From Candidatus Limivicinus sp. (GTDB taxonomy: Bacteria; Bacillota; Clostridia; Oscillospirales; Oscillospiraceae): a stretch of DNA of 62,368 nt. A program made the position numbers and the translations under genes. The stretch spans positions 1 to 62,368 of the forward strand of contig JARHZW010000100.1 in NCBI GenBank assembly GCA_029264685.1. Reading direction: 5' to 3'. The notes under the pieces are model-generated. The model was given only the letters and a program-made list of their open reading frames with translations, did no database searches and was not told where the DNA came from. Positions 1 to 62,368 of this stretch are shown here, one piece after another (positions within the stretch are counted from its first letter, which is position 1; each line of letters starts with the position of its first letter).

Positions 1-1272
1 AGAGCACTGTATCATAAGATAGGGAGACACAAGGCAGCCGTTCCAAGTGGCTGATACCGCATTTTTAACTCTCTGCCAGCCCTCGCAATCGGTGCGGGAA
101 ACGGGGCTTGGCTCCATATGGGCACCCATGGTCAGGGTAATTTCGCTGTCATTGATTGTTTTGCGGATATACTCCTGAGCGGAAGCCAGAGAGTCATCGG
201 GATTAAGGCGTATGTTGGAAACCATAGAAGCAGAGGGAGGGATAACATTTGGCGCAGAGCTTCCCTGCATCTGGGTAAACGCCACCGTGGTTCTCATAAG
301 AGCGTTAAGCTCTCCACCGCTCTTCTTGCACATGGAGTCCAGAATTGGTCCAAAACACCAGAGGTTTGCAAAAATCATGCGGTAAAGAAAGCCTGAATGT
401 CTGCCCAGAGTGTCAAACATCTCCGCCACAGGCTTTGTGATGTGAGCCTTAAAGGGATTATTTTCCATTTTAACACAGGCCGCAGACATCCTGCCCACAG
501 GTGTGTGGGGCTTCGGAGCGGAAGCGTGGCCGCCGTTGGAGGAAATGCTGTATTCAAGGTTCATCATACCTTTTTCTGCAATGCCTATAAGGGCGCAGGG
601 CTTTTTAACGCCTGGGAAAACATCTTCCACAACTGCTCCGCCCTCATCAACCACCATAGAGGGGACTATGCCTTTCTCCTTGAAGTAGTTTACAATATTG
701 ACAGCGCCCTGTCCGTTGACCTCTTCTCCTCCCGAAAAGGCGAAATATATATCATTTTCAGGTGTAAAGCCCTGTTTTATCAGGTTTTCTGCCGCTGAAA
801 GTATTCCGTTAAAGGTAGATTTAGTGTCAAGAGCACCTCTGCCCCACAGCACACCGTTTTCGATTATGCCCTCAAACGGCGGCTTCTCCCAGTTCTCCTC
901 TTCAACGGGCACCACATCGTAGTGAGCCATCAAAACAGCAGGTTCACCGTCATTTTTTCCTTTCCAGCGGAACAGCAAAGCTCTGTTTTCCATCCGCTGC
1001 ATAGGGCAGGTCTCTACAACATGGGGGTATAGAACCGGAAGCTTATCTATGAGTTTTTCAAATTCCCCGTCATCTTCAAGTGCAGGGTCTTCGTTTGACA
1101 CGGTTTTGCAGCGAATAAGCTCTCTGAGTGCATTTTCAGCCGCATCACGGTCAAAATCCACATCAGGAAAGCTTTGTTTTTCCTCTTTAACAGGCTTAAA
1201 CCTTGCTGTTCTGACAAGTATTACCGCAAGCAGAACTGCAATAACAGCTAAGATAACATATAAAACTATCAT
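1..1272 (-). CDS. M20-family metallopeptidase (carboxypeptidase-like), N-terminal hydrophobic helix; 3' end truncated by window edge
   Basis: Reverse-strand reading frame from ATG at 1272 (SD-like aaaggag upstream) open to position 1; translation contains MAHYDVVPVE, WGRGALDTKS, FSGGEEVNGQGA motifs typical of M20. Absent from ORF track because it has no stop in the window. Confidence 0.85.
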   Translation of the reverse strand, partial: MIVLYVILAVIAVLLAVILVRTARFKPVKEEKQSFPDVDFDRDAAENALRELIRCKTVSNEDPALEDDGEFEKLIDKLPVLYPHVVETCPMQRMENRALLFRWKGKNDGEPAVLMAHYDVVPVEEENWEKPPFEGIIENGVLWGRGALDTKSTFNGILSAAENLIKQGFTPENDIYFAFSGGEEVNGQGAVNIVNYFKEKGIVPSMVVDEGGAVVEDVFPGVKKPCALIGIAEKGMMNLEYSISSNGGHASAPKPHTPVGRMSAACVKMENNPFKAHITKPVAEMFDTLGRHSGFLYRMIFANLWCFGPILDSMCKKSGGELNALMRTTVAFTQMQGSSAPNVIPPSASMVSNIRLNPDDSLASAQEYIRKTINDSEITLTMGAHMEPSPVSRTDCEGWQRVKNAVSATWNGCLVSPYLMIQCS

Positions 1273-1484
1273 TTTTCTTCTCCTTTACAACACTTTCTAT
1301 ATATACTCCGTGATTGCACGGAATAAACGGCGGTAAATATTTCATCGGAGAGAGCCGACTGCGCTTTCCCGACCGTGGCTAAAGGCAAGAGCCGCATTTC
1401 TGCGGCTCTGTTCATATTGTGTTTATAATTATACGCTTTAAAATTCCGCTTGTAAAGTTAAACTTAAATGGCAAAAACCATTTC

Positions 1485-2603
1485 TCAGTCAGCAAAATGT
1501 CCTATGCCGCCCTCTTTGTTTTCAGCCTCTTCAATAAGGTGCAGAAGCTCCCTGTCTGTATATATTTTCAGCGGTTCGATATTGAGAAGCTCCGCTTCCC
1601 GCTCCATAAGTTTTATGAGAATATCGTAATAGCCTTCCTTTTCCGCATCCAGCTTTCTGGCAATTCTTGGCAGCTCTTTCTCGCACAGGGTACGCAGCCC
1701 CACTTCGCTCGCTTCATCATAAAGCCTGTCAATAAGAACAGTAAGTGCCTCCCGCTCAGTCATGGTTCTGTCAACACAGAAACGCCTGCCGTAAAGGCCG
1801 TAAAGCACACGCATTGTATCATAATATCCTATATTCATGTCTCTGCGTGCCTGCTGTGCATCAAAATTCAGAACGCCACCCAAGTCAAACTCAGTGTCTA
1901 CAACGGTCAGATTAACATCGTCAGGCATTTTAAAGCGCCGCTCTCTGCCGTGGCCAGGAATTCTAACGGCAATTATATCTCTGTAGCCTCTGGAAACCAG
2001 AGCGTGAAGAGGAAGCGTATCCATAAGCCCTCCGTCTGCATACAGCTTGCCCCCCAGCTTTTCCAGCCTGAAGGTGGGGTGGTAGGCAGAGGCAAGAAGC
2101 ATATCGCATATCCGGTCAGCAGGGAGATCGTTTATCTTGATTTCAAGGGGTTTGAGTTCGCTTAAAGAGACCGTGGTAACATACAGCTCCACAGGACTTT
2201 CTTTTATGGCCTTCTCGTCCACCATTTCTTTTATCCACTGGCGCAGAGGAGCCACATCAAGCCCCCTGTTTTTTATAAGGCCCAGAGCCTGAGGAATAAG
2301 ATCGTCAATATCGGAAAGCTCTATCTCTCCGTTGAGCACCTTTTTCAGGTCTTTCTCCTCTTCTTCCGAAAGCTGAATGACCTGTGTAAGGCGTATATCC
2401 TTCCACACCTTAATCGCCCGTTCTATATCCCCCATGGTCATAAGTGCGCCGTTCAATGCTCCCACCGAAGTACCGGATACAGCATTGAATTTTACTCCGC
2501 ATTCCTTCAGGGCAATCCATGCTCCGATCTCATATCCGCCTTTTGCCCCGCCGCCCTCAAGGGCTATGGCATAGGTTTTTTCCGTATCAAGCCTTAACCT
2601 CAT
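1485..2603 (-). CDS. Patatin-like phospholipase family protein
   Basis: GGGAKGGYEIGAW oxyanion loop, GTSVGALNG (GxSxG) and DGGLMDTLP (DGG) catalytic motifs; SD aggggag before ATG at 2603. Confidence 0.9.
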   Translation of the reverse strand: MRLRLDTEKTYAIALEGGGAKGGYEIGAWIALKECGVKFNAVSGTSVGALNGALMTMGDIERAIKVWKDIRLTQVIQLSEEEEKDLKKVLNGEIELSDIDDLIPQALGLIKNRGLDVAPLRQWIKEMVDEKAIKESPVELYVTTVSLSELKPLEIKINDLPADRICDMLLASAYHPTFRLEKLGGKLYADGGLMDTLPLHALVSRGYRDIIAVRIPGHGRERRFKMPDDVNLTVVDTEFDLGGVLNFDAQQARRDMNIGYYDTMRVLYGLYGRRFCVDRTMTEREALTVLIDRLYDEASEVGLRTLCEKELPRIARKLDAEKEGYYDILIKLMEREAELLNIEPLKIYTDRELLHLIEEAENKEGGIGHFAD

Positions 2604-2621
2604 AAACACTCCCCTTTTGGT

Positions 2622-2650
2622 AAAAAAGCCGGAGTGTAACTCCGGCTTTT
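2622..2650 (-). terminator. Intrinsic terminator after transketolase genes
   Basis: Inverted repeat aaaagccggagt-gta-actccggctttt with T-run on the minus strand. Confidence 0.8.
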
Positions 2651-2657
2651 CTATGCT

Positions 2658-3605
2658 TTACTTTTTCAGGCTGACAGCCTTCTCAGCCATTTCAGCTATT
2701 TTTTCGCAGCTCAGACCGTAATACTGCAAAACCTCTTCTGCCTTACCGCTTCTGCCGAACTCGTCCATAACGCCGTGGCGCAGAACGGGAACGGGGCATT
2801 TCTCGCTGACAAGTCCGCAGACAGCCTCGCCCAGACCTCCGATAACGGAGTGTTCCTCGGATGTAACAATGCATCCGGTCTCGCTGGCAGCTTTGAGAAC
2901 TATCTCCTCGTCCAGAGGCTTTATAGTATGCATATCTATAACTCTGGCGGAAATTCCTTTGCCTTCCAGAATTTCTGCGGCCTTTATCGCTCTTCCCACC
3001 ATAAGGCCTGTTGCAATAATGGTGACATCCTTACCATCTCTTACGCATACCCCTTTTCCTATCCGGAAATCATATCCATCCAGCTCATCTGTAAAGATTT
3101 CGCTGTCGGAGCGCTGAAGGCGCATATATGCAGGACCGTCGTAGTTTAAAAGAGCCTCCACTGCCTTTTTCATTTCGTTGCCGTCGCAGGGGCAGAGAAC
3201 AGTCATTCCCGGAATTGCACGCATCAGTGCAAAATCCTCAATGCACTGGTGAGTGGCACCGTCTTCACCTACGGACACGCCGCCGTGGGAACCGACGATT
3301 TTAACATTTAATCCGGGGTATGCAACAGAGTTTCTAACCTGCTCATATGCTCTGCCTGCGGTGAACATTGCGAAGCTGTTGCAGAAAGGCTTCAAGCCTG
3401 TAGTTGCCATACCGGCTGCAATGCCGGTCATATTGCACTCGGCAATTCCGCAGTCAAAAAATCTTTCGGGAAATGCCTTTGCAAAAGAATTTGTTTTTGT
3501 TGCACCTGAAAGGTCAGCGTCAAGCACAACAAGCTCGGGATATTCAGGAGCAAGCTCCACTAAAGCCTCACCGTAGGCGGTGCGGGTTGCGATTTTTCCT
3601 GCCAT
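2658..3605 (-). CDS. Transketolase, C-terminal subunit (split transketolase)
   Basis: Translation MAGKIATRTAYGEALVELA...DADLSGATKTNSFAKAFPERFFDCGIAECNMTGIAAGMA typical of transketolase pyrimidine-binding half. Confidence 0.93.
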   Translation of the reverse strand: MAGKIATRTAYGEALVELAPEYPELVVLDADLSGATKTNSFAKAFPERFFDCGIAECNMTGIAAGMATTGLKPFCNSFAMFTAGRAYEQVRNSVAYPGLNVKIVGSHGGVSVGEDGATHQCIEDFALMRAIPGMTVLCPCDGNEMKKAVEALLNYDGPAYMRLQRSDSEIFTDELDGYDFRIGKGVCVRDGKDVTIIATGLMVGRAIKAAEILEGKGISARVIDMHTIKPLDEEIVLKAASETGCIVTSEEHSVIGGLGEAVCGLVSEKCPVPVLRHGVMDEFGRSGKAEEVLQYYGLSCEKIAEMAEKAVSLKK

Positions 3606-3606
3606 G

Positions 3607-4452
3607 TTACTGAACCTCCAGTTCTTTTATCTGAGCCATAAGCTCATTTTCGGCAATCTCAAACTGCTCATCGCCGGGAGCCTTGCCGTGCCAGCCTGCC
3701 TGATTTTCCATAAAGGATACGCCCTTGCCCTTGGTGGTGGCTGCAATTATTGCAGTAGGCTGTCCCTTGGTTTCACGGGCTTCTCTGAGTGCGGAACGAA
3801 TATCCGCATAGTCGTGGCCGTCTATTTTTATAACGTGCCAGTTAAAAGCTTTAAATTTTTCGTCCAAAGGCTCGGTAGGCATAACATCCTGAGTCTTTCC
3901 GTCAATCTGGAGACCGTTAACATCAACGAAAGCGCAGAGATTATCCAGCTTCCACTTTGCAGCGGCCATGGCGGCCTCCCAGATCTGTCCTTCGTCGATC
4001 TCACCGTCACCGCAGACAGCGTAGGTACGGTAATCCTTACCTTTTAACTTTGCGGAAACGGCCATACCCACAGCGGCGCTCAGTCCCTGTCCCAGAGAAC
4101 CGGTGGACATATCAATACCTTTTACGTTCACCATATCAGGATGGCCTGACATATGGCCCTTAATGGAGCGAAGAAGCTTCAAATCTTCCTTAGGGAAATA
4201 TCCTTTCAAAGCCAGCATCGAGTAAAGAGCAGGGGCGCAGTGACCCTTGGAAAGTACAAATCTGTCCCTGTCCTCCCAGTTGGGTTCATCGGGTCTTATA
4301 TTCATTTCGTCAAAATACAAAACGCTCAAAATGTCCATGCAGCTCAGTGATCCTCCCGGATGACCGGAAGCCGCCTCGTGAATGGCATCCACCGCCATAA
4401 GCCGCCCTTTGGCAGCCATGAGTCTAAGCTCTCTCTCGGATAATTTTTCCAT
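3607..4452 (-). CDS. Transketolase, N-terminal subunit (TPP-binding)
   Basis: GHPGGSLSCMDILSVLYFDEM, CGDGEIDEGQIWEA...NGLQIDG TPP-binding motif; likely start at 4452 with SD aaagga (ORF track extends to 4524). Confidence 0.92.
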   Translation of the reverse strand: MEKLSERELRLMAAKGRLMAVDAIHEAASGHPGGSLSCMDILSVLYFDEMNIRPDEPNWEDRDRFVLSKGHCAPALYSMLALKGYFPKEDLKLLRSIKGHMSGHPDMVNVKGIDMSTGSLGQGLSAAVGMAVSAKLKGKDYRTYAVCGDGEIDEGQIWEAAMAAAKWKLDNLCAFVDVNGLQIDGKTQDVMPTEPLDEKFKAFNWHVIKIDGHDYADIRSALREARETKGQPTAIIAATTKGKGVSFMENQAGWHGKAPGDEQFEIAENELMAQIKELEVQ

Positions 4453-4596
4453 TTCGTCATTCCTTTCATTCATACGCAAAAGGTTTATGCTACCTTCACA
4501 TCTATCCAAGGTATTTTCCCACATTTACAGGTCTTTTGTCAAGCCAAACCATACATAATTATATATTCAGCACCATTGGGATAAAACACTCGGAAT

Positions 4597-4635
4597 ATGT
4601 AGAAAGCGGAGACAAACCGTCTCCGCTTTCTACAT
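4597..4635. repeat. Long perfect inverted repeat between moa genes and transketolase genes (possible terminator)
   Basis: tatgtagaaagcggagac / gtctccgctttctacata, 18-bp perfect arms, 5-nt loop, no clear T-tract. Confidence 0.7.
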
Positions 4636-4638
4636 AAT

Positions 4639-5148
4639 TTACTTTTCGGGAGCGGCACAATTTGCCGAACCTGCCGATGCCAGCATATCCATGCCGTGCT
4701 TTAAGGCCTCTGTCACCGCCGACAGATTTTCCACAGCCGCCTTTTTACTGCCGGGCAGATTGACTATAAGGCTCGCTCCACGAATGCCTGCAACGCTTCT
4801 TGACAGGCAGGCTCTGGGCGTAATCTTCATGCTCTCGGCTCTCATAGCCTCGGGAATCCCTCTGGTCTCCCGCTCAATTACCTCAAGAGTTGCCTCAGGA
4901 GTAATGTCTCTCGGAGAAAAACCTGTGCCGCCGGTAGTCATCACAAGGGAGATTTTAAGCTCATCGCAGCATTTAACAAGTTCTTTCCGTATTTTATCCC
5001 TTTCGTCAGGGACCGTGGCTCTGTATACAACCTGCCAGCCTTCTTTTTCCAGCAGCTCCTTTACAGCCGGGCCGCTGGTATCCTCCCTCTCTCCTGCAAA
5101 GCATTTGTCGCTTACGGTAATTACTGCGGCAGTATACTTACTGCTCAT
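4639..5148 (-). CDS. moaB: MogA/MoaB family molybdenum cofactor biosynthesis protein
   Basis: AVITVSDKCFAGEREDTSGPAVKELL, MTTGGTGFSPRDITPEAT, LPGSKKAAVENL motifs. Confidence 0.9.
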   Translation of the reverse strand: MSSKYTAAVITVSDKCFAGEREDTSGPAVKELLEKEGWQVVYRATVPDERDKIRKELVKCCDELKISLVMTTGGTGFSPRDITPEATLEVIERETRGIPEAMRAESMKITPRACLSRSVAGIRGASLIVNLPGSKKAAVENLSAVTEALKHGMDMLASAGSANCAAPEK

Positions 5149-5635
5149 TCCCCTCTCTCTCCTCTCTGAAATAGTCCCCGTGAACTCCCCCTGTTTTACT
5201 CACAAGGCGTATATCCGTTATAACCATGTCCTTCTGAACGGCTTTGCACATATCATAAACTGTCAGAGCGGCCGTAGAAACTGCCGTCAGTGCCTCCATC
5301 TCAACCCCTGTTCTGCCGTCGCAGCTAACCTCTGCGTAGATCTCCACCGATTGCCGCTCACTGCATAATGACAGCTCCAAATTAACTCCGTCTATAATCA
5401 CAGGGTGACACATGGGGATCAGATCCGGCACTTTTTTCGCTCCCATCACTCCCGCTATCTGGGCAACGGTCAAAACATCTCCCTTTTTCATGCCGCCGCT
5501 TTTTATTAAATTAAAGGTGTTTTCATTTACAAGCACTCTTGCCCCTGCTTTTGCGGTGCGGACGTTTACGGGCTTTGCCCCTACATCCACCATTTTTGCT
5601 CTGCCCTGATTGTTGAAATGAGTAAAATCTGCCAT
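5138..5635 (-). CDS. moaC: Cyclic pyranopterin monophosphate synthase MoaC
   Basis: MVDVGAKPVNVRTAKA, IPMCHPVIIDGVNLEL, GRTGVEMEALTAVSTAALTVYDMCKA. Confidence 0.94.
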   Translation of the reverse strand: MADFTHFNNQGRAKMVDVGAKPVNVRTAKAGARVLVNENTFNLIKSGGMKKGDVLTVAQIAGVMGAKKVPDLIPMCHPVIIDGVNLELSLCSERQSVEIYAEVSCDGRTGVEMEALTAVSTAALTVYDMCKAVQKDMVITDIRLVSKTGGVHGDYFREEREGNEQ

Positions 5636-5639
5636 TGTC

Positions 5640-6593
5640 TTACCCTCCTATCTGGTTCATGTTTCTGCCTGATTTACTGCGGTTTTCCCAGTCCAGCGCT
5701 CCGTGCCATTCCGGTTTTGCCTGTATCGCCTTTATCATCTGCTGCCGCATCTGCCCCTCGTCAAGCCCCTTAATGGAGATTTCATCAGCTGAGTGGAGAC
5801 AGGGCTTCAGTTTTCCGTCCGATGTAAGTCTTATTCGGTTGCACTCTGCGCAGAAGTGGGCGCTCACCGGACTTATAAGGCCTATATTGCCCTTTGCCTC
5901 GGGCAGCTTATACAGTCTGGCTACACTGCCGTCAGGAGATACCTTTTGAAGCTCAGGCAGTACCTCCAGAACCCGCTCATTTGAAATGTAGGCCCCCGGG
6001 CCGAATTCTCCCCCGTCGTACATTGGCATAAGCTCTATAAAGCGTATATCAACGGGGTAGCGCATGGTAAGCTCTGCCAGAGGTCGAATTTCATCGTCAT
6101 TAAATCCGCCAACCAGAACCGTGTTGATCTTTATCTTCTCAAAGCCTGCTCTCAGCGCCGCTCTCAGGCCCTCGGCAGCCTGAGCCAGAGTACCCCTTCT
6201 TGTTATGTAGGCGTATTTCTCCGCATTTAGAGTGTCCAGACTCATGTTTATGCGCTTAACTCCCGCTTCCTTCAGCGGAAGCGCCAGCTGCGGCAGTTTA
6301 ATTCCGTTTGTGGTTATGCATACTTCCTCAATTCCTGGTACAGCCGCAGCATTTTTGCATATTGACACAATATTCTTTTTGACAAGAGGCTCCCCTCCGG
6401 TAATTCTTATCTTCCGTATACCGAGAGAAGCGGCAGCACGCACCGCATTTATCACTTCTTCCTCACTCAGCAAAAATTCCTCTGGCATTTTGCATATGCC
6501 GTTTTCCGGCATACAATAACGGCAGCGCAGGTCGCACAGCTCCGTCACGGAGATACGCATATATGTAATTTCTCTTCCGTAATTATCAGTCAT
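5640..6593 (-). CDS. moaA: GTP 3',8-cyclase MoaA (radical SAM)
   Basis: MTDNYGREITYMRISVTELCDLRCRYCMPENG radical SAM CxxxCxxC; C-terminal CAECNRIRLTSDGKLKPCL cluster. Likely start 6593 (ORF track 6653). Confidence 0.94.
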   Translation of the reverse strand: MTDNYGREITYMRISVTELCDLRCRYCMPENGICKMPEEFLLSEEEVINAVRAAASLGIRKIRITGGEPLVKKNIVSICKNAAAVPGIEEVCITTNGIKLPQLALPLKEAGVKRINMSLDTLNAEKYAYITRRGTLAQAAEGLRAALRAGFEKIKINTVLVGGFNDDEIRPLAELTMRYPVDIRFIELMPMYDGGEFGPGAYISNERVLEVLPELQKVSPDGSVARLYKLPEAKGNIGLISPVSAHFCAECNRIRLTSDGKLKPCLHSADEISIKGLDEGQMRQQMIKAIQAKPEWHGALDWENRSKSGRNMNQIGG

Positions 6594-6662
6594 GGCATTG
6601 AACTCCTGAAAAGTTTTATAACCAATTATAAGCCCCATATCGTTTTTTATCAATCCCGGCGC

Positions 6663-6690
6663 TTGAATTTTCTTTTCTATAATGTATAAT
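6663..6690 (+). promoter_or_regulatory. Putative sigma-A-type promoter upstream of ACT-domain gene
   Basis: TTGAAT - 16 nt - TATAAT. Confidence 0.5.
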
Positions 6691-6722
6691 AAAAGTCATT
6701 CCATGTATAAAAGGAGAAAACT

Positions 6723-6992
6723 ATGAAAGCTATAGTAAGCGTGTTTGCAAAAGACACCAAGGGCATCACTGCCCATGTAACCGCTCTTTTAGCCCAGCAG
6801 AACATAAACATTCTGGATATAAGCCAGACCCTTATGCAGGAGTACTTTGCAATGATTATGCTGGTGGATCTTACTGACTGTAAAATGCCTTTCCATGAGC
6901 TGAGCGACCTTCTTCAGAAAAAAGGTGCTGAAAAAGCTCTGGATATTCATATTCAGCGTCAGGATATTTTTGAAGCAATGCACAGGATTTGA
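6723..6992 (+). CDS. ACT domain-containing protein (UPF0237 type)
   Basis: MKAIVSVFAKDTKGITAHVTALLAQQNINILDISQTLMQEYFAMIMLVDL; adjacent to the UPF0210 gene, a common pairing. Confidence 0.88.
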   Translation: MKAIVSVFAKDTKGITAHVTALLAQQNINILDISQTLMQEYFAMIMLVDLTDCKMPFHELSDLLQKKGAEKALDIHIQRQDIFEAMHRI

Positions 6993-7001
6993 GGTTAGAG
7001 A

Positions 7002-8357
7002 ATGAGTTATCTTTTAAACAGCAGTGAAATATTACAGACCATACAGATGATAGATCAGCAGCATCTGGATGTACGCACGGTCACAATGGGTATAAACCTT
7101 TTGGACTGCGCCCACAACGATATAAATGTATGCTGCTGGAATATCTATGACAAGATCTGCCGCAAGGCTGAAAATCTGGTTGAGACCGCTTGTAATATTG
7201 AGCGTGAATTCGGAATCCCCATAGTTAACAAGCGGGTCTCCGTTACGCCTATCTCCCTTGTAGCCGCAAGCTGTAAAGCAGAGGATTACACTCCTCTTGC
7301 CGTGACCCTTGATAGAGCCGCAAAAGCCGTAGGCATTAACTTTATCGGCGGCTTTTCCGCCCTCTGCCACAAAGGCTTCACGGAAAGCGACCTGAAACTT
7401 ATAAATTCCATTCCCCGTGCTTTGACAGAAACCGACATCGTGTGCTCAAGCATAAACGTTGCCTCTACACGGGCGGGAATAAACATGGATGCAGTAGCTC
7501 TTATGGGCAAAATCATAAGACAGACTGCGGACATTGACCCTATGGGCTGCGCTAAACTGGTGGTCTTTTCCAACGCCGTTGAGGACAACCCATTTATGGC
7601 GGGCGCTTTCCACGGCGTGGGTGAGCCTGAATGTGTTATAAACGTGGGTGTTTCAGGCCCAGGCGTTGTGGCTCATGCTCTCAAACAGTGCAAGGGGCTG
7701 CCCTTTGACGACGTGGCAGAGACCATCAAAAAAACTGCCTTTAAGATTACCCGTATGGGTGAACTTGTGGCACAGGAAGCCTCAAGACGCCTCGGTGTTC
7801 CCTTCGGCGTGGTGGATCTTTCTCTTGCTCCCACTCCGGCAATCGGAGACAGTGTTGCTGAAATTCTGGAAGTAATGGGTCTGGAAAAATGCGGAACTCA
7901 CGGAACAACTGCTGCTCTGGCGCTTTTAAATGACGCTGTTAAAAAGGGCGGTGTGATGGCTTCAAGCCATGTGGGCGGACTTTCCGGTGCTTTTATTCCG
8001 GTTTCAGAAGATGCGGGCATGATCTCCGCTGTTGAAAGCGGTTCTCTCTGCATTGAAAAACTTGAAGCCATGACCTGCGTATGTTCCGTAGGTCTTGACA
8101 TGATTGCAGTCCCCGGGGACACCAAGGCCGAAACCATTTCTGCAATAATTGCCGATGAAGCGGCAATCGGCATGGTCAACAACAAAACAACCGCCGTGCG
8201 CCTTATCCCTGCCAAGGGCAAAAAAGTGGGAGACAGAATAGATTTCGGCGGACTGCTTGGTTCTGCCCCAGTCATTTCTCTCCATGAGGAATCACCGGCT
8301 GAATTTGTGGCAAGAGGCGGCAGAATCCCCGCACCTCTCCACAGCCTTAAAAACTGA
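7002..8357 (+). CDS. DUF711/UPF0210 family protein
   Basis: 451 aa; [68 protein letters not shown]. Confidence 0.88.
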
Positions 8358-8373
8358 TATATCACATTATGCA

Positions 8374-8414
8374 AAAAGAGACTGTCACAACATGAAATTG
8401 TGACAGTCTCTTTT
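8374..8414. terminator. Bidirectional intrinsic terminator
   Basis: aaaagagactgtcacaa catgaaa ttgtgacagtctctttt between convergent genes. Confidence 0.8.
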
Positions 8415-9550
8415 CAGTTTACAGCTTTCAGCGCCTCATCATAGTAATAATTCACCAGTAGATCCACGCAGGCGCCATAGCTTTTTAACCCGAGCTTCTG
8501 GTCATAGCTCTGTAAAAAGCCCTCATAAACCTTGTTCATGGTGCTTCGTGCAGGGCCTTCAAATTTTTCCCAGTATAAACGGTTTTCCGCAAAATCCAGA
8601 AGAACATATTCCCCCAGTTTTCCTGATATTTCTTTCCACGCCTCATAATCGGCCTTGTAAAGAGCATTTCCCAAATGGGTATATGCAAGAAGTGCCGCCG
8701 AATACACATAATCCGTCTGACCATATTCAAGGCTCACAAGTACAGCCGCAAAATTTGCTTCCTGCTCCTTTGCTATCCCCCGCTGGTGGGCAAGCTCATG
8801 AGCAACCGTTGAGGGAAAAAGATTAGGCGGAAAATCGGCGTTCACATTGGCCTCGCCGGTAAAAGGAAAGAAGAAGCCTGTAAAATCAGTATAACTCAAA
8901 ATTCCGGAAAATCGGAAAGGCTTTGCTTTCAGGGCCTCCCCCTGAAGGCATGGAAATTTCTCCTCCGCATTTTCATAAAGCTCAGGCGACAGCTCGAGTA
9001 TCTCTTCCCTATCAGGCCTGTAAAAGCCATTTTCATCCCTTGCTACTTTTTCCGAATACTCATTCGCCATATCCGCAAAGTAGCTGGTAACGGTTTTCAG
9101 CTGCTCCACACTTATTTTTTCGTTTTTCAAGCCGCTGCTGCTTATGAAATCGTCTGCATAATAATATGTTCCCCAAAAAACAGAAAAAAGAGCATATACA
9201 AGCAGTGCAAAGGCTGCAATGGGCAGAACTGTTTTATACAGTCTTGTAAGCCTTTCTTTTTCCATCACCATCCGTACTATTCCATATATTACGAAAGCCA
9301 AAACAGAAATACCTGCCGTCCAGATAAGTAACTCCGCCATTGAAAAAGGCAGACTGTTCAGCAGCTTTGCCATGGTCTGCTGGTACGGGCGGACAAAATT
9401 CTCTGAAATTTCAACCATCAGCGCCTTGTTGTGCCGTGTAAGCAGGTGAAATACAATTACGGCGGTGCTAAGGATTCCAACAGTATGTGCCAATGGGCAA
9501 AGCGCATAAAAATCCTTTATCCTGTGTTTTTTATTCTTCAATTTACTCAC
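8414..9550 (-). CDS. DUF3810-like membrane protein with zinc-metallopeptidase signature
   Basis: N-terminal TM helices, then STVAHELAHQRGIAKEQEANFAAVLVSLEYGQTDYVYSAAL (HExxH plus downstream Glu). Confidence 0.75.
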   Translation of the reverse strand: MSKLKNKKHRIKDFYALCPLAHTVGILSTAVIVFHLLTRHNKALMVEISENFVRPYQQTMAKLLNSLPFSMAELLIWTAGISVLAFVIYGIVRMVMEKERLTRLYKTVLPIAAFALLVYALFSVFWGTYYYADDFISSSGLKNEKISVEQLKTVTSYFADMANEYSEKVARDENGFYRPDREEILELSPELYENAEEKFPCLQGEALKAKPFRFSGILSYTDFTGFFFPFTGEANVNADFPPNLFPSTVAHELAHQRGIAKEQEANFAAVLVSLEYGQTDYVYSAALLAYTHLGNALYKADYEAWKEISGKLGEYVLLDFAENRLYWEKFEGPARSTMNKVYEGFLQSYDQKLGLKSYGACVDLLVNYYYDEALKAVN

Positions 9551-9594
9551 TCTTTATATAATACACCAAATCTTCTGTCTTAATATCATTATAA

Positions 9595-9626
9595 TACAAA
9601 AACCACCGCCGGAATCCGGCAGTGGT
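9595..9626 (-). terminator. Terminator of infC-rpmI-rplT operon
   Basis: accac(c)gccgg aat ccggc(a)gtggt followed by tttttg on the minus strand. Confidence 0.7.
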
Positions 9627-9643
9627 CATAAAAGTAAATTTAA

Positions 9644-9997
9644 TTACTTTGCGTTCTTTGCCATCTCGCAGAGAGCGGTAAATGCAGCGGGGTCATGAAT
9701 AGCCATCTCAGAGAGCATCTTGCGGTTCATGTCTACGCCGGAAAGCTTCAGACCGTGCATGAAGGTAGAGTAGTTCATACCGTTCATCTTGCAGCCTGCG
9801 CTGATACGGGTGATCCAGAGCTGTCTGAAGTCTCTCTTCTTCTGCTTACGACCAACGTAAGCATAGCGGCCGGACTTCATGAGCTGCTGATTTGCCATTT
9901 TATAGTGACGGGACTTGTTGCCCCAGTAGCCCTTTGCAAGACCGAGAACTTTGTTTCTGTGCTTGCGGGTCATCATTGCGCCTTTAACTCTTGCCAT
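9644..9997 (-). CDS. rplT: 50S ribosomal protein L20
   Basis: [65 protein letters not shown]. Confidence 0.98.
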
Positions 9998-10025
9998 TTT
10001 TTATCCTCCTATATGCCGTCAGCCC

Positions 10026-10223
10026 TTATTTGTAAGGGATCATTTTCTTAATGGTTGCGGTGTTGGTAACGTCAGCATAAGCCTCGGAACGCAGACGACG
10101 GCAACGCTTGGAATCCTTCTTGGTGAGAATGTGGCTCTTAAATGCGTGTGCACGTTTTACCTTACCGGTCTTAGTGAGATTGAATCTCTTTTTAGCACCG
10201 CTGTGGGTTTTCAGTTTGGGCAT
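10026..10223 (-). CDS. rpmI: 50S ribosomal protein L35
   Basis: [36 protein letters not shown]. Confidence 0.98.
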
Positions 10224-10283
10224 GATTATTTCTCCTTCCGTAACTGGGTTAATGCAGGTATTCCCTGCTATTAAACTAAGTAA

Positions 10284-10856
10284 TTATTCCTCAGGCTCTG
10301 AGGTTTTAGGGGTTTTCGGTTTTGCAGGTTTTTTGGGCGGGGTAGTGGGCTTGGGAGAAAGGAACATGGACATATTCCGTCCCTCAAGCTTGGGAGCCTT
10401 ATCCATACTGGCTATCTCTTCACATTTTGCTGCGAAGTCTTTCAGCAGCACTGCTCCGATATCAGTATGAGCCATTTCTCTGCCTCTGAAACGAACGGAC
10501 ACCTTAACTCTGTCACCGTCGTTCAGGAACTTCTGAGCATTCTTCAGCTTAGTGTTGAAGTCGTTATCTCCGATACCGGGAGACATACGAATTTCCTTGA
10601 TTTCAATAACACGCTGTTTTTTCTTTGCTTCCTTTTCCTTCTTTGTCTGCTCGAAGCGGTACTTTCCGTAATCCATAATCTTGCAGACAGGGGGTGTGGA
10701 GCCAGGAGCAATCTTAACCAGATCCAAATCCCTTTCAGCAGCAATTTCCAGTGCCTCACGGGCAGACATAATGCCTAACTGTTCTCCCTGGTCGCCGATC
10801 AGGCGGATTTCCTTATCATTGATCTCTTCGTTGATTTGATGATTTGCGCTTGCGAT
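10284..10856 (-). CDS. infC: Translation initiation factor IF-3, probably starting at an ATC codon
   Basis: NHQINEEINDKEIRLIGDQGEQLGIMSAREAL; GGAGG SD (10865-10869) lies 8 nt upstream of in-frame ATC at 10856-10854; ORF-track ATG at 10916 lies upstream of the terminator-like hairpin. Confidence 0.9.
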   Translation of the reverse strand: MASANHQINEEINDKEIRLIGDQGEQLGIMSAREALEIAAERDLDLVKIAPGSTPPVCKIMDYGKYRFEQTKKEKEAKKKQRVIEIKEIRMSPGIGDNDFNTKLKNAQKFLNDGDRVKVSVRFRGREMAHTDIGAVLLKDFAAKCEEIASMDKAPKLEGRNMSMFLSPKPTTPPKKPAKPKTPKTSEPEE

Positions 10857-10870
10857 ATGAAACACCTCCG

Positions 10871-10906
10871 GAAAATATAAAAAGCGCGGAAGTACAACAT
10901 CCGCGC
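10871..10906 (-). terminator. Terminator/attenuator hairpin in infC leader
   Basis: Minus strand gcgcgga-9 nt-tccgcgc followed by tttttatattttc, immediately upstream of the infC SD. Confidence 0.75.
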
Positions 10907-11005
10907 ATAAAAACACTTTAATCCCTTAACGGGAACTGTTTTATTGACCACAGCTGACTTTTGCCGCCGGGTGAGGACGTGGATACCGTACCTTCTTTAT
11001 TTTAG
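10907..11005 (-). ncRNA. Putative L20-type ribosomal protein leader (upstream part; boundaries approximate)
   Basis: Position upstream of infC-rpmI-rplT with attenuator hairpin; Firmicutes carry autoregulatory L20 leaders here. No covariance search run. Confidence 0.5.
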
Positions 11006-11091
11006 CATAGGTAATATATCAGATTTTCAGTCGCTTGTCAAGGCTTTTCTTTAAATAATATTGATCAATACTAAGAAAAATTACTTTTTCC

Positions 11092-11760
11092 TTAGTATCC
11101 CTCGCCGCTATCCTGAGAAAGAGCAAGCTTGACTATACGGCTTGTCCCCAATCTCTCGGCTCCCAGCTCTATAAAGTCTTCTGCATCCTTCAGACTTGAT
11201 ATTCCGCCGGCAGCTTTTACCTTGACGCTCTCAGGGCTGTTTTCACGCATGAGCTTTACATCTTCTCTTGTAGCACCGCCTGTGGAAAATCCGGTAGAGG
11301 TCTTAATGTATTCAGCTCCGCATTCAGCCACAATATGGCACATTTTAATTTTTTCCTCATCTGTCAGCAGGCAGCACTCGATAATTACCTTAAGAAGCTT
11401 CCCTTCGGTTGCCTTGCGCACAGCCATGATGTCGTTTTTCACATCTTCCCAGCAGCCGTCCTTCAGCATGGAGAGGTTTATCACCATATCGATTTCGTCT
11501 GCACCGTTTTTTACTGCGTCCGCCGCTTCAAAAGCCTTGGCAGCAGTGGTCATATAGCCGTTTGGAAAGCCGATAACCGTGCATATCGGAAGCTTATCTC
11601 CCACATAGCGTTTTGCTCCTGCTACATGACAGGGCGGAATACATACGCTGGCGCATCCAAATTCTATTGCCTGATCACAGAGCGTTCTGATTTCCTCTGA
11701 GGTGCAGTCAACTCTCAGCTGAGTATGGTCGCATTTTTCAAGAATATTTTTTATATCCAT
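11092..11760 (-). CDS. deoC: Deoxyribose-phosphate aldolase
   Basis: VCTVIGFPNG-like CTVIGFPNGYMTTAAKAFEA, VIIECCLLTDEEK, YIKTSTGFSTGGAT (Schiff-base Lys), VKAAGGI. Confidence 0.95.
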   Translation of the reverse strand: MDIKNILEKCDHTQLRVDCTSEEIRTLCDQAIEFGCASVCIPPCHVAGAKRYVGDKLPICTVIGFPNGYMTTAAKAFEAADAVKNGADEIDMVINLSMLKDGCWEDVKNDIMAVRKATEGKLLKVIIECCLLTDEEKIKMCHIVAECGAEYIKTSTGFSTGGATREDVKLMRENSPESVKVKAAGGISSLKDAEDFIELGAERLGTSRIVKLALSQDSGEGY

Positions 11761-11870
11761 AAATATCTCTCCTTATCAGAATACTTAATTTATTATATTC
11801 TATTTTTCCGTCATATTCAAGAACCCTTTTTGAATAGATTTAACTATCTCAACGAAAAGGACTGAAAACT

Positions 11871-12491
11871 ATGGACATGACTTCTGAAACAAACTATGTT
11901 AAGCTTTGCGGTGTAATTGCCGGAAAGCCTGAATATTCCCACAGCAGCAGAAATCAGGAATTTTATTCTTTCCCTCTGCAGGTTCAGCGCCTCTCCGGCA
12001 ATACGGATACTTTAAATATTGTGCTGAGAAAAGAGCAGTTAGCAGAGCTTGAGCTGAAAGAGACGGGGATGCTGTCCGTGGAAGGGCAGCTGCGCAGCTT
12101 TAACAACCGTCGAGGGCATGGTGCCAAGCTTATTATAACCGTTTTTGCAAAAGAACTGTATTTTTGCGATGACGATTATGAAAATTCAGTGCATCTCAGC
12201 GGCACTCTGTGCAAGGAGCCAAATCTCCGCTGTACACCTATGGGGCGTGACATCTGCGATTTGATGCTGGCGGTAAACCGCCGCTACGGCCGTTCCGATT
12301 ATCTCCCCTGTATCTGCTGGGGGCACAATGCACGGCAGGCCTCCCTATGGAGTGTTGGCACGGAGCTTTCTCTGGAGGGCAGGATTCAGAGCCGAAACTA
12401 CATAAAGCTCACTGATGAGGGTCCCGTTGAAAAAACCGCTTTTGAGGTCTCCATAACCGATGTTAAGCTCTTGAACCCTGAAGCAGAGTAG
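11871..12491 (+). CDS. Single-stranded DNA-binding-protein-like protein with two OB-fold-like halves
   Basis: C-terminal half NSVHLSGTLCKEPNLRCTPMGRDICDLMLAVNRRYGRSDYLPCICWGHNARQASLWSVGTELSLEGRIQSRNY is SSB-like; N-terminal half is a divergent repeat of the same pattern. Confidence 0.7.
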   Translation: MDMTSETNYVKLCGVIAGKPEYSHSSRNQEFYSFPLQVQRLSGNTDTLNIVLRKEQLAELELKETGMLSVEGQLRSFNNRRGHGAKLIITVFAKELYFCDDDYENSVHLSGTLCKEPNLRCTPMGRDICDLMLAVNRRYGRSDYLPCICWGHNARQASLWSVGTELSLEGRIQSRNYIKLTDEGPVEKTAFEVSITDVKLLNPEAE

Positions 12492-12575
12492 AAAAAAATT
12501 GCTTCATAAACAGCTTTGTCGAAGCTGTTGACTGCATCCATCTTTTGAGTTAAGTTAACTTCGGAGGTGGTTTTT

Positions 12576-13118
12576 ATGTGGAAGAAAATCCTGTTGTCCC
12601 TAATTTCGCTGGCTTTACTTCTGGCTGCAAATCTGAATGTCTGCTGGAAGGTAAAGGTCTCGGGAAAAGATGTTTACGGCTTATACAGCACATCGCAGTT
12701 CAAAGCGTGCGAAAAGGCAGCTGTTTCAGCAGCAGATGAGATTTGCCGTGATGAAGCTCAAATTCCCATGTTCAAAAAAAGCCTACGCCTGAGCTTTCTG
12801 CCCCCTGTGGGAAAAGAAAAGCTTCTTACAGACAGAATGATTTTGTCCGTTCCCGGCATTTGTCTCTCAGACGAGATATTTGTGGACGGAGAGAGGCTTG
12901 GAACAGTCCCTGATTCCAATGTTTTGTATAATGAACTTAGATCCTACATTAAAAACCAAATGCCTAACCGTGCCGTCTTCGGCAGCATAAGCGGAGAGGT
13001 CACGGTAAAGCATGTATACAGCAGTGTTGGAAGGGAGACGGGCTACTCGGATATGGTTCTTTTGATTTCCGGTGCTGCTCCGGTTTTCTATGTTGATAAA
13101 GATGGTCAGTACGCATAA
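12576..13118 (+). CDS. Hypothetical exported/membrane-anchored protein resembling the N-terminal accessory region of Firmicutes M23 peptidases
   Basis: N-terminal signal/TM helix; CLSDEIFVDGERLGTVPDSNVLYNELRSYIKNQ resembles 'V.VDG..vG.v.d......l' repeats; SD GGAGGTGG before ATG 12576. Confidence 0.5.
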   Translation: MWKKILLSLISLALLLAANLNVCWKVKVSGKDVYGLYSTSQFKACEKAAVSAADEICRDEAQIPMFKKSLRLSFLPPVGKEKLLTDRMILSVPGICLSDEIFVDGERLGTVPDSNVLYNELRSYIKNQMPNRAVFGSISGEVTVKHVYSSVGRETGYSDMVLLISGAAPVFYVDKDGQYA

Positions 13119-13159
13119 AGAAAGCGTGGAACCGCATTGGTTCCACGCTGTTTTCTTTA
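13117..13159. terminator. Bidirectional terminator
   Basis: agcgtggaacc gcatt ggttccacgct flanked by A/T runs between convergent genes. Confidence 0.8.
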
Positions 13160-14224
13160 TTCGTATTCTTTTACTATGTCATGCATCTGCTGCCACTTGC
13201 TTTCCATATCCCGCACAAGTTTAAACTGAGTACGGGCTCTGTCAAGGTTCTGTCCGTCTCTGTGCACGGCAAAGTAATGGTCTCCGTCCAGATAGTCTGT
13301 AAGGAAGCGTACACCGCACTCAAGAGTCATAAGCTTTGCGCCCATAGGCAGCATTTTGCGCTCATTTTCGGTCAGTCCCGGGCAGGCCTCGAGAAAGCCC
13401 CTTGTATAGGTTCTGAACAGCTCCAGATCCATTTCCATTTTGCTGAGATCCTGCTCATCCTCTGCAGCTGTAGCAGCTCCGAAGCGAATGGAATCGCCGA
13501 AATCATAAAGGCTGAGACCTGGCATAGTGGTGTCCAGATCTATAACGCACAGCGCCTTTCTGGTTACCTCATCAAGCATAACGTTGTTAAGCTTTGTGTC
13601 GTTATGAGTAACTCTTAAAGGCAGCTCCCCCTTTGCCAACATATCGGTAAGGGCTGAGGCGTCCTTTTCATGGTTGAGCACAAACTCAACCTCTTCTTTG
13701 ACTTCTGCCGCTCTGCCCATAGGATCTTTTTCAAGAGTTTCCTTAAATATGCGATAGCGGTCCGGAGTATTGTGAAAATTAGGAATAGATTCGTGAAGTG
13801 TCTCTGCCGGAAAATTCTGAAGCTGTTGCTGAAAGCTTCCGAATGCAACGGCGCTCTGATAAAAGTCCTCCGCCGTCTCAGGCTTTTGCAGGCACAGAGA
13901 ATTTTCTATATATTCGTAAACTCTCCAGCAGCTGTCATCTTCCATGCGTTTATAGTCTTTGCCATCATTGGTTTGCACAATGGTCATAACCGCTCTCGGA
14001 TCATCGGTAAACCTGCGGATATAGCGTGTCACGGAAGCAATGTTTTCCATCAGTCCGTCAACATCTTTAAATGCCGAGCTGATTTTCTGAAGAATATAAC
14101 GGTATCCTGAAATGCAAACTGTAAGGTATGTCTCGTTTATATGACCGCAGCCGTATCTCTCGCAGTAAACAGGTCTGCCGTTAAGAGGAAAACTGCTTAA
14201 AACCTTTTCCAGATATTCAGTCAT
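13157..14224 (-). CDS. N-acetylhexosamine 1-kinase-like phosphotransferase (NahK-like)
   Basis: Aminoglycoside-phosphotransferase fold: YGCGHINETYLV-like N-term, LRVTHNDTKLNNVMLDE, ALCVIDLDTTMPGLSLYDFGDSIRFG; adjacent to GNB/LNB phosphorylase. Confidence 0.82.
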   Translation of the reverse strand: MTEYLEKVLSSFPLNGRPVYCERYGCGHINETYLTVCISGYRYILQKISSAFKDVDGLMENIASVTRYIRRFTDDPRAVMTIVQTNDGKDYKRMEDDSCWRVYEYIENSLCLQKPETAEDFYQSAVAFGSFQQQLQNFPAETLHESIPNFHNTPDRYRIFKETLEKDPMGRAAEVKEEVEFVLNHEKDASALTDMLAKGELPLRVTHNDTKLNNVMLDEVTRKALCVIDLDTTMPGLSLYDFGDSIRFGAATAAEDEQDLSKMEMDLELFRTYTRGFLEACPGLTENERKMLPMGAKLMTLECGVRFLTDYLDGDHYFAVHRDGQNLDRARTQFKLVRDMESKWQQMHDIVKEYE

Positions 14225-14239
14225 TTTATCACCCCTGCC

Positions 14240-16408
14240 TTATATGCTGTACCAGCGGATTTCGTTGGCAGCCAGATTAAGCTCAAAGCTGTCCTTATCA
14301 GTGTAAACAGTGGTGCTCTGGGGCTCATAGGTGTTATTGACAACGCAGTATTTACCGTTTTTGACAAAAGCATGAACTTCTACATTGTAATTGCTTGAGA
14401 ACCACTTGTTAAGCTCATCCTCGCTGTGGGCGCTCCACAAAATTGCACGGTAAAGAACACGGCTGTTGCAGAAGCTGTAAGGCAGACCGGAAATATAAAC
14501 ACTGCGTCCCTTTCCGTATTCGTTTACAGCCATCTGAACCTCTTTATCTCTCTGAGACAGGATAACCGCATTTTCAAGTGCGTAAATATTTTTCTTTCCT
14601 TCGCCGAAATCTACGCCATTGGTGCAGTCCTGAAGAATGAAGTGGTTCGGTTTTTCTTCCCAGTTGTACTTGTCATAGTTGAGAGTGAAGCCTGTCTCCT
14701 TCTCAACGCCCAAAACGGAGCTGAGCTGGAGGTAGCGGCCCTGATACTGGTGTCCGCTGGGTTCACCCACACCGATAAATCCGCCGCCTCTGCACACAAA
14801 GCCTCTGACCGCCGCAGAAATTGCAGGATCCTCCCACTCTGCGCCGCCTGTATGGGCTGTATCACCGTCACCTACATTAATGATAACGTCTATATCATTG
14901 AGCATTTCGGGATTTTCTCTAATATCATCAAAGCTTATAAAGCGCACATCGAATGGAGCGCCTGAAAGAGCCTCTATAATTCCTGCGTAGGAATAGTTCT
15001 GTTTCTGGTAAAGCGCATGGTGAACCATATGGCAGCCCCATGCACGCATTTTGCCCCAGCAGTTGAGCACTGCAACGGTCTTAACGCAATAAGGAGTGGT
15101 TCCCTTGATGTTTTCATACAGCTCTCTGAATTCATTGCAGACACTTTCCACATAGTCTATAAAATCAGGGAACCGGCAGGCCAGCTTCAGATAGCCGCCA
15201 TAGCCTATTCTGTCAATGGGCTTGCGAAGAATTGCACGTCTTGCAGTGACCCAGTTCTGCTTTGCCTCCCAGACAGGGTTTCCGCCTTCATAGAAGGTGT
15301 CCGGGAAGAAGTAGGGCAGGAAGCGGCCCTCGGTATATTTAACGCCGGGAATATCGGAAATAAGGCGGAGAGTGCTGCCGTTACCAACTGAGCCTACAAC
15401 TGCGTCAAGACCAATGGTTTTAAACTCATCCATGAAGGGTTCGGTTCCTATCCAGTGGTCACCAAGGAACATCATTGCCTCTTTACCCATCTCATGGGTA
15501 ATATCAACCATTTCCTTTGCGATTTTGGCAACCTCTCTTCTCTGGAATTTCTGGAAATCCTTAAATTCCTTGGAAGGTATGCGGTACTGGTTATTGTAAT
15601 AGCCCTGATCTATAATAAACTCAGGACGGAACTTATATCCAACTTCCTTCTCAAACTGCTCAAGAATGTATGGGCTGACAGAGGCGGAATAACCGTACCA
15701 GTCAACATACTTTTCTCTCTTCAGTTCATCAAACATCAGTGTAAACTGATGGAAGAAAGTGGTATAACGGATAACATTCACATAGGGATGCTCTTCTATG
15801 AACTTTCTCAGCCTCTTCATGGTGAATTCATGAGTTTTTGGCTGACGCACATCAAATGTTATCTGATGCTCAAAGTTTGTCCAGCCGTTGGTTACGGCAT
15901 TGTACATATGGACAGGGTCCCAGATAAGATAGGCCAGGAAGCTGACGGTGTACTCATGGTAAGCCTCTGGCTCAGAAATAACAACGCAGCCGCTCTTTTC
16001 GTCATAGCTCCACTTGTCGGCAGAAAGCGGTTCGCCCTTGCTTCTGTCCATAACCTCCCACCAACGCTTAATATCGTCACGGGTGTTAACCTGCATAAGC
16101 TCGGGAGAAATCCCCTTCATAAGTGGGATTTCCAAAGCTCCCTCTTCCTCGGCAGTGTAAAAGCCGGTCATAATATAGCACTGCTGTACCTCATCGGGGT
16201 TAGCCTTTGCCCACTCGTTATCTTTACGGGTTGTGTAATAGGTAGAATACACCTTTGCGCCTACATTACGCAGCTCCTGAGGAAAATCTGTTCCGTCGCA
16301 GTCACGGATTGCGTCTGCACCCCAGCGCTTCATTATTTCCAGAGTTTCGGGAACCACATCCATGTCAGTAGGAATGGTAACTCTTCCCTTGCGAATTTCT
16401 TCGTTCAT
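14240..16408 (-). CDS. 1,3-beta-galactosyl-N-acetylhexosamine phosphorylase (GH112)
   Basis: 722 aa; RKGRVTIPTDMDVVPETLEIMKRWGADAIRDCDGTDFPQELR and overall length match the GNB/LNB phosphorylase family. Confidence 0.9.
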   Translation of the reverse strand: MNEEIRKGRVTIPTDMDVVPETLEIMKRWGADAIRDCDGTDFPQELRNVGAKVYSTYYTTRKDNEWAKANPDEVQQCYIMTGFYTAEEEGALEIPLMKGISPELMQVNTRDDIKRWWEVMDRSKGEPLSADKWSYDEKSGCVVISEPEAYHEYTVSFLAYLIWDPVHMYNAVTNGWTNFEHQITFDVRQPKTHEFTMKRLRKFIEEHPYVNVIRYTTFFHQFTLMFDELKREKYVDWYGYSASVSPYILEQFEKEVGYKFRPEFIIDQGYYNNQYRIPSKEFKDFQKFQRREVAKIAKEMVDITHEMGKEAMMFLGDHWIGTEPFMDEFKTIGLDAVVGSVGNGSTLRLISDIPGVKYTEGRFLPYFFPDTFYEGGNPVWEAKQNWVTARRAILRKPIDRIGYGGYLKLACRFPDFIDYVESVCNEFRELYENIKGTTPYCVKTVAVLNCWGKMRAWGCHMVHHALYQKQNYSYAGIIEALSGAPFDVRFISFDDIRENPEMLNDIDVIINVGDGDTAHTGGAEWEDPAISAAVRGFVCRGGGFIGVGEPSGHQYQGRYLQLSSVLGVEKETGFTLNYDKYNWEEKPNHFILQDCTNGVDFGEGKKNIYALENAVILSQRDKEVQMAVNEYGKGRSVYISGLPYSFCNSRVLYRAILWSAHSEDELNKWFSSNYNVEVHAFVKNGKYCVVNNTYEPQSTTVYTDKDSFELNLAANEIRWYSI

Positions 16409-16435
16409 ATTTTTACTCCTGATATATAATCTTTT

Positions 16436-16636
16436 TTAATCTTGATATGGTCTGTTGTATATATAAAGGGCAGCAAGCAGAAGCACCAGACCTGCCAGCA
16501 TGATCAAAAGCCCTTTAAGCTCGCCCGTAAGCTTCCATCCGGCAATTACCAAAACCATGCCCAGAATAAAAGCCAGCGCTATAAGGGTCACTCTCAGTGC
16601 CACATGTTCTTTCCAAAATTTCTGCATAATATGCAC
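16436..16636 (-). CDS. Small two-TM hypothetical protein
   Basis: 66 aa with two hydrophobic segments, packed between the GH112 gene and ABC permease (1 nt intergenic spacing to the permease). Confidence 0.7.
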   Translation of the reverse strand: MHIMQKFWKEHVALRVTLIALAFILGMVLVIAGWKLTGELKGLLIMLAGLVLLLAALYIYNRPYQD

Positions 16637-16637
16637 C

Positions 16638-17537
16638 TCAGCCTTTCAATCCGCCCACGGTCATACCCTGAGTAAGTTTCTTCTGAACACAGATATAAAG
16701 TATGATTGTAGGTAGCATTACCAGTACCAGACCGGCGTACAAAGTACCGAATTCAGCCTTTGACTGCTGCGCCTGCATAAGGTTCAAAAGCCCAACGGGC
16801 AAAGTTTTGGGACCTTTGGCGGAATTCATCAAAGTCATGGATATGATGTACTCATTCCAGAATGAGAGGAAGTTAAAGAGAATAATAGTTATTATAGAAG
16901 GCTGTGCCATAGGGAAAATAATTTTCGTCATGGCTGTACCGTAACCGGCACCGTCAATATACGCCGCCTCCTCGAAATCATGTGGCAGGCTGGCAAAGTA
17001 GCCGGAAAGAAGATAGATCGTAAACGGCAAAGCCGTTGACGCATAGACAAGTGCCAGAACAAAAAGGTTATTCAGCAGAAAACCATGTCCCATAAGGTTT
17101 TTAAGCCACATATCGCCGTCTTTCAGCATAAGAAATATAGGTACGACAATATAGTTCACATTTATGAACAGGCCCGCCATAAAACAGGTGTTTAAAAATT
17201 TGCTCCCTCTGAACTTAAATCTTGACAGGCAGTAAGCCGCCGGAAGAGCAATGACAAGCAGCAGTGCAAGAGCTGTAACGGTGACTATAGCTGAATTGAG
17301 CATATACTCTCCCATTCTTGCGCCTTTCCATGCGGACACGAAATTCTGCCAGTAAAAGCTGGCTGGCAAAGCCCATGGATTACCGTAAAACTCAGAATTC
17401 TGCTTCACTGAAGCCATGAACACCCATGCCACCGGCACAATAATGCAAACAGCCAGCAGGATAAGCATGAAGTATACAAAAAACTTGAACAGCTTTTCGC
17501 CGCCTTTTGATTGTTTTGTTTGAGTCATTTTTTGCAA
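16638..17537 (-). CDS. ABC sugar transporter permease (MalG-type)
   Basis: Six TM helices, EAAYIDGAGYGTAMTKIIFPMAQPSIITI EAA motif. Confidence 0.92.
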   Translation of the reverse strand: MQKMTQTKQSKGGEKLFKFFVYFMLILLAVCIIVPVAWVFMASVKQNSEFYGNPWALPASFYWQNFVSAWKGARMGEYMLNSAIVTVTALALLLVIALPAAYCLSRFKFRGSKFLNTCFMAGLFINVNYIVVPIFLMLKDGDMWLKNLMGHGFLLNNLFVLALVYASTALPFTIYLLSGYFASLPHDFEEAAYIDGAGYGTAMTKIIFPMAQPSIITIILFNFLSFWNEYIISMTLMNSAKGPKTLPVGLLNLMQAQQSKAEFGTLYAGLVLVMLPTIILYICVQKKLTQGMTVGGLKG

Positions 17538-17543
17538 GCCTCC

Positions 17544-18419
17544 TTAGAATTCCAGTGGTTCCCGCTTGGTTGCCCGGTTTACAAAGGCTGAAAGAAGGAA
17601 TGAGAAAAGGAATATTATCACGCCGGCTGCCATCGAATAGCCGTAAAGTCCGGCATCTTTCTGGTTATACATAAAGCTAAGTCCCACATCCATCATTCCC
17701 TTTGCTACCATAGACTTCACAAAAAGGAAAGCCATGTTTATAGTGGAAATAATAAAGAAGGTCAAAGTTGTGCGTATGTTTGTCCAAACAAGTGGAATTG
17801 TGAGCTGGAAGAACTGGGTAATTCTGCCTGCCCCGTCAAGGCTGGCACTCTCGTAAAGGCTGAGAGGCACGCTTGACATAGACGCCATATACATTACCAT
17901 GTAATAACCTATTGCCTGCCAAACCATGGCAATAATCACGCTTATTACAACCAGCGGCTGGTCTTTCCACAGCAGCATAACGGTTTTGCCTGAAAACATG
18001 GATAGGATTGAATTCAGCATACCATTTTCAGGTTTGTAAATTGCAGAAAATATACCGGCTATAACAACAATAGAAAGAATATTGGGTATGTAGAAAATAA
18101 CACGAAAGAAATTCTGTCCCTTTATTTTTTCTTTAGTCAGAATAGCTGCAAAGGTTAGAGCAAATGCAAAGGTTACGACAGTTACTACTACTATGAGCAG
18201 AATAGTATTCTGCATTGATGCAATAAATTTAGGGTCGCTGAAGAGGATCTTAAAGTTATTAAAGCCTACAAAAGTCTCTGTCGGTGAATAAGCACCTCTC
18301 TCAAAAAGAGACATTCTGAAAACATTCAGTGTTGGAACAATCATAAAGATAGTGAACAGTATCACGGCCGGGGCAACACACAAAGTTATAAACAGTCCCT
18401 GTCCTTTACGTTTTTCCAC
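17544..18419 (-). CDS. ABC sugar transporter permease (MalF-type)
   Basis: LYESASLDGAGRITQFFQLTIPLVWTNI EAA motif; probable GTG start 18419 with SD aaaggag (ORF track to 18470). Confidence 0.92.
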   Translation of the reverse strand: MEKRKGQGLFITLCVAPAVILFTIFMIVPTLNVFRMSLFERGAYSPTETFVGFNNFKILFSDPKFIASMQNTILLIVVVTVVTFAFALTFAAILTKEKIKGQNFFRVIFYIPNILSIVVIAGIFSAIYKPENGMLNSILSMFSGKTVMLLWKDQPLVVISVIIAMVWQAIGYYMVMYMASMSSVPLSLYESASLDGAGRITQFFQLTIPLVWTNIRTTLTFFIISTINMAFLFVKSMVAKGMMDVGLSFMYNQKDAGLYGYSMAAGVIIFLFSFLLSAFVNRATKREPLEF

Positions 18420-18520
18420 ATCCTCAACTCCTTTCAAAAGTAATTTAACATAGCAACTGCAATATATCACGGCTCGGAAGAGCTTTCAGAGCCGCCATAT
18501 ATAATGCAGCCGCTGTATCG

Positions 18521-18555
18521 GAAAAGCGGGATGAGTAGGAAACTACTCATCCCGC
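18521..18555 (-). terminator. Intra-operon hairpin between solute-binding protein and permease genes
   Basis: gcgggatgagtag-gaaa-ctactcatcccgc, 13-bp perfect stem followed by ttttc on the minus strand. Confidence 0.7.
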
Positions 18556-18591
18556 CTACTGTCGGTTTGGTCGTTTTTGTCTATTCGGGAA

Positions 18592-19971
18592 TTACTGGAG
18601 GTTTGCCAGCATCTGGGAGCTTGCTTCCTTAATGCCGTTTACCCATTCCTCAACAGTAACATTGCCGCTTACAAGGCCGTTAACAGGATCGAGGAATACT
18701 TCACGAACGCTGCCCAGACCGGCAACTGCCTTATAGGAGGCAAAGCCGCCCATAGCAGGCTTAACATTGTTGTCATAGATAGCGAGGAATTCCTTCTTCT
18801 CTGCATCGCTGATAGTGTCTGCGGCACCGGTGATGGGCTGAACAGCTCCGCCCTTGGCAAAGATTTCCTGAGCCTTGTCGCTGTACAGGAATGCGATGAA
18901 CTGCTTTGCGCCGTCTGCATTTTCAGCGCCGCTGGGGATCCAGCACTGCTGGAACCAGCAGAAGCTGTAACGGTCTCCGCCGTCCTTAACAGCAGGAATA
19001 GCGGTCATACCCCACTTGAAGCCGTCAGCCTTGGGAGAATCTGCCATCTCGCCGGCAATCCAGCTGCCGTTGGGCATAAAGAGTGCCTTGTTGTCCAGAA
19101 TGAGCTGCTGGTTCTGCTTGAAGTCCTGATCGTTTGCCTGAGCAGGAGTTACAGGGTTAGTGTAGGTAGCAAGTTTGCCGATGATGTCAAAGCAGGTCTT
19201 TGCTTCGGGAGTATCCCAAATGCCTTCTTCGTAGTGGGTAGCCTTTTCAAAGAACTCAGGGCCGCCTACAGTGTACATAAGGCCGTACAGGAAAGCATCG
19301 AAGTAACCGGTGGTAGGATAGGTGAACAGGGAAATGCCCTCTTCCTTAGCCTTGTCACCAAGCTCCCACATCTGATCCCAGGTAGTGGGGACTTCCCAGC
19401 CCTTTTCCTCAAAGAGGCCGGCGTTGTAGAACAGACCGCAGGGATCGTAGAACATAGGAGCAAGATAGGTCTTGCCGTCTGCGTAGGGGTTGGTGATGGA
19501 AGTATCGAGGAAGCCGTCGGAGATCTTCTCGGAAACCTTCACGGTCTCTCCGGGAACGGTCATCTCCAGAACATCGCTCAGGTCTGCAACCAGTTTGTCT
19601 TTAACGAACTGCTCGGTAAGACCGGCGGGACGGCCAACAGGAAGGTAAACCACATCGGGGTACTCGCCGCCCTGCATGGAAGGTCCGATAACATCCTCAA
19701 GGTTTTTGTCCTCAATGAACTCGACCTTGATTCCGGTCTGAGCCTCGAAAGCAGCGCCGATCTCAGCCCACATCTCGGGGTAGGCATCGGTGAATGCAGT
19801 AGATACTGCGGCTACCTGAATGGTACCGCCTTCTGCGGGGGTCTCAGCAGCGTCTGCAGGAGTCTCTGCGGGCTGCTCGGGAGCTTTGCTCTCGCCGCAA
19901 GCTGCAAGAGCAAATACCATGCTTAACGCAAGTATAAGCGCAAGAAACTTTTTCATTAGATTTTCCTCCAA
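18592..19971 (-). CDS. ABC sugar transporter substrate-binding lipoprotein
   Basis: MKKFLALILALSMVFALAACGESK lipobox; family 1-type sugar SBP features (TDAYPEMWAEIGAAFEAQTGIKVEFIE, FMPNGSWIAGEM). Confidence 0.92.
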   Translation of the reverse strand: MEENLMKKFLALILALSMVFALAACGESKAPEQPAETPADAAETPAEGGTIQVAAVSTAFTDAYPEMWAEIGAAFEAQTGIKVEFIEDKNLEDVIGPSMQGGEYPDVVYLPVGRPAGLTEQFVKDKLVADLSDVLEMTVPGETVKVSEKISDGFLDTSITNPYADGKTYLAPMFYDPCGLFYNAGLFEEKGWEVPTTWDQMWELGDKAKEEGISLFTYPTTGYFDAFLYGLMYTVGGPEFFEKATHYEEGIWDTPEAKTCFDIIGKLATYTNPVTPAQANDQDFKQNQQLILDNKALFMPNGSWIAGEMADSPKADGFKWGMTAIPAVKDGGDRYSFCWFQQCWIPSGAENADGAKQFIAFLYSDKAQEIFAKGGAVQPITGAADTISDAEKKEFLAIYDNNVKPAMGGFASYKAVAGLGSVREVFLDPVNGLVSGNVTVEEWVNGIKEASSQMLANLQ

Positions 19972-20304
19972 TAAATTATTATGTTTCGGTTCTACCTTAA
20001 CATATTGATATGTTTATAGTATACATTATTCAATTTTTTCATCAATCTCAATATTGCTGTCTTATTTATATATATTGCTACGGCTTATATTTTTGTAGAT
20101 TTCAATAAAATGTCCTTACTTTTTTGTACATTCTCTACAATATTAGCCGATTTTATTTTATTTATAATAGAAAAAACACTGCTTTTTACAGTTTTTATGA
20201 ATTTATTGTCCTTGTAAATAATTTAAATACGCTATATAATCATTTACAGAAATCCATAATTCATTATTTACTATTTTTGGCAATAAATATAAAGTGGTGA
20301 TAGT

Positions 20305-21171
20305 ATGAGTGAAAACCGTTACGATTTAATCTCCAAAGCAAGTCTTGATGCCAGAGTTTCGGCAAAGCTTCTTTATGTTAGTACCGCAAAATACGGCGGT
20401 GATTGGAACAGTGTACCCCATACCCACGCATGTGCTGAGATGTTCTTCGTGGTTGGCGGCAGAGGGCAGTTCCGTATTGAGGACAAGCTGTACCCTGTCG
20501 AAGAGAACGACCTTATAGTTGTGAATCCTCATGTACGGCACACGGAAACCAGCATAGACTCCAAATCCCTTGAATACATCGTCCTTGGAATTGAAGGACT
20601 TGAGCTAATGGTCAGCGAAGAAGAAAGCAATCCCTTTGCCATCATCAATTTCAAATCTTCCGGAAGTGACATTCATTTTCTGCTTACGAATATGCTCAAA
20701 GAGCTGGAAACCAAATCACCCGGTTATGAAACCGTGTGTCAGGATCTGCTTGACATTCTTGTAATAAGACTCATGCGTGGTTCGGATTTTTCTGCAAAGT
20801 TGATTCCAAGCAATGTTCAGGTAAGCAAGGAGGGTGCTGCCGTCCACCGCTACATTGAAAGTCATTTCAAGGAAAATGTAACCCTCGACGATCTGGCAGA
20901 GGTGGCTCACCTGAATAAATACCACATGACCCATCTGTTCACAAGGGATTACGGAATATCGCCTATTAAATATCTTCTCAGCCTTAGAATAAAGGAGAGC
21001 TGCTATCTTTTGCGTACAACAGACCATCCCCTGTCCCAGATTGCACGAATAACAGGTTTTTCTTCACCCAGTTATTTTTCTCAAAGCTTCCGCAAAGCAG
21101 AGGGTATCAGTCCCACAGACTACAGAGCAAAGCATCATCTATCCAAGCAGTCCAGATATTTCACTGAATAG
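20305..21171 (+). CDS. AraC family transcriptional regulator (cupin sensor + HTH)
   Basis: N-terminal cupin (HTHACAEMFFVVGGRGQFRIEDKLYPVEENDLIVVNPHVRH), C-terminal HTH_18; divergent from the sugar ABC operon. Confidence 0.92.
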   Translation: MSENRYDLISKASLDARVSAKLLYVSTAKYGGDWNSVPHTHACAEMFFVVGGRGQFRIEDKLYPVEENDLIVVNPHVRHTETSIDSKSLEYIVLGIEGLELMVSEEESNPFAIINFKSSGSDIHFLLTNMLKELETKSPGYETVCQDLLDILVIRLMRGSDFSAKLIPSNVQVSKEGAAVHRYIESHFKENVTLDDLAEVAHLNKYHMTHLFTRDYGISPIKYLLSLRIKESCYLLRTTDHPLSQIARITGFSSPSYFSQSFRKAEGISPTDYRAKHHLSKQSRYFTE

Positions 21172-21240
21172 CAAAACACTCCCCTGTATGAAACAGCAGT
21201 GTTACGGCTGTATTCAATGGTTTCCATTGTTGTAACAATT

Positions 21241-21278
21241 TTAAATCTCCCCTTTTCCTGCTGAAAAGGGGAGATTTT
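21241..21278. terminator. Terminator between convergent genes
   Basis: aatctccccttttc ctgct gaaaaggggagatt + T-run. Confidence 0.8.
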
Positions 21279-21282
21279 TATT

Positions 21283-21726
21283 TTATAAAGATAAAAGCAA
21301 GTCTATTTCGCTCTCGCCGAAAATCTCTATGCCGTTTCTCTTCAGCAGCTCGGAAGTAACCCCGTCGCCTGAAATAACGGTGCCGGTAAAGCTTCCGTCA
21401 TATATTCTGCCGCTGCCGCATGACGGACTTTTTTCTTTAAAAAGAGCCTTTTTGCAGCCGTATCTTCGGGCAAGTATAAGGGCGCATTCTGCTCCCTTCC
21501 GATACTCCTCCGTTACATCCACGCAAGCCTTGTTCACAACCCTGTCACCCTGTCTCTCGCTGGGTATTCTCGGTATGGGAAGGCCGCCTGATGTTTCGGG
21601 ACAAACCGGTATAATTTTGTACTTTTCTCTGAGTACATTCAGAACCTCATCCGGCAGGGTATTGGCTTTACCGTTATATTTGCATCTGTTTCCAAGCAGG
21701 CAGGCACTCACAAGAAGATTTTCCAT
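21283..21726 (-). CDS. DUF523 domain-containing protein
   Basis: LLVSACLLGNRCKYNGKAN, IPVCPETSGGLPIPRIPSER, ALFKEKSPSCGSGRIYDG. Confidence 0.9.
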   Translation of the reverse strand: MENLLVSACLLGNRCKYNGKANTLPDEVLNVLREKYKIIPVCPETSGGLPIPRIPSERQGDRVVNKACVDVTEEYRKGAECALILARRYGCKKALFKEKSPSCGSGRIYDGSFTGTVISGDGVTSELLKRNGIEIFGESEIDLLLSL

Positions 21727-21727
21727 A

Positions 21728-22294
21728 CTATCGCCTCATATTAAGTCCAAGCACTGCACCGCAGACACCGCCTATTATGTGGGTCAGCTGTGAAATATTA
21801 TCCGTCTTGAGAAGCCCGTCAAACAGCTCTCCGCCAAGATATAAAACCAGTACCAAAACCAGAGTAATGGGAATACAACCGTCCTTCATACCCGAAAGGG
21901 AGGACATGACAATCATCATAAACACTATGCCGGAAGCACCCAAAAGGGTGGTTCCGGGAAAGAAAAGCCACTGAACAAGTCCGGAAACAAGAGCTGTAAG
22001 GAATATTGCCCAAAAAAGATTTCCTGTCCCGTATTTTTCCTCAAGAGGAGGTCCCACCACCAGAATCATCATCATGTTTCCGATGTAGTGGGCATAATCT
22101 GCATGGCCCAGCACATGAAGAATAAATCTCGGGTATGTAAAGGGGTCCGAAAGTGGGGCACGATACACCGAAAAAAGGGTCTGCGTTGTCCATCCGGATG
22201 AAGCGAAATCCAAAAACAGCACCACCAGAGAGGTCAGTGCGAAGGTCAGCACAAGGGGAGAATTATACTGGAATTTTATAACTCTCTTCCTCAC
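21728..22294 (-). CDS. Rhomboid-family intramembrane serine protease
   Basis: [34 protein letters not shown] (catalytic Ser in GASG), [17 protein letters not shown] (catalytic His). Confidence 0.88.
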
Positions 22295-22815
22295 AGTGCC
22301 TCCCCAAGCTCGGAAAGAGCTTTTTCATAGTATTCTTTTGTTTTGTCGTCAAAACACACCATGCGAACACGCTCGATTTCTTTGTGTTCCTTTAGGTAGT
22401 CGTATATTACGGACATGGCGATTACGGATGCCTTTTCAAGAGGGAAATGATATACACCCGTGCTTATAGACGGAAAATCCACTGTTCTGCAGCCGTGCTT
22501 TGAAGCAAGGCGCAGGCATGACTCATAACAGGAGGCCAAAAGCTCAATTTCCTTCTTTTTTCCGCCACGCCATATAGGCCCAGGGGTATGGATAACATAT
22601 TTTGCCGGGAGATTATAGCCTTTGGTAAGCTTTGCATCTCCGGTTTTGCAGCCGTTAAGCTTGCGGCACTCCTCCAAAAGCTCCGGTCCGGCAGCTCTGT
22701 GTATAGCTCCGTCAACTCCGCCTCCACCTAAAAGGGAGCAGTTGGCGGCGTTAACAATGGCATCTACGCTCTGCTGTGTAATATCACCTTTTATAACCTG
22801 AATTCTGTCGCTCAT
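22291..22815 (-). CDS. Macrodomain protein (O-acetyl-ADP-ribose deacetylase-like)
   Basis: [39 protein letters not shown] and [16 protein letters not shown]. Confidence 0.93.
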
Positions 22816-22827
22816 AAGCTTCGCTCC

Positions 22828-25164
22828 TTAATAGCTTACCGTAACTCCGTTTTCATCGGCGGAAAGCTTCAATATATCGGTTTTTTCTCCACGCATCTCG
22901 ATAATTTTCTGTGCAATTTCGTCTTCGATTTCCTTCTGGATAAGACGGCGAAGATTTCTTGCACCGTAATTTACAGAGTAGCCTTTTTTCACCAGATAGT
23001 CTATAAGCTTTCCGTCCCAGCTCAGCTCCATATCCTTTTCCCGAAGAAGTTCTTTTACCTGCTCAAGCATAAGCTCTGCTATGGCACGGAAATTATCCTC
23101 GGTAAGCTGGTTAAAGCATATTACCTCATCAACTCTGTTTATAAACTCCGGTCTGAGGAACTCATTCAGGGCTTTTAGAGCACGCTCACGGCTCATATCG
23201 CTTAAAGTTCCGCCGAAACCAACGCTGCCGGTTTTATTGCCGGAGCCGGCGTTTGTTGTCATTATAATTATTGTGTTCTCAAAATTTACGGTTCTGCCCT
23301 GAGCATCGGTGATTCTGCCGTCGTCCAGTATTTGCAGAAGAATATTCATAACATCGGGATGAGCCTTTTCAATTTCATCAAAAAGAACCACAGAATACGG
23401 CTTGCGGCGTATTTTTTCCGTAAGCTGCCCCGCTTCGTCATATCCCACATATCCGGGGGGTGAGCCTATAATGCGTGATACGGAGAACTTCTCCATAAAC
23501 TCCGACATATCAAGTCTTATCAGCGATTCGGGAGAATCGAACATATCCTCGGCAAGACGTTTTACAAGCTCAGTCTTACCCACTCCCGTGCCGCCTACAA
23601 ATATAAAGCTTACGGGCTTACGCTTGACTTTAAGCCCCACACGGCTGCGTTTTATTGCGGCGCAGACCGCATTCACGGCTTCATCCTGACCCACAATGTG
23701 TTTTTTCAGTCTTTCGTCAAGGTTTGCCAGTCTCTCAAGCTCATCCTCTTTTATGCTTGAAGCGGGAATTTTGGTCCAAAGCTCTACAATCCTTGCCAGA
23801 TTGTCAATCCCCAGCTGCGGTCTTCCCACAGAGTTCAGCTGCTCGATTTCACTCTGAAGCTGAAGCTCACGGCTGCGAAGCTCCGCAATTCTGGCATAGC
23901 GCCTATCCATCATTTCCTGTGTGGCTTCCTCGTCATTTGCCATGTCTTCCGACATAAGTGCATCTCTTTCAAAACGGATGTTTTCAAGATCCCGTTCATC
24001 CATCATGCGCCTGTTTATATTCTCGTCTTTAAGATTAAGGTCGGAGCAGGCTTCGTCAATAAGGTCAATTGCCTTATCGGGCAGGAAGCGGTCAGTGATG
24101 TAGCGCTCACTCATAAGCACTGCCTGGCGGCACATTTCGTCTGAGATAGTTACGCCGTGGTAATCCTCGTAATAGCGAGAAACGCCTCTTATGATCTTTA
24201 TGCTGTCCTCAATGGAGGGCTCATTCACGGTGACAGGCTGGAAGCGGCGCTCAAGAGCAGTGTCTTTTTCTATATGTTTTCTGTACTCGGCAAATGTGGT
24301 GGCACCGATAACCTGAATTTCCCCTCTGGAAAGTGCAGGCTTGAGAATATTCGCAGCGTTCATACTGCCCTCGGCATCTCCTGCGCCTACAATATTGTGT
24401 ACCTCGTCAATGACAAGAATTATATTTCCGTGGTTTTTAATCTCCTCGATAAGCCCTTTCATGCGGCTCTCGAACTGGCCTCTGAACTGAGTACCCGCCA
24501 CAAGAGAAGTCAGGTCAAGCAGGAACACCCGTTTATCCTGAAGCTTATACGGCACATTGCCCATGGCAATACGCTGTGCCAGTCCCTCGGCTATGGCTGT
24601 TTTTCCAACGCCCGGCTCGCCTATAAGACAGGGATTGTTTTTCTGTCTGCGGTTTAAAATCTGAATTACCCGCTCCAGCTCCTCTTCCCTGCCTATCATG
24701 GCGTCGAGCTTTCCCTGCTCTGCTCTCTCGCTGAGATCTATGCAGTAGCTGTCAAGAAATTTTCTCTTTTTGTTTCTGGAATTGTCACGGTTTTCCTGTT
24801 TAGGTGCTGAAGCCTCACCGGAACTTTCCGCTTTTCCCTGTTCTTTGGCAGGGCCGCCGAAAAGTCTGTTGAGGAAAGGGAAGGTGGCGGTTTTGCCATC
24901 GTCCTCTTCTCCGTCCATATCAGGAGCCTCCAGTCCCATCAGCTCCTCTGCGCCGTTGAGGGCATTCATCATTTCTCCTGAAAGGCTGTCAAGGTCCTCA
25001 TCTGAAATACCCATCTTATCTATAAGATCGTCAACCGGCTTAATATGGAGCTCTCTTGCACATTTCAAACAGAGGCCTTCATTTTTGGTCACTCCGTTTT
25101 CTATCTTGGTAATAAATAAAACTGCCACGTTTTTTCCGCAGCGTGAACACATCTGTGCTTGCAT
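22828..25164 (-). CDS. ClpC-like AAA+ ATPase with N-terminal McsA-like zinc finger
   Basis: Two Walker A motifs ([17 protein letters not shown]), ClpB-D2 C-terminus; N-terminus [40 protein letters not shown] (CxxC...CxxC). Start 25164 with SD ggaggt. Confidence 0.9.
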
Positions 25165-25237
25165 AAATACCTCCCGGTGTAAATTTGGCCGGGAAAAACC
25201 CGGCCTCAAGGACACATCGTCCCATTGTTATCTGATT

Positions 25238-25960
25238 TTATATAAGCCCCTTTGTCAAAAAGTCAAAGGTCATGAAAAACTTTGCCAGTGCTGTACCCTC
25301 CAGAGTGTCGGCTCCGATGATAATTCCCATAAAGCTCAAGAGCCAGCATAAAAGGGAACAATACAAAAAGCCCTTCACAAAACCAAGCACTCCGCCGCCC
25401 ACATAGTCAAGCATGGGCATTTTGGGGAATTTAAAGCTGAAGTTTCCTATATTGGTAATCGCAATCAGCAGGATCAATATAAGCAGGAAAGCCAGCAACA
25501 GTCCTCCTACATAGCTTATGGTGTCGCACATCACGCTGATAACCGATGCCGTCATGTTTTCTCCGGTTTTTTCAGCATACTTTACCGACTTATCGGCAAT
25601 GCGCTCAGACAGTTTGTCGCTCAAACCCAGACTCTTGGAACATTCAAAAGCGTAATCGTATCTAAGTGAACTGTCCTGAGCCAGAACATCCTCCAAAGAC
25701 AGCTCGCTGTTGCCGTACCCCATTTCTTCCAGAGCCGCACTTCTTGTTTTCTGGGAATCTATATACCCGTCAACAAAAGGCTCCATTACAGGAATAATCT
25801 GTCCTGCGTACTTTTCCGACAGAAAGCTTCCGCCGTAAAGAGCGATAATCACAGCCAGAATCCCGACTATTCCGCTCACAAAGCCTTTCTTGCAGCCACG
25901 CCATATACACATTGCAACTATCAGCAATAATACTATATTGATAAAGAGTTTCATATGCAA
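25238..25960 (-). CDS. CvpA family membrane protein
   Basis: Four-TM pattern: FINIVLLLIVAMCIWRGCKKGFVSGIVGILAVIIALYGG, PMLDYVGGGVLGFVKGFLYCSLL. Confidence 0.85.
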   Translation of the reverse strand: MHMKLFINIVLLLIVAMCIWRGCKKGFVSGIVGILAVIIALYGGSFLSEKYAGQIIPVMEPFVDGYIDSQKTRSAALEEMGYGNSELSLEDVLAQDSSLRYDYAFECSKSLGLSDKLSERIADKSVKYAEKTGENMTASVISVMCDTISYVGGLLLAFLLILILLIAITNIGNFSFKFPKMPMLDYVGGGVLGFVKGFLYCSLLCWLLSFMGIIIGADTLEGTALAKFFMTFDFLTKGLI

Positions 25961-26065
25961 TCTCGTCCTTTATATGTATTCTTTACGGCTTCCCGCAAAG
26001 CTTTTCTCCGGCTCGGAGTTTATTATACCACATAATTGTGAACAAATATATGTTTATATTTTATA

Positions 26066-26836
26066 TCAATCTAAAAACAGCTGTCCAACCGGCTCATCAT
26101 ACCACAATCTGTTTAAATACAGCCCCTGTGGAGGCATTGTAGGCCCTGTAAGCCGTCTGTCTCCCTGCTCAAGAAGCTTTGGAATGTCTTCCGGCAGTAT
26201 CTTTCCGTAGGACGCATATACCAGCGTGCCCACAATAGCCCTGCACATATTATACAGAAAGCCGTTTGCACAGATTGAGACGGTTATTATATCTCCCTGT
26301 TTTTCCGCCTTGCACCAGTATATGGTGCGTACTGTAGTTTTTGTCTCCGTTCCGAGACTTCTTACAGCCCTGAAATCATGGGTTCCCTCAAAGCTTTTTG
26401 CCGCCGCAGTCATCTGCTCCATATTAAGCCTCTGCGGATATAAGCACACACGCTTATCCAGAAAAGGGTCTCTGATGGGGCTGTTTAATATTTTGTAGAT
26501 ATATTCCTTTTTTATGCAGGAGCCGATAGCGTTAAAATTTTCCGGTGCCTCCACTGCATCCACTACCGCAATATCACCCGGAAGACGGGCATTAACAGCC
26601 AGCGGTATTCTGTCTGCCGGAATCCGGCAGTCCGTTTTAAAATTGGCGCAATATCTCAGTGCATGAACGCCTGCATCGGTTCTGCCGCAGCCGGTCAGCT
26701 TGACCTTATGGCCGCAGACTTTCTCCAGTGCCTCTTCCATGGTCTGCGCCACGCTTATTTCGTTTTTCTGCACCTGCCAGCCGTGGTAACGGCTGCCGTC
26801 ATATTTTAAACGCAGTGCTATATTTCTTGTTGCCAT
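26066..26836 (-). CDS. truA: tRNA pseudouridine(38-40) synthase TruA
   Basis: LKYDGSRYHGWQVQ, GCGRTDAGVHALRYCANF, GFLYNMCRAIVGTLV. Confidence 0.96.
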   Translation of the reverse strand: MATRNIALRLKYDGSRYHGWQVQKNEISVAQTMEEALEKVCGHKVKLTGCGRTDAGVHALRYCANFKTDCRIPADRIPLAVNARLPGDIAVVDAVEAPENFNAIGSCIKKEYIYKILNSPIRDPFLDKRVCLYPQRLNMEQMTAAAKSFEGTHDFRAVRSLGTETKTTVRTIYWCKAEKQGDIITVSICANGFLYNMCRAIVGTLVYASYGKILPEDIPKLLEQGDRRLTGPTMPPQGLYLNRLWYDEPVGQLFLD

Positions 26837-26839
26837 AAA

Positions 26840-27637
26840 TTATAATCCAAATTTCTTCAAAACTATAACCACAATCAGGAAAAGAACTCCGATTGAAAGT
26901 GCCGCCCAGTCCTTTCCGGACATTACAAGCTTTTTCATCCTTGTTCTGCCCTCGCCGCCGTGGTAGCAGCGGCTCTCCATGGCAACCGCCAGTTCATCCG
27001 CTCTTCTGAACGCAGATACAAAAAGCGGCACAAGTATAGGCAGCATGGCCTTTGCACGCCTTATAATGTTTCCCGTTTCAAAATCTGCCCCCCTTGCTTT
27101 CTGGGCAGACATGATTTTATCCGTCTCCTCAATAAGCGTAGGAATAAAGCGCAGCGCCATGCTCATCATTATGGTCATTTCGTGAACAGGAACCTTTATC
27201 TTTTTGAGCGGATTTAAAAGTATCTCCAGACCGTCCGTAAGGGCCATGGGGCTTGTGGTATATGTCAGCAGAAAAGTACCGGTGACAAGCAGCGTAATAC
27301 GAAGTATCATCTTAGCCGCTCTGTCTATACCCTCCCATGTAATGATCCAGCCGGGCAGAACAGGGGTTCCCTGAGTATAAAATATATTCAGTATTCCCGT
27401 AAGGACTATAATAAATATCATGGGCTTCATGCCCTTAAAGATATTTTTAGGCTTTATTTTAGAAAGCCACATGGAAGCTGCCGTAAACACCGCCACCACA
27501 GCGTAGCCTGCCCACCCCTTTGCCTGAAAGAGCATGACTATATACAGCACCACAAGCAGCAGCTTGGTTCTGGGGTCAAGCCTGTGAACAGGGGTATCCG
27601 CCGGGAAGAACTGCCCTAAAGTAATATCCTTCAGCAT
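26840..27637 (-). CDS. ecfT: Energy-coupling factor transporter transmembrane protein EcfT
   Basis: SPVHRLDPRTKLL-like PVHRLDPRTKLLLV; QKARGADFETGNIIRRAKAMLPILVPLFVSAFRRADELAVAMESRCYHGGEGRT. Confidence 0.94.
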   Translation of the reverse strand: MLKDITLGQFFPADTPVHRLDPRTKLLLVVLYIVMLFQAKGWAGYAVVAVFTAASMWLSKIKPKNIFKGMKPMIFIIVLTGILNIFYTQGTPVLPGWIITWEGIDRAAKMILRITLLVTGTFLLTYTTSPMALTDGLEILLNPLKKIKVPVHEMTIMMSMALRFIPTLIEETDKIMSAQKARGADFETGNIIRRAKAMLPILVPLFVSAFRRADELAVAMESRCYHGGEGRTRMKKLVMSGKDWAALSIGVLFLIVVIVLKKFGL

Positions 27638-28491
27638 TTTCCCGCCCCCTTAACCTGAAGCACGGCTTTTTTCAGCTGCTCATGGGTGTAAACGGAGCGT
27701 GGGATATCAATTCCCCGCTGTCTGAGCGCCATTGCAACAGCTGTTGGTCTCGGAACTGCCAGACCTATCTTGATAAGCTCCTCCGGCTGAGAAAACACCT
27801 GCTCCGGAGTGCCGTCCATTTTTATGCTGCCGTGGTCAAACACCAGAATACGCTGGGCAAATTCCGCCGCATCATCCATATTGTGGCTGACAACAATAAC
27901 CGTGGCACCGCTTATTTCACGGTAGCGCTTTATATTGTCCATTATCTGGCGGCAGCCTGCCGGATCTAGGCCTGCGGTAGGTTCATCCAGAATAAGCACT
28001 CCCGGACGCATTGCCATAACACCGGCTATTGCGATCCTGCGCTTCTGACCGCCCGAAAGCTCCAGAGGCGATTTTTCAAAAAGCTCCTCCGAAACTCCGG
28101 TAAACTCAGCTGCTTCCCGTACCCGCTCGTCAACTTCTTTTTCGCTCAGCCCCATATTTTTCGGGCCGAAGGCAATGTCCGCATATACGGTTTCCTCAAA
28201 AAGCTGGTATTCAGGGTATTGGAAAACAAGGCTTACCTGCCATTTCACATCACGCCTTGACTGCTTGCTTTCGTTTATATCCCTGCCATCCACGAGTATC
28301 CTGCCGGAGCTTGGTTCCAGCAAGGCGTTGAGATGCTGGATAAAGGTGGATTTTCCTGACCCCGTATGCCCTATAAGACCTACGAACTGTCCGTGGGGAA
28401 TAACAAGGTTAATATTTTCTATTGCTGTTTTTTCAAACGGAGTATCCATGCTGTATGTGTGGCATAAATTCTCCACTCTGATTTCTGCCAT
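27631..28491 (-). CDS. ecfA2: Energy-coupling factor transporter ATPase (EcfA2 type)
   Basis: MAEIRVENLCHTYSMDTPFEKTAIENINLVIPHGQFVGLIGHTGSGKSTFIQHLN; LSGGQ; Walker B. Confidence 0.93.
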   Translation of the reverse strand: MAEIRVENLCHTYSMDTPFEKTAIENINLVIPHGQFVGLIGHTGSGKSTFIQHLNALLEPSSGRILVDGRDINESKQSRRDVKWQVSLVFQYPEYQLFEETVYADIAFGPKNMGLSEKEVDERVREAAEFTGVSEELFEKSPLELSGGQKRRIAIAGVMAMRPGVLILDEPTAGLDPAGCRQIMDNIKRYREISGATVIVVSHNMDDAAEFAQRILVFDHGSIKMDGTPEQVFSQPEELIKIGLAVPRPTAVAMALRQRGIDIPRSVYTHEQLKKAVLQVKGAGKC

Positions 28492-28502
28492 TCTGTTTCC
28501 TC

Positions 28503-29342
28503 TTATATTTTTCTTAGTGCCGCCGCAATTGCATCGGCGCATGAATCCACATCCAATGCGTCCAAAGGCAGTCTCATTCCCTCAAGATTAAGCTCATACA
28601 TAAGCCGTGTTGTCTCCGGAACATCAAGTCCCTCGCTCTGCATAAGCTCCACCTGAGAAAACACGGCTCCGGGTTTTCCGTCGGCTATAACAACACCGTT
28701 TGACATTACAATAAGCCTGTCCGCATTTATGCACTCGTCCATATGGTGCGTAATCAGCACCACCGTCATTCCATGCTCACGGCAAAGCTTTGTAATACTC
28801 TCTATAACCTCCCGTCTGCCCTGAGGGTCGAGCATTGCGGTAGGTTCGTCCAGAACGATAATTTCCGGCTCCATAGCGATAACGCCGGCTATGGCAACTC
28901 TCTGCTTCTGACCGCCGGAGAGCAGGTGAGGCGCATGAAGTCTGTATTCGTACATTCCCACCATTTTAAGGGCATTGTCAACCCTTTTTCTTATCTCTTC
29001 CATTGGTACTCCCAGATTTTCGGGAGCAAAGGCCACGTCATCCTCCACAACATTTGCAACTATCTGGTTGTCGGGATTTTGAAATACCATGCCCACGGAG
29101 CGCCTTACCTCTAAAAGCCTGTCCTCGTCCGATGTATCTGTATCTTTAACGTAGACCTTGCCCTCAGTAGGCGTAAGTATGGCGTTCATATGCTTTGCAA
29201 GCGTAGATTTTCCGGAGCCGTTATGCCCCAGTACCGCCACAAAGCTGCCTTTTTCTATTTCCAGATTTATCCCTTTAAGCGTCTCGATGTCATCATCGGG
29301 ATAAGTGTAATGCACATCTTTAAAGCTAATTACCGAATTCAA
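28503..29342 (-). CDS. ecfA1: Energy-coupling factor transporter ATPase (EcfA1 type), probable TTG start
   Basis: SFKDVHYTYPDDDIETLKGINLEIEKGSFVAVLGHNGSGKSTLAKHMNAILTPTEG; TTG at 29342 preceded by gagagagga; ORF-track extension overlaps the methyltransferase gene. Confidence 0.9.
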   Translation of the reverse strand: MNSVISFKDVHYTYPDDDIETLKGINLEIEKGSFVAVLGHNGSGKSTLAKHMNAILTPTEGKVYVKDTDTSDEDRLLEVRRSVGMVFQNPDNQIVANVVEDDVAFAPENLGVPMEEIRKRVDNALKMVGMYEYRLHAPHLLSGGQKQRVAIAGVIAMEPEIIVLDEPTAMLDPQGRREVIESITKLCREHGMTVVLITHHMDECINADRLIVMSNGVVIADGKPGAVFSQVELMQSEGLDVPETTRLMYELNLEGMRLPLDALDVDSCADAIAAALRKI

Positions 29343-29356
29343 ATCTAAATCCTCTC

Positions 29357-30217
29357 TCAGCGCTCCCAGCGGCAGGTTGCACCGCAGGGCAGATACAGCC
29401 CGCTCTCCGTTACGGGAAGCGCCAGCTCCTGACTGTCGGATCTGCCGCCGAATTTTTTTGTAAATATACTCTCCGCAACATAGGACAAAACAGAGGGTGA
29501 AAGACCGGTAGTATAGGAATTTATAATAACAAAAAGAGGGTTGTCTGACAGAACATCTGCACACAGAGAAACAAAGGGCCAGAGATTCTGCTCCAGTTTC
29601 CACACCTCACCGCCGGGGCCTCTGCCATAAGACGGCGGGTCCATAATAATGGCGTCATAACGGTGTCCCCTGCGTATCTCTCTCTCCACGAACTTGGCGC
29701 AGTCATCAACTATCCAGCGGATAGGTGCATCCGAAAGGCCGGATGAAGCGGCATTTTCCTTGCCCCAGCTTACCATTCCCTTGGCTGCATCCACATGGCA
29801 CACGCTGGCCCCTGCCTTTGCACAGGCAACGGTAGCCCCGCCAGTATATGCAAAAAGGTTCAGCACATTTATATGCCGTCCTGCATTTTTGATTTTATCC
29901 ATAGCCCAGTCCCAGTTGGCAGCCTGTTCGGGGAAAATGCCGGTGTGCTTAAAATTCATGGGTTTTACATTAAACGTAAGCTCGCCGTAATGCACCTGCC
30001 AGTTCTGAGGCAGCTTTCCCTTGTCCCAGCTGCCGCCGCCGCTTTTTGAGCGGCTGTACTCGGCGTCACGCCTGTACCACAATTTATTTTTTCTCGGGGT
30101 ATCCCATATAGCCTGAGGATCCGGACGAACCAGATAATAGTCTCCCCATCTTTCCAGTTTTTCACCCTTTGAGCAGTCTATAAGCTCAAAATCCTGCCAT
30201 TTATCCGAAAGCCACAT
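29357..30217 (-). CDS. Class I SAM-dependent rRNA methyltransferase (RlmI-like)
   Basis: VLNLFAYTGGATVACAKAGASVCHVDAAKGMVSWGKENAASSGL; DAIIMDPPSYGRGPGGEVWKLE. Confidence 0.9.
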   Translation of the reverse strand: MWLSDKWQDFELIDCSKGEKLERWGDYYLVRPDPQAIWDTPRKNKLWYRRDAEYSRSKSGGGSWDKGKLPQNWQVHYGELTFNVKPMNFKHTGIFPEQAANWDWAMDKIKNAGRHINVLNLFAYTGGATVACAKAGASVCHVDAAKGMVSWGKENAASSGLSDAPIRWIVDDCAKFVEREIRRGHRYDAIIMDPPSYGRGPGGEVWKLEQNLWPFVSLCADVLSDNPLFVIINSYTTGLSPSVLSYVAESIFTKKFGGRSDSQELALPVTESGLYLPCGATCRWER

Positions 30218-30303
30218 AATATCTTCACCAATTTCTTTACATATTAAATCATCATATTTTAACATCAAAAGCACCGCAGGTCAACCTAAAAGCCCCTTTG
30301 TCA

Positions 30304-30349
30304 ATAAAAAAGGCCTCGGAATTTCCTGCCTTTAAAGGAAATTCCGAGG
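30304..30349 (-). terminator. Intrinsic terminator
   Basis: cctcggaatttcct gcctttaa aggaaattccgagg followed by T-run on minus strand. Confidence 0.8.
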
Positions 30350-30360
30350 TACTTTACACA

Positions 30361-31161
30361 TCAATGTGCATTATAGTAGTAAATTGCCGTACTGTCTGTA
30401 AGAACTGTGTCACAGCGGCCCGAAAACAGATAACTGAAGCACTCGGTGGTGCCTCCTGCAAGTCTGGTAATCTGGCCCATTCTGTTGGACAGCTTCTCGT
30501 CAGTGTTGAGAGCCTCAAGAGCCTCCGGAGTGGAGCTCATAACCATTTTCTTACCCGAAAGCATAAGCTTATTCCATATAAGGCTGCCGTCTCTGGCAGC
30601 TATTACAATATCGTTGTGGACATAAGGACCGTACTGGAAAACTCTGCCTTTATCTATATCCTCCTGATTTATGGCAATGCCGCCCCACGCACAGTCAATA
30701 TTTCCTGAGGACAGCTCCACATACACATTTTCTTTCTCTATCGGCTGGATTTTCAGATTCCAGCCCAGTCGCTCGCAAACCGCAATGGCCAGCTCCACAT
30801 CGTGGCCCCAGTATTCGCCGTTTGCAATGTACGCCATAGGAAATGAGTTTATATCAACACCGATGATAAAATCTCTTGGCTCGGGCATACCTACTTTTTC
30901 CAGCGCCCTTGCATTCTTCTTGAAGTTTATAATCTTGCTTCCAAACCATTTCGATGAAAGCTCTGCCACTTTTCCTTCTGCCGTTAAAGTTTCAATAGCC
31001 GCAATAACATAAGCTGCCGTAGGGTCTCCGGTTCTGAAGCCCAGAGAGTAATCCTGCTCCACCAGAGTCTGCACCACCTTAACGCCGTAAGAGCCGCCTC
31101 CGCAGCCTGCGGCGCTCAGGCAAATACAGACTGCAAGCAATATACATAAAGTTTTTTTCAT
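30361..31161 (-). CDS. Solute-binding lipoprotein with apparently circularly permuted SBP family-3 domain
   Basis: Lipobox LSAAGC; the normally C-terminal element YSLGFRTGDPTAAYVIAAIETLTAEGKVAELSSKWFG occurs at the N-terminus, before FIIGVDINSFPMAYIANGEYWGHDVELAIAVCERLGW (normally N-terminal); ends GRCDTVLTDSTAIYYYNAH. Confidence 0.85.
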   Translation of the reverse strand: MKKTLCILLAVCICLSAAGCGGGSYGVKVVQTLVEQDYSLGFRTGDPTAAYVIAAIETLTAEGKVAELSSKWFGSKIINFKKNARALEKVGMPEPRDFIIGVDINSFPMAYIANGEYWGHDVELAIAVCERLGWNLKIQPIEKENVYVELSSGNIDCAWGGIAINQEDIDKGRVFQYGPYVHNDIVIAARDGSLIWNKLMLSGKKMVMSSTPEALEALNTDEKLSNRMGQITRLAGGTTECFSYLFSGRCDTVLTDSTAIYYYNAH

Positions 31162-31183
31162 ACAATTCCACCAGTTTTATTTT

Positions 31184-32473
31184 TTAATGTTTAGGCTGAT
31201 ATTTATCCTTCGAGGTTTTGCTCACGGTTTTTTTCTTCTCAGGAATTTTTGCGGTTCTCTCCTCTGCTCTTTCCCTTCTGCCTTTTTTCTTCATAACCGC
31301 TGACAAAAGGACAGCCGCCACGGCAGCAGCACCCGGTACACCCGCAATCACAAGAGCTTTTTTAGCAAAGGAACCCTTCTTTTCCGTGGTTTCCTTATTT
31401 TCTGGTGCAGGATTTTGCTGTTGGGTCTGTGGCTGCTCCTGCTCCGGTTTTTCCTGCTCTTCCTGTTTTTCCTCTTCCGCTTTTCTCTGCTCTTCCTGAG
31501 CCTTTCTCTCCTCTTCTGCCTTTCTCTGTTCTTCCTCTGCCCTGGCTTTTTCAAATGCATCCAGCTTTTCGTCAAGCGCAAGGGTGTACTCCTCAAAAAT
31601 CGGGGCAAAGCCGGCAATCAGATCGTCGTTCAGGCCCATCTGCTCGGTCATAACCACAAGTATAAAGGGATTCGGCGTGTAAACTATTCCGGCGGTGTGG
31701 CTGAAAGCCTTGTTGCTTCTGTCCACAAGCGCCCCGTATTTCTGGGCAATTTCATACTTGCCGCCCAGTGTTCGGTTAAAATATGTATCAGGCTGCGCCT
31801 GTTTCAGACATTCGATAATATTCGGGAAGCGCTCGTTTTCAAAATACAGAGTTTTCATAACGTCCGTCATGAATCGGGCATTAAAATAGCTGTAATCATA
31901 AAAGTTATCCACATAATCCTCTTTTGGCATATCTGAATATCTCTGGTACAGCTCTCTGACCTTTTTGTTTCCCTCAGGAGTTTCATACGGTACATCGGCT
32001 ATATAATTCATGGTAAGGTGGCCGTAATCATTATTGGAGTAGACCAGAACCAGCTTTTCAAGTTCCGAAAGTTTCATACCTCTTATATCGGAATCCTGAG
32101 TCAGCTTTCCGGCGTGCTCACCCTCTGCCATAATCATAAAAAGGGGCACTTTATACATACTTGCGCTGTAATACCACTTATCTCCGTTGTAAAGCCATGT
32201 GTCTCCGGTAGCAGTATAGCAGTAGCCTATGCTTATGTTGTCCTTGTTCAGGTTTTTGGACGCTATATAATCTTCAAGCTTTTGCTGAAGCTCCTGTCCG
32301 TCTATAATGCTCTCCTGTGGGCTTTCAGGCTCTTCTGCGAATGCGGCGGTAAGCGGCAGAACAAATACCATGCAGAGCATAAGGCATATTGAGGTTTTAA
32401 ATATTTTTGAAACTCGTTTCAACACTAAATCTCCTGAAGCTATATTTGTTTTTAAGAATACAGAATATTTCAC
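31184..32473 (-). CDS. Membrane-associated serine hydrolase (class A beta-lactamase-like) with C-terminal charged helix and TM segment
   Basis: Signal peptide, YSASMYKVPLF (SxxK), SNNDYGH, SHTAG motifs; EKARAEEEQRKAEEERKAQEEQRKAEEEKQ low-complexity; C-term KKALVIAGVPGAAAVAAVLLSAVMKKKGRR. Confidence 0.8.
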   Translation of the reverse strand: MKYSVFLKTNIASGDLVLKRVSKIFKTSICLMLCMVFVLPLTAAFAEEPESPQESIIDGQELQQKLEDYIASKNLNKDNISIGYCYTATGDTWLYNGDKWYYSASMYKVPLFMIMAEGEHAGKLTQDSDIRGMKLSELEKLVLVYSNNDYGHLTMNYIADVPYETPEGNKKVRELYQRYSDMPKEDYVDNFYDYSYFNARFMTDVMKTLYFENERFPNIIECLKQAQPDTYFNRTLGGKYEIAQKYGALVDRSNKAFSHTAGIVYTPNPFILVVMTEQMGLNDDLIAGFAPIFEEYTLALDEKLDAFEKARAEEEQRKAEEERKAQEEQRKAEEEKQEEQEKPEQEQPQTQQQNPAPENKETTEKKGSFAKKALVIAGVPGAAAVAAVLLSAVMKKKGRRERAEERTAKIPEKKKTVSKTSKDKYQPKH

Positions 32474-32511
32474 ACTAAATCAAGCTGATTTCCATAAATT
32501 ACTTACGAATT

Positions 32512-33840
32512 TCAGAAAATCTCAATTTCTTCTCCCTGCCGTCTCACGGCGCTGCCGAAGAAATATTCAGCAGCTTTTATAAGGTACGCCGTATCGTCCG
32601 CACCGGCAGTCTCATATGCCGAATGCATTGCCAGCTGAGGAAGACCGATGTCCACGGAATCTATGGACACATGGGCAGAGCTTATATTTCCCAGTGTAGA
32701 GCCGCCGGGCATATCAGCTCTGTTGGTGTAGCTCTGCACAGGTACTTCCGCCCTGCCGCATATTTCGCTGAAAACAGCGGCAGAAACCCCATCCGTGGTG
32801 TACTTTTGATTTGCGTTATGCTTAATGACTATGCCCCTGTTCATTTTAGGTCTGTCATTTCTGTCCGCAAGTTCAGGATGGTTGGGGTGAACGGCGTGGG
32901 CATTATCGGCAGACACCATAAAGCTCTGGTTCAGGGCACGGAGATAATCGCCCCTGTTCATACCCTGCTTTTCGCATATGCGGCTCAGAGTATCTTCAAG
33001 AAAGCTGGAATCCGCTCCCTGTTTTGTACCGCTGCCCACTTCTTCATTGTCGAATATGCACAGCACCGGCACGCTGTTTCCGTTCTCAGCTTTCAGGAAG
33101 CCCTGCAAGCAGGAGAAAGCGCACTGTAAATCATCCAGTCTGGGTGCTGAAATGTATTCAAGGTTAGCCCCCCACTGAGTTCCCTTGTCACGGCAGTAGG
33201 TGAACATATCATAGGAGACAATATTTTCTTTTTCCGCCTCTGCGGCCTCTGCCAGAATATCTTCAAAGCTCATTTTACCGTCTGCGCCGGAAAACAGCGG
33301 CAGCATATCCACATTTGCGTTGTAGCTCTTGCCGTCGTTTGCGCTTCTGTCCATATGAATGGCCACATTTGGTATCATTACAAGGTCTCTGTCAATATTT
33401 ACAAGCTTTGAGCGGAGCTTTCCGTTCTGCTTTACAAGAACTCTGCCTGCAAGGGACAAGGGTCTGTCAAGCCAGCTTGAGCAGATCATGCCGCCGTATC
33501 TTTCACAGTTTAGCTGAATGTACTCCCCCGCCGCTTTGACAGCAGGCCGGAATTTGACCTTAAAGCAGGGAGAATCCCCGTGGGCCGCCATAATCATAAA
33601 GCCTCTGAAATGATTTTCAGGCAGTTTGAAAGCTATAACGGAAGAACCGTTTCTGCGGGTGAAATATTTTCCTCCCCCTGCAATCGTCCAGTCCTCGCCC
33701 TCGTAAAGCTCGGTAAAGCCCTGAGCTTTCAGGGCTTCTGCGGTGTTTTCCGCTGCGTGCCATGCGGTAGGACTTTTTTCTATAAAATCAAACAGCTGTT
33801 CATTTATATTTTTATTCATGACCTTTAACCTCTTTTTCAA
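32512..33840 (-). CDS. M18 family aminopeptidase (aspartyl aminopeptidase-like)
   Basis: SPTAWHAAENTAEALKAQGF, MAAHGDSPCFKVKF, IFDNEEVGSGTKQGADSSFL, DMPGGSTLGNISSAHVSIDSVDIGLPQLAMHSAYETAG. Confidence 0.95.
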   Translation of the reverse strand: MKKRLKVMNKNINEQLFDFIEKSPTAWHAAENTAEALKAQGFTELYEGEDWTIAGGGKYFTRRNGSSVIAFKLPENHFRGFMIMAAHGDSPCFKVKFRPAVKAAGEYIQLNCERYGGMICSSWLDRPLSLAGRVLVKQNGKLRSKLVNIDRDLVMIPNVAIHMDRSANDGKSYNANVDMLPLFSGADGKMSFEDILAEAAEAEKENIVSYDMFTYCRDKGTQWGANLEYISAPRLDDLQCAFSCLQGFLKAENGNSVPVLCIFDNEEVGSGTKQGADSSFLEDTLSRICEKQGMNRGDYLRALNQSFMVSADNAHAVHPNHPELADRNDRPKMNRGIVIKHNANQKYTTDGVSAAVFSEICGRAEVPVQSYTNRADMPGGSTLGNISSAHVSIDSVDIGLPQLAMHSAYETAGADDTAYLIKAAEYFFGSAVRRQGEEIEIF

Positions 33841-33941
33841 TTCACAATGTTTTTATTATAACACAGCTTTTACACGATTGCAAAAGAAGAGATAATATAG
33901 TATAGTTAAACCAATCTAATTTTTACCAAGGAGGTATTAAA

Positions 33942-35627
33942 ATGAAAGTCAGCGAACTTCCCTATAAGCGTGTAAGTCTGGACGAACTTGCGTCCACCAT
34001 GACAGATGTTATAGACAGAATCAAAAACGCCGAAAGCACCGCCCAGATTCTTGCCGCCAGAGAGGACTACTTAAAGCTTTATCTGGAATTTTACACCAAC
34101 TACTCCCTTGCCTATATGCGCTACACGATAAACACCGTAGACGAATTTTATGTAGGCGAGAACGATTATTACGACGAAATCATGCCTGAGGTACAGAACT
34201 ACATGGTTCAGTACGCCTCCGCTCTTCTGGATTCCCCCTTCCGTGAGGAACTGGAAAAGGAGCTTAGTCCCGTGCTGTTTAAGTCCATGGAGGCTCAGAG
34301 AAAGTCCATGGCTCCCAACGTAGTTGAGGACATGGTTGAGGAAAACAAAATCACCAGTGAATATTCAAAGCTTATGGCCGGTATGGAGTTTGAATTCAGA
34401 GGAGAGAAGCTCCCTCGCCCCATGCTTGCCAAATACTTCAAATCCGACGACAGAGAGACCCGCCGGGAGGCTATGGAGGTTCTGGGCAAAACTCTTATGG
34501 CAAACCGTGAGGCGCTGGACAGCATTTACGACCGTCTGGTCCATGTCCGTACCCGCATAGCTCAGAAAATGGGTTACAAAAACTTCGTCGAGCTGGGCTA
34601 CTACCGCATGGGCAGACTGTGCTACGATCAGAAGGATGTGGAAAACTTCCGCAAAAATGTAGTGGAGGATATTGTTCCCGTAGTGGCACGGCTGCGCACG
34701 GAGAACGCCCGCCGCATGGGAATTGACAAGTTCATGTTCTACGATAACGAAGTGCTTGTTCCCGGCGGTGATCCCGTCCCATGTGACAAAGAACACATCT
34801 TCTCTGCCGCCAGAGAGATGTACCACGCCATGGGCAAAGAAACCGGCGATTTTATCGACATGATGATTGATAACGACGCCTTCGATGTGGATTCCAGAAA
34901 GAACAAGTGGGGCGGCGGTTACTGCACCGAATTCCCCAAGTATAAACAGCCCTTCATTCTTGCAAACTTTAACGGCACCTCCGGTGATGTAGATGTTGTC
35001 ACTCACGAGGCAGGCCACGCTCTCAACGCCTACTTAATAGCTGACAACCGCTTTGCCCTTGAGCTTCAGTGCGGCGGCATGGAAACTGCCGAAACCCACT
35101 CCATGAGTATGGAGTTTTTCGCCTGGCCCTACATGGACAAGTTTTTCGGTGAAGATGCACCTAAATATCGCTATATGCACGCTCTGGACGCTCTTTCCTT
35201 CATTCCCTACGGCAGCATGGTGGACGAGTTCCAGCATATAGTCTACGAAAATCCAGATATGACTCCTGCTGAGAGAAACAAAACATGGGCAGAGCTTGAA
35301 AAGAAGTTCAGACCCCACATCAGCTTTGAGGGTATGCCCTATCTTGAAGAGGGTACACGCTGGCAGTACCAGATGCACATTTTTGAAAGTCCCTTCTATT
35401 ACATTGATTACTGCCTTGCCCAGACGGCAGCATTCAACTTCCTGCTGGCTTCTCAGGACGATTACGACGACGCATTCAAGCGCTACATTCGTTTGTCCCG
35501 TCAGGGCGGTGAGAAGGTATGGACAGAGCTTCTGGAGGAAGCAGGCTTCGCATCCCCATTCACTCCCGGTGCTCTCAAGGATCTGGCTCAGAGAGTTGAA
35601 GCACTGCTGACTAAAATTAAAGTCTGA
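33942..35627 (+). CDS. M3 family oligoendopeptidase
   Basis: VDVVTHEAGHALNAYL (HExxH), 561 aa, MARMGYKNFVELGYYRMGR-like region. Confidence 0.94.
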   Translation: MKVSELPYKRVSLDELASTMTDVIDRIKNAESTAQILAAREDYLKLYLEFYTNYSLAYMRYTINTVDEFYVGENDYYDEIMPEVQNYMVQYASALLDSPFREELEKELSPVLFKSMEAQRKSMAPNVVEDMVEENKITSEYSKLMAGMEFEFRGEKLPRPMLAKYFKSDDRETRREAMEVLGKTLMANREALDSIYDRLVHVRTRIAQKMGYKNFVELGYYRMGRLCYDQKDVENFRKNVVEDIVPVVARLRTENARRMGIDKFMFYDNEVLVPGGDPVPCDKEHIFSAAREMYHAMGKETGDFIDMMIDNDAFDVDSRKNKWGGGYCTEFPKYKQPFILANFNGTSGDVDVVTHEAGHALNAYLIADNRFALELQCGGMETAETHSMSMEFFAWPYMDKFFGEDAPKYRYMHALDALSFIPYGSMVDEFQHIVYENPDMTPAERNKTWAELEKKFRPHISFEGMPYLEEGTRWQYQMHIFESPFYYIDYCLAQTAAFNFLLASQDDYDDAFKRYIRLSRQGGEKVWTELLEEAGFASPFTPGALKDLAQRVEALLTKIKV

Positions 35628-35643
35628 TTCTGAATAATTGTAT

Positions 35644-35680
35644 AAAAAAATGGCATTTCCGTCAAGGAAATGCCATTTTT
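35644..35680. terminator. Bidirectional terminator
   Basis: aaaaaatggcatttcc gtcaa ggaaatgccattttt between convergent genes. Confidence 0.85.
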
Positions 35681-35687
35681 TATTAAC

Positions 35688-37349
35688 TTAATCATTAAAT
35701 TCGCAGATAAAACCGATAGTACCCTTGTACCACTTGGGATAGTCAGCCACGGGATCGTTTCGGCTGTCGTTATATTCCCAGCCCTTGTTATTCCAGAGCA
35801 TAAGATAATCTTCTTTAGCTCCGTCATAACTGTCAACATAGGATGGTTCATCACCCTCGCCCCAGGGTGCAGGGAAGAAATCTACCTTTTCTCCGTTTTC
35901 CCAAACAAGGGTGTCGTTTATTCTGTGGCAGCCTATCCAGACACGGCCTAAACCGGCCTCCTCTGCAATACCGATAACCTTCTGAAGCTCCTCTGCATCG
36001 TTTATAACTACAAGGTAGCCGCCCTTCTCAATGCACAGGTCTCTTGCCTCGGTCCAGCTCACGTCATCCTTAAAGATTTCGTATCTTGAAGTCTTGGGGG
36101 CAGGAGTTTCTTCGAGTGCAGGTGTCTCTGCTTCAGGCGTCTGCTCTCCTGTAGCAGGGCTTTCGTCAGGAGTTTTCTCAGGCTCTGCAATGTCTATCAC
36201 CGGATTATCTGTAGGCATAAGGCCGATATTGGATTCGTCCTTATCAATAACCGGCAGATTGTCTATCTGACCTGAATTTTTATCCTCGTCCTTCCACTGG
36301 AAATCGTTAAGCCACGCATTAACGATTATAGCTGTAACAACGATAACAGCGCATATCACAAGAACTGCCGCCAAAGAGCGGTTGCGGCTTTTCTGGGCCT
36401 TGGCAGCCGTCTTTTTCTCATGCTCCGCATTGACTCCGTACCGAACGGCAGGCTGAATATTCTGCTTCAAAACCACAGGCTCGAGTTCGGGATTTCTGTC
36501 CTCAGTGAGAACGGGAACCTGCTGTTTTACCCGCTCCGGAGCTTTTCTCTGTTCCGGCTGTCTCCTTGGCTCAGGCGGTCTCTTGGGCGCAGGTCTTCTG
36601 GGTTTTCTCTTTACAGGCTCGTAAACCTTGATTTCTTCCTCCTCAGCCGCAGGCTCCTCCGGAATAACCGTTTCCTCAGGCCGGGCGGGAATTTCGGCAG
36701 CAGGCGCTTCTTCCTCCTGAGGCTCATCCACGCCGTTTTCTATAATGTCTACCATTATCCGCTCAATGTCAGACAGGTCATCATCATTTTTATTAAAGAG
36801 AGTCTCGGCACTGGATGCTCCGTTAAGATACAAATTCTTATCGCAGTTATCAAGCATTATCTTCATTTCTTCCAGATTTTTGTATCTGGCCTCCGGCTTA
36901 AAGCTGGTAGCCTTGCAGATTATTTCCGAAAGTCTTCTGCCGGCAGCTTTGGGTGCCGGAAAATCGTCCCCGTTCATGCGGCGGAGCTGAGGATTTTCAC
37001 ATTCTCCCTCATACGGAAGTCTGCCCTTATTAAAGGCATAATACAGCACCAGTCCCAGAGAATACACATCTGAAGCCTGAGATTTTTTCCCGTTCCAGTA
37101 AAGCTCAGGTGCAAGGAAATCCAGCTCCTGTCCTTCCCAATCCCCGCTTTTTGCAGGACCCAGGGCAACTCGGCCTTCGGCGTCCATACAAATATTTTCA
37201 GGGTAAATACCACCTCGATAAGCTCTTGTACCAACCTCTGCCACCACTCTGGCGCAAAGCTTGGAACCGAACTCGCAAAGCTCCTGCCGGTTCATATTCA
37301 CTATCTGCTTACCGAGAGTTTTACCAGGCTCAAATTTTATATCTGTCAT
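35688..37349 (-). CDS. Predicted membrane receptor: C-lobe-only pseudokinase, TM helix, extracellular C-type lectin-like domain
   Basis: Kinase C-lobe pattern YRGGIYPENICMDAEGRVALG...DFLAPELY...ASDVYSLGLVLYYAFNKGRLPYEGE...PEARYKNLEEM; TM AVLVICAVIVVTAIIVNAW; CTLD SWTEARDLCIEKGGYLVVINDAEE...VWIGCHRINDTLVWENGEKV...GFICEFND. Strong SD gaggagg before ATG 37349. Confidence 0.85.
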   Translation of the reverse strand: MTDIKFEPGKTLGKQIVNMNRQELCEFGSKLCARVVAEVGTRAYRGGIYPENICMDAEGRVALGPAKSGDWEGQELDFLAPELYWNGKKSQASDVYSLGLVLYYAFNKGRLPYEGECENPQLRRMNGDDFPAPKAAGRRLSEIICKATSFKPEARYKNLEEMKIMLDNCDKNLYLNGASSAETLFNKNDDDLSDIERIMVDIIENGVDEPQEEEAPAAEIPARPEETVIPEEPAAEEEEIKVYEPVKRKPRRPAPKRPPEPRRQPEQRKAPERVKQQVPVLTEDRNPELEPVVLKQNIQPAVRYGVNAEHEKKTAAKAQKSRNRSLAAVLVICAVIVVTAIIVNAWLNDFQWKDEDKNSGQIDNLPVIDKDESNIGLMPTDNPVIDIAEPEKTPDESPATGEQTPEAETPALEETPAPKTSRYEIFKDDVSWTEARDLCIEKGGYLVVINDAEELQKVIGIAEEAGLGRVWIGCHRINDTLVWENGEKVDFFPAPWGEGDEPSYVDSYDGAKEDYLMLWNNKGWEYNDSRNDPVADYPKWYKGTIGFICEFND

Positions 37350-37437
37350 CGGATTTCCTCCTCATCCGCAGTCTGTCTCTAATGGAATTATGTTAACACA
37401 CCGAGCAGACTTCGTCAATGCCGCAATACAAAAAGCT

Positions 37438-39042
37438 TTATTTTTCCATTTTTTCGGCTATGCTGTTAAGCTGATCGGCATAGGATGAAAGCTCCTTGTT
37501 TGACCTGCCTTCCAGCTTTCTGCACGCACGGATAACTCTTTCCGCAGCGGCAACAAGGCGCTGGAACACAGCGTTTGACCTTGTATTTTTCTCTTTGGCT
37601 TTTTGTATCGGCTTTCCCTTTGTTATTTCTATAAAGTCACCCTTAATAAGGTCAAAACTTGTTCCGCTGTAGGGCGCATAGGCTTTATAGCCCAGCTCTT
37701 CGTTCAGAGTTTTTGTAAAGCTGTCTGCCGAATCCGGATCGCCGTGGTTTATGAACACCATGTCAGGCTTTTTTTCAAAACCGGAGAGCCAGCGGATAAG
37801 CCCTGCCTTATCGGCGTGACCGCTTACGCCGGGCAAAACATCTATTGCTGCCCTGACATTGATGTCTTCATTGAATATTTTGACCTTGTCGGCACCGTCA
37901 ACAAGGATTCTGCCCAAGGTCCCTTCTGCCTGATATCCCACAAACAGTATTCTGCATTCCGGCCGCCATAGGTTGTGCTTCAGGTGGTGGCGGATTCGGC
38001 CCGCATCGCACATACCGCTGGCGGATATAATAACCTTAGGCGTTTTATCAAGGTTTATTGCAACGGAGTCAGCCTGAGTGACCGAAAGCTCAAGACCGGG
38101 GAATATGAGCGGATTTACGCCCGAACGCATAACAGCCTGCATTTCCTCGTCAAGAAATTCGGTGTCGCACTGCAAAAACACGCTTGTCGCCTCCACCGCA
38201 AGAGGACTGTCCACATACACAGGGAAATCTTTATGGCCTTTAACAAGCCCTTTTTCTTTGATTTCCCTAATGAAATACAGCATTTCCTGAGTGCGGCCTA
38301 CGGCAAATGACGGTATAACCAGATTGCCGCCTGCATCAAGGGTCTCCTGTATACGCTCCGTCAAGGCTGCCACATAATCCACCCGCTGTACATTGTGGAG
38401 TCTGTCGCCGTATGTGGATTCCATAACAAGATATTCCGTGTCTTTAACAAACTGAGGATCTCTTAGTATGGGCTGGTGTAGATTTCCTATATCTCCGCTG
38501 AACGTAATTTTTCTTGTCTCGCCGTTTTCATGCATCCACACCTCTATGGCAGCGGAGCCAAGCAGGTGTCCCACATCAGTAAGTCTTATTGAAAAAGCCT
38601 CATTCACCTGTATAAGCTCATTGTATGAGCATGGTCTCATGCAGCCCAAAAGCCCCTCCGTATCCTCCAGAGTATACAGAGGCTCTACCGGCGGCTCACC
38701 ACGGCGCTTTGCCTTGCGGCTTTCCCATTCGGCATCCGACATCTGAATATGGGCGCTGTCACGAAGCATAATATCACAGAGTGAGCAGGTGGCAGAGCTT
38801 GCATATACCACTCCTCTGAAGCCTTTTTTATAAAGCAGGGGCAGATTACCCGAGTGGTCTATATGGGCGTGGGTAAGCAAAACAAAATCAATTTCTTCCG
38901 GATTCACGGCCAGAGTCTGATTTACAAAAATGTCTTTGCCCTGCTCCATACCGCAGTCTACAAGGCCCTTTTTGTTCCCTGCCTCAATCAGAGTGCAGCT
39001 TCCGGTGACTTCATGGGCAGCTCCGTAAAATGTAAGCTTCAT
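37438..39042 (-). CDS. MBL-fold / beta-CASP family RNA-metabolising hydrolase
   Basis: LTHAHIDHSGNLPLLYKKGF (HxHxDH), FSGDIGN, ISASGMCDAGRIRHHLKHNLW, SGHADKAGLIRW. Confidence 0.93.
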   Translation of the reverse strand: MKLTFYGAAHEVTGSCTLIEAGNKKGLVDCGMEQGKDIFVNQTLAVNPEEIDFVLLTHAHIDHSGNLPLLYKKGFRGVVYASSATCSLCDIMLRDSAHIQMSDAEWESRKAKRRGEPPVEPLYTLEDTEGLLGCMRPCSYNELIQVNEAFSIRLTDVGHLLGSAAIEVWMHENGETRKITFSGDIGNLHQPILRDPQFVKDTEYLVMESTYGDRLHNVQRVDYVAALTERIQETLDAGGNLVIPSFAVGRTQEMLYFIREIKEKGLVKGHKDFPVYVDSPLAVEATSVFLQCDTEFLDEEMQAVMRSGVNPLIFPGLELSVTQADSVAINLDKTPKVIISASGMCDAGRIRHHLKHNLWRPECRILFVGYQAEGTLGRILVDGADKVKIFNEDINVRAAIDVLPGVSGHADKAGLIRWLSGFEKKPDMVFINHGDPDSADSFTKTLNEELGYKAYAPYSGTSFDLIKGDFIEITKGKPIQKAKEKNTRSNAVFQRLVAAAERVIRACRKLEGRSNKELSSYADQLNSIAEKMEK

Positions 39043-39161
39043 AAAATTAACCCCCTTGTATTATTTCTGAATTAAAGTTATTATTATTTTACACCAGTAT
39101 TTATGGCTTATCAACATTACTTAATAATCCTTAATAAAAATTTATAATTTTCGGAGTAAAG

Positions 39162-40064
39162 ATGGAACATTATCTTTCTTTAAATTCATACCTGAGAGAG
39201 CGTTTCGGAGAAAAAATGTATAAACTTGCACTGGACGGCGGTTTTTCCTGTCCGAACCGTGACGGAGCTATCGGCACGGGAGGCTGTATATTCTGCTCAG
39301 GCAGAGGAAGCGGGGATTTTTCGGTTCCTGTTGGAAAAGACATTTCCGCTGCAATCGACCGTGCGGTTTCTCTTGTAAAGCACAAAAATTCAGGCGGCTG
39401 GATTGCCTATTTTCAAAACTTCACCGGCACATACGCAGCTATAGACCGGCTGCGTGACTTATATACAGCCGCTGTAAATGAACCTCGCATTTCCGTTCTC
39501 TCCATAGGCACAAGGCCGGACTGTCTGGGGGATGAGGTTATAGAGCTTTTAGCTGAGCTAAATAAAATCAAGCCTGTCTGGATAGAACTGGGACTTCAGA
39601 CCATCCACCCCCAAACCGCTGAATATATACGGCGTGGCTATCCGCTTTCGGTATTTGACAGCGCTGTCAAACGTCTTAAAGGTTGCGGAATTGAGGTTAT
39701 AGTCCACATGATTATCGGTCTGCCGGGAGAAACTGCCTCAATGATATATGAGACGGCAAAATACATAGGAAGTTCCGGAGCGGACGGAGTTAAGTTTCAG
39801 CTTCTCCATATTCCGGAGGGCACGGATCTGGCTGATGACTACAGGGCGGGAAAATTCAAAGCACTGGAGCTTAACCAATACATAGAGCTGCTTGAAGGCT
39901 GTATACGCCGCATCCCGCCTAATATGGTGGTTCACCGCTTAACAGGAGACGGGGCCAAAAAGGAGCTTATCGCCCCCTTGTGGAGCGGAAACAAAAAAAT
40001 GGTTTTGAATGCCATAAATCAGGCTTTTGACAGAGATATGCTGCTTCAGGGGGAATTATTATAA
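39162..40064 (+). CDS. TIGR01212-type radical SAM protein (YhcC-like)
   Basis: YKLALDGGFSCPNRDGAIGTGGCIFCSGRGSGDF; WIAYFQNFTGTYA; TIHPQTAEYIRRGYPLSVFDSAVKRLK. Confidence 0.93.
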   Translation: MEHYLSLNSYLRERFGEKMYKLALDGGFSCPNRDGAIGTGGCIFCSGRGSGDFSVPVGKDISAAIDRAVSLVKHKNSGGWIAYFQNFTGTYAAIDRLRDLYTAAVNEPRISVLSIGTRPDCLGDEVIELLAELNKIKPVWIELGLQTIHPQTAEYIRRGYPLSVFDSAVKRLKGCGIEVIVHMIIGLPGETASMIYETAKYIGSSGADGVKFQLLHIPEGTDLADDYRAGKFKALELNQYIELLEGCIRRIPPNMVVHRLTGDGAKKELIAPLWSGNKKMVLNAINQAFDRDMLLQGELL

Positions 40065-40107
40065 AAAAATTACTCTTTCACCTTATTTGTGAAAGAGTAA
40101 TTTTTTT
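40063..40107. terminator. Bidirectional terminator
   Basis: aaaaaaattactctttcac...gtgaaagagtaattttttt. Confidence 0.85.
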
Positions 40108-43100
40108 ACATGTCAAAAAGGCTTATCTGGCTGGAATCCGGCATATCGCCAAGAGCACCCATTTTTTTCAGCTGTTCAAAATGGGTCTGACCCACCTTGG
40201 GACAGGCTCTGCTCAGTTCCTGAATAGAGATAAACTTCTTATTCATATCCTTGACCCTGCCCAGATCCTCGGCGGCAGTTTCACCAAGACCTGCTATAGA
40301 CACAAAAGGCGGTCTAATGCGTCCGTCATCAGTCAGAAGGAACTTTTTGGAATCCGACTCATAAAGGTCTATGGGCGCAAACTCAAAGCCACGCATATTG
40401 AATTCATACACGGCTTCCATGGTGGTAAGAAGTCCCTCCTCGTTGGCCGTAAGGTCATGGCGGCGGTGCATTTCATTTATCTTTCTGCGCACCGCATCGG
40501 CTCCGCCCGTCATCATTTCGGCATCAAATCCGCCTTTCTGACTGCGGCGATAGAAATAAGCGCTGTAAAACGCCAGCGGCTCATGAACCTTAAACCATGC
40601 AATGCGGAAAGCCATCATAACATAGGCAACTGCATGAGCTTTAGGGAACAGATATGCTATCTTGCGGCAGGACTCAATATACCAGTCCGGTACACCCATG
40701 GAGCGCATCTGCTCTTCCGCATCGTCAGGGAAGCTTCCCGTCTTTTTGACCTTGCCCTTACGCACGGCCTCCATGGTCTTAAATGCCAGGGAGGGCTGCA
40801 TTCCCTTGGATATAAGGTAGAGCATAATGTCGTCTCGGCAGGCTACCGTCTCTTTAACGGTGGCTATGCCGTTTACAATAAGGTCGTGGATATTGCCCGC
40901 CCAAACGTCAGTGCCGTGAGAGAAGCCGGACAGTCTTACCAGAGTATCAAAAGCTTTCGGCTGAGTATCAACAAGCATCTGACGGGTAAAGTTCGTTCCG
41001 AACTCAGGAACACCGATAGTGCCCGTTTTGCCTATGATCGGGTCATCCTCAGGCAGTCCCAGAATTGCGGGGCTTGTAAACATGGCCATGGTGTCAGGGT
41101 CCGAAAGGGAAATCTGTTTCGCGTCTACTCCCGTCATATCCTCCATCATGCGTATCATGGTGGGGTCATCGTGACCCAGCTCATCCAGCTTCAGCAGGTT
41201 TGACTCCATACAGTGATATTCAAAATGAGTGGTTATAATATCGCTGTCAGGGTCGTCCGCCGGATGCTGAACGGGGCAGAAATCCGTAACATCCATGTCC
41301 TGCGGGATAACGACCAGACCGCCCGGGTGCTGGCCTGTGGTGCGTTTAATGCCCACAAGTCCCTGAGCCAATCTGTTTTCCTCTGCCTTGGTGGCTGAAA
41401 TGTTTCTCTCCTCAAGATATTTTTTCACATAGCCGTAGGCTGTCTTTTCAGCCAGTGTGCCTATGGTGCCGGCTCTGAAAACATGGTCAGAGCCGAAAAG
41501 CACCTCTGTATATTTATGAGCTTTGCCCTGATATTCACCTGAGAAGTTAAGGTCTATATCAGGGGTTTTTTCGTTTCCGGGGAAGCCCAGGAAGGTTTCA
41601 AAGGGAATGTCGAAGCCATCCCTGTTCATTTTTGTTCCGCACTTGGGGCAGTTCATCTCCGGCATATCCGCTCCGCATCCGTAATCCTTGCCTGATTCAA
41701 AATCCGAGTACCGGCAGTTAGGGCATACATAGTGAGGCGGCAGTGAGTTAACCTCCGTTATATCCGACATATACGCAACCATTGAGGAGCCCACGCTTCC
41801 TCGGCTTCCGACCAGATAGCCGTGTTCCAGAGAGTTTGTAACAAGCTTCTGGGCGCTCATGTATATAACGTCATAGTTATGGTCAAGAATGGTGTTTAGC
41901 TCAACATCAACTCGATCCTGAACTATTTTCGGGGGATTCTCCCCGTAAATGCGGTGCATCTTGCTGTAAACAAGGTCTTTCAGATCCCGAGCCGAATTCT
42001 CGATTTTAGGCGGGAAAAGTCCTTTGGGCAAAAGTTCAATCTCCTCCACCTGATCGGCAATAGCTCTTGTATTGGTGATGACAACCTCTTTTGCCACGTC
42101 CTCTCCCAGATACATAAATTCTGCCAGCATTTCTTCCGTGTTGCGGAAGAATATGGGGCATCCTCTGTCTGCATCGGAGAATTTCTTGGCGGCCTGCAAG
42201 ATTTTTCTGTACTGCTCATCCTCTGCATCAAGGAAATGAACATCGGAAGCGGCAATTACAGGCTTATTAAGCTCACGGCCTAAGTTCAGAATGGTTTTAT
42301 TGTACTCCTGCAAAACAGATACATCGCTGACAACTCCGTTATCAACCAGAAATCCGTTATTGCATATGGGCTGAATTTCCAGATAGTCATAGAAAGAAGC
42401 TATTTCTTTCAGTTCTTCGTGGCTTGCCCCTTTCATAACTGCGCCGTACAATTCACCCATTCCGCAGGCCGAGCCCACAAGGATTCCCTCCCTGTGCTGG
42501 AGCAGCAGGCTCTTGGGAACAGTGGGGCTTCGGTGGAAATATTTAAGATAGGACTGGGAAACCATTTCATACAGGTTTTTAAGGCCCACCTTGTTTTTCA
42601 CAAGAAACACCATATGGTAGGATTTTGCCACATCCGTACGCCTCAGAGAGTGATAGACCGTTTCAATATCGTCAATAGTTCTGGCTCCCTGCTGCTGGAG
42701 CATGGGCAGGAACTTGCCCATTATTCTTGCAACCACTATGGCATCGTCCGTTGCTCTGTGGTGGTTGAATTTAGGCAGCTTCAGATGGTTTGAAACCGTG
42801 TCCAGCTTAAAGCGCTTCAAATCAGGGCATAGAGCCTGAGAAAGCGCCAGAGTATCAAGGAATATGGGCAGGAAACGCAGTCCGTTCCGCTTGGCAGCCG
42901 CCGTCATAAAGCCCACATCAAAATGGGCGTTATGGGCAATTATGGGCCTGTCTCCCACAAACTCCATGAACATCTCCATTGCCTCTTTTTCGGAGGGCGC
43001 ACCCTTAACATCAGAGTCCTTTATTCCTGTAAGCTCGGTAATATCCGCAGGAATGTGGCGTTGGGGGTCAACAAAGGTGTTGAAGGTCTCTTTCATTTCG

Positions 43101-44116
43101 CTGCCGGAGAATATAACGGCACCGATTTCCGTCATACGGTCATTTTCAGCGTTAAGACCCGTAGTTTCAATATCAAATGCTACAAACTCCGTATCAAGGG
43201 GAAGCTTGCTCTTTCCGATGACGGCAGAGTTGCCGTCCATATCGTTTACGAAATAGCCTTCCATGCCGTAAATTATCTTTACGCCGTGTTTTTTCCCCGC
43301 CTTCCACATATCAGGGAAAGCCTGACACACGCCGTGGTCCGTAACCGCTATGGCAGGCATACCCCAGTATGCCGCACGCTTTACTATTGCCTCCGGATCG
43401 GTGAGGGCATCAAGAGCCGAAAAACGGGTGTGCATATGCAGTTCCACTCGTTTTTCAGGGGCATTGTCGGGACGAATGTACTTTTTACCCCGCATTATAT
43501 TTCTGGGTTCCAGTACCATATCGTCATCGTATTTTGAATAGATAACCTCTCCCTGAACTATCAGATGGTCTCCGGGAGAAATTTTATTTATAATTGCCTG
43601 ATCATCGTCAGAGCGGAGATACTTTGAAACCTTAATTGAGTTAGTCCTGTCGGTAATATCAAAGTTTAAAACCGCACCTCCACGCTTTGCCAGAGTTCGG
43701 CTTTGCTGAACCACCACGTCGCCCTCAACCGTCACCTTGCCTGATTCAAGGCTCAGTGTGCTCATGGGCACGGGTCTCTGCTTAATGCCTTTTCCGTAGA
43801 GCACATCTCCCTTGGGAGCGCCCTCGGGAGCTTTCTGGTTTGACCCGCTCATAGCTGAGGTTGAGGCATATTTGGGTCTGGGATAATCGGGCACAAGTCC
43901 TACACCTTTTAATGCGTAATCCTTTTTCAGTCTTTCGCTCAGGGTAGAAATTTCCACCGGTGAGGGCATGGATGCAAAGGAGGCGCAAACCGTCATGGTA
44001 AGCTCTCCCTCATCTATCTGCACGTCGGTTACAGTTGCTTTGCTGAGACCTCCTGCGAAATTCTCCAGATCCTCACAGCCGGGAAACATAGTGAGAAAGA
44101 GAGTATGTTCGCTCAT
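40106..44116 (-). CDS. polC: DNA polymerase III alpha subunit PolC (Gram-positive type)
   Basis: 1336 aa; PHP domain, DEDD exonuclease insert (FVAFDIETTGLNAENDRMTEIGAV), GSRGSVGSSMVAYM, PDIDLNFSGEYQ. Confidence 0.97.
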   Translation of the reverse strand: MSEHTLFLTMFPGCEDLENFAGGLSKATVTDVQIDEGELTMTVCASFASMPSPVEISTLSERLKKDYALKGVGLVPDYPRPKYASTSAMSGSNQKAPEGAPKGDVLYGKGIKQRPVPMSTLSLESGKVTVEGDVVVQQSRTLAKRGGAVLNFDITDRTNSIKVSKYLRSDDDQAIINKISPGDHLIVQGEVIYSKYDDDMVLEPRNIMRGKKYIRPDNAPEKRVELHMHTRFSALDALTDPEAIVKRAAYWGMPAIAVTDHGVCQAFPDMWKAGKKHGVKIIYGMEGYFVNDMDGNSAVIGKSKLPLDTEFVAFDIETTGLNAENDRMTEIGAVIFSGSEMKETFNTFVDPQRHIPADITELTGIKDSDVKGAPSEKEAMEMFMEFVGDRPIIAHNAHFDVGFMTAAAKRNGLRFLPIFLDTLALSQALCPDLKRFKLDTVSNHLKLPKFNHHRATDDAIVVARIMGKFLPMLQQQGARTIDDIETVYHSLRRTDVAKSYHMVFLVKNKVGLKNLYEMVSQSYLKYFHRSPTVPKSLLLQHREGILVGSACGMGELYGAVMKGASHEELKEIASFYDYLEIQPICNNGFLVDNGVVSDVSVLQEYNKTILNLGRELNKPVIAASDVHFLDAEDEQYRKILQAAKKFSDADRGCPIFFRNTEEMLAEFMYLGEDVAKEVVITNTRAIADQVEEIELLPKGLFPPKIENSARDLKDLVYSKMHRIYGENPPKIVQDRVDVELNTILDHNYDVIYMSAQKLVTNSLEHGYLVGSRGSVGSSMVAYMSDITEVNSLPPHYVCPNCRYSDFESGKDYGCGADMPEMNCPKCGTKMNRDGFDIPFETFLGFPGNEKTPDIDLNFSGEYQGKAHKYTEVLFGSDHVFRAGTIGTLAEKTAYGYVKKYLEERNISATKAEENRLAQGLVGIKRTTGQHPGGLVVIPQDMDVTDFCPVQHPADDPDSDIITTHFEYHCMESNLLKLDELGHDDPTMIRMMEDMTGVDAKQISLSDPDTMAMFTSPAILGLPEDDPIIGKTGTIGVPEFGTNFTRQMLVDTQPKAFDTLVRLSGFSHGTDVWAGNIHDLIVNGIATVKETVACRDDIMLYLISKGMQPSLAFKTMEAVRKGKVKKTGSFPDDAEEQMRSMGVPDWYIESCRKIAYLFPKAHAVAYVMMAFRIAWFKVHEPLAFYSAYFYRRSQKGGFDAEMMTGGADAVRRKINEMHRRHDLTANEEGLLTTMEAVYEFNMRGFEFAPIDLYESDSKKFLLTDDGRIRPPFVSIAGLGETAAEDLGRVKDMNKKFISIQELSRACPKVGQTHFEQLKKMGALGDMPDSSQISLFDM

Positions 44117-45177
44117 TTAATGTCGTCCTTTTCTATAAGTTCCACCAGCGCATCGCAGAGCTGATCGTATGGATATGTACCTATAACCTGTCCTTTTTTG
44201 AACAGCAGCCCCTTGTCTTTTCCTCCGGCAACGCCGTAATCGGCTTCTCTCGCCTCTCCGGGACCGTTGACAACGCAGCCCATTACAGCCACGCTTATGT
44301 CTCTGGGCATATCCTTCACTCTCTGCTCCACCTTATTGGCGAGACCTATAAGGTCAATTTCCGTTCTGCCGCAGGTAGGGCAGGAAACCAGCTTCACGCC
44401 TCCCTGTCTTACTCCGGCTGCCTTCAAAATGGCTATACCGGCACTGACTTCCTTAACAGGGTCAGCGGTCAGAGAAACTCTTATAGTGTTGCCTATACCC
44501 TCGCTTAAAAGAGTGCCTATGCCTACGGCAGACTGGATGGTTCCGTTCCATTCCGTTCCTGTTTCCGTAACTCCCAGATGCAGCGGATACGGGAACACCT
44601 CTGAGGCCAGACGGTAGGCCGCTATGGTGAGAGGCACGGAAGAGGATTTAAGGGAAAGGCAAATATCCTCAAATCCGAATTTTTCAAGCAGCGCCGCATG
44701 GTCCCGTGCGCTCTCAACAAGAGCCTCGGGGCATGGGTGTCCGTACTTTTCTATAAGTCTTTTTTCCAGACTGCCGCCGTTAACGCCTATGCGAATAGGT
44801 ATATGCCGCTTTTTGCACTCTTCGGCAACAGCCTTCACATTTTCCTCTCCGCCTATATTGCCAGGGTTTATCCTTATTTTGTCTATACCTCTTTGGGCAA
44901 CCTCTAAAGCCAGCCGGTAGTCAAAGTGAATATCCGCAACAAGCGGCATATCCACCCTCTCTTTTATTTCAGATATTGCACGGGCTGCTCTCATATCAGG
45001 TATTGCAAGACGAACGATTTCACAGCCTGCCGCTCTGAATTCCTTTATCTGGTTTACCGTTGCCTCCACGTCCCATGTCTTTGTATTGCACATGGACTGA
45101 ACGGTAACGGGAGAGCCGCCTCCGACGGCGACTCCTCCCACATTTATTTTTCTCGTATTGTCTCTTTTATTTGTCAT
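44113..45177 (-). CDS. ispG: (E)-4-hydroxy-3-methylbut-2-enyl-diphosphate synthase
   Basis: VTVQSMCNTKTWDVEATVNQI, DIHFDYRLALEV, KLVSCPTCGRTEIDL, VMGCVVNGPGEAREADYGVAGG. Confidence 0.97.
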   Translation of the reverse strand: MTNKRDNTRKINVGGVAVGGGSPVTVQSMCNTKTWDVEATVNQIKEFRAAGCEIVRLAIPDMRAARAISEIKERVDMPLVADIHFDYRLALEVAQRGIDKIRINPGNIGGEENVKAVAEECKKRHIPIRIGVNGGSLEKRLIEKYGHPCPEALVESARDHAALLEKFGFEDICLSLKSSSVPLTIAAYRLASEVFPYPLHLGVTETGTEWNGTIQSAVGIGTLLSEGIGNTIRVSLTADPVKEVSAGIAILKAAGVRQGGVKLVSCPTCGRTEIDLIGLANKVEQRVKDMPRDISVAVMGCVVNGPGEAREADYGVAGGKDKGLLFKKGQVIGTYPYDQLCDALVELIEKDDIK

Positions 45178-46232
45178 CTCATTACCAGCCTTACTATATC
45201 GTTAAACATAACAAATGCCATAAGCGCCAGAAGCAGTATCATTCCGGCCGTATGAATGTATCCCTCGTATTTGGGATCCAGCTTCCTGCCTGTAATTTTC
45301 TCTATTATTAGAGTTACCAGAAGCAGAAACACTCTGCCGCCGTCAAGCGCAGGGATAGGCAGCATATTCATCACTGCAAGGTTTACGGCAATAAATGCCC
45401 CGAAATAGAAAATGTTAAACAGCGCATCACCTACAGAAGCAGAGTGCTGACCCGTTTCGGCCATAAGATCAACTATACCTACAGGGCCTGCCATATCCTT
45501 TACGCTTACCTGCCCTTTAACCAGCTGCTCCAGCCCCATCCATACCATGCGCCCGAATTCCATGGTGGTATTCCATGTATGGCGGAGTTTATTTGCCAAT
45601 GTAGGCTCATCAATACCTAAGGTAAAGCCGTACATTTTTTTCTGCTGTCCCTCATACTGTATAGGCTTTAGTTCAAAGTCCTTTAATTGAACTTTTTTCC
45701 CGTCTCTTATGACCACAATGTCATAAGTTCCGTCACCCTGAGCGAGAAAATCGGAAATATCGTAAAACTGGTAAACTCTGTGACCGTCGATTTTATGGAT
45801 TCTATCCCCTGCCTGCAGGGCATTTTCTCCCTCATAAGGGCAGTTATCTATAAATCCCGCCAGAACCGGCGCTCTGAAGCCCTGTGCAGGGAAAAGCAGG
45901 ATAAAGACTATTACAAAGCCAAGCAGAAAGTTCATAAATGAGCCTGCAATCAGAATCAGGAATTTTTTCCATGGCGGCTGGTTTATAAAGGCTCTGGGGC
46001 TGTCAGACGCTTCATCCTCACCCTCCATGGCGCAATACCCGCCTATTGGAATGGCTCTGAGAGAATACTGGGTTTCCCCTTTCTGCTTTTTGAATATAGC
46101 ATGACCCATGCCGATAGAAAATTCCTCAACCTTGACTTTGCAGAGTTTAGCCACGGTAAAATGGCCCAGCTCATGGATAGCTATAAGTATGCCAAAGAAC
46201 AAAATTGCCAGTAATACATATAAAACGCTCAT
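45174..46232 (-). CDS. rseP: RIP metalloprotease RseP (site-2 protease)
   Basis: IAIHELGHFTVAKL (HExxH), PDZ region, NMLPIPALDGGRV (NPxPxLDG-like). Confidence 0.95.
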   Translation of the reverse strand: MSVLYVLLAILFFGILIAIHELGHFTVAKLCKVKVEEFSIGMGHAIFKKQKGETQYSLRAIPIGGYCAMEGEDEASDSPRAFINQPPWKKFLILIAGSFMNFLLGFVIVFILLFPAQGFRAPVLAGFIDNCPYEGENALQAGDRIHKIDGHRVYQFYDISDFLAQGDGTYDIVVIRDGKKVQLKDFELKPIQYEGQQKKMYGFTLGIDEPTLANKLRHTWNTTMEFGRMVWMGLEQLVKGQVSVKDMAGPVGIVDLMAETGQHSASVGDALFNIFYFGAFIAVNLAVMNMLPIPALDGGRVFLLLVTLIIEKITGRKLDPKYEGYIHTAGMILLLALMAFVMFNDIVRLVMR

Positions 46233-46277
46233 AAATTAAATCTCCATTGGGATAAAAAGTGCTTGATTTTCCTTTTC

Positions 46278-46955
46278 TCAGTACTTCAGGGTTCTGAGAA
46301 ATGCCTTTCTTTCATCGCTCACACGCCGGCTTTCCACAGCCTTTTGAATGGCCTTGTTGTGGACAAAGGGTGTAAGTTTTCTCTCTGTAAGGTATGGCAA
46401 AACACTGTCATACTGCTTTGCAAGAGCCGTTGCAAAATACCATGCAAGCATCATATTCACATAGTATTCCTCAGATTGAATTTTACCTGCAAGTTCAAGA
46501 TATTCAGGCGAAAAATCCTCATCCAGAAAATGAACCATAAGCATACCTACGGCAAAGCGCACAGTATATACTTCTTCGGAAGACAGCCACTGCCTTATTT
46601 TCTCCATAAGCTCCGGACGGTGCTTTTTAAACACAGGCGGTCTTAACTGGTCGCAGCTTGACCAGTTGTCAATATATGGCAGATATTTTTCCGTCTCCGC
46701 TATGCAAAGCTCAAAATCCTTCATGCGCTCTATCATGAAGCCGTGGACATTGTTTTCCTCGTAGTATTCATGGGGCAGAGAATTCAAAAATTCTCCCGCC
46801 TCCGAACTCTGATAAAACTCCTTTGCAAGGCTTTTAAGCTGAGGCGTTTTTACGCCTATTATTCGTCTCTTATCTATATTAGGCACAAGAGCGCTGAAAA
46901 ATTCCTTATATTTTTCATCTCTCATATAAAAGAGCTTTTCCTGTAGCTCTGTCAT
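46278..46955 (-). CDS. DNA alkylation repair protein (AlkD-like)
   Basis: KRRIIGVKTPQLKSLAKEFY, NNWSSCDQL-like IDNWSSCDQLRPPVF, VNMMLAWYFATALAKQYD. Confidence 0.88.
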   Translation of the reverse strand: MTELQEKLFYMRDEKYKEFFSALVPNIDKRRIIGVKTPQLKSLAKEFYQSSEAGEFLNSLPHEYYEENNVHGFMIERMKDFELCIAETEKYLPYIDNWSSCDQLRPPVFKKHRPELMEKIRQWLSSEEVYTVRFAVGMLMVHFLDEDFSPEYLELAGKIQSEEYYVNMMLAWYFATALAKQYDSVLPYLTERKLTPFVHNKAIQKAVESRRVSDERKAFLRTLKY

Positions 46956-47698
46956 GGGTTTTTAACTCCGCCGAAGCGTCTGTCACGGCTTCTGTATGCC
47001 TCTATAGCCCTGTCAAGATCCTCCGGCTTAAAGTCCGGCCACAGGGTGTCGGTATAATAAAACTCGGAATAGGCGCACTGCCAGAGCAGGAAATTTGAAA
47101 TTCGCTGCTCTCCGCCGGGTCTTATGAGAAGGTCAGGATCGGGAATTCCGGCAGAATAGAGGTAGGAAGAAAAGATTTCCTCCGTCAGCTCTCCGCTTAC
47201 CTTTCCCTCTGCCGCATCCTGTGCCCAACGGCGGGCGGCTCTTATAATTTCGTCTCTGCCGCCGTAGTTCAGGCAGATGTTGGCCTGAAAGCCGTCGTAG
47301 CCCTTGGAAATTTCCTCTGTCTTATCTACAAGACTTCTGAGTTCGGGGCTGAGAGCGGACACATCTCCCAGAATTTTCATCTTTATATGGTCTTTGGCCA
47401 TGCTGTCTACAGCCTCATGGAGATATTTTCCCAGAAGCTTCATAATTGCGCCCACTTCTTCAGGCGGACGCTTCCAGTTTTCGGTTGAAAAGGCATACAC
47501 CGTCAGATACTCAACGCCTATATTTTTGCAATATGTAGCTATGCGTCTGAAGTTTTCGGAGCCTTCCACATGCCCTGCCGTTCTCGGCAGTCCCCGCCTT
47601 TTTGCCCAGCGGCCGTTGCCATCTAAAATAATGGCAATATGGCGGGGGACGCCGGTAGGCTCCCCCGCCGCATTCTTTTTAGAAAAAATAGCTGCCAT
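46952..47698 (-). CDS. uppS: Isoprenyl transferase (undecaprenyl diphosphate synthase family)
   Basis: PRHIAIILDGNGRWAKRRGLPRTAGHVEG, LTVYAFSTENWKRP, DLLIRPGGEQRISNFLLWQCAYSEFYYTDTLWPDF. Confidence 0.96.
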   Translation of the reverse strand: MAAIFSKKNAAGEPTGVPRHIAIILDGNGRWAKRRGLPRTAGHVEGSENFRRIATYCKNIGVEYLTVYAFSTENWKRPPEEVGAIMKLLGKYLHEAVDSMAKDHIKMKILGDVSALSPELRSLVDKTEEISKGYDGFQANICLNYGGRDEIIRAARRWAQDAAEGKVSGELTEEIFSSYLYSAGIPDPDLLIRPGGEQRISNFLLWQCAYSEFYYTDTLWPDFKPEDLDRAIEAYRSRDRRFGGVKNP

Positions 47699-48249
47699 TA
47701 TATCTCAGTAAGCTCTTTTTCTTTGGCGTCGGTGATTTTATCAATGGACTTAATATAATCATCGGTTATCTTCTGTATTTCTTTTTCAATATCCTTGTAG
47801 TCATCCTCTGTTATCTCAGAGTTTTTCTGCTGCTTCTTGAATTTATCAATAGCGTCTCTGCGGATATTGCGGATAGTTACCTTGCACTCCTCGCCGTACT
47901 TTTTGGTCTGCTTTACCAGCTCCTTACGGCGCTCTTCAGTGAGAGGAGGGAAAATAAGGCGGATGGATCTGCCGTCGTTCTGGGGATTGATTCCCAGATC
48001 GGACGCAATGATTGCCTTTTCAATCCCCTTTAAAACAGAGTTGTCCCAGGGCTGAATGAGCAGGGAGCGAGGGTCGGGTGAAGAAACGGTTGCCAGCTGC
48101 TGGATAGGGGTAGGGGCGCCGTAGTAATCCACTCTCAGCTGTTCAAGGACAGAGGGGTTTGCCCGTCCTGCCCGAATGGTTGAAAGGTGTTCCTCAAGGG
48201 CATCGCTGCTTTTCTTCATTCTGTTTTCAAATTCTTTGTAATCAGACAT
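47698..48249 (-). CDS. frr: Ribosome recycling factor
   Basis: LSTIRAGRANPSVLEQLRVDYYGAPTPIQQLATVSSPDPRSLLIQPWD. Confidence 0.97.
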   Translation of the reverse strand: MSDYKEFENRMKKSSDALEEHLSTIRAGRANPSVLEQLRVDYYGAPTPIQQLATVSSPDPRSLLIQPWDNSVLKGIEKAIIASDLGINPQNDGRSIRLIFPPLTEERRKELVKQTKKYGEECKVTIRNIRRDAIDKFKKQQKNSEITEDDYKDIEKEIQKITDDYIKSIDKITDAKEKELTEI

Positions 48250-48284
48250 GGTAAATACCTCCGTTAAATATAATTATGTTCCGG

Positions 48285-48995
48285 TTAAATTACGGTTGTA
48301 CCCAGCTTTTCTCCGCCGAGAACCCTTTTAATATTCTCAGGGTCAGCCAGAGCAAAAACAATTACGGGAATATGGTTATCCATTGCAAGGCTTGTTGCAG
48401 TGGTGTCCATAACGGCAAGGTGTCTTGAAAGCACCTCATCGTAGCTTATGCTGTCAAATTTTTCGGCTTCAGGATTGACCCTGGGGTCATCGCTGTATAC
48501 TCCGTCAATATTTTTTGCAAGCAGTATGGCATCTGCGTGGATTTCAGCCGCTCTCAGCACTGCTGCGGTATCGGTGGAAAAGAAGGGAGCACCGGTGCCG
48601 CAGGCAAAGAGAACCACGCTTCCCTTTTCCATATATTCTATGCTTTTTCTGGTATCATAACGCTCGCCCACGCCCTGAATATCCACGGCAGTCATAACTC
48701 TTGCGTCAACACCCTGCTGCTTGAGCACATCGGCTACGGCAAGGCAGTTCATAGCGGTAGCCAGCATACCCATACGGTCTGCGCTGACACGCTCCACCTT
48801 ACCCGCTCCGTCCTTAACGCCGCGCCAGAAGTTACCGCCGCCTATGACGATACCCACCTGAGCGCCCATATTAACACAGTCTCTCACCTTTTCGCAGACA
48901 CTGGAGACAAAATCGAAATCAAAGCCTGTTTTCTTTTCGGCGGCAAGAGCTTCGCCGCTTATTTTTATAAGAACACGCTTATATACGCTTTCCAT
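48285..48995 (-). CDS. pyrH: UMP kinase
   Basis: YKRVLIKISGEALAAEKKTGFD, IGGGNFWRGVKD, ADRMGMLATAMN, FACGTGAPFFSTDTAAVLRA. Confidence 0.97.
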   Translation of the reverse strand: MESVYKRVLIKISGEALAAEKKTGFDFDFVSSVCEKVRDCVNMGAQVGIVIGGGNFWRGVKDGAGKVERVSADRMGMLATAMNCLAVADVLKQQGVDARVMTAVDIQGVGERYDTRKSIEYMEKGSVVLFACGTGAPFFSTDTAAVLRAAEIHADAILLAKNIDGVYSDDPRVNPEAEKFDSISYDEVLSRHLAVMDTTATSLAMDNHIPVIVFALADPENIKRVLGGEKLGTTVI

Positions 48996-49112
48996 CTTAA
49001 CTCTCTCCTTATATATGCTTAATTATTGTTTCAGATAATTTTACCACAGCCGTGGCTGTTTGACAATTCCTAAATGACAAATTGTGCATTCGCAAAGCGT
49101 TACAATAGTCCC

Positions 49113-49928
49113 ATGGAAATTATCTACATAGACTCATTGTTTTTTATTAACCTGATTACCGATTATCTGCTGTGCCTGTGTGCAGGCAGGATCTGCGGTC
49201 TGAGGCTTAAACGGCTCCGATATTTATGCGCTGCCCTGCTTGGGGCCGTGTATTCCGTGGCTGTATTCATGCCAAGGCTTAGCTTTCTGTCCTCTCCGCT
49301 GATGAAGCTTGCCGCCGGACTGTCAATGGCCTTAATAGCCTTTGCCGGCGAAAAGAACCCTTTCCGCTGTGCATTTGTTTTTCTGGCTGTATCCGCCGCA
49401 TTCGGCGGTGCCCTATGGGCGCTGGGTCTTTCCGACAGCGTAATCGGCGGGTATAAGCGCATATCAACAAAGCTTCTGTTAAGCGCCTTTACCATCTGCT
49501 ACAGCCTTGGAATTTTAATATTCCGGTGCAGAGCAAAAAATGCAGACAGACGCCGAGTGGAGGTAAAACTTAGATTTCTCGGCAGAGAGGCGCAGTTCAT
49601 GGCTCTTTTGGACACCGGCAACTCCCTTTCGGACCCGCTCACCGGCGCATCTGTAATGGTAGTCTCGCCTCACGCACTGAAAAGTATTCTTGGGGAAAAC
49701 ACAGGCTGCTTTGAGGAGCTTAGTCCTGTGGAGCTTATAGAGTTTTCACAGAATGTGCCGGAGCTGAAGGGCAAGCTGCGCCTTATTCCCTATTCTGCGC
49801 TGGGCGTTACAGGCACACTTCCAGTGTTCCGTCCCGAGCTTCTCATCATCGACGGCAAAGAGGATAAAGAGCTTTTGGCAGCAGTTTCTAAAAGTGCATC
49901 CGGAGACGGCTTTGAAGCACTGATTTAA
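49113..49928 (+). CDS. spoIIGA: Sigma-E processing peptidase SpoIIGA
   Basis: [29 protein letters not shown]; multi-TM N-half; [17 protein letters not shown] aspartic-protease motif; directly upstream of sigE. Confidence 0.93.
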
Positions 49929-49959
49929 TTTATTATCATTTAAGGGGGCTTACACCGCA

Positions 49960-50682
49960 ATGCTTTGCAAACCGCAAATAATGTTTTTGAAGGAACAGAT
50001 AATGGAAATTTTAGGGCTGAATCCTCCCTCGGTTTTTTACATAGGGGGCAGCGACAGTCTGCCCCCGCCTCTGAAAAGAGAGGAGGAAGAGCAGGCTCTC
50101 AACGCTCTGGCAAAGGGAGACGATGACGCACGGCAGCTTCTGATAGAGCATAATTTAAGGCTTGTGGTGTACATATCCAAACGTTTTGAAAACACGGGAG
50201 TAAATATTGAAGATCTGATCTCCATAGGCACCATAGGTTTGATTAAAGCCGTAAATACCTTTAAGCCGGGCAGAAAAATAAAGCTTGCCACTTACGCCTC
50301 CCGCTGCATAGAAAACGAAATCCTTATGTATCTGAGAAAAATCTCCTCACAGAGAAGCGAGGTAAGCTTTGACGAGCCCTTAAACACCGACTGGGACGGA
50401 AACGAGCTGCTGCTGTCGGATATTCTCGGTACTGATGAGGATGAAGTTTCCCGTCCTCTGGAGGACGACGCAGAAAAAAGAATGCTTATGGAAGCCATCG
50501 ATACTTTAAGCCGCAGAGAAAAGGAGATCATTCTCATGCGTTTCGGTCTGCCCTGCGGGCGGGAATACACTCAGAAAGAGGTGGCAGATATAATGGGCAT
50601 ATCTCAGAGCTACATAAGCAGACTGGAAAAGCGGATAATAGGCAGGCTGAAAAAAGAAATGCTAAAGAGAATGCAGGTATAG
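49960..50682 (+). CDS. sigE: RNA polymerase sporulation sigma factor SigE (pro-form)
   Basis: [26 protein letters not shown]...[62 protein letters not shown]. Confidence 0.97.
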
Positions 50683-50690
50683 AATAATTC

Positions 50691-50719
50691 TTGTCAAAAT
50701 ATCCGCTTTCATTTATAAT
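50691..50719 (+). promoter_or_regulatory. Putative sigma-A-type promoter for sdaAB
   Basis: TTGTCA - 17 nt - TATAAT. Confidence 0.6.
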
Positions 50720-50753
50720 AAATCTGCTATACAAAGATTTAGGGGTTGACATT

Positions 50754-51428
50754 ATGGATATTTTTGACCTGATAGGGCCTATAATGGTTGGGCCTTCCAG
50801 TTCCCACACAGCAGGCGCTGTCCGTATCGGTCATGCTGCCAGAAAGCTTTTGGGAGAAGCTCCCGCAGAAGCTAAAATTTATCTCCACGGTTCCTTTGCC
50901 GCCACAGGCAGAGGCCACGGAACCGACAGGGCAATTATTGCCGGTCTTTTAGGCATGGCGCCTAATGACCAGCGGATTCCGGACAGCTTTGATATTGCAG
51001 CCGAGCAGGGGCTTAAATTCAGCTTCGGAGAAAAAAATCTTCGCAATGCCCATCCTAATTCCGCTCTTATTGAGCTTAAAGCCAAAAGCGGAAATAAAAT
51101 CTCCATGATTGCCGCTTCCATCGGCGGAGGCAGAATTCAGGTCCGCAATCTTAACGGTATGGCTCTCTGCTTTTCTGCCGAACAGCCTACCCTGATTGTA
51201 AAAAATGCAGACCGGCCGGGAAGTGTTGCCGATGTTTCAAGAACTCTTGCGGAGCTTGGCATAAATATCGCCACCTTTCAGGTGAGCCGTGATTCCAGAG
51301 GCGGAGAGGCTATAATGGTCATTGAGTGTGACGACACGGTTAAGCCTGAGACCATAGAAAAAATTCGCCGCACACCTGGAATTCTGAGCGCCGCTTTTAT
51401 TGACTCTAATCGTGAGGTGGAAAACTAA
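50754..51428 (+). CDS. sdaAB: L-serine ammonia-lyase, iron-sulfur-dependent, beta subunit
   Basis: DLIGPIMVGPSSSHTAGAVRIG; GSFAATGRGHGTD; C-terminal ACT domain. Confidence 0.95.
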   Translation: MDIFDLIGPIMVGPSSSHTAGAVRIGHAARKLLGEAPAEAKIYLHGSFAATGRGHGTDRAIIAGLLGMAPNDQRIPDSFDIAAEQGLKFSFGEKNLRNAHPNSALIELKAKSGNKISMIAASIGGGRIQVRNLNGMALCFSAEQPTLIVKNADRPGSVADVSRTLAELGINIATFQVSRDSRGGEAIMVIECDDTVKPETIEKIRRTPGILSAAFIDSNREVEN

Positions 51429-52300
51429 TGGCTATATTTGATTCCGTGGCGGAGCTTATCGCCTACTGCAAGGAAGCATCCGAGCCCCTCTGGGAAACCG
51501 TTATGCGCTCATCCGCAAGAGAATGCGGAATAAGCACAGAAGAGTCATGGAGCCGTATGGGTCTGCGCCTTGCCGCAATGCGTGAGGCAGACAAAAGCTA
51601 CGATCCTTCCCAGCACTCCCGCAGCGGTCTTACCGGTGGAGACGGGGAAAAAATGAGAAGATATTACGAAAGCGGCCAGTCAATAGGCGGCGAGTTCATG
51701 GGGCAGATAATTGCCGGTGCGCTCAGAATGGGTGAATGCAACGCCTGTATGCACTGTATCGTGGCAGCGCCTACCGCCGGTTCATGCGGGGTAATTCCTG
51801 CCGTATTGCTGCCCTACGCCGAAAAATTCAATGTTCCCGACGAGGAGCTTATAAAGGCACTGTATGTGACCGCAGGCTTTGGCGCCGTAATCGCCACAAG
51901 AGCTTCCATATCAGGCGCTGAGGCAGGCTGTCAGGCTGAAGTTGGCAGCGCCGCCGCAATGGCTGCCGCCGCTCTTGTTTTTCTCCACGGCGGTGATGAG
52001 GAGCAGATGGCAAATGCCTGTGCCATTGCCCTAAAAAATATGATGGGGCTGATTTGCGACCCTGTGGCAGGCCTTGTTGAAGTTCCGTGTGTAAAGCGCA
52101 ATGTTGCGGGTGCAATGAACGCCTTCTCAGCCGCCGAAATGGCTCTTGCAGGTATTACCTCCCGTATTCCGGTTGACGAAGTTATAGACGCAATGCAGAT
52201 AGTGGGTGAAATGATGCCCGGTTCTCTCCGTGAAACAGGTCTGGGCGGTGTCGCCGCCACTCCAACGGCAATAAAATTTAAAGAAGATTTCTTCGGATAA
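51428..52300 (+). CDS. sdaAA: L-serine ammonia-lyase, iron-sulfur-dependent, alpha subunit
   Basis: LTGGDGEKMRRYYESG, VAAPTAGSCGVIPAVLL, EAGCQAEVGSAAAMAAAAL, DPVAGLVEVPCVKRN. Confidence 0.96.
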   Translation: MAIFDSVAELIAYCKEASEPLWETVMRSSARECGISTEESWSRMGLRLAAMREADKSYDPSQHSRSGLTGGDGEKMRRYYESGQSIGGEFMGQIIAGALRMGECNACMHCIVAAPTAGSCGVIPAVLLPYAEKFNVPDEELIKALYVTAGFGAVIATRASISGAEAGCQAEVGSAAAMAAAALVFLHGGDEEQMANACAIALKNMMGLICDPVAGLVEVPCVKRNVAGAMNAFSAAEMALAGITSRIPVDEVIDAMQIVGEMMPGSLRETGLGGVAATPTAIKFKEDFFG

Positions 52301-52301
52301 T

Positions 52302-52339
52302 AAAAAAGTATCGGGAATTAAAATTCCCGATACTTTTTT
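52302..52339. terminator. Bidirectional terminator
   Basis: aaaaagtatcgggaatt-aa-aattcccgatacttttt. Confidence 0.85.
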
Positions 52340-53723
52340 AATCATTTACAAGGTTTATAACCCATTTTTTCTTCTTTACAAGCACATAGCCAATAAAGCA
52401 TTTTATAAAATCAAGTCCGTTTACAACTATATACATGGAAAGAATACTGAGCGAGGTGAAACGGGACAGTACAAATGCAGCGGGAATTCCCACCGTCCAA
52501 ACAAATACGCAGTCGAAAATAAAGGTTATTACAGTTTTTCCGCCTGAACGCAGGGTAAAGTAGCAGGCATTTCTGAAGGAAAACATGGGCAGTAAAATTG
52601 CGGTTACAATCAGCAGCTCCTCTGCTATCTTCTTTACGTTGTCGGTAGTATTGTAAAGCTGAGGTATATACGGTGACAGCAGTGCCATTACAATGCCTAT
52701 AATGACGCAGATAAACACGGAAAAAGCAATAAGCTTTCTGTCCTCGTCCACGGCCCGCTCTACCTCTCCTGCCCCGAGAAGTGCGCCTACCATTATTGAA
52801 ACAGTGGTTCCCATGGCGTAAAGCGCACAGAAGAAAAGCTCCGAAACCGTAGTTGCTATATTCACAGCCGATACCACCTCAAGCCCTCTCATAGAGTAGC
52901 ACTGGTTCAAAACTGCCATACCGGAGGACCAGAAAATCTCATTGAGAAGCAGAGGCGTACCTTTCACCGCAATATTCTTCAGCAGAGCTTTGGGTACTTT
53001 AAGGCTTGAGTAAGCCCCCTCAATATAGCGGCAGCGCTCCTTATGTCTGTGGGTCCAGCCGATCACTATAAAGCATTCCACAAATCTGGCAAGCACCGTT
53101 GCAATGGCTGCGCCTTCCACGCCCATTACGGGAGCACCCAGCTTGCCGAATATAAGAATGTAGTTAAAAATCAGGTTAACAAATACCGCCACAATACCTG
53201 CCTTCATGGGCAGCATTGTTTCTCCGGTCTCACGCAGCGTGCTTGCGTATATCTGAATCACCGCAAAAGGCACTATCTGCCACATCATTACATGGAGATA
53301 ATCAAGGCCGTAATTAAGAGTATTTTCCAGATTCAGGTCTCCGCCGCCTTCGTGGAGGAACAGCCGTATAAGCTGCTCGCCTGCACCGGCAAATGCAGCC
53401 AGAAACACCACTACAGACACAACGGCTATATAAATCTTTATTCTGAATGTATCCTGAACGCCCTTGTTATCGCTTTTGCCGTAATACTGGACAGTAAAAA
53501 TTCCGGCGCCTGCAAGACCGCCGAAAATGCACATATTGAAAACAAAAAACAGCTGGTTGACTATGGCAACGCCTGACATAGGCTCTGTTCCCACCTGTCC
53601 CACCATTACGTTATCCAAAAGGCTGACAAAGTTTGTAATAACATTTTGAATAAGAACAGGAGTCATTACAGCAAAAAGGCGTCTGTAAAAGGCCTTATCC
53701 CCAACCAATGATTTTATTCTCAT
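52338..53723 (-). CDS. MATE family efflux transporter
   Basis: 12-TM pattern; LLDNVMVGQVGTEPMSGVAIVNQLFFV; SD ggaggtg before ATG 53723. Confidence 0.93.
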   Translation of the reverse strand: MRIKSLVGDKAFYRRLFAVMTPVLIQNVITNFVSLLDNVMVGQVGTEPMSGVAIVNQLFFVFNMCIFGGLAGAGIFTVQYYGKSDNKGVQDTFRIKIYIAVVSVVVFLAAFAGAGEQLIRLFLHEGGGDLNLENTLNYGLDYLHVMMWQIVPFAVIQIYASTLRETGETMLPMKAGIVAVFVNLIFNYILIFGKLGAPVMGVEGAAIATVLARFVECFIVIGWTHRHKERCRYIEGAYSSLKVPKALLKNIAVKGTPLLLNEIFWSSGMAVLNQCYSMRGLEVVSAVNIATTVSELFFCALYAMGTTVSIMVGALLGAGEVERAVDEDRKLIAFSVFICVIIGIVMALLSPYIPQLYNTTDNVKKIAEELLIVTAILLPMFSFRNACYFTLRSGGKTVITFIFDCVFVWTVGIPAAFVLSRFTSLSILSMYIVVNGLDFIKCFIGYVLVKKKKWVINLVND

Positions 53724-53830
53724 TCTGCACCTCCATAAAAAGTCCATGATATTATACAGGGCTTTTCTGTAAAAAGCAAGGAGTTTTGCAGCTTGATGTT
53801 TAAAACCGGCGAATCACTTTCTCCTCAGTT

Positions 53831-53865
53831 AAAAAGGGTATCCGCCAAACTGTCGGATACCCTTT
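53831..53865 (-). terminator. Intrinsic terminator
   Basis: aaagggtatccg ... cggatacccttt. Confidence 0.8.
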
Positions 53866-53868
53866 CTG

Positions 53869-55632
53869 TTATTCCTTATCTTTTCTGAACAGGTTCATAA
53901 ATCTGTCAGCCAGCAGAGCAAAGCCTGAAAGCTCCTCCTCTGCTTCGGGTGCTGCCTCCGGTGCTTTCGGAAGCTCTATTCCTTTGGTTGAGAACACAAA
54001 CTGCACCGCTGCCACGTTTTCGTTTTTGTCCGACAGGAAGCTGTGGGGTTTGAATTCCTCTCCGTCCCCGGGATTTATCATACTGTTGACTTCGTCAGGT
54101 ATGGTCTTTGTGCCGTCATTAAGCTGACTTGTACCCCCTGCCAGAGCCTCGGTGCCTCCTGCAAGGGAGCTGCCTGCCGCAGCCAGAGCGTCAACCCCCT
54201 GAGTGTACTGCACAAGTCCGTCGTGGAACTGCCGGTAACTGTCTCCCAGCGCTGCCAGCTGCTCAAGCTGCGCCTGTATCTGATCCATACCCTCTCCGCC
54301 CTCGCCTGAGCTGATAAACTCCTCCAGAGCTGCTGCGGCTGCTCTCAGCTGGGCCGCCTGAGTACGGATAAGCCCTGAGGCTACCGGAAGTCCTGCTGAA
54401 ATCTGCCACAGTCCCTCACGGTTTGCCTCCCATCCCGCTTTTGCGGAAAGGGCCTGATTAGAATTGTTTATAAGCCCCTGCAATGCGGCATTGTCCGGAT
54501 TTGCCTCCAGAAGGGCGTTTACCGCCGCCTCATCAACATAGGAAACCGCATCCAGAGGTGCGCCCACCTGTGCTATCACATTGTCTACAGTGGTTTTCAT
54601 TTCTTCCACCATAGCAGCGGAAGAATCAAGCCCGTCAGCCGCAGCATAGAGAGCTTTCGGCAGCATAGCCAGATTGCCAAGGTCAATATCTCCGCCTATT
54701 TCGCCCATACCGCCCACAATTTCGCTTATCTTTTTCATCCCTTCAAGTATCTGGGCAGAACCGCTTCTGAGACTCTCGGAATTTGCCGAGAGCTGATTTA
54801 AGCCGCCGGAAAATTGGCTCATCCCGGAGCTTAACTGCCATGCGCCGCTGTTAAGACTTGAAACTCCGTCACTGAGCTGCTTTAATCCGTTTGTAAGCTG
54901 ATCCATTTTCTCCCCGTTGAGCATATCAGCCATAGACAGCGGAACCGCCGCTATACTGATTCCGCCCATTGTGAAGTCCTGAACATCGGCTGAGAGAGTG
55001 AATGTGGATTCCGTTCCGGGCATGGACATGAAGTTTATCATTTTGTTTCCGCCCGCATTTGCCATTGTAGAACCTTCGGCCACTATATTCACGCATTTTT
55101 CAGAGTTCAGACTCATTGAAATCTGGGCCAGATAGTTGTCAAAGAAAGAGGCGTCTCCCTCCTGATTTTTCTTTATCTCAATCTTGATTTCAAGGTGTCC
55201 GCTGCGGCCGCCCAGTTCATCAGGCGAAATTTTTTCGCCGTCCATGTAATACTCTATATTTATGATCCATGGAACCTGAGCCGAATTCAGTTCGCCTCTG
55301 AAATAAGTTCTGCCTTTTCCAAGCTCCAGTTCCACACCGTCTTTTGAGCTTTTGATTTCCTTGGTGTCGCTGAGATTCAAAACCTGTCCGAAGTTTCCGT
55401 AGTAGGTAAGAGCTGTTTCCTCTTCTGAGTCAATTACAACAACAGGCACAAGCTTTTCTGTTTTTCCGTTTGCGTCTAAAATCCCGTACACTACCTCTTC
55501 TGTCTTATATCCGCTTTCAAGTTCAGAGCCTTCCGTTACGCTCTCTTCCGTGTGACCGTCGGCAAAAGCATAGGCCGGTAAAAGTGTCAGCGCAAGCAGC
55601 GCTGCAAGCAGACTGGAAATAAATTTTTTCAT
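53869..55632 (-). CDS. Exported protein with X-X-X-L-X-X-G heptad repeats, partner of MMPL transporter
   Basis: Signal peptide; repeats GLKQLSDGVSSLNSGAWQLSSGMSQFSGGLNQLSANSESLRSGSAQILEGM and LAAAGSSLAGGTEALAGGTSQLNDG. Confidence 0.75.
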   Translation of the reverse strand: MKKFISSLLAALLALTLLPAYAFADGHTEESVTEGSELESGYKTEEVVYGILDANGKTEKLVPVVVIDSEEETALTYYGNFGQVLNLSDTKEIKSSKDGVELELGKGRTYFRGELNSAQVPWIINIEYYMDGEKISPDELGGRSGHLEIKIEIKKNQEGDASFFDNYLAQISMSLNSEKCVNIVAEGSTMANAGGNKMINFMSMPGTESTFTLSADVQDFTMGGISIAAVPLSMADMLNGEKMDQLTNGLKQLSDGVSSLNSGAWQLSSGMSQFSGGLNQLSANSESLRSGSAQILEGMKKISEIVGGMGEIGGDIDLGNLAMLPKALYAAADGLDSSAAMVEEMKTTVDNVIAQVGAPLDAVSYVDEAAVNALLEANPDNAALQGLINNSNQALSAKAGWEANREGLWQISAGLPVASGLIRTQAAQLRAAAAALEEFISSGEGGEGMDQIQAQLEQLAALGDSYRQFHDGLVQYTQGVDALAAAGSSLAGGTEALAGGTSQLNDGTKTIPDEVNSMINPGDGEEFKPHSFLSDKNENVAAVQFVFSTKGIELPKAPEAAPEAEEELSGFALLADRFMNLFRKDKE

Positions 55633-55636
55633 ATGT

Positions 55637-57730
55637 TTATGCCTCCCCGGATTTTCCCGCTTTTTTTGATTTTTTCTCCCGCTCTTTTAAGATGAAAGGA
55701 GTCTTCGTAAGTCTGGCTGTGGGTCTGTCAAATAAAATCAGCAGCGCCGGCAGAGCCAGAAGAACCAGTGCCATTGACAGCAGCGTACCTCTGAACAGGA
55801 GCAAACCCAGTTCCTTGACAATTTCCATTGACGAAGTCATTTTCAAGCTCAGTCCCGCCGCAGAAAGAATAAGCCCGCTGGTTATGATGGAAATAATATT
55901 GTCGTTTATTGTACCTTTCACTGCCTCTATGCTGTACATACTCTTTCTTCGCACCACATAGCCGTCAGTCAGCAATATTGCATAGTCAATGGTTGCCCCA
56001 AGCTGTACCGTATTTATTACCAGATAGCCCAGATATACAAGGGGGGTATTGGTAAAATAAGGTGTGGAAAGATTGATCCATATTGCAGACTCTATCACAA
56101 ATATAAGTATTACCGGCAAGGTGAGAGATTTGAACGAAATCAGCAGGGTAAGCAGTATAAACACAATGGCAAGCCCGTTTACAAGGTTTGTGTCTCCCTG
56201 AACCACATACTTCATGTCGTAAAGGTTTGCGCTCATGCCGCAGGAATAGTTTTCCTCATAAAATTCCGATGCAACGGCTCTCACATCCTCCACCACATCA
56301 AAGGCGTGTCCGCCTTCTTCGCCTGTGTCGGTGTTTATTATAATTCTGGAATAGTTGTCGGAATAAAAGTTTTTGACCAGCTCGGGACTCAAAAACTCCG
56401 TGGGAATACTGCTTCCTACCGTGCTTGTGTAAGACATAACCGCAGTAACATGTGGAATTTCCTGAAGCTTCTCACTCATCTGCGCTTCACGGCCTATATC
56501 CCCTTTAGGAACAAGCAGGACTATCGGAGTATTCTCCCCGAATTTCTCGTTAATTTTTATAGTGTCCTTACCGTATCTGCTTTCCGGCGCAGGCGCTCCG
56601 TTTCCATAGAAGAAATCAGAACGGCTCTGAGCCATAAAGCAGGGCACCACCAGAAGCGCCACCAGAATCAAAGCGGGAATTCTGATTTTTATAAACACAT
56701 TTCCAAGCTTTTTAATCTCCGGAATTATGCGCTTGTGGGTGGTTTTATCCAAAAGCTTTACACAGCAAAGTGCAAGAGCCGGCAGGAACACAACGGCTGA
56801 AATATAGCTCAGTGCAACGCCTTTCACAAGGTTCAGCCCTAAATCGCTGCCTATGCCAAAGCGCATAAACACCAGCGCCAGAAATCCCAGAACCGTTGTA
56901 GCGGCAGACGCAGCGATTGAAACGAAGGATTCTTTTATCGCAAGCTGCATTGCAATCTTTACGTCTTTCTCCGTTTTTCTGAATCGCTCAAAACTGCTCA
57001 GCAGAAAAATAGCATAGTCCAGCGACACTGCAAGCTGTAATATGGGGCTGACAGACTGAGTAATATACGAAATGCTTCCGAATATTACATTGGTTCCCAT
57101 GTTTATTATAACTGCCACACCTATTGTGCATAGAAACAGCAGCGGAGAAATCCATGAGTTGGTGGTAAGCAGAAGCACAACTATTATAGTGGGCAGAAGA
57201 ATCGAGGCTGCCCCCATAACCTCTGTCATAATCTGGTTTCTGGAATAGGCGATATTGGCCGCCATTCCGCTTATTCCGCCCTCTTCACCAATGATTTTAT
57301 ATATGGCATTTGTGGCTTTTACTTCCATGTCAGGCTCAATAACCACATCGTAAATTGCGGTGGAATCCTTGTAATACTGGTTTAGCAATGCCTTATCCAG
57401 CATTTCCTCAGGAGTTCTTATATCCGCCATATCATCAAGCCACATGACCTCCATTACACCGGGGCAGGCAGCAATTTTCTGCTTTACCTCTGCTGCTTCC
57501 GTTATGGTAAGCTCCGGCATCATGACCCTTGCATTAGGTACTGCCGAGGAGAATTCCTCAGTCATCAGCTTTAAGGCCACCGTGGACTGTGCGTCCTCCG
57601 GCAGATACTGGGTCATGTCATAGTTAACCTTGACGGTAAAAAACAGGCCTGCGCAAATAAGGCTTATAATCAGAAATACTATAACTATAAGTTTTGCGTG
57701 TTCCGTTATCCATTTTGTCAATCTGTCCAT
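55637..57730 (-). CDS. MMPL/RND family transporter
   Basis: 697 aa, two repeats of TM bundles; LAVSLDYAIFLLSSFERF and LGATIDYAILLTDGYVVRR RND/SSD-like motifs. Confidence 0.92.
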   Translation of the reverse strand: MDRLTKWITEHAKLIVIVFLIISLICAGLFFTVKVNYDMTQYLPEDAQSTVALKLMTEEFSSAVPNARVMMPELTITEAAEVKQKIAACPGVMEVMWLDDMADIRTPEEMLDKALLNQYYKDSTAIYDVVIEPDMEVKATNAIYKIIGEEGGISGMAANIAYSRNQIMTEVMGAASILLPTIIVVLLLTTNSWISPLLFLCTIGVAVIINMGTNVIFGSISYITQSVSPILQLAVSLDYAIFLLSSFERFRKTEKDVKIAMQLAIKESFVSIAASAATTVLGFLALVFMRFGIGSDLGLNLVKGVALSYISAVVFLPALALCCVKLLDKTTHKRIIPEIKKLGNVFIKIRIPALILVALLVVPCFMAQSRSDFFYGNGAPAPESRYGKDTIKINEKFGENTPIVLLVPKGDIGREAQMSEKLQEIPHVTAVMSYTSTVGSSIPTEFLSPELVKNFYSDNYSRIIINTDTGEEGGHAFDVVEDVRAVASEFYEENYSCGMSANLYDMKYVVQGDTNLVNGLAIVFILLTLLISFKSLTLPVILIFVIESAIWINLSTPYFTNTPLVYLGYLVINTVQLGATIDYAILLTDGYVVRRKSMYSIEAVKGTINDNIISIITSGLILSAAGLSLKMTSSMEIVKELGLLLFRGTLLSMALVLLALPALLILFDRPTARLTKTPFILKEREKKSKKAGKSGEA

Positions 57731-57747
57731 AAACTGCTCACTTTCGA

Positions 57748-57827
57748 CAACATGATGTTGATTTAATTTCGGTTTTATAATATACTTACACTATGTTGTT
57801 TACAATAAACAGATTATTAAAATCTGT
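57748..57827. promoter_or_regulatory. Cluster of palindromes in divergent MMPL/TetR intergenic region (candidate TetR operators)
   Basis: CAACATGATGTTG (57748-57760), TGTTTA-CAA-TAAACA (57797-57811), ACAGAT-7 nt-ATCTGT (57809-57827). Confidence 0.5.
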
Positions 57828-57894
57828 AAACTTCTAAACACTTTTCATCAATTCTGTTGGATATTCGCAGAAAATTTACAAATAAGGTGATTTT

Positions 57895-58476
57895 ATGGCT
57901 GAAAAGAAAACTGACGCCCGTGTTCGGTATACGAAGATGATGATCCGAAACGCATTTACCTCACTTTTAAAAGAAAAAACCCTTGCCAAAGTAACGGTAA
58001 CGGACATTTGCAGCAGGGCAGGCATAAACAGAGCCACATTTTATTCCCACTACAAGGACCCCGTGGACCTTATGGAGCACCTTGAAAACGAGCTTCTTGA
58101 AAATATAGTGGACATAATAAACGAGTCTATCGCCTCAGGCGATGCAGAGCTTGGGAAAATTCTCCCTCACATCCTCTCATTTATCCAAAACGAGGCCGAT
58201 GTATGCCTTATTTTTACCTCCGACCTTTCAAACACGGGATTTCTCATGCGCTGCCTCCGGCTTATAGAAAACCGTTTTGTTATGGCATGGACCACAAGGT
58301 GCGGCATAAGCGAGGAGCTGGCAGATGAACTCTATCTGTACGGCGCTATGGGCAGTGTAGGTCTGCTCCACAAATGGCTGTATTTCGGCTGCCCCCAAAG
58401 TCCGGAATATATGGCAGACCTTATAATAAAGCTGTTTAACAGAGGTGCTTCCGCTTTTAATCTTTGTCAGAAATAA
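57895..58476 (+). CDS. TetR/AcrR family transcriptional regulator
   Basis: TKMMIRNAFTSLLKEKTLAKVTVTDICSRAGINRATFYSHYKDPVDLMEHLE HTH; divergent from MMPL operon. Confidence 0.93.
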   Translation: MAEKKTDARVRYTKMMIRNAFTSLLKEKTLAKVTVTDICSRAGINRATFYSHYKDPVDLMEHLENELLENIVDIINESIASGDAELGKILPHILSFIQNEADVCLIFTSDLSNTGFLMRCLRLIENRFVMAWTTRCGISEELADELYLYGAMGSVGLLHKWLYFGCPQSPEYMADLIIKLFNRGASAFNLCQK

Positions 58477-58518
58477 AAAATAGCCATGTAAGGCAAGCCT
58501 GACTAAATCAGCACAGAG

Positions 58519-58547
58519 TTGTTTATACCGCTTACACATGGTATAAT
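58519..58547 (+). promoter_or_regulatory. Putative sigma-A-type promoter for dxr
   Basis: TTGTTT - 17 nt - TATAAT. Confidence 0.5.
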
Positions 58548-58593
58548 CTTGTACACAAAATCCTTTTTAAGATATACACAAAGGAGAATTATT

Positions 58594-59742
58594 ATGGATT
58601 ATAAAATTTCAGTTATAGGTAGTACCGGCTCCATAGGCCGCCAGACCTTGGATGTTGCCGAAAATCTGGGGATAAAGGTAGTTGCTTTGTCTGCAAATTC
58701 TCAGGTTGAGCTTATTGCAGAGCAGGCAAGAAAATTCAAGCCTGAATTTATAGCAATGGGAAACGAAAAAGCCGCCAAGGAGCTGAAAATCGCTCTTTCG
58801 GATTTGGATGTTAAAATAGGCTGGGGTGATGAAGCCCTTACTGAGGCTGCCGCCATAGACAGTGCAGACTGCCTTGTTACTGCCGTATCCGGTTCGGTTG
58901 GGTTAAAGCCCACTCTGGCTGCAATAGAAAAGAAAAAACGCATTGCATTTGCAAATAAGGAAACTCTGGTCTGCTCCGGTGAAATTATGATGAAAAAGGT
59001 TGCGGAATGCGGTGCAGAACTGCTGCCTGTAGATTCCGAGCACTCCGCAATCTTCCAGTGTCTGGAAGGCAGAGGCAGAGAGCAGCTCCATAAAATCCTG
59101 CTTACCGGCTCCGGCGGCCCGTTTAGAGGTATTAAGCGTGAGGCTCTTGAAAATATCACTCCCGCAGATGCTCTAAAGCACCCCACATGGAGTATGGGCG
59201 CTAAAATTTCAATCGACTCCGCAACTATGATGAACAAAGGTCTTGAATTTATCGAAGCCATGCACCTTTTCGGGGTAAAACCGCAGGACATTCAGATAGT
59301 CGTTCATCCGCAGAGCGTTATCCACTCCATGGTGGAGCTTGTTGACGGCACGGTAATCGCCCAGCTTGGCTGCCCTGATATGCGCCTGCCCATTCAGTAC
59401 GCTCTCACCTATCCCCGCCGCTTGCCCGGCCGCAGTGAGCACCTTGACTTCACCACACTTAAAGACCTTACTTTTGAAGCTCCGGACTTTGAAAATATGC
59501 CCTGCCTCCGTCTGGCCGTGGATTGCGCCAACAAGGGCGGTATAAAGCCATGCGTAATGTCTGCCGCAAATGAAGTTGCAGTCCATATGTTTCTCCGTGG
59601 AGAGCTGGGCTATAACCGTATTTACGACTGCGTGCAGGATGCAGTAGATCATTTTGACGGTCCTGCGGATGATATAGAGGTAGTAATCGAAGCCGACAGA
59701 GAAGCACGGGAGTTTGTAAAGAAAAACTACGGCTCCATATAA
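58594..59742 (+). CDS. dxr: 1-deoxy-D-xylulose-5-phosphate reductoisomerase
   Basis: ISVIGSTGSIGRQTLDV, FANKETLVCSGE, LLPVDSEHSAIFQCL, GGPFRG, HPTWSMGAKISIDSATMMNKGLEFIEA; SD aaggag, ATG 58594 (ORF track 58519). Confidence 0.97.
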   Translation: MDYKISVIGSTGSIGRQTLDVAENLGIKVVALSANSQVELIAEQARKFKPEFIAMGNEKAAKELKIALSDLDVKIGWGDEALTEAAAIDSADCLVTAVSGSVGLKPTLAAIEKKKRIAFANKETLVCSGEIMMKKVAECGAELLPVDSEHSAIFQCLEGRGREQLHKILLTGSGGPFRGIKREALENITPADALKHPTWSMGAKISIDSATMMNKGLEFIEAMHLFGVKPQDIQIVVHPQSVIHSMVELVDGTVIAQLGCPDMRLPIQYALTYPRRLPGRSEHLDFTTLKDLTFEAPDFENMPCLRLAVDCANKGGIKPCVMSAANEVAVHMFLRGELGYNRIYDCVQDAVDHFDGPADDIEVVIEADREAREFVKKNYGSI

Positions 59743-59823
59743 CTGTATGAAATGATTGAACCCTTATCCATAGCTTTTTTCTGTTGATAACTTTTATCAA
59801 AACACAATAAATTTAAGAAAAAG

Positions 59824-59867
59824 GAAACGCCAATGGCTCAAAGAATATTGAGCCATTGGCGTTTTTC
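59824..59867. terminator. Bidirectional terminator
   Basis: aaacgccaatggctca...tgagccattggcgttt. Confidence 0.8.
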
Positions 59868-59889
59868 AACATTTTTGTGGGAAAGTCCT

Positions 59890-60771
59890 TTATATAAGTT
59901 TTTTCAGATAGTTTCCATAAACATTTACAGAGCCGCTTTCAACAATGAAAGCTTGAGGGTCATACTCCCTGACGATAGTGCGAAGGTAAGGAATTTCATA
60001 TTTGGAAAGAACCACATAAAGTATACGGCTCTCTCCGTTTGTGTATGCACCTTTGCTGTTTATGATCGTTACCCCTCTGCCCATCTCTTCCATTATAGCC
60101 TTGCCGATCTGGTCTCCCGGAAGACGTGTAATTATCTTCACTTCCTCGTTGATATTCTGCGTATAGACCTTGTCCATAAATATAGAGAAGAAAACAGAGA
60201 AAATAACCGAGTAGATAAGAACACCCAAATCAAAAAAGAAAATGCAGCACAGGTACAAAACCATATTAACCATAAGGTTAAATCCGCCTATGCTCTTTCC
60301 CTTGTTGCCCCTGATTAAAATAAGACCAATAACATCAGCTCCGCCTCCTGAGGCGCCCATGCGAAGATAAAAACCTGCACCCGCACCGGATAGAATTCCG
60401 CCTATCAGGCACGAAGCAAGCCTGTCATCCGGTAGAAGCGCCTGTGTGGGAATAAGCGCCAGTGCCGGAGTCATCACAGTTAAACAGAGCAAAGTTCTAA
60501 GCAAATATGCATGGCTGATTTTAAACCAAGCAAAAATGAGAATGGGAATGTTTATGCAATAATAGATAATGGAAGCAATATCAAAATTGGGGTTAATATC
60601 GAAAAATTCAACAATTAGCGTTCTCAAGACCTGACAGTAGCCCATAAAGCCGCCGCAATAAATATTGTGCGGAACAAGAAATGCATTGATACCAAAGCAA
60701 TACAGCAGTGTGGAAAAAATAATGCCAACGCATTTTTTTGTTTCATTAAGCGCCAGAGAGCTTTTTTTCAT
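59890..60771 (-). CDS. YitT family membrane protein (DUF161/DUF2179)
   Basis: FSTLLYCFGINAFLVPHNIYCGGFMGYCQ, LRMGASGGGADVIGLILIRGNKGKSIGGFNLMVN; C-terminal DUF2179-like. Confidence 0.92.
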   Translation of the reverse strand: MKKSSLALNETKKCVGIIFSTLLYCFGINAFLVPHNIYCGGFMGYCQVLRTLIVEFFDINPNFDIASIIYYCINIPILIFAWFKISHAYLLRTLLCLTVMTPALALIPTQALLPDDRLASCLIGGILSGAGAGFYLRMGASGGGADVIGLILIRGNKGKSIGGFNLMVNMVLYLCCIFFFDLGVLIYSVIFSVFFSIFMDKVYTQNINEEVKIITRLPGDQIGKAIMEEMGRGVTIINSKGAYTNGESRILYVVLSKYEIPYLRTIVREYDPQAFIVESGSVNVYGNYLKKLI

Positions 60772-60993
60772 ATTCAGACCCCGCTTTAAAATTACTGGGA
60801 ACATGATATACTCTAAAATATAAAAAGTCAATATTAACACTTAGTTAAATAATATGGAAAAAAATGAAAAACTCTTAAAATCTGTAATGACAATCTGACG
60901 AGGATACCAATTTATTATATAAAATAAAACCGTTATTGTATCGGAAAATATCCCCACATAACCATTTTGCAAATACCAAAAAACATTAAAAAC

Positions 60994-61018
60994 TGCCGGG
61001 AACTAATAGTTCCCGGCA
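60994..61018 (-). terminator. Intrinsic terminator
   Basis: tgccgggaact-aat-agttcccggca then T-rich on minus strand. Confidence 0.75.
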
Positions 61019-61034
61019 ATAATTGATTATAATG

Positions 61035-62180
61035 TCAACAGAAATACTCATCCAGTTTATCGGTAGCTTCCTCAGGAGTCTTCCAGCCGTTATAGCACTC
61101 AAAGAACATTTGCTTGATCTCAGTTTTGTATATTCCCAAGGAATGCTGAACAATATTGGTTTCGGAAATAAGCGAATTTAATTTATCTGCATCTTCTGGT
61201 ATTAAAACACCTGATGCGAGAGCTTCCTCTACCTGCTTGTTGAAACAATCGGCAATAACAGGCAAACCGCACATTTCCATTTGACGTTCAGGAGTTAAAA
61301 GAAATCGAATAAATTCCAATGCCCCGTCTTTGTCTCTGCAATAGTTTGTTAAACAAATTTCATTATTTACCTGATACATACAGCCATTGGAATTATTTGA
61401 AGGGATACCGCACAAAGTATAATTGCCGTCAGTAAAAAGCCTTGCGGACTGAATGGTGCCAAAGCTTTTTTGAATAGGTAAATAATAAATAAATGAAGAT
61501 TGATCTGCATCTGAAGTTTCTTTAGAAGAAGCAATACCCAAACTCATAATGTTTGAAAAACCCATCTCATCAAAAGAGGTATTTGGATTTGATAGAATAT
61601 TTGAAACGGTATATGAATTCAAACGCTCAAACAGCACCTCTCTATCGCAAGATGCTAAATCAAATAAATAATCCTTATCAGCAGAGTATGGAGCAGGTGT
61701 AAAATAAGCGCAAATTGAAAAATCTAAGGGTATGGAATAAATCGATCCCTCATAACCGCTTCCTAAAATACCATGAACAAAGTCCTCACGCCTTATAACA
61801 TCATCATTGTCTACAAAAGCTGTTAATTCACTACACTTCGAATTGTACTGTGAATGGTCAAACCAACCACCACACCACAACATATCAGGAGTTAAATCGG
61901 ACGCAAGTCCATTGTCACCGGAAATTTCATCAAGATAGTTATACCTTGTAAGCTCAACCAGTTCAACAAAATAGTCAGAATTTTCATCATTAAATAAAGC
62001 GGCAAAATGAGCAGCTTCACTGTTTTCACCTATAACACCCAAGGTAATAATGGTTTTATCAGCTGCTGACTCATTAGGATCAAAACTTACATCTTCTGTT
62101 TGGGGATAGCCCGCACCGCATCCGGCAAGTAAGCCAAGCATAACAAAAACAACTAAAGAGAAAATAAATAACTTACGCAT
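61035..62180 (-). CDS. Extracellular solute-binding lipoprotein (orphan)
   Basis: MRKLFIFSLVVFVMLGLLAGCGAGYPQ lipobox; SBP features (TLGVIGENSEAAHFAALFNDENSDYFVELVEL, DGALEFIRFLLTPERQ); SD aaaggag before ATG 62180. Confidence 0.82.
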   Translation of the reverse strand: MRKLFIFSLVVFVMLGLLAGCGAGYPQTEDVSFDPNESAADKTIITLGVIGENSEAAHFAALFNDENSDYFVELVELTRYNYLDEISGDNGLASDLTPDMLWCGGWFDHSQYNSKCSELTAFVDNDDVIRREDFVHGILGSGYEGSIYSIPLDFSICAYFTPAPYSADKDYLFDLASCDREVLFERLNSYTVSNILSNPNTSFDEMGFSNIMSLGIASSKETSDADQSSFIYYLPIQKSFGTIQSARLFTDGNYTLCGIPSNNSNGCMYQVNNEICLTNYCRDKDGALEFIRFLLTPERQMEMCGLPVIADCFNKQVEEALASGVLIPEDADKLNSLISETNIVQHSLGIYKTEIKQMFFECYNGWKTPEEATDKLDEYFC

Positions 62181-62273
62181 AAAATACTCCTTTCTAAAAA
62201 TTATTTTGATAATTTTCAGGTTTATACTAACATGCCTAACTATAAAAAACAATTATTCTTTAGTAAAATTAAG

Positions 62274-62305
62274 AAAAGCACCATAAAAAGTTTACGGTGC
62301 TTTTT
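62274..62305. terminator. Putative terminator at window edge
   Basis: aaaagcacc-a-taaa / ttta-c-ggtgctttt, one mismatch, followed by T-run. Confidence 0.5.
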
Positions 62306-62368
62306 AAATATAAAAGCGGCACGAAATGACCTACACAACAGTTTTTACGCAATTGGCGCTAATATACC

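Follow-up and report, generated by a model that had tools for sequence, protein, structure and literature searches.

A putative membrane receptor or scaffold family joining a kinase C-lobe without an N-lobe to a C-type lectin-like ectodomain

The locus and its neighbours

The window, that is, the whole stretch of 62,368 nucleotides analysed here, carries on its minus strand a gene of 553 codons (positions 35688–37349; ATG at 37349, stop at 35688–35690) that encodes the C-terminal half of a protein kinase domain, a transmembrane (TM) helix and a C-type lectin-like domain (CTLD), and that has full-length relatives in many genera. The earlier note on this DNA did not state the strand, but each of the motifs it singled out (RGGIYPEN at residues 45–52, LAPEL, DVYSLGLVLYYAFNKGRLPY and PEARYKNLEEM) was located in the translated frame. 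The strong ribosome binding site that it reported is also there to be read: GAGGAGG (37357–37363, minus strand), separated from the ATG by the seven nucleotides AAATCCG. The next gene upstream, which has the same orientation, ends at 37438 and leaves a gap of 88 bp, close to the 90 bp given before and with no room for an upstream N-lobe. Inside this gap lies a weak promoter-like site, TTGACG-17-TAACAT (37390–37418, minus strand), recognised purely as a consensus match. At the other end, a bidirectional terminator-like hairpin (35645–35681; 16-bp stem, MFE -21.6 kcal/mol, z -7.6) separates the gene from a convergent M3-type peptidase gene, which was not found beside other half-kinase loci. The 62-kb window (1–62368) contains no tRNA, nor any Rfam match at gathering score.

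The upstream gene (37438–39042, minus strand) encodes a 534-residue, ribonuclease-like protein of the beta-CASP metallo-beta-lactamase fold (Pfam Beta-Casp, 2.4e-39, plus RMMBL). In NCBIfam this protein scores highest with the models for the type VII CRISPR Cas14 nuclease (394 bits, against a cut-off of 800) and aCPSF1. The gene was found upstream and on the same strand at 21 of 73 loci, mostly some 20–230 bp away, and not at the others; it is a lineage-specific neighbour and perhaps forms an operon with the half-kinase gene. A universal operon partner was ruled out, since the beta-CASP gene is the only widely recurrent neighbour and the remaining ones are clade-specific; no partner gene is linked to the half-kinase gene across all loci.

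A kinase C-lobe, a membrane segment and a lectin-like ectodomain

The N-terminal domain (residues 8–177; 36819–37328, minus strand) consists of kinase helices D to I without an N-lobe. An AlphaFold model of residues 1–187, built with 67 sequences, reached a pLDDT of 92.9 and a pTM of 0.89, and we assign to it, in our own naming, the element order D, E, beta7-8, EF, F, G, H and I. Foldseek matched the model to protein kinase domains (E 1.9e-8, probability 1.00) with a TM score of 0.70 for the query and 0.52 for the target, as expected for a C-lobe on its own. In profile comparison the closest solved structures were PknB (E 7e-18), PknE, StkP and PknA. Pfam kinase profiles match the protein in the C-lobe part only (PK_Tyr_Ser-Thr, positions 168–249 of 258, E 2.3e-7), and the nearest NCBIfam model, a PASTA kinase, is matched far under its cut-off and from profile position 174 onward only. 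The C-lobe fold proposed in the earlier note is therefore borne out by both the AlphaFold model and the Foldseek search, and the domain does start at helix D, here as in the relatives, with neither glycine-rich loop nor VAIK lysine ahead of it.

The catalytic residues are gone. In the remnant of the catalytic loop (RGGIYPENI, residues 45–53; 37191–37217, minus strand) the HRD aspartate has become glycine and the catalytic-loop lysine tyrosine, while the proline and the asparagine are kept. The loss of both residues had been noted for this protein and holds throughout the alignment of 67 half-kinases: the aspartate occurs in none of them (glycine in 48), the lysine likewise in none (mostly arginine, tryptophan, tyrosine or histidine), and the HRD arginine is replaced by glycine in 66, whereas the Mg-site asparagine persists in 62. 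The former beta8-DFG region reads VALGPAKSG (residues 61–69; 37143–37169, minus strand), and alignment against 22 full kinases agrees with the claim that DFG is absent, the activation loop of the half-kinases being about 7 residues (alignment columns) shorter. The structural anchors, by contrast, are invariant in all 67 sequences: P81 and E82 of the APE motif, D94 of helix F and R155, the arginine before helix I, together with C32, W85 and R124. W85 closes the segment APELYW (residues 80–85; 37095–37112, minus strand); a tryptophan directly after APE is not among the common residues at this site in full kinases, which marks it as a signature of the family, and it might occupy the substrate groove now left empty.

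Pseudokinases usually retain both lobes. The present domain has what defines a kinase-fold C-lobe (helices D to I with the APE glutamate, the helix F aspartate and the salt-bridge arginine) and lacks what defines an active Hanks-type Ser/Thr kinase (N-lobe, glycine-rich loop, VAIK lysine, HRD aspartate and DFG aspartate). Judged by its sequence and model, it is a pseudokinase made of the C-lobe alone: the predicted cytoplasmic domain has neither the elements needed for ATP binding (N-lobe, VAIK lysine, DFG) nor the HRD aspartate needed for phosphotransfer.

The C-lobe is followed by a cytoplasmic linker (residues 178–328; 36366–36818, minus strand), acidic and then basic, in which proline, glutamate and arginine make up 38% of the residues, by a TM helix recognised by hydropathy and basic on its inner side (residues 326–346; 36312–36374, minus strand), and by an extracytoplasmic stalk rich in proline, glutamate and threonine (residues 350–420; 36090–36302, minus strand). 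A single hydrophobic segment C-terminal to the half-kinase was present in 74 of 76 relatives, and lysine plus arginine were richer on the N-terminal than on the C-terminal side of the TM helix in 73 of 76, which together argue for an N-in, C-out orientation and for the PknB-type receptor topology put forward in the earlier note.

The ectodomain (residues 421–553; 35691–36089, minus strand) was modelled as a CTLD with a pLDDT of 91.6 and a pTM of 0.87, and Foldseek matched it to collectin-11, CD23 and the mannose receptor; with the Pfam Lectin_C match (E 5.9e-7) these results agree with the C-terminal CTLD reported earlier. The domain has the CTLD fold, the WIG motif and the C1–C4 cysteines (Cys439 and Cys549), but it departs from the classical four-cysteine type: the C2–C3 pair is absent, the C2 position is mostly tyrosine and most members have two or three cysteines. 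C1 and C4 are both present in 52 of 66 CTLDs, both absent in 10 and mixed in 4, counts that are inflated by relatedness; this paired behaviour fits a disulphide outside the cell. In MBP-A the Ca2+ site-2 ligands are E185, N187, E193, N205 and D206. The positions that we take to match them, within the pattern EPS...EDY...YND, are in this order E (65/66), S (60/66), E (66/66), N (65/66) and D (66/66), so that four of the five are conserved and one asparagine is now serine (EPN to EPS). The human lectin DCIR, which binds glycans, also carries EPS (PMC3679074). The earlier note had left sugar and protein undecided as ligands; the conserved site-2 ligands and the DCIR example tip the balance towards sugar, and we would give even chances to a Ca2+-dependent glycan as the ligand. 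The CTLD dN/dS of about 0.04–0.22 in close pairs rules out a diversity-generated domain.

Descent and selection of the half-kinase family

Among 401 genomes of the same bacterial family, 271 gave matches, a number that includes ordinary kinases and other CTLD proteins and is thus not an orthologue count; from these matches we read open reading frames and, after removal of redundancy, retained the 67 distinct half-kinase domains used above. Within the genus, 49 of 61 genomes carry one copy (185–225 bits; open frames of about 516–592 residues). When 297 genomes sampled from the order and 398 from the phylum were searched, matches above 200 bits came from this one family only, and the next best reached at most 139 bits. 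All the matches outside the family that were read (L119–L134) have an N-lobe of about 110–170 residues ahead of the C-lobe, and nearly all have HRDxxPxN and GDFG, L119 being degraded. In a C-lobe tree (quick, unrooted and with some long rows) the 67 half-kinases are separated from all other sequences by a single branch, the SH-aLRT of which is 100. Because they form one clade and the outside relatives that were read have an N-lobe, the simplest account is that N-lobe and catalysis were lost once, in what looks like a single ancestral event.

The truncation is not peculiar to this assembly, since the 67 distinct relatives share it. In most of them the half-kinase domain begins within about 50 residues of the N-terminus; the long N-terminal tails of one clade (L082, L092, L100, L103–L105, L110 and L111) are rich in proline and glutamate and have no kinase motif, so they were rejected as hidden N-lobes. 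An assembly truncation or an N-lobe hidden by a frameshift, which the earlier note had named as a way in which it could be wrong, is likewise ruled out by the 88-bp gap and the equally truncated relatives. The C-lobe dN/dS is about 0.08–0.19 in close pairs, similar to that of the CTLD and below that of the linker in most pairs, and by this measure the half-kinase is kept under purifying selection in its C-lobe-only form. Since selection has preserved it unbroken across many related species, the protein probably represents a genuine family of receptors or scaffolds rather than a broken gene.

Several relatives show the same parts in other combinations. The CTLD is joined to a full kinase in two proteins of the same bacterial family (L050 and L051), to zinc ribbon, TM and VWA segments in others (L042–L047 and L049), and to a zinc ribbon in short proteins (L048 and similar ones in the set L042–L049 and L052), so that the same type of CTLD sits on unrelated inner parts. 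Conversely, the half-kinase occurs with an SH3b domain between the TM helix and a degenerate CTLD (L034–L039), a second receptor design on this domain, and in one protein with SH3b and no detected CTLD (L041). Three relatives from the same genus (L012, L013 and L015, in genomes G225, G110 and G265) keep linker, TM helix and CTLD and have lost the half-kinase, which is therefore not always needed.

Known systems and candidate function

The protein resembles several known systems, from each of which it also differs: (i) PASTA-type Hanks kinases (PknB, PrkC, StkP) share with it a cytoplasmic kinase fold with a homologous C-lobe, a juxtamembrane linker, one TM helix and an extracytoplasmic ligand domain, but the half-kinase lacks the N-lobe, the HRD aspartate and DFG, and a CTLD replaces the PASTA repeats. 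(ii) EssB/YukC of the type VII secretion system T7SSb is likewise a Firmicutes protein with a cytoplasmic pseudokinase, a TM segment and an extracellular part, and it does not bind ATP (PMC9600267, PMC12599244); in contrast, EssB keeps a degraded glycine-rich loop region (N-lobe), its ectodomain is helical and it works as part of a secretion machine, whereas no T7SS genes were found among the recurrent neighbours of the half-kinase loci, which are the beta-CASP hydrolase and clade-specific genes. (iii) The bacterial STK pseudokinase families ActPs1-3, GLW, CP1, DYD and DLHK also have degraded catalytic motifs; lectin domains and truncated kinases go unmentioned in the text of a review of such families, which refers to the N-lobe solely for dimer contacts. 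(iv) The cyanobacterial STK-CLec variable proteins linked to diversity-generating retroelements (DGRs) combine an N-terminal kinase domain with a C-terminal C-type-lectin-fold domain (PMC7517822), but there the CLec domain is diversified by the retroelement, while here a Lectin_C-type CTLD is under purifying selection and the kinase is halved. (v) The full kinases L050 and L051 have the same kinase-TM-CTLD order, yet in them the N-lobe, HRDVKPAN and GDFS are all retained, and in the tree they group with full kinases.

Membrane pseudokinases as such are already known, EssB/YukC and MviN among them (PMC12599244, PMC9600267). Neither an N-lobe-less bacterial pseudokinase family nor a Firmicutes kinase-lectin receptor is described in the literature searched, which covered few subscription papers. 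It is about an even call whether we are dealing with an undescribed bacterial family in which a lone kinase C-lobe acts as an autonomous signalling or docking module on the inner side of a lectin receptor, in a single large family of Clostridia from gut and rumen. If so, a selected C-lobe-only family would mean that the C-lobe can stand alone in bacteria as an interaction module, and would offer a natural system for finding its binding partners; it would also link Ser/Thr-kinase-like signalling in gut bacteria to a lectin fold of the animal type, with a ligand that could be a wall or a host glycan.

Taken as a whole, the protein is best read, with reasonable though not high confidence, as a single-pass, N-in/C-out membrane receptor or scaffold of a conserved C-lobe-only pseudokinase family that senses glycans and docks a partner. 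The earlier note had called it a catalytically dead, signal-sensing or scaffold receptor: the anatomy (C-lobe only, dead by sequence, CTLD) stands and is family-wide, whereas the sensing or scaffold role is putative. Under this reading the CTLD would bind a cell-wall, self or host/mucin glycan through Ca2+, binding would alter the spacing or clustering of receptors, and the C-lobe would offer a docking surface to a cytoplasmic or membrane partner. That the protein is a non-catalytic docking receptor or scaffold seems likely.

A serious rival, to which we give a clear minority share, holds that the protein is a surface adhesin in which the CTLD does the work and the half-kinase does not signal but is a fixed anchor, tying the protein to a partner or site in the cytoplasm. 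CTLDs do ride on N-terminal parts as unrelated as VWA, a zinc ribbon and a full kinase, and EssB/YukC offers an example of a membrane pseudokinase that acts as a scaffold (PMC9600267, PMC12599244). The strong selection on the C-lobe calls for some specific interaction, which an anchor could account for as well. That the C-lobe is instead the vestige of a kinase which was truncated N-terminally and is now being lost, beside a CTLD part that alone is functional, would suit the three same-genus relatives that have TM helix and CTLD without it. It is contradicted by the selection data, with full-length frames in dozens of genera, one clade, a C-lobe dN/dS of about 0.1–0.2 and invariant anchors, and is very improbable. 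We give hardly any credence to a split kinase, in which another gene would supply the N-lobe to complete the C-lobe: the break does fall near the border of hinge and helix D, but every member has lost the catalytic aspartate and DFG, and the genome yielded no Pkinase match of the kind expected for a separate N-lobe.

Returning to the docking receptor, its most economical partner would be the PASTA kinase PrkC, which, or the substrates of which, the half-kinase may tether or sequester. A genome-wide search for such partners, suggested in the earlier note, gave Pkinase matches in PrkC and the half-kinase gene only, and Lectin_C matches in the half-kinase gene only; as no further Hanks-type kinase was found, PrkC is the simplest candidate. 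Its presence is no specific evidence for a partnership, since PrkC-type kinases are found in nearly all genomes of the genus, and we regard PrkC as a tentative choice, more probably wrong than right. A role as an anti-phage defence kinase was rejected, as the PADLOC matches reach the generic C-lobe only. The genome has the gene order rlmN-prpC-prkC, broken by a contig end, and PASTA matches on contigs C116 and C51 and none in the half-kinase protein; the PASTA repeats on a separate contig probably belong to PrkC, which is apparently split over two contigs (L117 at the end of C77, L143 on C116). The last 50 or so residues of the reading frame at the end of C77 are unrelated to kinases and resemble an assembly edge.
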